Shown piece by piece: positions 1 through 64,000 of a DNA stretch of 64,000 bases; position 1 is the first letter of the stretch; each line of letters begins with the position of its first letter. Under the pieces are notes generated by a model. It was not told the DNA's origin, searched no databases, and saw nothing but the letters and a program-made list of their open reading frames with translations. The stretch covers positions 12,059,752 to 12,123,751 of the forward strand of contig OY821742.1 in the NCBI GenBank assembly GCA_963682055.1. The letters are read 5' to 3'. This stretch comes from Primula veris (taxonomy: Eukaryota > Streptophyta > Magnoliopsida > Ericales > Primulaceae). Both the position numbers and the translations under genes were made by a program.

Positions 1-860
1 CCTCCTCTAAGATCTCTTCCAATTCGTTAGTTGATGAAAATTCTAAAAAATAGAACTCTCTGTCAGTACATATTACACTTTTTAAGCCTTTTTTGGACCA
101 CTGCATTTTCAACTCATCCTCAATATCAAAGAAATTTAGCCTAGCACCCACAAAATGCCCAATCAAATAACTCTCCCACTTTTCCAATGTTTCTTTCTCA
201 GGTACTAATTCAACAATATCGGACTCATTGTCAAAATATGTGAGATTCACATGTGACTTAGTACTTGAAACCACACCCCTATTACCGTTCTTCCAAGAGG
301 TAGCTGCTCCTACGATTGGTTATATCATCTTATTTTGCTTTAATTTGCTCCGGTAATTCATGCATTGCATTTCCTTCTCCAGTCTTTGTAAATTGTATCC
401 TGCCCTCTGTATAACCACATAAATCATTAGAGAGGCTTTGTAACTCAGAATTTCAAGTAGAGTTATGTGTGGCATTTTGGCGAACACTTCATAAGCCCTT
501 AGCAAAGGTCAAAATTTTCTCTGGATTTGCAGTGTCTTCATCACTATCGTCCTCGCATAAACCTTCAATGTGTGCCTCTTTTACCACCAATGGTTCTTCA
601 ATTTGTTATGTACCCTCTTTTTCTTTCATCTAGTTCTATTAATTTCAAAATCTGCTTGCTAATAGTGATATATTTCCAATATTGTTAGATAATCACAGTT
701 GTTGTTCGCTAATTCTTCTGGTTCGTCTTCATACTCTACCTCCTCAGTAGCCGTATGTTTTTCCGCTAGATTAAGCTTTCCTTTTACTTCTGCCAATCTC
801 AACTCCAACATCTCAGTAAAACAATCTATCTCATCCATGAGGTGATAGATGTGTATCAAT
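1..860 (-). pseudogene. LINE-type ORF1 remnant with DUF4283-like domain
   Basis: The minus strand has an open frame from about position 318 to the window edge that reads like the DUF4283 domain found at the N-terminus of plant LINE ORF1 and zinc-knuckle proteins. The pieces ETLEKWESYLIGHFVG and, downstream, EFYFLEFSSTNELEEIL fit the 'W..yLvGyfvG...' and 'fleF.s..el..il' pattern of that family. A likely N-terminal piece starting MDEIDCFTEMLELRLAEV lies at 859-659 in another register. The stretch between them is frameshifted. The domain continues past position 1, so its C-terminal zinc knuckle, if present, is outside the window. Family assignment is by pattern recall, not a search. It is a nucleic-acid-binding transposon protein remnant. 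Confidence 0.5.
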
Positions 861-3599
861 TATCCAAATAAGGACCATTTATTCTTTACGAATTAAGATA
901 AACATACACTGACGCCTATTATATAAACAAAAACATACAATAAAAAGTTATATTATCAAAAACATAAATTCAATTAATAATTAATAAAAAACCAAAAAAC
1001 TCATTCATCGCTTCCTATTTTTTTCCTCTACGTCTCTTTCTCTCACTCTCTCCAATCTCTCTCTGTTCCTCCTTCTCTCTCTCTCCGATCTATCTCTCCG
1101 GCTCCTTCTAGCTCACTCCGATCTCTTATCTTTCCTCTCTCTTTTCAATCTCTCTATCCCGCTCTCTCTCTCTCTTTTCGATCTTTCTTTCTTTTTCCTT
1201 TCTCTCCGATCTCTCTATTCAGTGGATATTGAGATGGAGATATCCGTCGGAGAGGGTGGCGAGGGTGTAAAACGAGAACCTATTCACTTGAGAAGAAAAA
1301 CTAGTGTTTTCGAACCTGTCGTTTCCAAACAAAGTGTATGCGTATGCAAACCATAAACATATAAACATTTCATTTTATATGATAACTAATCCACGTTTCC
1401 TAACATTTGTTGCATGCCATCTATGATGAAAAAATTCACAAAATTGATGTTACTTGCGAAATAAATGTTCAGGCGAAGATGTTATTCCACCACCATATTT
1501 TAGTCACCCGGATGTGTGAATATATGATGCCCAATTTTTTTGGATGTCATCTTTGATGACTAAACATGAAGTTGTTGTTACTCGCGAGATGAAGGTTTAG
1601 GCAATGATTTTATTCTGCCATCACATGTAAGACGCGATGACGTCTATGGTGAACTTTTGTCTAAAATTGGCAATTAGAACAAATCTTCACCAAAAATTAC
1701 TAGCTTGGAAAACGTATTCTATAAGCAGTATCATGAATTCAAATTCACCATATTTCTTAGCTCATCACCCATTTGTTATTGAATGAGAAAATTACCTCAT
1801 TTGATGAGAGATTATTCCTCTGACTGGGTCAACGACAATGTGTTTGCCTGATGCTAACACTCTTCATGGACATTGTCCTCAGATTGAAAAGAAAGACCGG
1901 AGTTTGTCGTCTCGATAACCAATGAGTCGTCACAAACCTGATGCTCGTCAAGCCAAGCGAGGCTTGGACAATAGTCCAAACCGAATACTTGTTAGCTCCA
2001 AAATAGTGAATAGAAGGAACAACTGAGCATGTCGCCCCAAAGCAAGATACAATACTCAAGAAGCCAATTCTCTGCTATAAATGACAAAGGTCCTGCACGA
2101 CTACTTCTTGAATAGCTCAAAATTATCATAAAGTCGCAAAATCCGTAGCTATTATAGTTAAAGCTAACAGAAAAGAAACTCTTGAGACCCCTGATTTTAT
2201 GGCTCAAATGAGTTTGATAACTTTCTATATTGATTTTGATAAATCATTGAGCCTATTTGTCGCTCATCTGGATCATGTGTTTCCATTTGTATCATGTATT
2301 TTTCCATCTTGGACCGTTCTTTTGAATTATGGTTTGTTTGATTGTTTATGAAATTTCTCGAAATAATTTAAAAGTATTTTTTAGAAAATTCCTTTCTGTA
2401 TGTGATCGAACTTTAAATTATCAAACTTTATGGCAATGCCTGTGGGGTAGTTAGTTGTCTAGCTACAATGGGTAGCATTTGACCACTCATACTATTCAGT
2501 GTTTCACCAACTACTTACCTAAAGAATCCTCAGTGACAATGATTTTGGATATGTTGTTCTGTTCCAAATCAAAATCATTACTAAAACCAAAATGATTTGT
2601 TAAATATGAGGTCTTATACTCATGTACGTCATATCCTACCTAGATGAGTAATAATATATTCAAAAAAACCATTATTATTTGCAAATAGCTCATCAAGAGA
2701 ATTGAAATATCTTTACAAAACCTCTACTCAATACGACCAAAAACGTACTCTTGAGGAGTTAAGATGTCTTTCAAGTGGTTGCTAACACTTTTTTAAAGCA
2801 TTTCAAAATTACCTTATTGTTTCGCATATCGGCATTCATAAAGGATTTAGATGCTAAAATATGATTGTTTGTACTATCATTCACATGTCGTTGATTGATA
2901 AGAGCACTTTAATATTTTGGCATTGACATGATGAGATATTCCCGAGTCAAAATACGATGTTTTATTTACAATCACATCGTGTTTGGATCCTCTTTGAGGA
3001 GATAATTTTGCGATTAGTCCAAAATACACATGCCACTAATCCATTGTTTGAAAGACAAGTATGTGCAAATATCACCAAAACAGTCTCGTAGAATTCTAGA
3101 AAGAATTTAAGGAGACATTTGTGAACTTATCTGGCCATACTACGTATCATTAAATATATTTGGTTGATTCATTGACAATATGATCACATAATTATTGTTG
3201 TCAATAAGAAATGCAGCATTTCTCAAACTTTTAGCATAATCATTAAGTTGATGGCTTATAGGATCCGGATTATCTTCAAAATTCCAGTTGACTTATAATG
3301 CCGAAGAGTTAACATCAAAATTTTGATGTGTATTACTTGTTTTTGAGAATTGAAATTGAACACCATGTCGATTATGTTCTGACCCAAAATGGACTCAAAG
3401 AAATTTTAATCAAACAATTGCAAATGACTACACACACTTTATAGTGTGTGCAGGAAAATATATATTTCCATGGGGATGGGGTTAAGATATATTGATTCAT
3501 TGGTCCGTCTTAGGATCATAGTCACTCAAAACACTGAATGTGTACAAGATGATTACTGGTTATGAGCCATAAGTCTCATATAAACATGTGTTTGAGTGC
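861..3599. other. Gene-free stretch with CT microsatellite
   Basis: No coding region or structured element could be supported. Positions about 1020-1215 are a pyrimidine-rich microsatellite, (CT)n mixed with 'tctctccgatc' blocks. The rest is AT-rich and may include further scraps of the old copia element recognised just downstream. Confidence 0.5.
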
Positions 3600-3900
3600 T
3601 AAATTAATATTAAGATTGAGCCACTAAAGCGTTCAAAATATGGACCTCAGAAAATCGGGGACGCACGTCGATTATGAATCTTCTTCCTATCATTTGATAG
3701 TATAACCTTGGCAAGCAAACTTTTTATCTCATGACATGCAAAAGTGAAATTGCTAAGACTATCCTCCCCGTTATTAGGGGAAGATTTGTATGTTAACATC
3801 GGAAAGGAATTAAGTGAAGTAATGTGACATTAACCCACTCAGTCTTACCCTGATCCCAAACTGCACAAAATGATAAGTGTGTGTAGAGACTCCCCCAAGT
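3600..3900 (+). pseudogene. Highly decayed Ty1/copia pol fragment
   Basis: With frameshifts, the plus strand reads in order a 'KYGPQ' piece and then LLGEDLYVNIGKELSEV followed by TQSYPDPKLH. This matches the layout between integrase and reverse transcriptase in Ale/Retrofit-type plant copia elements (a 'GPQ..LGIYVGY' block, then a 'FPPLGG...LSW..P.LSHLDP.T' block). Every block is damaged. The identification rests on family pattern memory and is tentative. It would be the oldest retroelement layer in the left part of the window. Confidence 0.35.
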
Positions 3901-4701
3901 CTAACAAAATGCCAGACGCATTTAATCACTATGAAATGTCACGAGATCATTTATACATGCTATAAATATGCTTGCAAAGAAAGGCATCTTTGTTGGACGT
4001 CGTGTTCCTCTTGAAATACGTTACTTTTAGTCGAAGCCGCGAAGTAAAGGACACTGTCGTCGGCTGCACAATCTGTCATCCTTCCCAAGTAACGAAGAAG
4101 TTGACAGGTTCTAAATTCGTTTAGCCCTAGTAGAGGTGAACTGAAACTCGTTTATCACATTAAATTATGAAGGATCAAGGAAATGTGTGAATTCTTCATC
4201 ATCCTAAAAATCTCGAAATATCTGTCGATCATGATATCTTATATGGTATTGACTTAAGCAAAACGAGACTTTCATTGATTACTTGTTCATATATTTGGTG
4301 AAAACTGATAATATGAGCAAAGAGATTGGTCTATATGGAAACTTACCTTCCAGTCAAATTCCTTTTGCAAAATGTGTGTGGACCTATCGTTCCGACACCA
4401 CTCAATGTTAAACTAGTTCATTTAATTAGGTATGCGTAATGAAGAGTGATGAGAATAATGAGATTGTACATTTCTCCCCTAGTAGCACAAGGCTTCTCTC
4501 ACACATTGGAATTGATTACGATATGGTTTATTTCTTTGTAATAGACATTATAACGGTCCCCTACTTCATAATTAAGATTTAGAAAATAGTTTCATTTTAT
4601 CAATAAGTTATTTGTTTATGTTTTTAGTTAATTTAAATGTTCATCGTAGCATTTTCTTTAATAGAATATTGTGGCTTACATAAATCGTGGCTTGTCTGAG
4701 A

Positions 4702-5834
4702 AAGTCAATGGATGTTGAAAGAAGCTTGTATTTTTCTCGGTATATATGGGCCACTTATAGAAACTAATTACTTAAGTTAAGTCTAGGTAAATAGAATTAA
4801 ACTTTTGAGTAAGAATAATTTCGTCTCATTTCTGGCATGTATGTTGTAAACAAAGTAATTTCCAAATATGATCACTACATATGAAAACGATGAAAATTCT
4901 TCAAATAGTTTGGAACATTAGTATATCATATTCTTGAAAGGGATCACTGATATCATAAACCAAGTTAGAGAAATAATTAAAGGGGTAAATTTTATTACAT
5001 ATATGTTTACATAAGAAAAATATTTAAATGAAAATTCGAGTTTAATTAATAAACAACATTGATTATTATGTAGTAGGCCTATCATTCTCGGTATGAGACA
5101 CTTTCTTCCTTTGACTTTTATACTACTCTTAATTGATTTTAGCCGATGACTTTTATACTACCCTTAATTAATTTCCAAATAAAACATTGATGGTTCTTTT
5201 TGAACAAAAAACTAAAAAATCATAATTTTCTAGTGAGAAAACCGTGAGACACCTTTGATAAGCTATGAGTCAATAAGAAACTTACTAATGAGACATGTTG
5301 ATAACCTTTTAAGAATTATGGTTTCTTAGTTTTTTGTCACATAGAATTATCAATGATTTTTTTTAAAAATTAATTAAGAGTAGTATAAAAGCAAATGGCT
5401 CAATCAATGCCCGAAGATTACAACAAGGTCATCGGAAGAAAGCGTCTCATAACGAGAATGATAGGCCTACAGAACATTCAATGTTGTTTATTAATTAAAC
5501 TTGATCTTTCATATAAATATGTTTTTTTATGTAACCATATATGCACTTAAATTTACCCCTTTAATTATTTATCTAGCTTGGTTCTTGATATCACTGATCC
5601 CTTTTAAGCATATCATCCACTAATGTTACACACCATTTGAATAATTTTCACGATTTTCATATGTAGTGATCATATTTAGAAATTAATTTGTTTAAAACAT
5701 GCATGCAAGAAATGAGACTAAATTATTCCTAGTCAAATGTTTAATTATTTTTATCTATACTTAAAAAATTAGTTTATATAAGTCACCCATATATACGGAG
5801 AAAAATACATGCTTCTTTCAACATCCTTTGACTT
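4702..5834. mobile_element. Fold-back element with about 530 bp inverted arms
   Basis: The left arm (about 4702-5235) is the inverted complement of the right arm (about 5305-5834) over nearly its whole length, with scattered mismatches and small indels. Matching landmarks are 'aagtcaatggatgttgaaag' at 4702 against the complement of the sequence ending at 5834, 'gtaggcctatcattctcg' near 5072 against its complement near 5458, and 'ttttatactactcttaatt' near the centre. The loop is only about 70 bp. No ORF was seen. This is the shape of a fold-back or long-TIR MULE-type non-autonomous DNA transposon. A copia LTR abuts the right end, so the outer target duplication cannot be read. Confidence 0.75.
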
Positions 5835-6922
5835 TGTTGAACGATGTTCTTCTAATCGATTATTTTAATGATAACAAAATTTGTAAAACATAATAAAAGC
5901 TCGTTTTGCGTACTAATCATTTATCTAGCTTGTTAAAGGTTCGAAATCATAGATTACGTAAATACGAAGCCAACGGTTCAAGCGGAACCTTAATCGGACA
6001 TATAACGAAGAAGTTACGAGCGTTCGAAGAATAACGAGAAAACCGAGAAACTGCCAGAAAAAATGACCGATCGTTTTGGACAAACGACCGATTGTTTTTG
6101 ATCCAAATTCTTCTAGTGAGGTCGTCTGAAAAACGACCGATCGAAATGTCAGAAACGACCGATCTTTTTTGGTCCAAAATGTTCCAGTGAGTTCATGATA
6201 AAAACGACCGATCGTTTTTCCTACAACACCATTGGATAAAAGAATAACACTTCATACAACGGTAACAAGACCTATTATCCTTCAAATAGCCCCCAAATTC
6301 ATTGTTGAAGGCACCCTAATTCACACACAAATTCAAAGAAATTCATCAAGCTTATACTACATATTTCTCACTTGTATTCATATAAATTCTTGAGTGTATT
6401 ATTATTGTAATCATAAAAACACCAAGATATTATTTGTTAGTGAGCGATACTCTTTCGATTCAAATTGTAGAGTAAATTATAAACTCATTTGTGAGCGAGT
6501 GATCGGGTAGAGGCTTTGTAAGCAAGTGTATCTTAAAAGCTCTAGGTCTTTTCATTCGGAATACTCATAAAGTGAGGGGGAGCTTAGTCGGTCGATTAGC
6601 TCATTAGGGTGTAATCTTGGGAAGAAGATTCTAGTAAAATACTCGGTAGTGTGAATACCGAGGAGAGGAGTAGGCGCGTTTTGCCGAACCTCTATACATC
6701 TTGTGTTATTTCTTTTCCCTTGAACTTTTACTTTCCGCACTTATTTATTACTTATTTTGTTTGCTTGGATAGCTTAAAATAGCGTTAAATAGTTAACACA
6801 AGTGTTTAGTTATAAAATACTACTAATTAGCGTCGTTAATAGCTCAAACATTTAATTCTGCGAAAATCGTACGTAAACCTTATTCACCCCCCTCTAAGGT
6901 TTAGACACTTATGGGCTAACAA
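5835..6922 (+). repeat. copia-1 5' LTR
   Basis: It begins TGTTGAACG and ends CTAACA immediately before a tRNA-Met primer site. It is 1088 bp, about 80 bp shorter than the second LTR because of a deletion near 6215. It carries five copies of an ACGACCGATCGT-like 12-mer at about 6057-6216, and the conserved 'cacccccctctaaggtttagacac' region near its 3' end. Confidence 0.85.
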
Positions 6923-6924
6923 TT

Positions 6925-6937
6925 GGTATCAGAGCCT
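6925..6937 (+). other. Primer binding site of copia-1
   Basis: TGGTATCAGAGCC lies 2 bp after the end of the 5' LTR and matches the usual plant primer site complementary to the 3' end of initiator tRNA-Met. Confidence 0.85.
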
Positions 6938-6986
6938 AGCTCTTCTATTTACAAAATCTAACAATTTTTTAGTTTAAAGATCCGAT

Positions 6987-8540
6987 ATGTTTTCGTACGC
7001 CGACTCAAAATCCATAACTAGGCCCCCATTCTTTGACGGTACAAACTATCCCTATTGGAGAGATCTCATGATTTTTTTTTTTTGTGGTTACGAAATAGAC
7101 CAATGGATTAGCATTAGGAAAGGCTATAAAACGCCTAGGAGAAATGTCTTAGATAAACTTGTAGAAGAACTCGACATGGATGAACGCCATGCTATTTCTC
7201 TTAATTGTAGAGCTATGACCTCTATAACTTGTGCGCTCTCGCCTAGTGAGTATGATAAGATTTCCGGTTGTGATACCGCTAAACAAATGTGGGATAAGCT
7301 AGCTATTATGCATGAAGGAACTAGTCAAGTTAAGAACTCTAAAATTAGCATGTTTATTCATGATTATGAACTTTTTAAAGTTGATGATGACGAGTCTATT
7401 GCTTCTATGTACACTCGTTTTACTAAAATTACTAATGATCTTAAAAGACTTGAAAATGTGTATTCTAGCAAGGAGATGGTGACAAAGATCCTAAGAAGTC
7501 TTCCGAGAAAATCGGAATCAAAAGTGACGGCTATACAAGAAGCCAATGACATGAACACTCTCTCTCTCGACAACCTCATAGGATCCTTAAGCACTCATGA
7601 ACTCGACATGACAACTCGAAAACATGAGGATGACTCGAAAAATAAGAAAGGCATCGCCTTCAAAAGCACAATGAATAACGATAGTGACAACGATTCCTCT
7701 AGTGAGGATGATGACATGGCACTCTTCGCCAAACGCTACAACAAGTTCCTAAGTTGGAAAAAGAAGGGCGGACAACGATTTCGGAAAAAGGAATATAAGG
7801 GAGAGCCATCCGACAAATCGAACAAGAAGGACGAAATCATTTGCTATAAGTGTCACAAACCCGGCCATATGCAAACCCGGCCATAAGGATGTAAGCTTCC
7901 ACTCCTCTAACTCTTCTCTTTCTAGTGATGATGGTTTTGATATAAATGATGTGTTAGCTTCTTTAGAAAAAGCTAGAGGTAAAAACAAATCCTTTAGAAA
8001 AATGCTAATTACTCTACATGACGATCTTGAAACTTAGCTATAAAAAATTACTCACTCACCTCTAAAAATGCCGAACTTACCATGGAAAATGATAAGTTAG
8101 TAAATGACCTTAGTTCATGCAAACTTAAGGCGGATAGCACCGAACTTACTCTTGCTAAGTTTACTAAGGGAAGTAAAATGTTAAGTACTATATTAGCTTC
8201 TCAACAAGGTGCGTATGATAAAACCGGTGTAGGGTACAAACCCACTCTTAACGGCAAAGCATAAAAATCTATTCACCAAACAAATGACGAAAAATGAAAA
8301 TAGACAACCAAATTACTCTCGTAAAAACAACTTGCATAAAAATGACTTAGTTTATAATCGTTTTGTTAAACCAAGTGTGCACGTTAAATGTCTTACTTGT
8401 AACCGTTGTGATCACTTTGAGGATTATGTCTATTGCCCTTATAGATATAAATTAAATAGAAATGACTTGGTTTGGATTACAAAGGGTCGAGACACTAACC
8501 CTCAAGGACCCAAAAGTGGATTAGGGTACCAATGATCGTT
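6987..8540 (+). pseudogene. gag: copia-1 gag (capsid/nucleocapsid), broken
   Basis: An open frame of 299 codons (6987-7886) is a Ty1/copia gag of the UBN2 type. It starts with a 'PPFFDGTNYPYW' motif, continues through a helical capsid-like region ('AKQMWDKL', 'LRSLPRKSESKVTAI'), and reaches an acidic, lysine-rich stretch before a zinc knuckle. The knuckle CYKCHKPGH is broken by a short local duplication of 'aacccggccata' at about 7857-7885, which adds a stop before the last cysteine. Further pieces at 8082-8264 ('DLSSCKLKADSTEL', then a 'TGVGYKPTL' motif) and 8284-8535 ('NPQGPKSGLGYQ') are the C-terminal part in shifted frames, as in SIRE gag. It would form the virus-like particle shell and bind RNA. 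Confidence 0.8.
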
Positions 8541-8557
8541 TTGTTTTGTAGGTATGC

Positions 8558-9873
8558 TTGAGGTCAAAAATCAACGAGGACAAGTGGTTCTTGGATAGTG
8601 GATGCTCAAGACATATGACGGGAGACAAAACGAAATTTACTACTCTTGCACCTAAAGACGGAGGCTTTGTGACCTTCGGGGATAATAGCAAGGGTAAAAT
8701 CATCGGTATTGGTAGTATCTTTAAATCATCAAATGTTATTATTGATAATGTATTGCTTGTTGATGGTCTTAAACATAACTTGCTTAGTATAAGTCAACTT
8801 TGCAACTTGGGTCACAAAGTCATTTTTGAAAAATCGCATTGCATCATTCATTGTATTTCGGAAAATAAAACTATTCTCATGGGTCAAAGACAAAATAAAG
8901 TCTATATGATTGATTTGAATAGTTCGGTGGATAATGAGGTCAAGTGTCTTGTTACTATCAACGACAATGGTTGGTTGTGGCATAGAAGACTTGGTCATGC
9001 TAGTCTTGATTTACTCGCTAAACTTTCTAGAAAAGATTTGGTAATAGGTTTACCAAAACCTCCTTATAAAAAGGACAAACTTTGTCACGCTTGCCAATTA
9101 GGCAAACAAACGAAGATTTCTTTTAAGTCTAAAAATATTATTTCTACTACTCGTTATTTGGAGCTCATTCATATGGACTTAGTTGGTCCCTCCCGGACAC
9201 TTATTCTTGGAGGGCGTGCATATGCATTCGTCATGGTTGACGATTTTAGTCGTTTCACTTGGGTTTTGTTTTTAACTCATAAGCATGAAGCATTTAGAGA
9301 ATTCTCTATTATTTGCAAAAAGCTCCAAACACGAAAGGGTTATATGATCAAAAGTATCTGAACCGATCATGGTAAGGAATTTGAAAATACCCCATTTCAA
9401 ACTTATTGTGATGAAAATGGTATTGATCATAATTTTTCGGCCCCTCGTACGCCCCAACAAAATGGGGTAGTAGAGAGGAAGAATAGAACCCTAGAGGAAA
9501 TGGCATGGACCATGCTTTGTGAAAATAATTTGCCAAAGTATTTTTGGGCCGAAGCCGTAAATTCCGCTTGTTATATTTTAAATAGAGCCTTAGTTAGGCC
9601 CATATTGAAAAAGACACCTTACGAATTATGGAATGAGCGAAAGCCCAATATTTCTCATTTACGTGCATTTGGTTGTAAATGCTATGTTCATAATAATGGT
9701 AAGGATAATTTAGGAAAATTCGATGCTAAGTCCGATGAAGGAATTTTCATCGGATATGCTCTATCGAGTAAAGCGTATAGAATTTTTAATAAAAGAACTT
9801 TATTGGTGGAAGAATCGGTACATGTTTCCTTTGATGAGAATTTACCGACGATTGATAAACCATTAATCGGTAT
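8558..9873 (+). pseudogene. pol: copia-1 pol: protease and integrase, truncated
   Basis: A single frame contains, in order, the aspartic protease (WFLDSGCSRHMTG, active-site DSG), the GAG-pre-integrase zinc-binding region (WHRRLGHAS then CHACQLGK, an H-H-C-C set) and the integrase core (HMDLVGPS, TDHGKEFEN, PQQNGVVERKN holding the D, D and E). The C-terminal part ends in FIGYALSSKAYRIFN. One in-frame TGA stop sits at 9359 just before TDHGKEFEN, probably an Arg codon lost by C-to-T change. The frame is cut at about 9870, before RT begins. The 8558 ATG is only the first Met in this frame; the natural polyprotein would be continuous with gag. Confidence 0.85.
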
Positions 9874-9928
9874 AAGTCACCCATATATACGGAGAAAAAT
9901 ACATGCTTCTTTCAACATCCTTTGACTT
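9871..9928 (+). repeat. 58 bp copy of the copia-1 left flank
   Basis: These 58 bases are identical to 5777-5834, the outer end of the fold-back's right arm and the flank directly before the 5' LTR. Here they join the broken pol gene to the second LTR. This is not expected inside a retroelement and implies a duplication or recombination event. Confidence 0.9.
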
Positions 9929-11097
9929 TGTTGAACGATGTTCTTCTAATCGATTGTTTTAATGATAACAAAATTTATAAAACATGATAAAAGCTCGTTT
10001 TGCGTACTAATCCTTTATCTAGCTTGTTAAAGGTTCTAAATGATAGAATATTTAAATACGAAGTCAACGGTTCAAGCGGAACCATAATCGGACTTAAAAC
10101 GAAGAAGTTACGGGCTTTCGAAGTATAACGAGAAAACCGAGAAATTGCCAGAAAAAACGACCGATCATTTTGGACAAAACGACCGATCGTTTTTGGTCCA
10201 AAATGTTCCAGTGAGGTCGTCTGAAAAACGACCGATCGAAATGACCAAAACGACCGATCGTTTTTGGTCCAAAATGTTCCAGTGAGTTCATGATAAAAAC
10301 AACCGATCGTTTTTCAGAAAATGACCGATCGTTTTCTGCAGAATTCAAAAATTAGCTTTTTAACTTATTCTAGAAAATTGGAAAACTGCTGAAAACTATT
10401 AGATAAAAGTATAACACTTCATACAACGGTAACAAGACCAATTATCCTTCAAATAGCCCCCAAATTCATTGTTGAAGGCACCCCAATTCACACACTCAAT
10501 TAAGCTATCATTTCAAGATCATACTCAAGCTTATACTTCATTTTCTCACTTGTATTCATATAAATTCTTGAGTGTAATATTATTGTAATCTTATAAACAC
10601 CAAGATATTATTTGTTAGTGAGCGATACTCTTTCGATTCAAATTGTAGAGTGAATTGTAAACTCATTTGTGAGCGAGTGATCGGGTAGAGGCTTTGTAAG
10701 CGAGTGTTGCTTAAAAGCTCTAGGTCTTTTCATTCGGGATACTCATAGAGTAAGGGGGAGCTTAATCCGCGGATTAGCTTGTTAGGGTGTAATCTTGGAA
10801 AGAAGATTCTAGTGAAATACTCGGTAGTGTGAATACCGAGGAGAGGAGTAGGCGCGTTTTGCCGAACCTCTATACATCTTGTGTTATTTCTTTTCCCTTA
10901 ATTTTTACTTTCCGCACTTATTTATTGCTTATTTTGATTGCTTGCATAGCTTAAACTAGCATTACATAGTTAACAAAATTGTTTAGTTATAAAATCTACT
11001 AATTAGTATAGTTAATAGGTCAAAGTTTTTATTCCGCGACAATCGTACGTAAACCTTATTCACCTCCCTCTAAGGTTTAGACACTTACGGACCAACA
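9929..11097 (+). repeat. copia-1 second LTR (3' or solo)
   Basis: It is 1169 bp, TGTTGAACG...CCAACA, homologous to 5835-6922 along its length. Six ACGACCGATCGT-like 12-mers lie at about 10155-10335. No polypurine tract precedes it; the duplicated flank does. The sequence after 11097 is unrelated to the flank of the first LTR. Confidence 0.85.
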
Positions 11098-11882
11098 CTC
11101 CCCAACCCCAATGTAAGACAACAAATTTGAAACGAGAATAGAAATAGTGTTGTGGGATGATGAAGGTTGAATCCCTATACAATATAAGTATGGGAATAAA
11201 TAAAATATATAACTTGTGTCTTTTCAAAACCTTAGCAAAGAAAATCATGTCGGAAAAGAAATGGTGTTGTGGAATGGTCAATATATTAGTGCGAAAACTA
11301 AACTATGAAGTGTGAAGAATTGACTCATAAAAACCTTGTCAAGATAAGTTCATTAAAAAAAACCTCTGCTTGAATGACAAAAGAGCATGTCCCTTTTAAA
11401 CCAATCAAACACCAACCCGGGGAAAATAAATCGTTGATACAATTTTTGTTTGGGTTTATATACAAATATACAATATCTTTTATATAAAGTTGAATAGCTA
11501 ATAGAGAGCCAAAGGTGAGAACTATGACGTGTATTTTACTGTTGCAGCTCGGTAACTGCCTGTACAAAAATCTAATTTTGTAAGTCATTCTGGATTAATT
11601 AAAAATCAGTCAATTGAAATTGACCAAGCCCATTGTTAATTTGATACACAGGAAAAATGAAATCGAATTTGACCAAAATCAAATAATTTTGGCAAATCAC
11701 CTGGTTCACTAAATTAAAAAAAAATGCAATACAAACTAGATATTGTAAAAATTACACATTTTAATAAGAATCTCACTATCAAATTAATTCCTTTTTCCTT
11801 TCTTTTTTTTCTCCCAATGTTCTTTTTTTTCTTTTAAGCAATAATCAAGCCAAAAGCAGAACTTAAAATTAACAAAAACCCA
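11098..11882. other. Gene-free spacer
   Basis: AT-rich sequence between the copia-1 second LTR and the copia-2 left LTR. Nothing could be recognised beyond homopolymer runs near 11790-11835. Confidence 0.5.
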
Positions 11883-12816
11883 TGTTAAAACTATTGCCGA
11901 AGTTTCAAGATGTTGTTATGCATTTCAGTTACAACCTCAGTTATAACTCAAGTCTCAGTTATAACTCAAATTGTAACTGAATAGAACTGAATAGTAAAAT
12001 AAGTTGAACACACACTGTTTTGAATATGGAGTTCGATCTAGTGCTAGATCGATGTCTCTGAGGCCCTCACCCGATGATTTATTCATATGTCAAAAACAGT
12101 AACGAGTTTTGAGACTTAAAATACTCAAGCGTATATGTCTAACTCTATATCTCATAACTTAAACACTATCAATTTCTCTAGACCAAAGTCTATGATGGGT
12201 TTTTTTATAATCATTCGTGTGTTTTTGCTCTCTAGAATAATATCTCTCTGCTATTTTCTTTTTTGTGAAGATCTAAGTAATACTATACCTCTACTCCGTT
12301 TATATATTACGGTTACAAAACTAAATCAAATCTTAATCAAATCTTCTTTCTTCAATATTCAATCTTATAATTGATTTGATCTCTTTCCTTTTTCATGTTA
12401 TCAAATAATTACTCATGTTTAGTCTTTGACTTTCAAGAGATATCATCATTAATTCGAAATCATCAACATCTTTCATTATATTGCCTTCAATATCTTTCCT
12501 TCTTTATTTATAGTTGATTTAATTTCTTCTTTTGTAGAATATACTCTCATATCTCGTTAATTTAACCCCTTAACTTCAGCAACTTGATTTGATCTTTAAT
12601 CCACAATATCTAGGAAAATATAAGTCAACAGAATCTTTGGAGATAAATTCGCCATGAACTCAATTATAGGTAAGTTATAACTGAAACTGCTCACAATCTG
12701 TCAAATACTCAACTAACGATTAAAAGCAACTTTTATGTCAATACTATAGTTGTAAATATTTCCACAATCACTGGCAATTAAGTTGGTATTTGAGTCAACT
12801 AAAACTGAACCTAACA
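11883..12816 (-). repeat. copia-2 3' LTR (left)
   Basis: 934 bp beginning TGTTAAAAC and ending CCTAACA on the plus strand (inverted ends TGTTA/TAACA). It is clearly homologous to 26608-27535, including the 'ctctgaggccctcac' block and the AGTTATAACT cluster at 11925-11980. The LTR end overlaps the target duplication of gypsy-A. Confidence 0.85.
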
Positions 12817-12819
12817 AAT
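12815..12819. repeat. Target site duplication of gypsy-A, left copy
   Basis: CAAAT, repeated at 22823-22827 directly after the other LTR of gypsy-A. Five bases is the usual Ty3/gypsy duplication length. It spans the last two bases of the copia-2 LTR. Confidence 0.9.
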
Positions 12820-14619
12820 TGTCACGTCCCAAAATCCTAAAAACGGATATTAAGGCATGACCTTTTTAAACAAAAGTAAAAAGGAACCTGTTGGTACAAA
12901 ATTTAAATTTTAAAAGAAAACACAAGCGAGCTAAAGGAGCAATTAATCAATTAAATATAAAAGTGTTTGCCAAACGCGGCTACGAGACAAAACGGTTTTG
13001 ACAAAATTATATAAAAAGAAATAAACAAATGTAATTTGCCCGTAGGCTACAACCTCAAAATTAGTCTAAGGAGATAAAACAATTCAAGAAGCCCCGAACC
13101 CATGCGCTACTTCGCTAATGCTCCTATCCGAACGTGCCAACCTATGTCGTACCTGAAATACAAAACTGTAACGGTGAGTCCCACACATACATAGACGGGA
13201 CGGCACCACAAAATACCGTCACTTCATCCCATAAATGCAAGAACTCACAAACGACAACTACGATAATCAACATATAAAAAGAAATATAATAACATCCTAC
13301 AACGAGATAAATTAAATAACTTAAACACACATCGACCTCTCACGCCACCTACCCCAGTCCGTAAGGTAGGTCATTCCCTATCCCTTCAGCCGTCTTATGT
13401 CCCCGGAATTAGGGAGAGACATAGACCATTGCTAACATAAAAATAGATTTATAGTGTGCACTTGGACCTCTCACGCCACTCGTCCCAGTCCGTAAGACGA
13501 GTCATTCCCTATCCCTTCGGCCGTCTTATGTCACCGAAATTAGTGAGAGACATGGACCATTGCTAACAATAAAATAAATATAGTGCACACTGGGACCTCT
13601 CACGCCACTCGCCCCATTCCGTAAGACGAGTCATTCTCTATCCCCTCGGCCGTCTTATGTCCCCGGAATTAGGGAGAGACATAGACCATTACCACTATTC
13701 TAAATCACAAGGCCTCGGCCAATAATATAAAACCATTCAATTAACACATTCACATACGTCACTCTAATGTAATTCAACATAACCCATAATCATAGGTGCT
13801 AGATTCACAACTAGCCAAACAACTCCAATCAGACATTTTAACAAACACCTTGTATGCATAAACTACAATTCATCTTTATTCAACATAAATTTACCCAATT
13901 TCATCAACAACTATATAATCACATAATCAACTCCTAAATCATGCAAACTCATCCATAATCTCATTAATTCGAAATTAATATGTCTCAAGTTTCAACTTCT
14001 ACAATTCAAACAATGAAATTAAAATTACAACAAATAAACCCCAATTAACAATTTAAGAACATAATTAATAATAAAGGCAAAAACCCACAATTTATAATAA
14101 ACACAAAACCAAAACCTAACATACACTCTCGTCTAGTCGCAATGGATAATCCCCGTTAACTTAGTGCGTAGAGGAGATGCTTCCGGTAAGAACTCGCTAG
14201 TGGTGGTTTCCTCCTCTTCTTCTTCTTCCTCTTTTTTTCTCTTTTTCTCTCTTTTCTCTCTTTTTCTCTCTTGTTTTAGGTTACTGTTTTAAAAGAAGTG
14301 GGCTGATTTGAAGATGTAAAAACAGTTTTGAGAAAGTTTGTGGTAACGAACTATTTGGTCCCCAAAGTTCTAAAAGTTAACTCTAAATCCAAAAATATTG
14401 TTTTACTACTCAAAAATAACAAATCTTTAGAAACAAACCTATTGGGTCCTTTTTATTTATAAAATTAGTAACACGTTTTTAAAATAAAAATTTTCGGAAG
14501 AGTTTCGGTTTTTGGCTAAAAATTAGTCGAGTGACCGGTTTTTGGTAAAATTTGTATAAAATGTTTTTTGGTAAATTAAATCATAAATAAAACCATTTAT
14601 AAAAATACGGGATGTTACA
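12820..14619 (-). repeat. gypsy-A 3' LTR
   Basis: 1800 bp, TGTCACGTCC...ATGTTACA on the plus strand. It contains three tandem units of roughly 125-130 bp at about 13335-13690, each with a hairpin (13347-13371, 13478-13502, 13607-13631), and a TTC/CT microsatellite at about 14209-14275. Confidence 0.9.
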
Positions 14620-14650
14620 ACTAACCCTCCTTAAAAGAATTTCGTCCCGA
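14620..14650 (-). other. gypsy-A polypurine tract region
   Basis: On the minus strand this reads '...ttcttttaaggagggttag' directly before the 3' LTR. The AAGGAGGG purine run is the likely plus-strand primer. A near copy of this block plus an LTR-like TGTAAC start is found about 400 bp upstream, near 15015-15050. Confidence 0.7.
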
Positions 14651-15064
14651 AATTTCCTCTCTAAACAACTATACCCAGAAATTATAAACTTTAATAAATA
14701 AGCCCATAAAATTTAAACGTGCAATTCGTGACATAATTCAAGAAATAAAATACGCAGGGTTCACAACCCGCAACAACTCCATAACATAAATACATGAACA
14801 ACATGTAAGAATCTCAAATAAGGTAAACACCTATATGTCATATCAAACATAATATTCACAACCCGTAACAACTCCAATACATAAATACATGAACAAGATG
14901 TAAGAATCTCAAATAAGATAAACACCTATATGTAATATCAAACATAATAAAAGACAACTCAACAACTCCGTAAACTCTAGGCGTTACAACAAAAATAAAC
15001 TCCAAAATCTAGGCGTTACAACCCTTCCCCGATAAAGAAATTTCGTCCCGAAATTAGAAAACAT

Positions 15065-18000
15065 CTAAACAAAAGTACCTAAAGAAAGCACGAGGTCAGG
15101 ATACTTCCTCTTCATCTCATCCTCACGTTCCCAAGTTGCCTCCTCGGCCCCATGGTGTTTCCAAACCACCTTTACCAATCTAATCGTTTTTCCTCGAAGT
15201 TTCTTTTCTTGCACATCGATAATCCTCATAGGTCGCACTTCGTAGATCACATCCGCACAAACCTCAATGTCCTCAAAGTCCACCACGTGTGATATGATAC
15301 TTTTTCAACATTGACACATGGAACACCGGGTGAACCCCGGCCAACTTTGGTGGCAAGTCCAACCGGTATGCAACTTCTCCAACTCGGTCCACGATCTCAA
15401 ATGGTCCGATAAATCTCGGGCTCAACTTCCCTTTAGAGCCAAACCTCATAATCCCCTTCCTTGGCGAAACTCGCAAAAATACTTGATCCCCTTTTTCGAA
15501 CTCCAAAGGTCTTCTCCCCTTATCCGCATAACTCTTTTGCCTAATTCGGGCCGTCTCAAGCCTTTGTCGAATTAACTTAATATTTTATGTCGTCTCTTGA
15601 ATCAATTGCGGTCCTAACATTTCCGCTTCTCCCACCTCGGTCCAACACACCGGAGACCTACATGGCCGCCCGTATAAAGCCTCGAAAGGTGTCATGCCAA
15701 TACTAGTTTGAAAGCTATTATTATACGCAAACTCCACTAAAGGTAGATGGCTCATCCAGCCTCCCTTGAAGTCATTCACACATGCGCGCAACATATCCTC
15801 TAGCACTTGGATAGTCCGCTCCGATTGTCCATCCGTTTGGGGATGAAACGCCGTACTCATTGTCAACTTGATCCCTAAGGCTTTTTCCAATGCGCCCCAG
15901 AACCTCGACACAAACCTCGCATCTCGATCTGATACTATAGAAATCGGTACCCCATGAAGTATAATAATTTCCTTAATATACTTTCGTCCCAAAATTTCTA
16001 CCGAATTCGTCATCTTAATTGCAATGAAGTGTACGGATTTGGTCAAACGATCGACCACCACCCACACAGCGTCATTCCCACTTACCGATTTAGGTAAGTT
16101 GGTCACAAAATCCATTGCTATCCTTTCCCACTTCCATTCCGCTACCGGTAAAGGTTGGAGCATACCCGCTGGCCTTTGGTGTTCCGCTTTCACTTGCTAG
16201 CAAGTTAGACACCTACTAACATATGAAGCTACATCTCGTTTCATTCTGGGCCACCAAAATTGTCTCTTCACATCGTGATACATTTTCGTCCCGTCGGGAT
16301 GTACGGCTAATCGGGAGTAGTGAAACTCCTTTAATACCTCGTTCCTCATATTTTCTGTCACATAAGTCCTTCCCTTAAATCATAGTCCTCCATTTGTTCC
16401 TTTCGTCCAACCATCTAATCCTTCACTCGAACTCATCTATTTCTCATAGTTCTCCACTTTCTCGTCTCCATCTTGTGCTTCCAGAACCCTACTCACAAGT
16501 TCCGGTTATACCACTATTGTGTACAGGGTCCCCACATCAACATGTCCCAACTCCAAGTTGAACTCGTTCACCTTTCCCATCATCCTCCATTCCTCGATCG
16601 CCACATGCGCTAAGGTCGCATGGGACTTTCGACTCAAAGCATCCGCAACTACATTGGTCTTTCCCGGATGATAGTGCAAGTCATAGTCATACTATTCCAA
16701 ATATTCCATCCATCGCCGTTGTCGCATATTTAGATCACGTTGGGTAAAAATATGCCCTAAGCTCTTGTGATCTGAGAACACTTCGAACTTTTCCCCGAAC
16801 AGATAATGCCTCCATATCTTTAACGCATGAACTATTGCCGTTAGCTCTAGGTCATGAGTCGGATAGTTCTTTTCGTGCATCTTTAGTTGTCGCGAAGCAT
16901 ATGCGATAACTTTTCCGTCTTGCATCAAGACGCAACCCAAAACTTCCTTCGAAGCATCGCAATACACTTGGTAACCCTTCCCTTGCTCGGGACTAACTAG
17001 TATGGGGGAACTAGTCAACCGCTTCTTGAGCTCTAGGAAAGCTTCCTCGCAAGCCTCACTCCACACGAACTTCACCCCTTTCTTGGTAAGTTGAGTCATT
17101 GGAGTCGCTAACTTCGAAAAATCCATGACGAACCGTCGATAGTATCCCGCTAAACCCAAGAAACTTCGAATCTCGAACACATTCTTCGGTTGTGCCCATT
17201 TTGAAACCGCCTCAATTTTCGTTGCGTCCACCTTTACCCCTTCTTCCGAGATCACATGTCCAAGACATTTCACCTCATTTAGCCAAAACTCACATTTGCT
17301 AAATTTCCCGTAAAGTTGGTGCTCTCTCAACGTGAGCAACGCTAAACGGAGATCCTCCTCGTGTTCCTCTCTTGAACTCGAGTAAATCAAGATATCGTCG
17401 ACGAAGACCACCACGAACTTGTCGAGATACTCCTTAAAGATCCGGTTCATTAATTCCATAAATGCTGCTGGCGCATTAGTTAACCCAAATGGCATGACCA
17501 CAAACTCATAGTGACCATACCGGGTCCTAAAGGCTATTTTCGAAATATCCTCATCTTTCACCCTCAATCGGTGATAGCTTGATCGCAAGTCGATTTTTGA
17601 AAAGAGCATCGCTCCCTTCAGTTGGTCAAACAAATCGTCAATTCGAGGTAGTGGATACTTATTCTTAATAGTCACCCTATTTAGCTTTCGATAGTCGATG
17701 CACATCTTCATCGATCCATCCTTCTTTTGCATGAATAAGGCCGGTGCAGCCCAGGGCGACCTACTCTGCCTAATAAACCCCTTCTCCAGCAGTTCCTCTA
17801 ACTGCTTACTTAACTCTTTTAACTCAGCCGGTGCCAATCGGTATGGGGAAATGGCTATGGGTGCCGTTCCTAGTACCAAATCGATAGAAAAATCTAACTC
17901 TCTTTTCGGTGGTAACCCAGGTAGATCCTTCAGAAACACATCTCTAAAATCGTCCACTACGTGTGGCCACATTTCCACTTCCTCATTGTTATCCACTATC

Positions 18001-18482
18001 GAGAGACTAGCCAAAAGACAAGACAGGTTGCCCTCAACCCGCTTGGAATAATAGGGAATAGAAGAAAGGGTAGCGTCTCTTTCCCCACGAAAGAACACCT
18101 CATCTCCGGGTGAAGTTGTAAGAAAAACTTTTCGTCGAACACAATCGATGAAAGAGTTGAAATGAACCAACTAGTCCATTCCAGGTATCACGTCGAACCC
18201 CGACATCTCTATAACAACTAAATCATACATAAACACGTGGTCCGCGACCACCATCTCACAAGACCGACACACCCGGTCCAACACAACTAGACCCCCAACA
18301 GGAGTCTCTACAACAATCGGGTTCTCTAGAACCCCAATTTCTAACGACAAAGACTCAACTAGAGTTCTAGATATAAAAGAACGCGAAGCTCCCGTATCGA
18401 AAAAAACATGTGCCCAAGATGAGCACACAAGAACCATACCTTGTACATTTGTCGGGTCTCCTTGGTTTGGCAACTGTGGCAA
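15065..18482 (-). pseudogene. pol: gypsy-A pol (PR-RT-RH-INT-chromodomain), broken
   Basis: In minus-strand order: protease with [13 protein letters not shown] (18482-18171); RT with [28 protein letters not shown] and [10 protein letters not shown], and RNase H with [13 protein letters not shown] (18170-16692); integrase core with [22 protein letters not shown] and [11 protein letters not shown] (16193-15585); then the GPF/Y region and chromodomain-like tail ([15 protein letters not shown]) in two frames at 15506-15273 and 15286-15065. Stops separate protease from RT and RNase H from integrase, and the segment about 16194-16690, holding the integrase zinc domain, has several lesions. It keeps MPFGLTNAP, where gypsy-B has MPFRLTNAP. 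Confidence 0.9.
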
Positions 18483-19921
18483 GGCATAAAGACGAGCTTG
18501 AGGTGGTGGGTTCCCTTGCGGTCCTCGATTTCCCCCATAATTTCCTCGGTTCCCGAGGCCTTCATGGCCTCCTCGGTAGTTCCCACGGTTTCCCCCTCCT
18601 TGGTGGTTACCTCGGAGCCCTCCCCCTTAGTTCCCAGGTAATTGGTATTGTGGCACAAATTCTGGTCTTCTTGGTGGTGGTGGCGGCAACCTAGGTTGGT
18701 TAAAGGGCCGGTTGGTGTCGATTATTCCTTGTCCCATGGTACAAACTCTTGTCGTATGTCCAAACCGGTTGCATGTCCTACATTGGACTCTAAGGCACTC
18801 GAATTGTCGATGGTTCCCATCTCCATAGTGGAAACACACTCCCCTCATTCCGACGTTTGTCGGTAGTGGATTAAAACCCCTCTCTCCTCTGCCCTGTTGT
18901 GAAAAACACGAATTATTCGTCATATCCAAGTCCGCTTCTTCTCTTCCCTCGGAGCATTTCCGGTTTTCGACTTTTCTGAGATTCTCTTGCTATGGAGTAG
19001 AGCTCCTTCCACAGCTTGAGCCAATTTTATCAACTCATTATAGTTGACATGGCGGGCCGATGCCAATTGCAATGAGATGGTGGGGTTCAGCCCCTTCATG
19101 AATCTTCTATATTTTTCTGCACCCCCTAGAACCGAGTCTGGGGCATACCTCGAGAGTGAGGTAAACTTTAGCTGTTATGCTTGAACGGTCATACCCCCTT
19201 GATATAGTTCATCGAACCGCCTCCTTATTTCATCCTTATAAGAATCGGGAAGAAACTGTCGATTGAACAATTCGATGAATTCATTCCAGTCGATGTTGGT
19301 TAAGTCGTAAGTATCCACGATCCCTAACCACCACTTCCGTGTTTCACCCTTTAGGTGAAACTGAGCCATATTCACCCGTTATTCCCCATCTACTATCCCC
19401 GCTGCCGATAGGTATTTCTCCATTTTGTCCACCCATCCCTCAGCTATGGATGGTTCACCTATCCCATCGAAAGTCGGAGCCCCCAATCGGGTGAAGTTAA
19501 GCAATCCATTATTACTTGAACTTCCACCTTGTGCATTCTGCACCATCATTTGCACCACCTTCTGAAGGTCGGTCATCACTTGGTTAGCATTTACCGATTC
19601 CGGTCCAGGTGCGTATGTCTCCTCTTCTCCCTCATTCACCTCCTCATACACATTCTCAGCCTCTACCTCTTCCTTGGGTTGCTCAGGTGGTGGGGCACTA
19701 GTGTCACCTCTCCCCCCATGACCTCTTGCAGCCCTCCTTCCTCGAGTTGCTCCCCGCCCACTTGGGGCTCTTCTTCCTCTTCCATTTGCCCTACCACGGG
19801 TAGCCGCACCGCTTGATGGTGGTGCACCCCCATGCATAGCTGGTCCCCTTCCACTAGTACTTGTGGTAATAGCCATGACTACAACATTTAAAACTGACAC
19901 TTTAGTTGTCTTACTCGACAC
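18400..19921 (-). pseudogene. gag: gypsy-A gag, broken
   Basis: The N-terminal 180 codons (19921-19379) are rich in Arg, Gly and Ala (RGATRGRRAARGHGGRG) like an RGG region, followed by a '[23 protein letters not shown]' type capsid start. After a stop, 19375-19175 continues with [19 protein letters not shown] and [15 protein letters not shown]. The nucleocapsid with CFHYGDGNHRQFEC and [14 protein letters not shown] lies at 18929-18627; its first knuckle has Tyr where gypsy-B has Cys, so that zinc site is damaged. Several stops and a frameshift make it non-functional. Confidence 0.88.
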
Positions 19922-20099
19922 TACTACTCATACATGATAAAAGCTCGTTTTACAAATTAATCACTTTATCAAGCTTTCTAAGGTTCAAAATCATAGCATA
20001 CTGAAATACGAAGCCAACTCTTCAAGCAGAATCAAATTCGGAGTACAAACGAATTAGTTACAAGCGTTTGAAGTATGGCGAGAAAACCGCAAAATTACC

Positions 20100-20340
20100 A
20101 GAACACGACCGATCGTTTTTGACAAAAAGACCGATCGTTTTGGTCTAAAAATTACCTGAGAGGTCTGAAAAATACGACCAGTCGTGTTGACAGACGACCG
20201 ATCGTTTTTTGGTCCAGAGAGGTCTGAAAAATTCGACTGGTCGTTTTGACAGACGACCGATCCTTTTTTGGTCCAGAGAGGTTTGAAAAATTCGACCGAT
20301 CGTTTTTGACAAAACGACTGGTCATTTTTCTGCAGAAAAG
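20100..20340. repeat. 12-mer array in gypsy-A leader
   Basis: About eight copies of ACGACCGATCGT-like motifs, several mutated (for example 'cgaccagtcg', 'cgactggtcg'), in the leader between primer site and gag. It is the decayed counterpart of 54628-54875 in gypsy-B and resembles the arrays in the copia-1 and copia-4 LTRs. Confidence 0.85.
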
Positions 20341-20843
20341 TATCGATACAAAAACGTAAAATTACTCAACACTTGTAAATTCCTTACAAGGCACATATCA
20401 CACAACAGCATTCTAATCCATAACATTTTTACGAACAACATCGATTCGCTTATATTATTCATTAACACACAAGTTAGTAATTTAAAAACACTACATAAAA
20501 CCATCAACTTCACAATTCTCGTACTCTAATAGTTCGCCACTACTTGACATGCAACTTATATCTCATACACACTATATCAATCTACACACGCATACAAACA
20601 ACACAAAAGTACGAGGGATAACCCATCATGATACGTTATTCTAAATCACCCGAGCGTCCTCGCATACTCTAGAACTCCACATCGCTAAGGTATTCCTTCA
20701 CACATACCGATGATAGGTCCACCCACTAGTTTGGCGAGCCGGGATCAACAAGCGTCCTCATTGTCCCCAACTAGCCTCACATGTGGAGTTTTCATTCATC
20801 AACTACCACTAAATTCTATCTACATGTCTTAAGTTAAATGCAA

Positions 20844-20869
20844 CCCCCCCCCCCCCCCCCCTCCCCCCC
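20844..20869. repeat. Poly-C tract in gypsy-A leader
   Basis: C18-T-C7. At the same place gypsy-B has only a short 'gcggggggttgcat'. It is either a homopolymer expansion or a sequencing artefact. Confidence 0.8.
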
Positions 20870-20982
20870 GACTTTAGAAAAAGTTTGAATTATTGAAAAA
20901 GTTTTGTGAAAATGATACGATGGATCTTGGTCCAATGGTTATCCATATTCCCGTCGTCCCAAAGTATACAAGAACCTAGTTA

Positions 20983-20994
20983 GCTCTGATACCA
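20983..20994 (-). other. Primer binding site of gypsy-A
   Basis: The minus strand reads TGGTATCAGAGC three bases after the 5' LTR, complementary to initiator tRNA-Met. Confidence 0.85.
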
Positions 20995-20997
20995 ACT

Positions 20998-22822
20998 TGT
21001 CACGCCCCAAAATCCTAAAAACGGATATCAAGGCATGACCTTTTTAAACAAAAGAAAAAAGGAACCCATTGGTACAAAATTTAAATTTTAAAAGAAAACA
21101 CTAGCGAGCTAAAGGAGAAATTAATCAATTAAATATAAAAGTGTTTACCAAACGCGGCTACGAGACAAAACGGTTTTAACAAAATTATATAAAAAGAAAT
21201 AAACAAATGTAATTTGCCCGTAGGCTACAACCTCGAAATTAGTCTAAGGAAATAAAACAATTCAAGAAGCCCCGAACCCATGCGCTACTTCGCTAATGCT
21301 CCTATCCGAACGTGCCAACCTATGTCGTACCTGAAATACAAAACTGTAATGGTGAGTCCCACGCACATACATAGACGGGACGGCACCACAAAATACCGTC
21401 ACTCCATCCCATAAATGCAAGAACTCACAAACGACAACTACGATAATCAACATATAAAAAGAAATATAATAACATCCTACAACGAGATAAATTAAATAAC
21501 TTCAACACACATCTATAGCATACATGGACCTCTCACGCCACCTACCCCAATCCGTAAGGTAGGTCATTCCCTATCCCTTCGGCCGTCTTATGTCCCCGGA
21601 ATTAGGGAGAGACATAGACCATTGCTAACATAAAAATAGATTTATAGTGCGCACTTGGACCTCTCACGCCACTCGTCCCAGTCCGTAAGAAGAGTCATTC
21701 CCTATCCCTTCGGCCGTCTTATGTCCCCAGAATTAGGGAGAGACATAGACCATTGCTAACAATAAAATAAATATAGTGCATACTGGACCTCTCACGCCAC
21801 TCGCCGCAGTCCGTAAGACGAGTCATTCCCTATCATCTCGGCCGTCTTATGTCCCCGGAATTAGGGAGAGACATATACCATTGCCACTATTCTAAATCAC
21901 AAGGCCTCGGCCAATAATATAAAACCATTCAATTAACACATTCACATACGTCACTCTTACGTAATTCAACATAACCCATAATCATAGGTGCTAGATTCAC
22001 AACTAGCCAAACAACTCCAATCAGGCATTTTAACAAACACCTTGTATGCATAAACTACAATTCATCTTTATTCAACATAAATTTACCCAATTTCATCAAC
22101 AACTATATAATCACATAATCAACTCCTAAGTCATGCAAACCCATCCATAATCTCATTAATTCGAAATTAATATGTCTCAAGTTTGAACTTCTACAATTCA
22201 AACAATGAAATTAAAATTACAACAAATAAACCCCAATTAACAATTTAAGAACATAATTAATAATAAAGGAAAAAACCCCCCAATTTATAATAAACACAAA
22301 ACCAAAACCTAACATACACCCTCGTCTAGTCGCAATGGATAACCCCCGTTACCTTAGTGCGTAGAGGAGATGCTTCCGGTAAGAACCCGCTAGTGGTGGT
22401 TTCTTCTTCTTCTTCTTCCTCTTCCTCTTTTTCTCTCTTTTTCTCTCTTTTCTCTCTCTTTTCTCTCTCTTTTCTCTCTTTTCTCTCTTGTTTTAGGTTA
22501 CTGTTTTAAAAGAAGTGGGCTGATTTGAAGATGTAAAAACAGTTGGTAACGAACTATTTGGTCCCCAAAATTCTAAAAGTTAACTCTAAATCCAAAAATA
22601 TTGTTTTACTACTCAAAAATAACAAATCTTTAGAAACAAACCAATTGGGTCCTTTTTATTTATAAAATTAGTAACAGGTTTTTAAAATAAAGTTTTTCGG
22701 AAGAGTTTCGGTTTTTGGCTAAAAATTAGTCGAGTGACCGGTTTTTGGTAAAATTTGTATAAAACGTTTTTGGATAAATTAAATTATAAATAAAACCATT
22801 TATAAAAATACGGGATGTTACA
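20998..22822 (-). repeat. gypsy-A 5' LTR
   Basis: 1825 bp, TGTCACGCCCC...ATGTTACA on the plus strand. It is highly similar to 12820-14619; part of the length difference is the longer CT microsatellite at about 22405-22492. The same three tandem hairpin units lie at about 21525-21875. Confidence 0.9.
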
Positions 22823-22827
22823 CAAAT
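22823..22827. repeat. Target site duplication of gypsy-A, right copy
   Basis: CAAAT, identical to 12815-12819. Confidence 0.9.
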
Positions 22828-23939
22828 TCCCCATTTGTCATTTGATTTGGCAAAACTATTAGTTGAGTAAAAAATCAACTTGATCATAACAATCACGCAT
22901 TATATAAAGAAGATCAGAATTTATCAATAAGTTTAGCCTATTAGAAAGTTTCACAAGTTCCCCTGAAACATACAACTCCCCCTGAGTCACTGCTAGGACG
23001 TTGCACTCAACTCTTTTCTCCCTTTTTTGTCAAAACAACTGACATGGTTCACAATAACCAAATCAGAGGTTAAACATATCACATCATTAGCCAATTATCT
23101 AGTAAGATTCCAGGAAAGAATTTCCCAATAATAGAATGACAACTCATAGTCCAGACATAATCACCAAATTAAATCAAATTACATACCAAGCAAATATGAG
23201 AGGTTGTGTTTTTCATAGAGATAAATAATTTATGTAGCGAAAATATAAATAAATAACTTTAATAAATATTCTTTGAAAGACTTGAGTTATGACTCAGTTA
23301 TAACATAAAACATGAACTACATTGGAACTGAACATACCAGTTTTTTCTTCCAAGGAGAATAATTTATAAGGACTCTTTTATTAAAATAGCTAACCCTGCT
23401 TTTCCAAGATATGTGCACATAATTAAATGATTAATTTGTCCACAATATGGGACATACATATATAGGATAAAGACTGGATCCACTATGAAACCCCTAGAAT
23501 TATCCTAGGCATTAGGATAGTAGCTACACATATCCAGTTCAGTTAAGAGATGGTATACTTGATCTCCCTTGGTAACGACTGGAATATAGATAGTAGTGGT
23601 CAGAACCTACTGGTCTATATATTTCCAAATAGCTCTCGTCACGTTGACTTTAAGAGATAATATTCATATAGGTAACTCATTGCAAATTTTCTTTAGTTAT
23701 AACTCAGTAGTGACTTGCAACACGAATGCCATAAGGTCTCAAAGAACTAACAGTGTTAGTCTTCCTCTTTTACAAATCCACTATAAAGACTCTTCAGGAA
23801 AACTTTGATAATAATCTCGTACAAATTTAGCACAGTTCTCTAACACAAAAGCCAACTCAAGTCTTTTTCAAATTTTTTTATATATTATAGATCTTTATAA
23901 TAGCAGATACCTAAATCACTCCTTATTTGTTCAAATCTT

Positions 23940-26330
23940 TGTACATTCAAAGGTTTTTTAAATAATATAAGCCAGTTGATTCTAAGTTATAACATGATCT
24001 AAGACTAGACTTTTGTCTTCTATAAGTTCTCTTATAAAGTGATGTCTAAGATCAAATTGTTAATTGTAAAATGATTATTGGCTAAATCATTTTCACATTC
24101 ATAATCACATTGAGCCAATTAAGCACACAGCCATCCATCATGACCTGAAGATTTATCATTATAAGACTGTACATGAGAACTAAGACATAGTAAAATGATT
24201 GAGTCATGATATCTCTTTCTAATCATCATACCTTCACTTACCTCTACAATAATATTGTCCATTAGATGGGTCTTTTGAGTTCTTGTATATCGTGCTTTCT
24301 TTTTGGGATTCTGACTCACTTCAATTAGACTTTCAGTCGTAACTGGTTTAGTAACAAAGTATGGATTATCTGCTTCTTCATTAAATTTGGGTGCAGATTC
24401 AGTTAATTCTCCAGTTCTGATTGTAGTTGTAACTAGAGGTGTATCTTCACTTCCGAGTTGTTATCATCTTCTCTCATGAAACTAATCTTCTCTTCTTCGT
24501 CTGCATACTTATTAGTATCTTTAAAATTGAAAAAAAAAACATATTATAAGATTCCATAACCATTTTCATTCTCAGATTATAAACTCTGTAGGATCGATTA
24601 TTTGTTGAATAGCCTAGAAAGATACATTCATCATTTCTATTCTCAAAATTTCCTAGCTTTTCTTTATTCTTAAACAAATAGCAAATAGATCCAAATTCAT
24701 GAAAATACTTCAAAGTAGGCTTCCTACCTTTCCAAACTTCATAGGGTGTCATATTAGTTTCTTTTGTGATATAAACCCTATTCATAACGTGACACAAAGT
24801 GTTAACAGTTTCAGCCCATAGTCTCATAGATAACTTTTTAGAATTGAACATGATCGTAGTCATTTTTAGTATAATAGCAGTAATTATTTGAGCTACACGG
24901 TCTAGTTGTGGAGTTTTGTGGAGAGAAAACTTATGAGATATTCCTTGATTATCATAAAACTCATAAAATTTTGAATCTTCGAATTGTTTTCCATATTTAC
25001 TTCTAATCCTTATAATCTCTTCGATTATATATCCCTTTTCAGTTTGTAATTGTAATCACGGAATTTTAAAGGCTTTAAAAGTGTCTGATCTTTGTTCTAT
25101 AAATTATATCCACGAATATTTTTAAAAATCATCCACAACCACTAACATATATCTATTTCCTCCAATACTTTCAGTTTCTATATGACCAATTAAATCTATA
25201 TATAAAAGGTCAAAGACACTAGTGGTATAGACTGGGCTAATATTTTTATGAAAACTGTTTGGTTAATTCATGCAATCACTACAAGTTCTTGGAAGATTAA
25301 CATTAAATTCTAGTACACTTGTAATACTTCAAAATTTAATAAGTTTACCATCAGTTCCAAAGTTCATGTATTCTAATTTTTTGTGCCAAATTTCAGCATA
25401 GTCAGTTATAGTCTAGTTATAACTAGCTTTTGGTGAAGTTACCACTGACTTTTAAAAAATATAACAATTATCTACAAATCTAACACTAGTCATGATTAAT
25501 TTATTATTATTATCTATCACATGACATTTGTTTCTATTAAATTTAACATGCAGACAATTTTCACACAAATTGCTAATGCTAAGAAAATTAGATTTTAGAC
25601 CATCAACAAGCAATACTTCGTTAATATTAGGCATGCCCTTTTTATCGAGAGCACCTTTACCAATTATCTTTCTTTTCTCACCATTCCCAAATATAACCGT
25701 GTTACCTTTTATATAACTCAAATTTTCCGGTAAGCTCGTATCACCTGTCATATGCGTAGAACAATCGCTATCAAAATATCAAAAATCAGATGAAATATCT
25801 TTTAAAAAACTAATTCTAGTTTACTACAATCATTCTTCTTTTTCACAACACAAATCAATTTAGAAACTGGTTTACGAACACAATAAAAACCCCGTTTATT
25901 TCCATAAAACTTTTTGAAACAATTTCTTTATAAATGTCCAGGTTTTCTACAGTAATGACACAATTTTAAGTAACTTTTAATAGCGGGTGTAGATGGAGTT
26001 TTGAAAATTTTGTTTTTAGTTGCACTCTGAGTTACAACTGTAGGTCTGGAAAATTTCTCAATTACATCTTGAGTTGTAACTGGAAGTGTTTTGACACTTA
26101 CATTGGTTTGTAGCTTTTCTTGTATGTTGTTGTTGGTTGAGACATTCACAAATATGGTATTTTCAGTACCTCCACAATCATTATACCCCAACCCGGTGTT
26201 GTCTTTTGCATATCTTTGAACGAAGAGAATTTCATCAAGTCTTTCACTTGTGGAGTTGTTGAGAAGTTTGATTTTTTCGTGCGTTTTATCAAGGTCTAGC
26301 TCCTTCCTCTTCAAGATTTAACTTATCTCA
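23940..26330 (-). pseudogene. copia-2 gag-pol remnants
   Basis: Minus-strand order: nucleocapsid with the partial knuckle CHYCRKPGHL at the end of 26314-25928; protease tail and pre-integrase region with MTGDTSLPENL, VIFGNGEKRKIIGKG and LLVDGLKSNFLSISNLC (25751-25452); integrase core with YGKQFEDSKFYEFYD near 25000 and integrase C-terminus with LWAETVNTLCHVMNR and FLGYSTNNRSYRVYN (24863-24474). An RNase H tail reading FDLRHHFIRELIEDKSLVLDH in shifted frames lies near 24060-23950. Nearly all of RT is absent between 24470 and 24110. Numerous stops show an old copy. Confidence 0.78.
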
Positions 26331-26592
26331 GAATTTTTGTTCTTTAGATTTTTAACCAATATTTCCAATTATTTTACCTTCTTTGACGTAATCTTATGCT
26401 TAGTGTACAACAATAAATATTGCTCTTCCAGTTCTTCCATAAAATGCTCTTCATCATCACTTCCAAAGTTCGTTTAATTATCAGTTATAACTAAAGTTAT
26501 AATTGACTTTGATTCTAAGCTACCAAACTCCTTTTCTTCCGGCGAATCCATATTCTTGAAACATAGAATCCACACTATGTATATCTAGTTTA

Positions 26593-26607
26593 AGCCTCTA
26601 ATACCAC
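26593..26607 (-). other. Primer binding site of copia-2
   Basis: The minus strand reads AGTGGTATTAGAGGC right after the LTR, a one- or two-base variant of the plant tRNA-Met primer site. Confidence 0.65.
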
Positions 26608-27535
26608 TTGTTAAAACTATTGTCAAAGTTTGAAAATGTTGTTACGCGTTTAAGTTACAACCTCAGTTGTAACTCAAGTCTCAGTTATAACTCAAATTGT
26701 AACTGGACAGAACTGAATAGTAAAAGAAGTTGAACACATGCATCTTTGATTATGGATTTCGATCTAATGATAGATCTACGTCTCTGAGGCCCTCACACAG
26801 TGATTTATTGATATGTCAAGTACAATAACGAGTTTTGAGACTCACAACACTCAAGCACATATACCTAACTCTATACCTCACAACTTAAACACTATCAATC
26901 TCTCGTGTGTTTTTATTTATAATCATGCGTGTGTTTTTGCTCTCTAGAATATTACCTCTCTGGCCTATTTCTTTTTTCTGAAGAGCTAAGTAAAACTATA
27001 ACTCTACTCCGTTTATATAATATGGTTATAAGACTAAATAAAATCTTAATAAAATCTTTTTTATTCAATCTTTAATCTTCAATTTTGTAATTGATTTGAT
27101 CTATTTCCTTTTTCATGTTATCAAATAGTTACTGATTATTAGTATTTGACTTTCAAAAATCAAGATCTTTTATTATTTTGTATTATATATTTCCTTCTTT
27201 ACCTTTCCTTCTTTATTCATAATTGATTTGATTTATTCTTTTATAGAATATAGTCTCATATCTCCTTAATTTAACCCCTAAACTTCAGTACCATATTCTG
27301 TTCTTTAATCAACAATAATTTTAGGAAAATATAAGTCAGCAGAATCTTTGAAGATAAATTCGTCATAAACTCAGTTGTACGTGAGTTATAACTGAAACTG
27401 TAATATGCTCACAATCTGTCAAAATACTCAACAAACGATTAAAAACAACTTTCATGTCAATAATATAGTTGTAAATATTGCCACAATCAATGACAATTAA
27501 GTTGGTCTTTTAGTCCACTAAAATCGGACCTAACA
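26608..27535 (-). repeat. copia-2 5' LTR (right)
   Basis: 928 bp, TGTTAAAAC...CCTAACA, homologous to 11883-12816. On its outer side it is followed not by unique flank but by sequence matching the copia-2 3' internal end. Confidence 0.82.
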
Positions 27536-27725
27536 ATCTCGCATTTATCATTTGGTTTGGCAAAATCTATTAGTTGAGTAAAAAATCAACTTGCACATAG
27601 CATTCATGTATTATATACAGAAGATCAGAATTTATCAATAACTTTATGTTAGAAATTTTCACAACTTCCACTGAAACACACAACTCCTCCGGAATCACTG
27701 CTAGGACGTTGCACACAACTCTTAG
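27536..27725 (-). repeat. Copy of copia-2 3' internal end
   Basis: Homologous to 22823-23030, with shared blocks 'catttggtttggcaaaa' (diverged), 'ttagttgagtaaaaaatcaa' and 'cactgctaggacgttgca'. In a single element this segment should occur once, upstream of the 3' LTR. Its second occurrence outside the 5' LTR suggests an LTR-internal-LTR-internal tandem. Alternatively the true LTR is about 200 bp longer than drawn. Confidence 0.7.
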
Positions 27726-29709
27726 AAAAAGTAAAATTAAAAATAAGTAAATGTACTTTTTTTTTTGTTTCATATTTTCTTTTATAATCGAAGTCGAAAA
27801 ACTCACTCCCAACTTAATGGGTAGAATGAAGATAGTTACATAGTTCATTTTTTCGTACTATTTTTTTCCCCTTACAAGCTTTATTGAGGCAACACAGTAA
27901 TGAAAGATTATAGAAACCCCTTTTAAAACAAATTAGTAAAATGAAAATACATAAATCATTTTCTTAATTTTTCCTTTTAAATCTTTTAAGCTAAGTCAAA
28001 CAAAGCGGTAATTAAACTATATATTACATAAATACAATTACAAAGTATGTTGCTACTTATTGTTTGTTTCTTATCCTTATGCGTAACTTTTACAAAAATC
28101 TAGTTTTTCTTATAAACTGTTTAAATTATATCAACTAAATTGTAATTTATAAACGGATTATATCCAAAAAATTAACCGTAGGTCACTAAAGCGAAAACAT
28201 TCATAAACCCAGGTCACAAAACTGAAGTTGCAAAATATAGGCCACCAAACTTAAAAAGTATCAAAACACTGGCCGTTAATAAACCATAAATGACAAATAT
28301 TTTTAGTTGTCCCTCATTGAATTTCTTTTTTTAGAAAAACGCATCAAACAACATGCTGTCTTTTCTGGATTAGTGTCTCGTCCAAGCCCATTTCCCAGAT
28401 CGTCGCTCATTTCCTCTTTACCATCAAAATTGGAACATGATCCTAGCAGACTACCCGGTACCTTTTGTTCCATATCAGAGATGTGTTCAATAGCTTCTTT
28501 AGAAAGTATGCATTGCTCTTCGTATGAATGGCTTGAGTTGAAGTATTGATCGTCACACGTACGCTTATGTCCATTTCAATTTTGTCTTCAGAGCTAGGCT
28601 CATATCAGTTAGTATAAGACACATGTCTCTATATTAGCTTCTAACTATCAATTAGAGTTCTATATTATTTTGTATACGCTCATCTAATTATCTTCTCCAC
28701 TTCTATACATTTTTGCACGAGTATAAAACGAAATTGTTGAAAAAACCAGGAGAGGAAGTAGTTACTGGATAAAGAGGACTAAAACACCCCCATATTGAGA
28801 AAACTGAGAAATTTTTCTATATATTTTGGTTAGAAGTTTACGATTATATCATTTTAGTACGTACCCACATGATTGCATAAAAATATAAACATGCAATTCA
28901 GTTCCACACAGGTTCAAATCCTAGTTCCGCCACTGCAAAAACAGAAATCGTTTATGATTTGGGGGCCTTTCTTTTTGATACTTCGGGAACTTGTGGAGAT
29001 TGGCCATAGGTCGTTATGTCTAAGAGCAATTTAAAAAGATCCAAAATTATAGAGCAATATAATATAGACACTCGCATTGACAATGTTGTCCCATAGAAAA
29101 GGAAAACACAAGAAAAACAAAAACAACGCCACTAACTAGTACTCGTGGTGCATGGACACCTCAACATGTAGTTTTAGGGTCCACATTTTTAGTGGATTTA
29201 GTTTTCAAGAAAAGGAATATAAGGAGACACGTTACAAAGTATGAAAACTATCATACTTATGCAATATCCATGTCACAATTTCTTTACAGACATACATGAC
29301 AAATTTTAGTGAATCACAAGGGTTGTGTTTCCTATATCCAACTGAGACTCGTTCGTATTTATTCACGATAAAACCCAGACAAGGAAAATAAAACGATTGG
29401 CATTCATTACATAGTACCTTGAATCTTGATCATGCAGTGAAGTGCTACACTGACTATGAGTTTTTCTTTCTTGAATAGGTAAGCATGCGATATCACATAT
29501 AAATTGAACAAACGTATAAATTGGAGGACCACGCAAGTTGAACAATTTTGGTGACTACCTACACAGAGGCAGTACCGCAATATAAATCTCTCCGAATATA
29601 GAAGTTGTAAATAATAACTAAAATTAATCAATACAACTAAAGTAAAACCAGAAAATAAAATTATTAATCAAATCTACAGAATAGTACAAGTTTGCAACCA
29701 CTAATCCAG
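27726..29709. other. Gene-free stretch with short degenerate repeats
   Basis: No gene found. At about 28175-28275 a degenerate tandem motif of the type 'ggtcactaaa.../ggtcacaaaact/ggccaccaaactt' recurs every 30-50 bp, a pattern common in plant intergenic repeats. A tRNA T-arm-like sequence at about 28910-28940 has no tRNA around it. Confidence 0.45.
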
Positions 29710-30370
29710 TCTCATGTTTTTTTATATAATTGGTGGGGAAAATCTATATTTTTATTAAAATATAAAAATGTGAGGGAAAACCCCACCAAAAAAAAGAAGA
29801 GTATTAATACATGAAAGATCTCGAAGAAATGAGATAAAAAAGAAATAAGGGAAATTACAAGGAGAAATTGCAATAACAAAAAAGGTAAAATTAAAAGTTG
29901 TGGTCTTCAATTGCGAGAAACATCAAATTTCGAGGACTGCATTTGATAAATGTTGTAATAATGCCACAAAATCCCCCATTTTGTAACCCTACCTTTTACT
30001 TCCTATTGATTTGATCCGAAAATGGAGCAATCATTGAGCCTTAGTTTTCACGAATCCTTTTAAAAGAATGAAAAATTCGTTGGAGTGAGATATTGCATTA
30101 CCATGCTCACAACCCCAATTCGCCAACACACATGCACTCTAGTTTCTTTCTCTAAAAGTATGATTAAAAGTATAAGATCCTCTGTTTATCATTTCAGCAA
30201 TTTTGTCTTTCAATCGAAGAAGCCTCCAATGACACTGTTGTTTTCCTTTGAAAATATTAATAAGCCGCAAAGAGTTACTTCAATTATAATATGAGTATTA
30301 GGAGCTATTTGTAATCCATAGTAGTAGGCTTTAAATTCTAACATAATAGCTAATTCGCTATAAAAGATCC
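29710..30370 (-). pseudogene. LINE 3' end with RNase H-like remnant
   Basis: The minus strand reads ELAIMLEFKAYYYGLQIAP at about 30350-30300 and, in a shifted frame, VLANWGCEHGNAIS near 30120-30080. These are the start and end of the RNase H domain at the C-terminus of plant L1-type ORF2 ('AELxAIyyGLxiA' and 'aNxLANxGc'). The 3' flank ends in a purine-rich, A/T-rich tail near 29710-29800. Frame breaks show a dead 5'-truncated copy. Assignment is by motif recall. Confidence 0.45.
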
Positions 30371-30384
30371 TAAAAAACTTTTGG

Positions 30385-31640
30385 CCAGAATGGAGATAAA
30401 TCCAGAGAGGGGGGGTTGTGAATAGAAGGTTTATAAACTCGACACCTTTTTTACGGAAATACCCGATCTATTTGTTTTCAAAAGTATCTACTCCAAACTC
30501 AAGTTTAAGTATATAATAGATATATATGACTACTAAATCAGTTTGCTCGATTTCAGTCATCGATATAGAGATCAAATCAACAATGAAGTGATGTAAACGT
30601 TTGCTTCGGTTTCGGATCTCTTTTGCACTAGGCAAGTCCGAAAATTACATACAATACTATGTAGATATTTATATTAGTATTATAAAGTAAATAACGGTAA
30701 GTAAATAACACGGAGATTTATCTTGTTTCGCCTCAATGAAAGAATACGTCTAATCCTCAAATCCAATCGGATCTTCAGATTTTATTAACTTTTCAGTAAG
30801 GGCAATGTACATGTTACAACTTCTCTTCTCTTAGGGAACGAATACCCTTTACAACTACATTTTTTTAGTGGCATAGTTATCCACAAAGTAACCATGCTAT
30901 ACACGAAGCATTTTTCTAGATGATTACAACACTAAGTGAGAAAAGAATTTTCTCTCGACTCTTTTACCGAACAGCATAGGTTATGAATCAATCAAAAGTT
31001 TACAACCACGTAAAATTACACAAACTCTATGAATATATTTATCAATATGAGTTTTAGAGAGTTCGATGAACAATGGAAGGCTTGTCGAATGAAGTTTACA
31101 GGATCGGAATGATCCGCATTGTATATAAAAGAATGCTTGTTCTGAGTTGTGGTGCATCAAATGTAGCGGAGAGTAGCTCTATTTATAGTGTTTGAGGTGA
31201 GATGGCCGTTGTAGGTTGAAATTAAAAAAACTTGTCTCCTCCAATCAATTAATTAACTATCCAACCAGTTAATCCATGTTGTGTTGGGTTGTCGAGTTGG
31301 TATCTTCTAAGACGAATATATTCTTGATTTAATTACCTTTTATACATTGAGCATCATTGGAAATCAAGTATTGATGTTATAGAATAATCAGCAATGATCA
31401 CTTGTACATTTGAAAGTCCTTTCGAATAGTTTCGAAATCTTCAAAATCACATATGCGTTGTTCCGAACTTTCCAAGATCTTCAACCAGTTAATTAAAGAT
31501 TCCAACCGGTTAGTTTCTTTAACAGATTCAATCATTGTTGTTCCAAAATCTTTATATTTGTCTTGGTTCCTTCCCGTGCAATTTATTTTCGATCTTCATA
31601 CTTAATAGTCTATAACATTTACTTTAACTATTAGTACGGC
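30385..31640 (-). repeat. copia-3 LTR remnant
   Basis: The minus strand carries features typical of plant copia LTRs: a '...ctattcacaaccccccctctc' stretch near 30400-30430 resembling the 3' LTR end of copia-1, and a 'taacacggagatttatcttg' block near 30705. AACCGGTT/AACCAGTT palindromes occur near 31245, 31490 and 31505. It lies downstream of the copia-3 pol remnant as a 3' LTR should. Exact ends cannot be set because no second LTR is present. Confidence 0.5.
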
Positions 31641-32639
31641 TAATAAATTTTCATTTAGATAAATTGTATCCATTTTGTTAATCGTCAAAATATTGCCTAA
31701 ATACAAAATGGTCCATCAAACAATGTTAATTAGGAATTGGTTAAAAACTCTTTCCATTTTTTAGAATAACAAACTAAGATTACTTTAGCTTAACGATATG
31801 TATTCATTATAAATAGTACTTGAAAAATTATTGCATAAAGTAGAGATAAGAACGATAATTTAGAGAGATAAGTTTTATTCAATTCAACGATGATTGAAGA
31901 ATCATTCAATCAATAATAAAAGAAAATTGGGAATTATGAAATTTCCCAAAATAAAAACATAATAAAAATAATAAAATAAAGAGTATGTCTAGAGTTGTGC
32001 TAAATTATCCTTTCTTTCTTTCTCTCTCTTGTAATTGTCAAGATGGCAGGTTTTATGGTCTAGAATATTTGAAAACTCGTCATTAGGTAAGTAGAATGGA
32101 GTTTCTTCCTCTTTGGGCTTGGCTGTGTAGAAGATGACTGTCAAAGGCTTCCATACGTCGTTCGCGGTTTCACATTGAGTGATCAAACTGAAATTAGATG
32201 ATCATAAGGCACCGTATAGGCTATTCATGGCCTTGCAACAAAGGATAAATTATTTTCATCTGTTTAATTTCTCTCGTCATGAATGGAAATGGCTTCCTAG
32301 ATTCTTTCAATGATTTTCCATTGATCTTGGTGATAGGATTTCATGAATATAGTGAAACGTATTTCCAAAGAATGAGTTCGGTCCTTGGAATACAATTGGT
32401 TTGTATATGCAGCTTCCAAGTGAACGAAAGGGCTCACTGAGGTTTTGCATAGGAAATGAAAGTAAGGAGAATGACTATGAAGAATAAGAAATGAAAATGT
32501 GAAATTTTCTTCATGGTATATAGCGTTTAGGAGGATCTTTAAACATGAAAATGTCAGAAATATTGATCTCCAATGAGCTAATTAGAGATATTGGAGCCAC
32601 AGTCGAGTGAGAAATGGAAACAATTTGAATTTAAATTCT

Positions 32640-32710
32640 TACAGAAGTCATTAACCGATTGAATTGTCTAACCAGTTGAATTGTCTAATCGGTTAATTAA
32701 CCGATTAAAG
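32640..32710. repeat. AACCGGTT-type palindrome cluster
   Basis: Several AACCGATT/AACCAGTT/AATCGGTT motifs in 70 bp. Positions 32687-32706 form a perfect 20 bp palindrome with cores CGGTTAATTAACCG. The cluster lies between the copia-3 RNase H remnant and its LTR, the same place as the 12-mer array of copia-4. Confidence 0.8.
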
Positions 32711-32809
32711 TCAAAGAATTCCAAAATTGAAGTTTCATGGTTTTCCAATTTCACTGGCATTTATTAAGTAATCTTGAATCTACACGTCATACATTTCTAA
32801 TTCTTTTTG

Positions 32810-33200
32810 TATGAAAAAAATTGATCTTCCTTTAGAGTTTTGGTGAAAATATCCGCAAATTGTTAGTCAGTATTTATATATTCCAATATGATGTCACACT
32901 TTTATTATGATCACTTAAGAAACATGTCATATTTCAATGTGTTTAGTGAGAGCATGGAAAATAGGTTCCTGAAAATATTTATAGCGGTCGTATTATCACA
33001 TATTATATGAACATATTCATATGCAAGACCATAGTCTAGTGATTGTTGTCGCATCAACACTATCTGTGTTCAACAAGCTCCCGTGCTATATATTCTTCTT
33101 AAACATCTTACAAAGCTATAGATAATTGTTTCTTTCTACCACAAGAGATTAGTGGAGAGTGTCCAAGAAAATGGCATGTTCCACTAGTGCTCTAACGATC
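32810..33200 (-). pseudogene. copia-3 RNase H remnant
   Basis: Minus-strand reading with frameshifts gives KCHFLGHSPLIS, EEYIARELVEHR, CDNTTAINIFRN, CDIILEYINTD and FADIFTKTLKED. These are the successive landmarks of the C-terminal RNase H of Ty1/copia pol (compare the copia-4 copy at 49400-49000: TCHFLGNALVSW, AEYVAADSCC, CDNTSAINLSKN, ADIFTKPL). All catalytic context is damaged. Confidence 0.7.
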
Positions 33201-33529
33201 AGTGTTACTTCTCGCAAAGTCGTAATCGAAATACCCTCTCAAGTTCTAGGTTCAAATTTCGAGGATAGAATAGTTCTAGATTTGAGGTTTCTAAGATTGT
33301 TTCACAAAAATTTTCTATCTAAGATACCAAGACAGAAAATAAATGGAGAAAGCAAAATAATTTTTTTTATTTGTATTTTACGGGTACAATCTCTAAATAT
33401 TTTCTAAAATAAATAAAATATAAATTATTTGATTAATCTCTTCAAAATCGAATTCCCGTTGGCTCAAATTGCTGGTATATAATCGAGATGTTAACTTGCT
33501 CAAGTTTTGAGGTTGATATTGACTTGTAC

Positions 33530-34060
33530 TTCTTTGTGAGTTAGATCTTGAGAAACGCTTGATTTGTGGTTTTGAAGTGTTTTGAGGATCGAATGAGGAT
33601 GTTATTTTAATTTGATGATGAACTTGCTTGAAGTTCTTCAGGCTTGATGAATATATTCAAATAGTTGGTTTTGAAAAACACTTGATTCGCAACCTTTGGA
33701 GTTTCTTGCGGATCAGATGGTGGATTTTCCTTGAATTTGGTTATGAGCTTGCTTGAAATTCTTCGGATTTGATGAAGATCTTCGAGTGCTTGATCTTGAA
33801 GAACACTTGATTCGCGGTCTCCGAAGCTTCTTGTGGATCAAATGGTGGATTTTCCTTGAATTTGTTGATGAGTTTGGTTAAAGATCTTCAAACTTGATGA
33901 AGAGCTTCGAATGTGAGTTTAGCTTTGATCTTCACAAACACTAGATTCGCTGCTTGGAGTGCTTTATTCGGATCTAGACTTGAATTTGCTCAAATTTCTT
34001 GCTGGATTTGACAGAAGCTTCGAAGGATCTTCAGCAGTCTTGGAGGATCTTCAAGGTTTC
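33530..34060. repeat. Tandem repeat, about 125 bp period, four units
   Basis: Units start with 'aacacttgattcgc'-like sequence at 33553, 33677, 33802 and 33937 (spacings 124, 125, 135), each followed by '...gttcttcaggcttgatgaa'-type blocks. Divergence is moderate. The context (a '...tatttatagtagttgg' stretch downstream) resembles a Tat-type LTR, but this is not proven. Confidence 0.8.
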
Positions 34061-34200
34061 GAGGTTGATGGATGAATTTGTCAGAGCTTCTTTCTCTTGG
34101 ACTTTGGATTCACCTTTGTCCTCTTATTCAACTTTTTGGCTTGTGTTGGCCATGTATTTATAGTAGTTGGTGTGGTCTTTATCGCGATATCGCCCCCTCG

Positions 34201-34350
34201 TAGTTTGTGTTTAGGATCAAAATGGTCTCGTAGTTTGTTTTTAGGATCAAAATGGTCTTGTAGTTTGTGTTTAGGATCAAAGTGGTCATGTAGTTTGAGT
34301 TTAGGATCAAAATGGTCTTATAGTTTTTGTTTAGGATCAAAATGGTCCAT
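34201..34350. repeat. 30 bp tandem repeat, five copies
   Basis: Five head-to-tail units of exactly 30 bp (starts 34201, 34231, 34261, 34291, 34321), each 'tagtttgtgtttaggatcaa' plus 'aatggtc..'. It gives a spurious 10-residue repeat when translated. Confidence 0.95.
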
Positions 34351-36004
34351 AATTAAATGTAATCATTCTTTGGCTTACCATTTCTTTTTAATTTTAAACA
34401 AACAAGTACTAAAATAGAAGCATTTTCATTGTTTGTGAGAAAAATTAATATATAGTCAAAGAAAATGACATTTATTGCTTTTATAATTTAAACCAAAAGA
34501 TAATATTCATTTTATTTTGAAAATACTAATACATAATTTATAATATTTTATTTTATAAGAAACACGTGGCATATTTTTATTTGCTGAAAAATTTACGTGT
34601 CTACAAATGCCCCTTCGAGACTTGTTTATGAGAAAATTTTCATTTTGAGTGAACGTGTCTCGAACTTTTTAATTTTAAAACGGAAGAAGTTCTTTTATAA
34701 AAGAAATAAAACTTTAAATTTTCAAATGCTTGAAATTTAGAAGGATTTTTTTTAACGTGCGAGTATACAATGTGTCTTTGCATTCAAGCCTTCTGCCATT
34801 ATGACATTCAATTCCTCAATAAAGAGCTATCTTTGTGAAATTGCAACCCCACGTTTATCTTCTTGTGAGAATTGTAACCATTTGAACGTAAATTCATCAT
34901 TAAAAGCTCAAAATCCAAAACTTTTGATTAGACATTACAGAATTTTAAACCACTTAGATATGTTATTGACAAGCTATATGTCTTTTAGAAAACTTGTAAT
35001 CTTAAGGTCAAAACATGTAACCAAATTTTTTTTTAAGAATAATTGAATATCAAACTCGTGGATAAAATTTGCTCCTTTTAATTTAATATTTTAAGTGGTC
35101 CAAAGTTTCAAAACCTCAGGCATGATTTTTTTTTTTAACCAATTCTACTGTAACATTTGCTCATATTTCGATTGAATACATTTAAAACCCACTGTCATTA
35201 AATTTAAAATCATGGCCTTCAAATTCTTGTAACCGTGTAAATAAATGGGTAGCCATTAACTTAGCAACTATTGGAATTTATAACTCCTAAACTTACTAAG
35301 TAATGATATGGATTTCTAACACTATAAATAGTAGATCATTTTTTCATATTTTATTTACCACTACATCACTACCCATTGCCTTATTTTTTAGAGAGGTCAA
35401 AACTTATATTTCTTCACACACTTTTTGTTAATTTATTCTTCTTTTTATTCCTAAATATATACTGCTTGTATCTTACATTTTACTTTCATTTTTTTTTCCT
35501 TTTTAAACAAAAAGAACCATACAGTATGTTATATGGCTTTTGTCAATGGTGATATGTAGCGTACCTTTTTAATTTACTTGTGTTCATTTATGTTTTTATC
35601 TTTTATAACCAGAAAGTTTTAAACCAGGTTTTCTCTTCTTTTAAAACCAGCTTTCTTATTTTAATGATAAGCTTGCGGGCTAGATTTTGTTTAATAATTT
35701 TTGTTTGTTTTGTTTTAAAGACATGCAGTAAGATGGCAAAAGAGAATGTTTTTTTTGTTTTTTTTTTTAAAACATTACTACACTTTCCTTTTTTTTAATG
35801 CTAATAGAAAGTTGCCCCCTGTTCGTTAGACATTTTGAAAACAAATGAGAAACAGACTTCAGTTTTTTTTTTTTTTATAGTTTTAAAAGTTGAAAACATA
35901 AAGTTATCATTTTTTTTTTATTACTTAAGCCAAACAGAAGGCTATTAGCTTTATTTTAAAACCATTTTATTAACACTTCTTTTTGTACACTCACATTCTT
36001 CTCT
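34351..36004. other. AT-rich leader upstream of the PMD gene
   Basis: No ORF supported. A plant-type TATA box TATAAATA lies at 35323-35330, about 680 bp before the PMD coding start. Long T runs and a 'gcgtatcacag' acceptor-like sequence just before 36020 would allow a spliced leader. A 'tttacgtgtctaca' stretch at 34590-34605 could be an LTR end. Confidence 0.35.
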
Positions 36005-38932
36005 TTGCGTATCACAGGTTTAGTAAGTATCATGACGAAGTTCGACCTTCAACATGTTGGCGAAGCCAAACAACTGATCATCCTAGAGAGTGGAAAGAAA
36101 ATTTCAACGCTCATACACCGACCCTTGACCGGCAAGCACGCACGACCTTGGACTAAGTTGGACAATATCCCAAAGATCACGAACTGGAGTTACATGGACG
36201 ATGGTTCTGCATTCTTGGAGAATCCTTTGCACACCGTAAAACCTGATGAGGATTGCTCGTTCTAACCCTCGGCCACCGAATCATTTCGGGAGAGGTCAAA
36301 TGGGGAAGCACTCTCCGAAGTACCGGGAATGGGCAGAAGAGATACTTTCTCGACATCCTTCTACTCTAAGTGAAGCTCGATTGTATGATGTTGTCCATGC
36401 CTCGTTGTTCATGTATAGTCAAGATCAAAACATTATGCGCGCATTCTGTGAAGCTTGGTGTCCCGCCTAGAATACACTTCATACTTCTGCTGGAAAAGTT
36501 TCCATCTCCCCATGGGATTTGCACGTATTTGGTGGATTTCCCATCCTTGGAGAAATTTACGATGAAACAACCCCGTTTCCAGATGAGTTGCAGAATGTCA
36601 ATCCCGACGAAGATAGTCCTATTCCTGCTAGCTGTCAATATTTGCTCTCCACTTTTCATAGGCTTGCTGCCACCGAGAGAAGAAATGGTGTTACTCCTGT
36701 TGCTTGGGTGAAGTATTGGTTCAAAGGAAGCCAATATGACAAAAGTAGCGTTTCTCAAACAAGGAAGAAGTTTGTCCCTCTAACACATACCGGAAGTTTG
36801 AGTGGTAGTGTCAATGAGATTGATAATTGGTCACCGGAAATCAAGGATGTCTTTGCTAGCCTCAAAATACCTATTAATTTGTACTCTGAAGTGTACATCG
36901 CTGCCTTCCTATCATGTTGGCTTTGTACATTCGTTCTTCCATCTGGTGTTGTTGCGATAATTCGTCCTAGCACATTTAAACCTACATGTCTTATGTCTTC
37001 TGGTCATGTGGTAAATCTTAGCTATCCAGTGTTGATGAGTATCTACAGGGGTCTAAATACTATTTCTGAATCGTCAACCCCAGGCTCCTCATCAGCTTGT
37101 TTTCCCCAGCACTATCTTTCGACTTGGATGGGTAACTATTTTGGAACACATCGTCGCCAGAAGATGCTTGTTGGTGATCCAAAAATGTTCGAGTTCTCGG
37201 GAGATTGGTGCCAAATATTTTGATAAGAGAGAGGCTAGGGTAAAGATCCATTCCGGCAAGTCAATTTATTGGAATGCTGCCTCATTTGTTCAAAAAGAAC
37301 CTCAGACACTCGCGCCTATAAAAAGGTCAACCGATATTGAGAAACGTAGCCGCTTTGCCTCAATTCGACCATGCGTTTTAAGTCTTCATTGGAAGGACGG
37401 GTTTATCCTGGAGCCTTACAATCCTCATAGGTTTTGTCGACATTTTGGTTTTAAATAGAGAACACTTCGCGATTCTAAAGAGAGGGATACACGTTCGTCT
37501 ACTCTTGAGGAGGGAATTAAACATTGGATTTTGAGTATTCATGAGTATCCTGGTATGAACATGAGGATCCCTTCATTTTCAAGGAACTTTAGTCTACACA
37601 CCACTCAAAATTTCAATACGTGGTGGGAAAAGGTCCATGGTCAACACCTTATCAAGGGGCAACAACTTTTGGTGAAGAGTGTTCATGATGTTATTGCTTC
37701 TCCTACTAATCTTTCTATCCAGCAGAAACAAGTTGAGTCGCCACCGCCAAAACTTAGTACTGAAGAGGGCTCCAACTCCCAAAGGTCTGAAAAGTGTTCG
37801 TATACCGCTGACTCAAAGAAACATCATTCTTCTCCTACTAAAGTCGAAGATTGTGCAAGTGGTAGTGATCATCCTCCAATTCGCAAAAAGAACAAGGCTT
37901 CAACCTCAAATCTGATAGTTGATCCTTCCAATGTGAGTGCACCTAATGGGGCATTCTTTGATGGGGTGGTGACGGATATTAATCAGTTATTCACGATCTC
38001 TCTTTTTTTCTTCTTATTCGATCTTTGTTGTCTAATATGATGTCTAATGTGAGTGCACCTAATGAGGCATTCTTTGATGGAGTTGCCGAAAGTGACACAA
38101 ATCATCTTACGATAGATAAGACATTTGACGATATGAATTTTGCGCTTGAAGGAGAAAGAGTTTATTTCAGAAACGAGGTATACTTTAGTTCTGAGTTGGA
38201 TGAAGCGGATGGTGGTAAAAGCGAATCGTTACAAGTTGTTGGTGCATGCTCCAATAAGCCTCTCATTCAAGTTGATGATTTGGACAGGAGCTCTTCTTAC
38301 CCTCAGGATCGTTCCAACACTTCAGGAAGTAAGTATGATGATGAACTTTTGCTTCTAAACCAAAAGTATGTCTCCAGTTTATGGAAAACACTTCTTCGAA
38401 ACTTGACGGAATGTAACATAAGAAATCTTAGTTCATGTGAAGAATCGAGCATCAAGACAATGAGTTTAATGGAGGGCAGAACCACTACTGATTTATCTCC
38501 TTTGAAGGATATGATTTCTAATTTCTTTGCAAAAGTATGCGAGTTTGACCAGAAAATATCATTCTATGCAGAAATGAATGTTACTGATTCACCGCAGAGG
38601 TTGTTTAACGAGAAATCTCATGTGTTAGGTACCATCATGATGAAGAGGGTCGACACAAGGCTAACATTGTTGACTTTCAAAAGAAGATCGACCTTATTGA
38701 TGCAAAAATAAAGTGTTTAAGTGATGAAAGAGATAAAGTGGAGGCATGGATGATTGAAGAAAATAGAAAGATGCACGAGGTAGTTGCAGCAAAAGATTCC
38801 CTTAGTTTGGAGGTGTTAGAGCTCAAGAACCACTGCGCAGAGAGTGACAAGGCCAAGAGTGATTTTGAGAAGATTCAAAATATTGTAGGAGACGAGCTTG
38901 AAGAGTTGAAGATCATTAGGCCTTTTACTTAG
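36005..38932 (+). pseudogene. Plant mobile domain (PMD) protein with coiled-coil tail, broken
   Basis: Reading across lesions gives a protein of roughly 900 residues. The N-terminus (36035 on) has HRPLTGKHARPWTKLD. The PMD core follows: VSISPWDLHVFGGFPILG, VTPVAWVKYWFKGS, FLSCWLCTFVLPSGVV and NFNTWWEKVHGQ. This matches the aminotransferase-like plant mobile domain (PF10536 family; MAIN/MAIL relatives and transposon-borne versions). The C-terminus (38637-38932) is a charged coiled coil with heptads. Lesions: frameshift near 36244, TAG at 36468, frameshift near 37200, TAG at 37456, a diverged tandem duplication (VSAPNGAFFDG at about 37931 and VSAPNEAFFDG at about 38046) and a frameshift near 38637. 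It is probably transposon-derived. Confidence 0.7.
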
Positions 38933-39176
38933 TCACTTTGTTTTCAGTTATTTTTATTATTTTCAGCTCACAAGATCTATAGTACGAGTTCTTTGTAATT
39001 AAATAATTCTCGACTTAATAAAAATGCAGTTCTCTTTCTTTTCCATCTTGGTTGCTTGTATATCCTTTGAAACTGAATGTGTTGTCTATTTCTTTTCTCG
39101 AATTTTCTTGTACTCTTTATTTTGGTAGTTTCGTCTTCAACTTGGAAAGTGTTTATACTTTTTTTGTTTATTTATG

Positions 39177-39378
39177 ACTGATCTTGAAATAAATCTCAAG
39201 ATGCCTACGTACCCCGAAGAGATCAAGCCAAACGTGGTTCAAGTTTTTATTTTATTTTATTATTATCTCTTTTGGAAAAGGATTTTATTTTATTGTTGGT
39301 ATGACTGATCTTGAAATAAATCTTAAGATGCCTACGTACCCCAAAGGGATCAAGCCAAACGTAGTTCAGGTTGGTGCA
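39177..39378. repeat. Direct repeat of about 75 bp, two copies
   Basis: 'gactgatcttgaaataaatc' through 'gatcaagccaaacgtggttca' occurs at about 39177-39245 and again at about 39303-39370 with a few differences. The 'gatgcctacgtaccc...gatcaagcc' core resembles untranslated parts of Tat/Ogre-type Ty3 elements as I remember them, which would make 33530-39540 a 5' Tat fragment carrying PMD as an extra ORF (inference). Confidence 0.75.
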
Positions 39379-39556
39379 TTTCACAATTTATACTCATGTG
39401 GGCGAAGAGTAACTTGCAGTTTATACTCATGCGTCATTTAATTTCTTCAAGGGTAGTAGCGCTTTAGGAACTTTCCATTGATAGGCCCAATTTCTAAACC
39501 ATCTTCAGAGCGTCACTTGTATGCACCATTTGTATAAACTTCAGTCACTGTGTGTA

Positions 39557-39875
39557 GACCTATTACCAAATCTTTTCTAGAAAGTTTAGCGAGTAAATCA
39601 AGACTAGCATGACCAAGTCTTCTATGCCACAACCAACCATTGTCGTTGATAGTAACAAGACACTTGACCTCATTATCCACCGAACTATTCAAATCAATCA
39701 TATAGACATTATTTTGTCTTTGACCCATGAGAATAGTTTTATTTTCTGAAATACAATGAATGATGCAATGCGATTTTTCAAAAATGACTTTGTGACCCAA
39801 ATCGCAAAGTTGACTTATACTAAGTAAGTTATGTTTAAGACCATCAACAAGCAATACATTATCAATAATAACATT
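39557..39875 (-). mobile_element. Isolated copia-1-type protease/pre-integrase fragment
   Basis: 319 bp nearly identical to about 8740-9045 of copia-1, in reverse orientation. The peptides LLVDGLKHNLLSISQLC, SENKTILMGQRQNNVYMID and WLWHRRLGHASLDLLAK match residue for residue apart from single changes. It has no LTR, no adjoining element sequence and abrupt ends, so it did not insert by normal retrotransposition. Confidence 0.9.
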
Positions 39876-42800
39876 AGAAATTAAGAGGACTTGACTATCA
39901 TTTTCAGTGAGTCTTCTTATTAATTATGTATACAGTGTACTTGACTTGACCATGCATTGTTTCTCTTAAATTGACAAGTCAATTATAATGTAATTTTTTT
40001 CGAGTATTTTGTTCATATATTATCTTTACATTTTCTTTTGCAGTAAATAATCTTTTTGTTATTTTGTAATTTTATATCATTTGTTTACTTTTTATACTAT
40101 TTAATATGAGTTTTTTTTCTAACATATGTATCCATTAAAAATAACATGTTTAGCTCATTATTTATATTTAGTTCTAATTCTAAGAACCACACAAAAGCTT
40201 ATTAGTTTTTGTTTTTGTTTTGAAGGGAAATATAATGTTTTAGTAAGTACATAAGGTTTCAATGGTATAATAGTAAAACAACATAAAAAATGGCTCATGA
40301 CGCGCACATGTTAACTCTCAATCCGTTTTGTGGATGGAATGATACGAGAAGAAAACATTGCAATAGTTGAAGGTACTAAATAAAAAAGTTAAAGATTATG
40401 GTATAAAAACGAAAACAAACTATGGTTAATGGTATTAAAGTATAATTAACTCCTCTAAACACGCCATGTTGCAAGCCGGAGAAACTCATCAATTTAAAAT
40501 AACGGACATTACCCTCCTTGCCCTCAAGAAAATAATTGTCAAGGAAAAAAAAATTGTGTTTAAAACTTGCCAAAGAAATATTCCATGAGATCCATTTTAT
40601 ATGTGAGTTTTGGGTAGGGCTTCAAATGAACTGAACCCATGAATATATCGTGTTCAGTTCTAACATGGTCGTTCGTGTTCGCTCATTAAATAAATGAATA
40701 GAACATGAAGAGAAATTAACGATGGTTAAGTAAATAAACCGAACATGAACACTACAACGTTCGTTAAGAGCTTGGTTAGTTAAAAATCTAAAAAATAAGT
40801 TAAATTCATTTGTATTATATATTATGAATAGATAAATAATAAAGTATGATATAAATGCTACGAGATGAGAAAATCCTGAATACCACATTCATTTTCGCAT
40901 AGCGGGTCGCACGAATAGCGGGCAAGTTCTTGGTAGGTCAACAATCCAGTGAACCGGGACAGGCATCATTTACATACTGAGTAAATACGTACTAAAAAAA
41001 TTTAACACATGTTTAGCAACTTATGAATTTCAAATGCATTTTTATATTTCCAAATTGATTAAAACATCCTAAGGATAATAATTCATAAGGCCGAGAATCG
41101 TTTAATATAATACCGTAGTCCACTATTACCTGTAGTACAAAATGACAAGTCTAAAGTTCAACAATATAATAAGAAGCTGTTGGAAAAAAACCGGTTTTGA
41201 GTTGTGAATGCAATTTAATATTGTAACTTATTTTCCTCCATTTATGGTATTGAAGGCATGTAACTTATGACTTGTTTTTTATATAAAAAATTCTATGCAT
41301 TATCATTTTTTACATGACAAGAAAAATGAAAAAAAAAGATATATACATGGCATATACACAAACACACAAACACATATGCATACATATAGAGAGAGAGTAT
41401 CGCACCACCAACGGTCCGACCGTGGCTCGGTGCCGTTTCCGCCGAGTCACATGTGATAGACGTTGTACCTTGGAAACGAAGTGCCCCATTTAGCCAGAAG
41501 CAGAGGTGGCGGAGCAAATATCGTTTAAGGGAAACTGCTTGCAGTTAGCTCGTCTCGAACTTTAGTCCATTTCGGTATCATTCAAATTATTTTATGTTAA
41601 AGGTTGTAATTGAAATTTATATATTTGAGAAAACCATTTTCTGTTTATTTTTCCATTTCTTTTCCGTAGAAATTATTGTGTATTATTTACAACGTACCCA
41701 ACAATCTTAAATGATATTTGTTATGTTTCGTACATTAATACAATAATTTTGGTGTTTGGATAAATAGAAAATTATTTTCGTGGCTAAGACAGTTTTTTTT
41801 TTTGGAAAAAACATTTTGATATATATTATTGTTCGTTGACTGCGTTTTGATAATATGTTTTATCATCGTTTGAATTTTGAGAAAATATATATTTTGCTTG
41901 GTGATGATCTAGGTGATATAAATGGTTAATCATGGATGTTGTTTTTAGCACGGTGTGTTAGAATATTTTTCCTCATGTTTTGAATGGCTAGATAAATTAA
42001 GTTAACCTATAATTGATTTGGTTTTGATCATAGTCAAACTCTCGTATGTTATACTTTTGATAGTATTGGAATTATTTGATTTGTGATTATTTTAGTTTAT
42101 ATTCATAACTCGTGTATATGAGTTATATATGAGTTTAAATGGGCGTTGTAAGCATCTCCTATTGTATTTTGTTTTGAAATCTTTATGATTAATTCATGAA
42201 TGAATGTTGAAAGTTTTTAATATATTGGTCCAATTGCATATTGCATGCTTCTATTAGTTGTGACCACATGTTGGCAGAGGTCCTTCTATTTTCTGCCACT
42301 TTTGATGACGTAGTAAAGAAATTTGTGGAAAAGATTTGTCTTTACAATCCGTAAAGCAGTTCAAAGTGAGAGTTCCCAGTGAGCTCGCAAAAAAAAAAAA
42401 AAAAAAAAAATGAGGTGATAAGAGATAGAATTTTATTTGTCCAAGGTTATATTCTTTGGATATACTCGATTTTTTTGGGGGACCATAGTTATAATATTTT
42501 ATATAACATTGGTTTAGTTTAAGGGTGTGACTTATTTGCATAATCAGACCAATCTGTTTTTGAGTTATTACAACCCGGTCCTATATTTGTTTCATGTGAC
42601 TGATTGATTGACATTGAATTATATTAATGATAATTATTGCAATTATTGCTTGTCGGTTACATTTGATTTGAGCGAATTAATGTGTGACATGTATATATTC
42701 CAGTGGATTGTGAATACACATTCGGTTGAGTACTACTTGGACATATTTGGTTGTCAATAATTATTTAGTAGTCAAATGTGGTAATTATATTTTTTAGAGT

Positions 42801-45432
42801 TTTAGAATATTTTTAATTACGAGTAATATGTTTAGAAACTACATTATATTGTTAGTGCATTTATATATGTTTATTATTTTCATGTTAATAAATGACTAAC
42901 AATTTCCAATGAGTATTTGTGTAGACAAGGATCTCTACCATGGAATTGGAAGATTGGTGATTATTCGAAACAGTTCTAGTAAAAGCCATTAAATTGGGGA
43001 TTACGACAGAACTGGTTTCGAAATAGTTCTTGTAAAACCATTTTCTGATTTTCAGAATTTGGGGCTTACGACAGAACTGGTTGAATTCTGAGATTGTTCT
43101 ATGTAAAATCAGATTTATCTGGTGTTTACGGCTGAATAAATCTGTCAGAATTTGATAATCTTTTTCGGGAATGAACTAGAATACTCTTGCAAAATTAGTT
43201 TCTTGAAACCATGCGTGGTTATAGAAATTTGGTGTTTGCGAAGTAGGAGTTTTAGTTTTATTTTTCGAAATTAGATTGTGCGTGTTTGTTATTTGAGATA
43301 ACAAATAGTTTCCTGCGGGAAATGTCCGGAACACAGTGGGTGCTGGAACTGACCAGAACATTGTGGGTGCTGTTATAACTCCTATTAATTTTGCAAGAGT
43401 GCATATTAATGACGGGGGTTACAAATACGAAATCACCATTATTAAAGACACTAATGTGGTGATATAATGGCTGGTGTCCTTATTAATTGTGATTTATTGC
43501 AATTTAATTTGGAGGGTTATAAAATTTGTAATGGTAATCGTTAATGAGATTAATGACGAGTATTTATAACTTCTTATTAATTGTGATTAATCGCAATTTA
43601 ATTTTGAGAGTTATAAATTATTGTAACGACAGTTATTGTTGACATTTATGGAGAGTTTTATTAGCTACCTACGAATTGCAATGACGAGTCGGTTACTCAT
43701 TTGGATGAAAGGTTATTTAATAACCAATTTTGTTCATCCAAGAGCAAATAATTTGATGATTAAACAAATTATAAATGGCCGTTGAGTTTTATTTTAATAA
43801 TAAACAATTATCAGCTAATTTATTAATTTGTTGTAATAACATCTTATTATTTTATTGAAAGAACATTTAATAATTTATTAAAATAACATTTTATTAGTTT
43901 GTTGAAAGAACATTTAATAATTTGTTGATATAACATCTTATTAACTTGTTGAAATAACATATTATTAATTTGTTAGTAAAACATATTGTGAATATGTTGA
44001 GTTTGCTATTATTGAGAATAGTAATTTAGTAATATTATATTACTGTTATTGGGGGAGAACCCCAAGGGTCCCACAAATGTGGGGGTAACCCGTCGATCCT
44101 GTAGATCGAGAATCTAAACGTATCCCAAAGCGCCTACGGGCGAGTGAGAGAATACCTAACGGTTCAATGGTATAGGACTTAAAACGTCTAAAATAAATGA
44201 TATTGTTCATTTATCATCTTGAAACCGATTAAGTTTCTCTATAACAGTGCGCATGTTCTGAGTGAGAACAAATGGAATGCACGAACTGTGGGGGCGTTAA
44301 TGTGTGCAAACGTTTTAAACGTTTGGAAATTCACTAACAAGTGCAAGCATACAAATCTGAATCATGACTAGTGGTTTTGAAACCTAAAGGGTTGTAGCCT
44401 TTCGGTAGCCAAAACACTAGGATCAAATTATGATAAGTTTGCTTGTTTGTGGCAATACATGAGCGACTATTTGTTCAAAATGAGCATTTTAGTCGATACT
44501 CTTGTGGTCAATAATGACATGTTGAGTTATTCAACTAAGTCACTGATTTGACATGATATAGTAGGTCATGAAAATATAAAAACATAAATGTTTTATTTTT
44601 CTAAATCTATTATTTAAATTGAAACACAAATATAAGTTTGTGTTGGAAACAATGTATTGCTAAGTCTTCAGTTCGAAGTTTCGAACGGAGTACATAACCA
44701 AATGGTTTGATGCATTTGAGATGCGTGCAAAACCAAGAAGGGTTTAAAAGGTATTTCTTCAATATATTGATGGTTGTACTAAACACTGATATGTCTACTT
44801 GATGAGAAGTAAAGATAAATCAGTCGAGATATTCATTCAAGTAAGAATAAATACGTGAATTCTATTGTTGAGGATTAAGGCTTGTCAGAAAACATGTTTA
44901 ATCATGGGTGTTCTGTTGTGTTAGTCTACCAACTTTAATCCAATGATTAAGTGTTAATCATTAAATGATAGACTATTTTTTGGACGTGTTAGATATTGTC
45001 TAACTAGTTCCGAAATGGTATATTCACATGGATATGAATACATGATCAGTGTGATTGAAATGGTGAACATGAGACACCGTACGCCCAATTGTGTGGTTGG
45101 AATGTCATGTTGATAAGTTCAGGTTTAAACTCTGAATATGTACGGGAAGTGAGCTTTCCGCAAGATATGTGTTGAACAAACTACATCTTAGGAAGTTGGA
45201 CCAAACAGTCAGAATTATAGAAGGCATGGTGTCTGACTATAAGTTCATGAAAGTTTGGTGCTACCTAAGAAAGGTCTCAATCTTGTTCCTTGAAGGACTT
45301 GGATAGGATCGGAAAACGGTAGATTGTGTGTTCTTCGGATAAGCACAAAATATAGTGCTGATCGGTTTCTAGTGCATAAGTCACATGGCTTTAAAGTGCA
45401 TATAGAACATTGTTCTATGCCCGAGAAGCATT
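39876..45432. other. Gene-free region with minor repeats
   Basis: No protein or RNA gene could be supported. Visible features: a 'gaacatgaac.../cgttcgtgttcg' repeat at about 40620-40790 of the kind common in plant intergenic DNA; A22 at 42389-42410; three imperfect copies of 'ttacgacagaactggtt...gttcttgtaaaa' at about 42970-43150; and a roughly 24 bp tandem array at 43823-43986. The stretch 44040-45430 looks like diverged retroelement non-coding sequence, but no family could be named. Confidence 0.45.
43823..43986. repeat. 23-24 bp tandem repeat, about seven units
   Basis: Consecutive variants of 'taatttgttgaaataacatctta' alternate between 'aacatctta' and 'gaacatttaa' endings, giving a higher-order alternation in the first four units. 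Confidence 0.85.
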
Positions 45433-46604
45433 TTTGGTCCGTAAATGTCTAAACCTTAGAGGGAGGGTGAATAAGGTTTACGTACGATTTTCGCGGAATA
45501 AAAACTTAGAGCTTTTAACTAAGCTAATTAGTAGATTTTATAACTAAACAATTTTGTTAACTATTTAATGCTAAGTTAAGCTATGCAAGCAATCAAATTA
45601 AGCAATAAATAAGTGCGGAAAATAAAAGTTAAGGGAAAAGAAATAACACAAGATGTATAGAGGTTCGGCAAAACGCGCCTACTCCTCTCCTCGGTATTCA
45701 CACTACCGAGTATTTCACCAGAATCTTCTTCCCAAGATTACACCCTAACGAGCTAATTGACCGATTAAGCTCCCCCTCACTCTATGAGTATCCCGAATGA
45801 AAAGACCTAGAGCTTTTAAGCTACACTTGCTTACAAAGCCTCTACCCGATCACTCGCTCACAAATGAGTTTATAAATCACTCTACAATTTGAATCGAAAG
45901 AGTATCGCTCACTAACAAATAATATCTTGGTGTTTATAAGATTACAATAATATTACACTCAAGAATTTATATGAATACAAGTGAGAAAATGAAGTATACG
46001 CTTTGAGTATGATCTTGAATTTGATAGCTTAATTGAGTGTGTGAATTGGGGTATTTTTCTCAAAGGATTTGGGGGTATTTGAAGGCTCAAAACTCTTTGT
46101 TACCGTTGTATGAAGGTCTATCTCTTTATCCATTGGATTTAAACAGTTTCCCCTTTTTCCAGAATAAGCCAAAAAAGCTGTTTTTGAAATTCTCCAGAAA
46201 ACGATCGGTCGTTTTCTGAAAAACGATCGGTCCTTTTTATCATGAACTCACTGGAACATTTTAGACCAAAAACGATCGGTCGTTTTGGTCATTTCGATCG
46301 GTCGTTTCTATGACGACCTCACTGGAACATTTTGGACTGAAAACGATCGGTCGTTTGTCCATAACGATCGGTCGTTTTGTTCTGGCAATTTCTCGGTTTT
46401 CTCGTTATACTACGAATGCCCGTAACTTCTTCGTTTTAAGTCCGATTATGGTTCCGCTTGAACCGTTGGCTTTGTTTTTAAATATTCTATCATTTCGAAC
46501 CTTTAACAAGCTAGATAAATGATTAGTACGCAAAACGAGCTTTTATCATATTTTACAAATTTTGTTATCATTAAAACAATCGATTAGAAGAACATCGTTC
46601 AACA
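45433..46604 (-). repeat. copia-4 3' LTR
   Basis: About 1170 bp, homologous to 9929-11097 in inverse orientation. The start on the minus strand is TGTTGAACG at 46604. The other end lacks the expected terminal ACA ('ggaccaaaaatgc'), so the last bases are mutated or lost. Six ACGATCGGTCGT-like motifs lie at 46197-46385. Confidence 0.85.
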
Positions 46605-46620
46605 ATCTCTCCCTTTTTGA
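46605..46620 (-). other. copia-4 polypurine tract
   Basis: The minus strand reads AAAAAGGGAGAGAT directly followed by the LTR start TGTTG, the expected second-strand primer position. Confidence 0.8.
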
Positions 46621-47142
46621 TGATGACAAAATATTGAATTTAAACATACTATAAGCTCCTTTTGCTTAAACAAAGTATAACCGAGATGTGTTGGTGACGT
46701 TTTACTAGGGTAAAAAGTTTTAGTGAAAAACAAGTAAATGTCACAACATCCAATAAAACGAAGTTTTTCAAAAGTAACAGATTAAGGATAAAGAACGAAC
46801 AAATGTAAGCGAAAAATTTGCCATAGTTTTGCCTAAAAACGTTCAATCGCCACAAATGAAAAAGCAACAAATACAATCCAATCAACAAGATATTATGCGC
46901 ACAAATATCCATAACATCAATATGTAATAACGCATTCAATAATAATCGTCAAACTCACAAAGTATTAAAATTTAAAACACACATGTAAAAACAACGCTTC
47001 ATAACATAAATGTAAAAACGTTTGCTACTTATTACATCATAAAACAACTTTGTTTGAAGAAAATGAAACATAAAAGAAATACAATGAAAACCGAAGAGGG
47101 TATTTCTCCCCCTTTGACATCATCAAAAAAAACAATAACCGC

Positions 47143-48502
47143 CTAATCGCGGTGGGAAGTCGCGTCATCGTTTTCGTCATCGTTATTCGGACCGGCAAGG
47201 TCGGGAAAATACCCGTTGAACTGCGCCCTTTCCTCGGCGCTTAATCGATCCAGTTCGTCGAGCTCTTCTTGACCCGAATTGAGGAAACGAAACATGCGTC
47301 GGGTCACCTGCGCATTTTGGTAGGTGTTTATGTAGAGATCGTTATAGAACTTGTCGGAGCGCGGGAGAGGGGTGGAAGATCCTATTTTGGCTTTTCCTCA
47401 ACCTCGAGAGGGACGAGAAGAGGTAGGGAGATCGGTGGGGGGGAATGGATTCGGAGGAAATTTGCACATCCTCACGAGAAGAACCTCGCGGTGTGGCCTT
47501 GGGGCCGACATACTCTTCCTCTTCGTGGGAAAGAGGGGTGTAGTCGGGGCCAGACACCTTTCTACCAGAACAAGTTATGGTCTTCTTGGTAGTATCGAAT
47601 CTTATGGACATTTGGGCTAGATAAGCGGTGTCCCAAATGTGTTTTTCCTTATTCTTAAAAGGAGTTCCACCGGGAGCGAGGTGGAGGTCCATTAAGATTG
47701 CAGAAATTAGGGCACCGTAAGGTAGCCCATTTTTGGATTTGGTTTTGAGCGAATCCATCTTAAAAGAGATAAGCGTCGCAAAGTCAATTTTGACTTGACG
47801 ATGGATGCACCCTAAAAGGAAGATGTACTCATTGGTAACATCGGTGAAATTTGAGGAGTGAGGGAGTACAATGTGGGAAAGGATATGATAGGCCAATTTA
47901 TTTTGAAAAAGAAGGCCGTGAGCCTTATTTGATCGGTTGTTATGGGTGGGATGAAAAATCTCGTCTTTAAGATCGTTAAAGCTATCGATCTCGAGCATTT
48001 CGCAAAGTTTTTCACTTTGCTCGTACACTCTGTCGTCATCGAGGTGTAAAAGATTTTGTAAACGGTCTATACCGTAAACAAAAGGTTGGCCATTGAAAGA
48101 GGAACGCAACCGGAGTGCGTCACCTTGACCCTTATCAATGACTAGGTTTGCGTAAAATTCATACACGTTTTCATGAAAAAAGGGCTCTTTTAAGGTTAGA
48201 ATCGTGTCGAGTTTTTGAAATTGGAGATGTTGCATAAGAATTGGAAAGCGTTCAAGGAATAGAGGCAAGTCGATGGTAAAGTTTGACAAGATATCTCTTT
48301 TAGTGATGGCCGATGGATAGGTAGGGGGGAGTGAGCCAGAAGGAGGAAGCGAAGCCGAAGGGGCACCGGAGCCCGAGCGGGGAGCGGTTGAGGTGCCGGT
48401 TCGCGGAGCGCGGGGAACACGCGGTCGGCGAACGGGTGGAGGCACGAACTCGTCCTCACTTTCATCTACGAGGGATGGTTGAGCTTTCTTTGTACGAATC
48501 AT
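47143..48502 (-). pseudogene. Extra ORF downstream of copia-4 pol (plant-transposon-protein domain), frameshifted
   Basis: An ATG-initiated frame of 386 codons (48502-47342) lies separate from pol. The N-terminus is Pro/Ser/Arg-rich and looks disordered (VPPPVRRPRVPRAPR). The centre (from about residue 70) is folded-looking, with FLERFPILMQHLQFQKL, VYEFYANLVI, PFVYGIDRLQNLL and LPYGALISAILMDL. This resembles the 'putative plant transposon protein' domain (PF20167-like) of the extra ORFs of SIRE and Athila/Tat elements. The C-terminus is shifted: from about 47400 another frame continues with FYNDLYINTYQNAQV and ends with an acidic tail and stop at 47143. No signal peptide or membrane span was seen, so an envelope role is not supported. 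Its function is unknown. Confidence 0.75.
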
Positions 48503-48759
48503 TGTTGGATTTGGAAAGAAAAAATTAGGGTTTTTTGAAGAATTGGGATTTCGAAGAAATTAGGGTTTTGAAGAAAAGGAATCAATGGATTGGTGATTTT
48601 ATCGATGATAAGGGAATTAGGATATATATTATAGAGATATTTGGGATTTTTGAGTGATTTTGATGAAGGGGGAGATTTTTGGAGAGACAGAGAGTTGAAA
48701 TAGTGTTTGAATGAAAAAATTGAGATTAGGGTTTTAATGTTAAAAACAGTAAAACAGAA

Positions 48760-48890
48760 AAACGATCGGTCGTTTTGGGAAGAAATTGTTCCAGAGACCT
48801 CATTGAAAAAACGATCGGTCATTTTTTCAGAACGATCGGTCGTCTGAAACAAAACGATCGGTCATTTTTACAGTCGATCGGTCGACTGTA
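48760..48890. repeat. 12-mer array in the leader of the extra ORF
   Basis: Five copies of CGATCGGTC-type motifs (three variants end in 'ggtcatttt', one is 'gtcgatcggtcgactg') lie within 130 bp, between the end of RNase H and the ATG of the extra ORF. The same motif array occurs in this element's LTR in the same orientation relative to coding. The position suggests a promoter or protein-binding region for the extra ORF. Confidence 0.85.
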
Positions 48891-48985
48891 AACAGGTTAC
48901 AGAACAAGAATTTTTTGCACTATTTGACACCGATTTGGCAAAAAAAATATATAAAATCAATCACATATATATATATATGTACAAT

Positions 48986-51000
48986 TCACACATCAAACAT
49001 GCCTAACTCTCGTCGAATAAAACAAAATTGTTCCTCGTTAAGGGGTTTTGTAAAAATATCGGCTAATTGCCTATCGGTACTTATATATTCAAGTATAATA
49101 TCCCCTTTTTGAACATGATCCCTTAGAAAATGATGTCGTAAATTTAGATGTTTAGTACGAGAGTGTTGGATCGGATTTTTCGAAAGATTTATTGCACTAG
49201 TATTATCACACAAAATAGGCACACTATCAAAAGATAATTAAAATTCATTTAATTGTTGACGCATCCAAAGGATTTGCGCACAACAACTATCCGCGGCGAC
49301 GTATTCCGCCTCCGCCGTAGAAAGTGCAACCGAATTTTGTTTCTTGCTATGCCAAGAAACTAAAGCGTTTCCTAAAAAATGGCAAGTGCCACTAGTACTT
49401 TTTCTATCTAAACGACAACCGGCAAAGTCAGCGTCGGAATAGCCAAGCAAGTCAAAAGTAGTATCATGTGGATAAAACAATCCTAAGTTACATGTACCTA
49501 TAAGATATCTAAATATGCGCTTAACGGCTATCACATGCGATTCCTTAGGACAAGATTGATACCTAGCACACAAGCAAACACTAAACATGATATCGGGTCT
49601 ACTTGCGGTTAAATATAAGAGGGATCCAATCATACCTCTATATAGCTTTTGGTCTACGCTTTTATCCTATTCATCCTTGTCTAATTTTGTTGCCGGACTC
49701 ATTGGAGTTCCAAGCGGCTTTGCATCGCTCATGTTGAATCGTTTGAGTAAGTCCCTTGTATATTTGGCTTGATTGACGAAAATTCCGTCCTTAGTTTGTT
49801 TGATTTGCAATCCAAGCAAATAGGTAAGTTCGCCCATCATGCTCATCTCGAATCCGCCTTGCATACAATTAGAAAACTCCTCGCACATGCGAGCATTAGT
49901 AGCACCGAAAATGATATCATCAACATAAATTTGAATTAAAAGCATGTCTTTTCCATCTTTTTTAATAAAAAGAGTAGTATCCAATGTACCACGAGAAAAA
50001 CCTTTTTCAATCAAAAATTTACTAAGTCTTTCATACCAAGCCCGGGGTGCTTGTTTTAAACCATAAAGTGCTTTTTGAAGTTTGTAAACATGATCGGGAA
50101 ACTCATGATTTTCAAAACCGGGTGGTTGTTTTACATAAACTTCCTCATTTATAAAACCGTTTAAAAATGCACTTTTAACATCCATTTGAAACAATTTAAA
50201 GCGTTTAAATGAAGCATAAGCAAGCAACATCCTAATGGCTTCTAGTCTAGCTACGGGTGCGTAAGTTTCATCAAAATCGATGCCTTCTTCTTGGTTATAC
50301 CCTTGAGCCACTAGTCTAGCCTTATTTCTAATAACTACCCCGGATTCGTCCATCTTATTACGGAATATCCATTTCGTACCTATGATGGTTTTCTCACGCG
50401 GTCTAGGAACTAAAGTCCATACGTTACTACGCTCGAATTGATTTAATTCGTCATGCATAGCTAATACCCAACTCTCATCGAGTTCTGCTTCATGAATGTT
50501 CTTAGGCTCTAATTGAGACAAGAATGCAAGATGATTAACTAAATTTCTTAATGAAGAACGTGTATGCACTCTTTCTCCCGGGTTACCCAAGATTAATTTT
50601 TGCGGATGTTGATTGGCAAACCTCCATTCTTGAGGCAAATCCTCATGAATGTGTACACTAGATTCTAGGTCCGTTTGAAGTCTCTATATAGTGACTTCTT
50701 CAACAATGGGTTCAACCTCTATACTAGGCGTAATTTCTAAGCTAGATGTAACATGATTAGGAGAAGATGCAATATGAAAAATATCATCATCAATATTATG
50801 AACAATTGATGGTTTATCAATCGTCGGTAAATTCTCATCAAAAGAGACATGTACCGATTCTTCCACCAATAACGTTCTTTTATTAAAAACTCTATACGCT
50901 TTACTCGATGGAGCATATCCGATGAAAATTCCTTCATCGGACTTAGCATCGAATTTTCCTAAATTATGCTTACCATTATTATGAATCGAAAATCTTTTGC
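48986..51000 (-). pseudogene. pol: copia-4 pol: integrase end, RT and RNase H
   Basis: One minus-strand frame runs almost unbroken. Integrase C-terminus: [83 protein letters not shown] and the catalytic YVDD at 49916-49927. RNase H: YSDADFAGCRLDRKSTSG, SKKQNSVALSTAEAEY and CDNTSAINLSKN, ending near ADIFTKPL. Three in-frame stops interrupt it (near 50684, 49665 and 49238); no frameshift was seen after the junction. The few lesions suggest a fairly recent loss of function. Confidence 0.9.
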
Positions 51001-52078
51001 ATTGCTCTTTGGTAAGTTGCACCGGCATTTTTTAATCCAAATGGCATCACCTTATAACAGTAGATACCTTTAGGTGTGAGAAAGGCGGTCATCTCTTCAT
51101 CTCACGGATCCATGTGAATTTGATTATACCCAGACGATCCATCCATGAACGACAAAGTTTCATGCCCAGTTTTAGCATCAACCATGAGTTCGGTTATTGG
51201 TAGCGGAAACTCATCTTTAGGACATGCATTGTTGAGGTCTCAAAAGTCAACGCATATGCGAATCTGTCCATTCTTCTTCTTTACAGGAACTATGCTTGAG
51301 ATCCATGTTGGATATTTGACTTCTCTTATGAACCCGGCCTCAATGAGCTTGTTAACCTCCACCTCAATTTGTTGAACCAATTCTGCTCGAAATCTCTGTT
51401 GAGGTTGCGTAACTGGTCATGCTCCATGTTTTACTGCTAGGTGGTGAACTGCTATTTTTGGGTCAAGCCCTGGCATTTCTTCATACCTCCAAGCAAAGAC
51501 ATCTTTGAAATCCTTAAGCAGTTCGATGTAGTCCTCTTGATCTTTATCAGTTAATAGTGCACTTAAGTATATCGGTTGCGGATCGTCCAGTGTGCCAAGA
51601 TTTACTTCTTTTAATTCATCAACAGTGGATTGGACGCCTTCTTCAAATTCTTCTGGTGCCTCTTCTTCATCTCCCTCAACTTGCTCGTCCTCATCCGTGA
51701 GAGTGATGTGGTATGATGTAATTTTCAAGTTTTCTAATTGCAATATATCTTCATCCTCTACATACTTCACAGTTCTCTTATAGTGCTTTCGAGCAGACCA
51801 AGTTTTCCTGGTAGATGCCCCCAGTCACTTGAATACTGATTTCTTTCTTGACTACCTTTGAGATATTAAAACTATTTTTCTTGCATGTAAGCGTTTTAAA
51901 ACTGGCCCTCTTTTCCTCATCCATATTTTTGATGATTTTTTTTGTCCACTTGAACACCTCGTGATCACTAAGCTTCGTTTTATGTTTAGCCTATCGAATA
52001 CTGAAGGCAAAGTTTGGTGTGAGTGTAGTCGTTGAAAGACGGACCGTCTCTTGCATGATTTTTGACAAGGTTCAAAAT
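50990..52078 (-). pseudogene. pol: Tat/Ogre-type gypsy: linker and N-terminal RT, truncated
   Basis: On the minus strand, an acidic linker (DEDEQVEGDEEEAPEEFEEG) is followed by DVFAWRYEEMPGLDP and HHLAVKHGA, then RT blocks RFRAELVQQIEVEVNKLIEAG, WISSIVPVKKKNGQIRICVDF, GYNQIHMDP and [17 protein letters not shown]. This is the Tat/Ogre/Athila type. RT ends before its YVDD box at a junction with copia-4 near 50990. At least three stops lie at Arg- or Trp-like positions in 51095-51420. The left end (52078) is the gypsy-B insertion point. Confidence 0.85.
52074..52078. repeat. Target site duplication of gypsy-B, left copy
   Basis: AAAAT directly before the 5' LTR; the same five bases follow the 3' LTR at 62387-62391. 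Confidence 0.95.
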
Positions 52079-53972
52079 TGTAACATCCCGTATTTTTATA
52101 AATGGTTTTATTTATGATTTAATTTATCCAAAAACGTTTTCTTCAAAATTTTACCAAAAACCGGTCACTCGACTAATTTTTTAACCAAAAACCGAAACTC
52201 TTCCGAAAAACTTTATTTTAAAAACCTGTTACTAATTTTACTAATAAAAAGGACCCAATAGATTTGTTTCTAAAGATTTGTTATTTTTGAGTAGTAAAAC
52301 TATATTTTTGGATTAAGCGTTAACTTTTAGAACTTTGGGGACCAAATAGTTCGTTACCTCAAACTATATCAAAACAGCTTTTTATAAACCTTCCAGCCAC
52401 TTTTCAAAAGCAAAAACCAGCAAAATACAGAAGAGAGAGAGAGAAGAAGAGAGAAAAAGAAGAAGAAGAAGAAGAGGAAAAGGAAACCACCGTTAGCGGG
52501 CTTATACCGGAAGCATCTCCTCTACGCACTAAGGTAACGGGGGTTATCCATTGCGACTAGACGAGGGTGTATGTTAGGTTTTGGTTTTGTGTTTATTATA
52601 AATTGGGGGTTTTGCCGTTTATATTAATTGTGTTCTTAAATTGTTAATTGGGGTTATTTGTTGTGGTTTTAGTTCCATTATTTAAATTGTAGAGGTTGAA
52701 GCCTTAGATATATTTATTTCGAATTAGCGAGATTATGGATGGGTTTGCATGATTTATTAGTTGTTTATGGGATTATATAGTTGTTGATGGTATTGGATAA
52801 ATTTATGTTGAATAATGGTGAATTGTAGTTTATGCATGCAAGGTGTTTGTTAAAATGCCCGAATGGAATTTTATGTTATTGGAGTTGTTTGGCTAGTTGC
52901 GAATTTAGTACATATGGTTATGTGTTATGTTGTATTACGTTACGTGACGTATGAGATGGTGTTAATTGATTAGTATAATATTATTGGCCGAGGCCGTATG
53001 AGAATGTGTTATTTGCGTGGATTTATATTATTGGCCGAGGCCTTGTGTGTTAGCTGTAGTGGCAATGGTCTCTGTCTCTCCCTAATTCCGGGGACAGAAG
53101 ACGGCCGAGGGGATAGGGAATGACTCGTCTTACGGACCGGGGCGAGTGGCGTGAGAGGTCCCAGTGTGCACTATTTACTTTTATGTTGCAATGGTCTATG
53201 TCTCTCCCTAATTCCGGGGACATATGACGGCCGAAGGGATAGGGAATGACTCGTCTTACGGACTGGGGCGAGTGGCGTGAGAGGTCCAAGTGCGCACTAT
53301 AAATCTACTTTTATGTTGCAATGGTCTATGTCTCTCCCTAATTCCGGGGACATATGACGGCCGAAGGGATAGGGAATGACCTACCTTACGGACCGGGGTA
53401 GGTGGCGTGAGAGGTCCATGTATGCTTAGATGTATGTTGATGTTAGTTAATTTATTTAATTTATCGTAGTTGTAGAATGTCGTTATATTCTTTTTGATTC
53501 GTAGATTATCGTAGTTGTAGAATGTCATTATATTTCGTTTTATACGTCGTTTATCGTAGTTGTAGAATTTGTGAGTTCTTGCATTTATGGGATAGAGTGA
53601 CGGTATTTGTGGTGCCGTCCCGTCTAGTTAGGTGCGTGGGACTCACCGTTACAATTTTTGTCTTTCAGGTACAAATTAGCTTGAGGCGTTGGCTAGGTGC
53701 ATTAACGCGGTATTGCATGGGTTCGGGCTTTTGCTTTCTTTTCATGTATATTTTATTTTGAGGTTGTAGCCTGCGGGCAATTTACATTCGTTTATTTTAT
53801 CTCGTCTTGTAGCCGCGTTTGGCAAATACTTTTATTTATTGTTTTATTGTTCCTTTAGCTCGCAACTCTTTTCTTTTAAAAATTTTAAATTCGTACCAAC
53901 AGGTTTCGTTTTCCTTTTATTTAAAAAGGTCATGCCTCGATGTCCGTGTCTTTTGGATTTTGGGGCGTGACA
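52079..53972 (+). repeat. gypsy-B 5' LTR
   Basis: TGTAACATCCCG...GGGGCGTGACA, 1894 bp. It contains a GA/GAA microsatellite at about 52432-52485, three tandem units of roughly 125-130 bp at about 53064-53425 with hairpins at 53123-53147, 53249-53273 and 53379-53403, and a TATA-like 'tataaat' at about 53298 between the second and third units. It probably supplies the element promoter. Confidence 0.96.
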
Positions 53973-53975
53973 AGT

Positions 53976-53987
53976 TGGTATCAGAGC
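53976..53987 (+). other. Primer binding site of gypsy-B
   Basis: TGGTATCAGAGC three bases after the 5' LTR; complementary to initiator tRNA-Met. Confidence 0.92.
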
Positions 53988-54609
53988 TAACTAGGTTCTT
54001 GTATACTTTGGGACGACGGGAAGATGGGTAACCATTGGACCAAGATCCATTGTATCAATTTTTACAAAACTTTTTCCAAAAACTCTATCTTTTCTAAAAG
54101 CGGGGGGTTGCATTTAGCTTAAGTCATGTAGCTAGAATTTAGTAGTAGTTGATGAAAGGAAAGTTCACATGTGAGGCAAGTTGGGGACAGTGAGGACGCT
54201 TGTTGATCCCGGCTCGCCGAACTAGTGAATAGACCTTTCGTCGGTATGGGTGAAGGAATACCTTAGCGATGTGGAATTCTAGAGTATGCGAGGACGCTCG
54301 GGTGCTTTAGGATAACGTATCGTGATGGGTTATCCCTCGCTCTTTTGTGTTGTTTGTATGCGTGTGTGGATTGAAATAGTGTGTATGAGGTGTGAGTTCA
54401 CATGTCTAGTAGTAGCGGTGTATTAAAGTGCGAAAATTGTGAAGTTGATGATTTTACGTAGTGCGTTTCCATATTATTATTAACATGTGTGTTAATGTAC
54501 ATTTTATGCGAATGGATGTTGATCGTAATAAGTTTGTGGACTTAAATGGCTTATTTGTGTAATATATGCCATGTAGGATTTTACGAGTGTTGAGAAATTT
54601 TGCGTTTTT

Positions 54610-55135
54610 GAATCTTTATTTTCTGCAGAAAAACGATCGGTCGTTTGCCCAAAACGATCGGTCGAAATTTTTCTGTCCCTCTGGAAGAAATTGCACCAAA
54701 AACGATCGGTCGTTTGCCCAAAACGATCGGTCGGAATTTTTCTGACTCTCTGGAAGAATTCTTACCAAAAACGATCGATCGTTTTCCCAAAACGATCGGT
54801 CGAAATTTTGGTGATCTCACTGGAAGAATCTTGATCCAAAACGATCGGTCGTTTTGTCCAAAACGATCGGTCGTGTTCTGGCGATTTTGCTATTTTTCTC
54901 GTTATACTTCAAACGCTCATAACTTCTTCGTTTTAACTCCGATTCTGATTCCGCTTGAAGCGTTGGCTTCGTTTTTCAGTACTCTATCTTTCTGGCGTTT
55001 CAGAATTTTCATTTTCTATTTTTGGAAAAGTCAAGGCGTTTTATCGTCGAAATTGAGAATTCGTAAAAATCAGTTTTTGAACCTTAGAAAGTTTGATTAA
55101 GCGATTGATTTGTAAACCGAGCTTTTATCATGTAT
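54610..55135 (+). repeat. gypsy-B leader module with 12-mer array
   Basis: Eight ACGATCGGTCG motifs (one 'cgatcgatcg') come in pairs at 54628-54875, separated by 'ctggaagaatt'-type spacers. Then comes about 250 bp containing 'ctcgttatacttc', 'cataacttcttcgttttaa', 'ttccgcttgaagcgttggct' and 'cgagcttttatcatg'. The same blocks, in the same internal order, occur in the copia-1 and copia-4 LTRs but inverted relative to coding direction. The translated peptide repeat from this region (KTIGRNFS) is a by-product, not a protein. Confidence 0.88.
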
Positions 55136-55191
55136 GAATATACATGTACGAGTAGTAGTGTCGAGTAAAACAACTAGATTGTCGGTTTTAA

Positions 55192-58100
55192 ATGTATGTA
55201 GTAATGGCTATTACTACAAGGACTGGTGGAAGGAGACCAGCTACACGCGGGGGCGCATCACCATCAAGCGGTGCGGCTACCCGAGGTGGAGCAAATGTAA
55301 GAGGAGGAAGAGCTCCAAGGGGACGGGGAACAACTCGAGGAAGAAGGGCTACTAGAGGTCGTGGGGGAAGAGGTAACACTAATGCCCTACTACCTGAGCA
55401 ACCCGAGGCGGAGGTAGAGGTTGAGAATGTTGATGAGGAAGTGAATGTGGAAGAAGAAGAGACCTCTGCACCGGAACCGGAAACGGTCAATGCTAATCAA
55501 GTGATGACCGACCCTCAGAAGGTGGTGCAAATGATGGTGCAGAATGCACAAGCTGGGAGTTCAAGCAACAATGGATTGCTTAACTTCACCCGATTGGGGG
55601 CTCCGACTTTCGATGGGTTAGGTGAACCATCCATAGCTGAGGGATGGGTGGATGAAATGGAGAAATATTTATCGGCTGCAGGAATAGTAAATGGGGAGCA
55701 AAGGATGAATATGGCTCAGTTTCACCTAAAGGGTGAAGCACGGAAGTGGTGGTTGGGAATTGTGGATACATACGACATAAGCAACTTCGAATGGAACGAG
55801 TTCATCGAATTGTTTAATCGACAGTTCCTTCCAGATTCCTATAAGGATGAAATGAGGAGGCGTTTTGAGGAATTGTATCAAGGGGGTATGACCGTTCAAG
55901 CATACCAGCTAAAGTTTACCTCACTCTCGAGGTATGCCCCAGAATCTGTTATAGGGGGTGCAGAAAGATGTAGGAGATTCATGAAGGGGTTGAATCCGAC
56001 CATCTCGTTACAATTGGCATCGGCTCGACATGTCAACTATAATGAATTGGTAAAATCAGCCCAAGCTGTGGAAGGAGCTCTACTCCATAACAAGCGAATC
56101 GCGGAGAAGTCGAAAGCCGGAAATGCTCCGAGGGAAGATAAAAAGCGGACTTGGGATGTGGCGAATAATTCGCGATTTCAACAACCGGGAAGAGGAGAGA
56201 GGAATTTTAACCCACCGCCGACAAACGTCGTGATAAGGGGAGCGTGTTTCCACTGTGGAGACGCGAGCCATCGACAATTCGAGTGCCCTAGGGTCCAATG
56301 TAGGACTTGCAACCGATTTGGACATACGGCAAGGGTTTGTCCCGGGGGACAAGGAAGAATCGACACCAACCGACCCTTTAACCAACCTAGGTTGCCACCA
56401 CCACCACCAAGAGGACCAGGATTCGTACCACCACATCAATTACCTGGGAACCAAGGGGGAGGGTCTCGAGGTAACCACCAAGGAGGGGGAAACCGTGGGA
56501 ACTATCGAGGAGGCTATCAGGGCCCGGGAAACCGAGGAAATCATGGAGGAAATCGAGGACCGCAAGGAAACCCACCAATTCAAGCTCGTCTATTTGCCTT
56601 GCCACAGTTGCCAAACCAAGGAGATCCGGCAAATGTACAAGGTATGGTTCTTGTGTGCTCATCTTGGGCACATGTTCTTTTCGATACGGGGGCGTCGCGT
56701 TCTTTTATATCTAGAAGTCTAGTTGCGTCTTTGTCATTAGAAATTGGGGTTCTAGAGAACCCGATTGTTGTAGAGACTCCTGTTGGGGGTCGAGTTGTGT
56801 TGGACCGAGTGTGTCGGTCTTGTGAGATGGTGGTCGCGGACCACGTGTTTATATTTGATTTAATTGTTATAGAGATGTCGGGGTTCGACGTGATTCTTGG
56901 AATGGACTGGTTGGTTCATTTCAACTCTTTCATCGATTGTGTTCGACGAAAGGTTTTCCTTACAACTTCATCTGGAGATGAGGTGTTCTTTCAAGGGGAA
57001 AGGGACTCTACCCTTTCTTCTATTCCATATTATTCCAAGCGGGTTGTGGGCAACCTGTCTTGTCTTTTGGCTAATCTCTCGATAGTGGATAACGACGAAG
57101 AAGTGGAAATGTGGCCACGCGTAGTGGACGAATTTCGAGATGTGTTTCCGAAGGATCTACCGGGGTTGCCACCGAAGAGAGGGTTAGACTTTTCTATCGA
57201 CCTGGTACCGGGAACGGCACCCGTAGCCATCTCCCCGTACCGTTTGGCTCCAGCAGAGTTGAAAGAGTTAAGTAAGCAGTTAGAAGAACTGCTAGAGAAG
57301 GGGTTTATTAGGCGGAGTACGTCACCGTGGGCGGCACCGGCCTTATTTGTGCAAAAGAAAGATGGATCGATGAGGATGTGCATCGACTATCGAAAGCTAA
57401 ATAGGGTGACTGTTAAGAATAAGTACCCACTGCCTCGAATTGACGATTTGTTTGACCAACTGAAAGGAGCGACGTTCTTTTCAAAAATCGACTTGCGATC
57501 AGGCTATCACCAATTGAGGGTGAAGGATGAGGATATTTCGAAAACGGCCTTTAGGACCCGGTATGGTCACTATGAGTTTGTGGTCATGCCGTTCAGGTTA
57601 ACTAATGCGCCGGCAGCATTTATGGAGTTAATGAACCGAATCTTTAAGGAGTATCTCGACAAGTTCGTGGTGGTCTTCGTCGACGATATTTTGATTTACT
57701 CGAGTTCAAGAGAGGAACACGAGGAGCATCTCCGTTTAGCGTTGCTCACGTTGAGGGAGCACCAACTTTACGGAAAATTCAGCAAATGTGAGTTTTGGCT
57801 AAATGAGGTGAAATTTCTTGGACATGTGATCTCGGAAGAAGGGGTAAAGGTGGATGCGACGAAAATTGAGGCGGTTTCGAATTGGACACAACCGAAGAAT
57901 GTGTTCGAGATTCGAAGTTTCTTGGGGTTAGCGGGGTACTATCGACGGTTCGTCAAGGATTTCTCTAAGTTAGCGACTCCAATGACTTACCTTACCAAGA
58001 AAGGGGTGAAGTTCGTGTGGAGTGAGGCTTGCGAGAAAGCTTTCCTAGAGCTCAAAAAGCGGTTGACTAGTTCTCCCATACTAGTTATTCCCGAGCAAGG

Positions 58101-60024
58101 AAAGGGTTATCAAGTGTATTGCGATGCATCGAAAGAAGGCTTGGGTTGCGTCTTGATGCAAGACGGAAAGGTTATCGCATATGCTTCGCGACAACTAAAG
58201 ATTCACGAAAAGAACTATCCGACTCATGACCTAGAGCTAGCGGCAATAGTTCATGCGTTGAAGATATGGAGGCATTATCTGTTCGGAGAAAGGTTCGAAG
58301 TGTTCTCGGATCATAAGAGCTTAGGGCATATCTTTACTCAACGTGATCTAAATATGCGACAACGACGATGGATGGAATATTTGGAACAGTACGACTACGA
58401 CTTGCACTATCATCCGGGAAAGGCCAATGTAGTGGCGGATGCTTTGAGTCGAAAGTCCCATGCGACCTTAGCGCATGTGGCGATCGAGGAATGGAGGATG
58501 ATGGGAAAAGTGAACGAGTTCGACTTGGAGTTGGGACATGTTAATGGGGGGACTTTGTACACAATAGTGGTACAACCGGAACTTCTAAGTAGGGTTCTAG
58601 AAGCACAAGATGGGAACGAGAAAGTGGAGAGCTATGAGAACCAGATGGGTTCTAGCGAAGGATTAGAGGGTTGGACGAAAGGAACCGATGGAGGACTACG
58701 CTTTAAGGGAAGGACTTATGTGACAGAAAACATGAGGAACGAGGTAGTAAAGGAGTTTCATCACTCCCGATTAGCCGTTCATCCCGGCGGGACGAAAATG
58801 TATCACGATGTGAAGAGACAATTTTGGTGGCCCGGAATGAAACGAGATGTAGCTTCATATGTTAGCAAGTGCCTAACTTGCCAGCAAGTGAAGGCAGAAC
58901 ACCAAAGGCCGGCGGGTATGCTCCAACCTTTACCGGTGGCGGAATGGAAGTGGGAAAGGATAGCAATGGATTTTGTGACCAACTTACCTAAGTCGGTAGG
59001 TGGGAATGACGCTGTGTGGGTTGTGGTCGACCGTTTAACCAAATCCGCACACTTCATTGCAATCAAGATGACGAATTCCGTGGAAATCTTGGGACGGAAG
59101 TATATTAAGGAAATCGTTAGACTTCATGGGGTGCCGATTTCGATAGTATCGGATCGAGACGCGAGGTTTGTGTCGAGGTTCTGGGGTGCATTGCAAAATG
59201 CCTTAGGGACCAAGTTGACAATGAGTACGGCGTTTCATCCCCAAACGGATGGACAATCGGAGCGGACTATCCAAGTGCTAGAGGATATGTTGCGCGCATG
59301 TGTGAACGACTTTAAGGGAGGTTGGGAGAACCATCTACCCTTGGTTGAGTTTGCATATAATAATAGCTTTCAAGCTAGTATTGGCATGGCACCTTTCGAG
59401 GCTTTATACGGGCGGCCGTGTAGGTCTCCGGTGTGTTGGACCGAGGTGGGAGAAGCGGAAATGTTAGGACCGCAATTGGTTCAAGAAACGACAGAAAAGA
59501 TTAAGTTAATTCGGCAAAGGCTTGAGACTGCCCGAAGTAGGCAAAAGAGTTATGCGGATAAGAGGAGGAGACCTTTGGAGTTCGAAAAGGGGGATCAAGT
59601 ATTTTTGCGAGTTTCGCCCAGAAAGGGGATTATGAGGTTTGGCTCTAAAGGGAAGTTGAGCCCGAGATTTATCGGACCATTTGAGATCGTGGACCGAGTT
59701 GGAGAAGTTGCTTACCGGTTGGACTTGCCACCAAAGTTGGCGGGGGTTCACCCGGTGTTCCATGTGTCGATGTTGAAAAAGTATCATCACGACCCTTCAC
59801 ACGTGGTGGACTTTGAAGACATTGAGGTTAGTGCGGATGTGACCTACGAAGTGGGACCTATGAGGATTATCGATGTGCAAGAGAAGGAACTTCGAGGAAA
59901 TACTATTAGATTGGTAAAGGTGATTTGGAAACACCACGGGGCCGAGGAGGCAACTTGGGAACGCGAGGATGAGATGAAGAGGAAATATCCTAATCTCGAC
60001 TTTTCTTTAGGTACTTTTCTTTAA
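55192..60024 (+). CDS. gag-pol: gypsy-B gag-pol polyprotein
   Basis: 1610 codons, uninterrupted. The first ATG is 55192; the Met at residue 5 (55204) aligns with the likely start in gypsy-A. Order: Arg/Gly-rich N-terminus (about 10-70); capsid (about 140-300, [28 protein letters not shown]); two CCHC knuckles (C352-C365 and C370-C383); protease DTGA at 498-501; RT with [11 protein letters not shown] and FVDD at 829-832; RNase H ([28 protein letters not shown]); integrase with H1191, H1197, C1227, C1230 and the D1260, D1321, E1357 triad (35 residues between the last two); GPF motif; and a chromodomain-like end ([14 protein letters not shown]). Residue 802 is Arg in MPFRLTNAP, where the gypsy-A copy has Gly. 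It makes particles, copies the RNA and integrates the DNA; the chromodomain class is known for targeting heterochromatin. Confidence 0.97.
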
Positions 60025-60492
60025 ATACATTCTAATTTCGGGACAAAATTTCTTTATCGGGGAAGGGTTGTAACGCCTAGAGTTTGGAGTTTATTTTTGG
60101 TTGTAACGCCTAGAGTTTGGAGTTTATTTTTGGTTGTAACGCCTAGAGTTACGAAGTTGTTGAGTTGTCTTTTATTATGTTTGATATTGCATATAGGTGT
60201 TTACCTTATTTGAGATTCTTACATGTTGTTCATGTATTGAATTATGGAGTTGTTACGGGTTGTGAACCCTTATGTTTGATATTGCATATTTACCTTATTT
60301 GAGATGCTTATGTGTTGTTCATGTGATGAGTTATGGAGCTGTTACGGGTTGTGAACCCTACGTATTTTATTTTTGAATTATCACACGAATTGAGCGTTTA
60401 CATTCTTATGGTCTTATTGTAATTTTATCATTTCTGGGTATAGTTGTTTAGATAGGAAATTTCGGGACGAAATTCTTTTAAGGAGGGTTAGC
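60025..60492 (+). repeat. gypsy-B 3' UTR with tandem repeats and polypurine tract
   Basis: Three features follow the stop codon. First, a PPT-like block 'aatttcgggacaaaatttc...ggggaagggt' at 60033-60068 followed by TGTAACGCC. Second, a 33 bp unit starting 'ttgtaacgcctagag' twice in full (60068-60133) plus a partial third. Third, a duplicated segment of about 90 bp ('tgtttgatattgcatat...gggttgtgaaccct') at 60177-60360. The real polypurine tract AAGGAGGG lies at 60480-60487 before the 3' LTR. Gypsy-A carries matching structures at 14745-15060. Confidence 0.85.
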
Positions 60493-62386
60493 TGTAACAT
60501 CCCGTATTTTTATAAATGGTTTTATTTATGATTTAATTTATCCAAAAACGTTTTCTTCAAAATTTTACCAAAAACCGGTCACTCGACTAATTTTTTAACC
60601 AAAAACCGAAACTCTTCCGAAAAACTTTATTTTAAAAACCTGTTACTAATTTTACTAATAAAAAGGACCCAATAGATTTGTTTCTAAAGATTTGTTATTT
60701 TTGAGTAGTAAAACTATATTTTTGGATTAAGCGTTAACTTTTAGAACTTTGGGGACCAAATAGTTCGTTACCTCAAACTATATCAAAACAGCTTTTTATA
60801 AACCTTCCAGCCACTTTTCAAAAGCAAAAACCAGCAAAATACAGAAGAGAGAGAGAGAAGAAGAGAGAAAAAGAAGAAGAAGAAGAAGAGGAAAAGGAAA
60901 CCACCGTTAGCGGGCTTATACCGGAAGCATCTCCTCTACGCACTAAGGTAACGGGGGTTATCCATTGCGACTAGACGAGGGTGTATGTTAGGTTTTGGTT
61001 TTGTGTTTATTATAAATTGGGGGTTTTGCCGTTTATATTAATTGTGTTCTTAAATTGTTAATTGGGGTTATTTGTTGTGGTTTTAGTTCCATTATTTAAA
61101 TTGTAGAGGTTGAAGCCTTAGATATATTTATTTCGAATTAGCGAGATTATGGATGGGTTTGCATGATTTATTAGTTGTTTATGGGATTATATAGTTGTTG
61201 ATGGTATTGGATAAATTTATGTTGAATAATGGTGAATTGTAGTTTATGCATGCAAGGTGTTTGTTAAAATGCCCGAATGGAATTTTATGTTATTGGAGTT
61301 GTTTGGCTAGTTGCGAATTTAGTACATATGGTTATGTGTTATGTTGTATTACGTTACGTGACGTATGAGATGGTGTTAATTGATTAGTATAATATTATTG
61401 GCCGAGGCCGTATGAGAATGTGTTATTTGCGTGGATTTATATTATTGGCCGAGGCCTTGTGTGTTAGCTGTAGTGGCAATGGTCTCTGTCTCTCCCTAAT
61501 TCCGGGGACAGAAGACGGCCGAGGGGATAGGGAATGACTCGTCTTACGGACCGGGGCGAGTGGCGTGAGAGGTCCCAGTGTGCACTATTTACTTTTATGT
61601 TGCAATGGTCTATGTCTCTCCCTAATTCCGGGGACATATGACGGCCGAAGGGATAGGGAATGACTCGTCTTACGGACTGGGGCGAGTGGCGTGAGAGGTC
61701 CAAGTGCGCACTATAAATCTACTTTTATGTTGCAATGGTCTATGTCTCTCCCTAATTCCGGGGACATATGACGGCCGAAGGGATAGGGAATGACCTACCT
61801 TACGGACCGGGGTAGGTGGCGTGAGAGGTCCATGTATGCTTAGATGTATGTTGATGTTAGTTAATTTATTTAATTTATCGTAGTTGTAGAATGTCGTTAT
61901 ATTCTTTTTGATTCGTAGATTATCGTAGTTGTAGAATGTCATTATATTTCGTTTTATACGTCGTTTATCGTAGTTGTAGAATTTGTGAGTTCTTGCATTT
62001 ATGGGATAGAGTGACGGTATTTGTGGTGCCGTCCCGTCTAGTTAGGTGCGTGGGACTCACCGTTACAATTTTTGTCTTTCAGGTACAAATTAGCTTGAGG
62101 CGTTGGCTAGGTGCATTAACGCGGTATTGCATGGGTTCGGGCTTTTGCTTTCTTTTCATGTATATTTTATTTTGAGGTTGTAGCCTGCGGGCAATTTACA
62201 TTCGTTTATTTTATCTCGTCTTGTAGCCGCGTTTGGCAAATACTTTTATTTATTGTTTTATTGTTCCTTTAGCTCGCAACTCTTTTCTTTTAAAAATTTT
62301 AAATTCGTACCAACAGGTTTCGTTTTCCTTTTATTTAAAAAGGTCATGCCTCGATGTCCGTGTCTTTTGGATTTTGGGGCGTGACA
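60493..62386 (+). repeat. gypsy-B 3' LTR
   Basis: 1894 bp; no difference from 52079-53972 was found on reading both, including the microsatellite and the three hairpin units (offset 8414). Confidence 0.96.
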
Positions 62387-62391
62387 AAAAT
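62387..62391. repeat. Target site duplication of gypsy-B, right copy
   Basis: AAAAT, identical to 52074-52078. Confidence 0.95.
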
Positions 62392-64000
62392 CATTGGAGA
62401 CACATGATTCGTTTTCTGACGATGAGTCTTCATGGACCGTAATGTAACAATTGCTTGTTTTCTTTATTATAATTCTCGCCGGTTGAGGTGGCTTATACCC
62501 AATCCCTGCGCGAGATTCTTTTATCGCATATCCCTTGTGTTTCAACATGCACTGAGTCTGATTTAGGCCATGACAGTCTTCTCCTGTTATTGCAGGAATA
62601 AGTTTTCCAAGGGGACTAGATTCTTTAGAGGTGTAGCATGCATTTTCAAGAATTTTATATGCTTTGAGGCTAAATACTTCTTGTATACGTGTGTCGGGAG
62701 AATCTCCATGCTCAGTTAATGGCTCCTGCATTGGTCGAACGAATCCTTCAAGTACCCCACTTTGTTTAAAAGGTGAAATTGGAAAAGTTAACTGACTCTT
62801 ATAATTACCGACGATTGATTGTTTAATCGTTTTCGGTGAGATTTCCATTTTCTTTTTGCTTATTGGAAGATTTATTCTACTCTTCTTGCCTTCTTCGATA
62901 TTTTTACTCCCTTTCCCATCATTTCGAAAAGAATCGGATGTGGACAACTTCACTCCTATTCCTTTATCCATGTAGAACTTGGCGTCTGCAAAATAAGATT
63001 CGACTCCACTGAAGGGATTATGATCGGCCACAACCCTTTTCACTGTATCCCCCACGCAATACTTAAAACATTGATGAAGGGTAGATGGGACAACTCGATT
63101 TTCGTGAATCCATGGCCGCCCTAAGAGAAAATTGTAAGAAGTTTTCACGTAAAGGACGTGAAACAATGCGCTTGACGCCATTTCATCTATCACAAGCTTT
63201 AAATGGATTTTCCCAACGGCCCTTTGTCCTTGATTAAAGCCTTGGATCATGAGACGACTTTGTGATAATTCGTCGGTTGCAATTCCAATATCGATTAAAG
63301 TACGCAGTGGTAGAATATAGACAGCGGACCCCCCATCTAGTAAAATCCTATTTATCTTTTTCTCTTGCATGTATCCGGAAACAAAGAGCGGGCGATTATG
63401 AGGTTTTTTGTCAAGCAACAAATCTTCATCAAAGAAGTTAATAGTTGCCACGTCTGCCACTTATTTCACCTTTTCTTCTTGAAATGATGTTCCTGAAATT
63501 TCATCTGAACCGTATTTACTTTCTTTCGTGTACTCCTCTATGCTTGTGACATTGCATGAATTAGAAAGATAATAGTCTTCACCCTCTTCATCTTAGAGGT
63601 AGTTATCCTCCATGCAACCTTCACACTCACAAACGTCCCAGAAGCAATGACCGTCGTCTTTTTTGAACTTGTAGATCGGCCTGCCTCGATAGTAGTACGC
63701 AATGGGCACTCCCGTACTAATATCCGGATTCGATGTTTCTTCAACTACTCTCTCTTGGAGTCGATGTACATAGTAATCCCCCTCGGATTCTTTTAGCACC
63801 CCAACTTGCTTATTGTCGGCCTCGTACATTTTCTTTAGAAATTCTTGACACTCCAGGCAGAAGTCTTTACACAACCCTAACGCGTGCAAAGGTTGGCCAT
63901 TGCTTTCGAATTTGAGTGCTTCTAAGTAATCTTCAAGTGGATTGGTAAAGTTGAGAGATTGATCGACTTCTTTTGTCTCGTCTTCTCTATGAAAATCCTC
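62387..64000 (-). pseudogene. Tat/Ogre-type gypsy: gag end and protease, interrupted
   Basis: On the minus strand one frame enters from beyond the window and reads GLCKDFCLECQEFLKKMYE, GVPIAYYYRGRPIYKFKK and HCFWDVCECEGC, then after stops near 63595 and 63462 the aspartic protease: FFDEDLLLDKKPHNRPLFVSG, ILLDGGSAVYILPLRTL (active site DGGS) and YNFLLGRPWIHE. A G-patch-like GYAIKESRAGIGYKPP follows. This is the Tat/Ogre type. The frame is cut by gypsy-B at 62387; the remaining 43 codons to 62258 are LTR sequence. It continues on the other side of gypsy-B at 52078. Confidence 0.85.

Follow-up and report, generated by a model that had tools for sequence, protein, structure and literature searches.

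How does a segment of the 5' leader of a Ty3/gypsy retrotransposon come to resemble the LTRs of Ty1/copia elements, in inverse orientation? Ty1/copia and Ty3/gypsy are treated as separate lineages. An earlier reading of this locus had claimed such a shared module from the letters alone. We examined the claim in a stretch of 64,000 nucleotides ("the window"; G000:C3:12059752-12123751 in a 436.5-Mb genome of Primula veris), and followed the module to other loci of the same genome.

Retrotransposons of the window

The element that we call gypsy B lies on the forward strand, with LTRs at 52079-53972 and 60493-62386 (window self-BLAST). The LTR pair shows 0 differences in 1895 aligned columns. A 5-bp target duplication, AAAAT, flanks the element (ends and duplication read from the flanking sequence), and the PBS is directly 3' of the 5' LTR. 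The gag-pol ORF (55204-60021, forward strand) contains gag, protease, RT, RNase H, integrase and SH3, and a chromodomain below the curated cut-off (Chromo match E 4.3e-4, 20.6 bits; Pfam cut-off 25.1). The domain order of the gypsy elements (gag, protease, RT, RNase H, integrase) is that of Ty3/gypsy and, together with the weak, sub-threshold C-terminal chromodomain, that of Ty3/gypsy chromoviruses. They may belong to the Tekay/Del lineage, as LTR ends and PBS suggest. NCBIfam profiles gave a single match, below cut-off. The stretch that separates gypsy B gag-pol from the 3' LTR contains a 33-bp tandem repeat (60066-60150; 100% matches over 2.6 copies).

Gypsy A lies on the reverse strand (LTRs at 12812-14619 and 20990-22822; K2P 0.0325). 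Copia 1, on the forward strand, has its 5' LTR at 5835-6921 and its 3' LTR at 9929-11097 (K2P 0.087). Immediately before it, 4701-5835 holds a self-inverted match (1157 bp, 80%). Copia X, on the reverse strand, has its sole LTR in the window at about 46604-45430. It contains an RVT_2 domain and an env-position ORF matching PF20167 (47345-48559). The order of LTR, env-position ORF and RT ORF suggests that the three form one element.

Gypsy leaders and copia LTRs share an inverted module

We placed the module of the gypsy B 5' leader at about 54621-55134 (forward strand, antisense relative to copia), which corrects the boundaries of 54610-55135 given earlier. It is also present in the gypsy A leader (about 19930-20340, reverse strand), in the 5' and 3' LTRs of copia 1 (5888-6220 and 9982-10343, both forward) and in the copia X LTR (46186-46560, reverse). 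Window self-BLAST paired gypsy B with the copia 1 3' LTR (54699-54991 with 10335-10039), the copia X LTR (54687-54991 with 46186-46494) and the copia 1 5' LTR (54720-54987 with 6218-5949). Gypsy A was paired with both copia 1 LTRs (19932-20270 with 9982-10338; 19932-20216 with 5888-6176). The blocks follow the same order in gypsy leader and copia LTR, and the module is antisense to copia relative to coding direction. The antisense matches to all three copia LTRs bear out the reversal that the sequence-only reading had described.

Part of the module is an array of short boxes. In gypsy B it consists of eight 12-mers of the ACGATCGGTCGT type, an imperfect palindrome (54633-54874, forward strand; period about 69 bp, pairs 21-22 bp apart). 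Scored with at most 2 mismatches, 12-mer sites form six clusters in the window: in the three copia LTRs, in both gypsy leaders, and 5' of the env-like ORF of copia X (48762-48885, reverse strand, 5 sites). We counted 53 strand-hits in the window, compared to 0-6 in five simulated 64-kb sequences. Set beside the LTR array by eye, the copia X cluster at 48762-48885 seems to have its spacer reversed with respect to the 12-mers.

The similarity extends well past the boxes. With the arrays excluded, gypsy leaders and copia LTRs align at 78-83% identity over 113-174 bp. Gypsy B scored 120, 129 and 131 against the three copia LTRs (93/113, 96/116 and 98/118 identical), and gypsy A scored 155, 165 and 151 (137/174, 137/172 and 133/170 identical). 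The best of 200 dinucleotide shuffles scored 31, and the same-sense control scored 18-24. Chance similarity is rejected by these scores, and similarity in the 12-mers only, the outcome defined beforehand as refuting the claim, by the array-free alignments. Upstream of the array we found no similarity above shuffles within the window. These alignments confirm common ancestry as the source of the module shared by gypsy leaders and copia LTRs. The gypsy A module, which had been taken for a decayed form of that in gypsy B, is indeed its counterpart but not merely a decayed copy: ~86 bp (54988-55073) are absent, and the junction is as in the window copia LTRs.

The boxes are inverted as well. Exact CGATCGGTCG is always on the sense strand across nine gypsy arrays, which contain no exact CGACCGATCG; ten copia arrays show the converse, with exact CGACCGATCG always in sense and exact CGATCGGTCG absent. 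Because the exact motifs are strand-consistent and opposite in gypsy and copia, the array was inverted together with the rest of the module.

The copia elements are of Sirevirus type

The portion of Bousios et al. 2010 (PMC2829016) used here gives as Sirevirus hallmarks the PBS TATCAGAGC and a AGGGGGAG octamer 10 bp before the 3' LTR, with further copies in the linker. According to it, palindromic RM boxes precede the TATA in high copy within the upper LTR half and recur 5' of env. We observed that the PBS TATCAGAGC adjoins the 5' LTR in copia 1 and in L024, a copia element from another locus. In copia X, one exact AGGGGGAG octamer follows the env-position ORF, and the terminal place is taken by AGGGAGAG, which differs from it by one change. 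The copia X LTR has 6 palindromic box sites, and 5 more lie upstream of the PF20167 ORF, which from its place appears to be the Sirevirus env.

Two typical features were absent. The window 12-mer, ACGATCGGTCGT, does not contain the CGG-CCG box core of Sireviruses. In the cited portion of PMC2829016, Tnd-1 alone among the published boxes is without this core, and its box ACAATCGATTGT (Table 3) agrees with the window 12-mer at 9/12 places. The Sirevirus TATA is given there as on average 37 bp after the box array. In the three copia LTRs the TATA is at 547, 632 and 635, and in the copia 1 3' LTR it lies about 215 bp past the array. The window copia elements agree with much of Sirevirus anatomy, and we term them Sirevirus-type because of the missing CGG-CCG core and the distant TATA. 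They resemble the Sireviruses of that account (PMC2829016, in part) in the palindromic boxes upstream of the TATA and 5' of env and in the PBS, and perhaps in the octamer; they differ in that the array and the neighbouring block also occur, inverted, in a Ty3/gypsy leader.

Predicted properties of the arrays

The boxes are upstream of the TATA in copia and between the PBS and gag in gypsy, where they would be transcribed. The four arrays measured had a CpG observed/expected of 1.7-2.1. Gypsy B core plus tails had a similarly high ratio, 1.93, so that the boxes are not alone in their CpG richness; the remaining element parts gave 0.87-1.22. The predicted RNA fold of the gypsy B array had a z of −9.1, with paired boxes forming predicted hairpins; the leader upstream of the module also folded better than 20 shuffles (z −4.7).

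We compared the two strands in the arrays in hand, including four copia arrays cut by the locus end (L041, L043, L048 and L051). By MFE, the sense strand folded better in 7/9 gypsy arrays, the antisense being as good or better in 2/9, and the antisense strand folded better in 9/10 copia arrays. The strand difference was at most 2 kcal/mol in window gypsy A, in copia L024 and in the env cluster. The motif itself suggests a reason for this bias, with G-U pairing on one strand and A-C mismatches on the other.

From their place, the copia boxes are candidate promoter elements. For gypsy, the sequence-only reading had supposed that the module may be exploited for control; the array would most likely bind factors or chromatin at the DNA level, from an internal position, and also form a hairpin array in the RNA. 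The palindrome-rich region of maize Sirevirus LTRs is described as a small-RNA hotspot (PMC5311732, in the part drawn on here), and a silencing role is therefore also possible for the module. The gypsy module could also be a functionless passenger, a reading compatible with the origin proposed below and one whose chances we put not far short of even. Diversity was 0.060 in the 12-mer and 0.090 in spacer columns (18/25 gypsy B-type hits, some misaligned), which is weak evidence of constraint and leaves room for a passenger; what argues against one is that each of nine gypsy arrays has kept at least one exact CGATCGGTCG though unit number varies.

A common core with two tail types

The core block (54874-54987 in gypsy B, forward strand) is present in the aligned copia and gypsy copies. 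Past it, the module ends in one of two ways. Tail type I (55074-55134 in gypsy B, forward strand) follows the core in copia type I LTRs (nine rows), gypsy A and gypsy C, and is the only tail of the gypsy A leader. Tail type II (54988-55073 in gypsy B, forward strand) was seen elsewhere in copia type II LTRs only. The order in gypsy B is core, tail II, then tail I. The distal tail, a feature new to this analysis, thus has two versions, each common to both superfamilies, and gypsy B has both in tandem.

When gypsy B tail II was aligned with five copia II copies, four gave scores of 60, 69, 81 and 82, where the best shuffle reached 30, and the fifth gave 37, where it reached 28. Against copia I tail II scored 14, with 289/300 shuffles as good. 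Copia I matched gypsy B tail I with scores of 46 and 37, copia II with 17. Homology of the two tails to each other was unsupported (copia I end compared to copia II end, 15/300 shuffles as good; compared to copia L027, 140/300). In the tail II tree, gypsy B groups with the inner module of copia L024 (94/85), a match that is short (23/26).

We built a core tree from 112 alignment columns, unrooted and without an outgroup, using 36 rows from 49 hits after 13 near-duplicates had been dropped. The gypsy rows form one clade (95/96); with four gypsy rows added (40 rows), its support falls to 84/89. Grouping gypsy B with copia II was rejected (p-AU = 0.0075 with 36 rows, 0.0154 with 40 rows); both AU tests concern one split, which also joins gypsy A/C with copia I, and the group was named after the alignment had been seen. 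An origin of the gypsy B core from copia II is rejected by these trees. The core probably entered gypsy once, as judged from the clade, and tail II most likely reached gypsy B separately. The occurrence of two tail versions in both superfamilies, with B carrying both in tandem, suggests a second exchange.

The capture between superfamilies proposed by the sequence-only reading thus holds as to shared ancestry, and a gain by gypsy from copia is supported (see below). That reading assumed a single transfer; the two tail types suggest either a second exchange or precise parallel loss. For the latter, one capture from a double-tailed donor would be followed by loss of tail II in gypsy A, gypsy C and copia I. 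No second transfer would then be necessary, and deleting tail II from gypsy B leaves, by eye, nearly the gypsy A junction. The losses would, however, have to yield an identical gapless junction in gypsy A/C and in copia I, and none of the 20 aligned copia rows carries both tails. We consider this course of events unlikely.

The module across the genome

Our sample comprised one genome, the best 40 places per query and about 300 kb of sequence read. First-look candidates numbered 2222 for gypsy B, 2468 for copia I, 2959 for copia II, 2017 for gypsy C and 1288 for gypsy A; the sets may overlap between queries, and the figures are not copy numbers. Three gypsy subfamilies (A, B and C) carry the module among the best 40 places scored per query, gypsy elements having been sampled through the module itself, so that the sample is one of module-bearing gypsies. 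All 40 scored gypsy B places (best 40 of 2222) cover the 251-bp query with both tails. For gypsy A (best 40 of 1288), 36/40 extend over the type I query from end to end, and each of the remaining four covers at least 149/181. Eighteen of the 40 scored copia I places can be joined into nine pairs, with both partners on one strand and 8.5-11 kb between them, as expected of two LTRs per element. We also read 22 arbitrary tiles, ten spanning 10 kb and twelve spanning 5 kb, and the module occurs in three of them, twice in copia LTRs (L024 and L027) and once in a gypsy leader (L028).

Several loci showed further structure. L009-L012 (G000:C3:20984000-21023999) contain gypsy B-type elements head to tail, spaced about 8.43 kb with LTRs shared, as a tandem array. 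A distance of 3.84 kb separates the copia LTR copies of L024 (5095-10000), which are 99.8% identical across the 1066 bp of the second copy that lie within the locus. The module is tandemly duplicated in each LTR, and the element is perhaps short, young and non-autonomous. L027 (7800-8010) is a copia LTR with another box palindrome (ACCCACYGGTGGGT, by eye) next to the same core. In L018 (284-3418) we observed apparent nested insertions, with a copia LTR start within a gypsy LTR and a second gypsy LTR just past the module.

Direction of transfer

The gag proteins of copia 1 and copia L024 share 45% amino acid identity over 296 positions, and gypsy A and B share 84% over residues 1-317. Because the module-bearing copia pair is the more diverged, we infer that gypsy captured a piece of copia U3; this depth argument uses one copia pair, with rates left uncompared between copia and gypsy. 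In a gypsy C copy (L063) the likeness to copia I continues until about 33 bp remain to the LTR terminus. The gypsy C tail has 62/80 and 60/76 positions in common with copia I (0/300 shuffles as good), and beyond the match end it shows no copia similarity (160/300 shuffles as good). The depth of divergence, the place of the module inside the LTR in the copia copies examined and the end of the gypsy C match make transfer from copia to gypsy probable, the core tree being unrooted.

The opposite course would have the module arise in a gypsy leader and pass to copia LTRs from elements resembling gypsy A and gypsy B. As the bearer of both tails, gypsy B could be the full ancestral form, and an unrooted core tree permits this. 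It is at odds with the greater gag divergence of the copia pair and with the presence of the core in L027, where the copia LTR has boxes of another palindrome. In addition, the part of PMC2829016 drawn on reports RM boxes at this LTR place in Sireviruses of distant plants, though not this core. We regard a gypsy source as improbable. Independent insertion of a third element (a small transposon or satellite) into copia and gypsy would explain why homology stops sharply in gypsy, but it is very improbable, as the module ends differ among gypsy subfamilies, no free-standing copy occurred among the few places read (22 arbitrary tiles, those with the module having it in LTRs or a leader, and 13 short loci), and 13/13 of these short loci, retrieved with copia queries and thus selected by copia similarity, extend to the copia LTR terminus.

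Discussion

Starting from the observed homology, inversion, position and two tail types, the explanation that we favour is a single antisense capture of a Sirevirus-type U3 piece by a gypsy leader, with a second tail added later in B (probability roughly 0.7). The donor piece would be the U3 of a Sirevirus-type Ty1/copia LTR, comprising the palindromic-box array and the block between array and LTR start, without TATA box, R, U5 or LTR terminus. A chromodomain Ty3/gypsy element would have received this piece once, in antisense, within its 5' untranslated leader, and the piece would have been kept through the split into at least three gypsy subfamilies, with dozens of scored places each. The gypsy B lineage would later have gained the second tail, of a type otherwise found only in type II copia LTRs, so that material may have crossed between the superfamilies again. 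Direction of transfer and second crossing are the steps that this account adds to the alignments.

Repeated protein-binding sites in a retrotransposon leader are known from the Drosophila gypsy insulator, to which the module is alike by arrangement alone. The same holds for the copia leader enhancer, with repeated protein-binding sites in the leader, cited in the portion of PMC2829016 used. ZAM and Tirant of Drosophila likewise have 5'-leader tandem repeats in a gypsy-type element, those of ZAM having been linked with heterochromatin interaction (PMC5408687, in part); these repeats differ from the module, the likeness being one of arrangement. The recombinant centromeric retrotransposons of grasses, as far as PMC4079200 was drawn on, likewise gave new prolific families via swapped pieces, including LTR and UTR. 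Those swaps were between CR subfamilies of gypsy, whereas here the exchange is between superfamilies and inverted. We found no prior report of such a copia/gypsy transfer in the literature searched, most subscription papers being outside its reach.

More speculatively, and with considerable doubt, control segments may pass repeatedly between Sirevirus-type copia and chromodomain gypsy elements, and the imported array may, through its orientation, serve the gypsy elements as a strand-specific hairpin array in RNA and as a control element in DNA, and so may have helped them to amplify. The module offers two natural contexts for box function, upstream of the TATA and within a transcript. If the proposed origin is true, an inverted control segment has crossed superfamilies and spread in three subfamilies, and repeat classification by LTR or leader similarity would be confounded. 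The non-coding parts of these elements would then have a history independent of pol.
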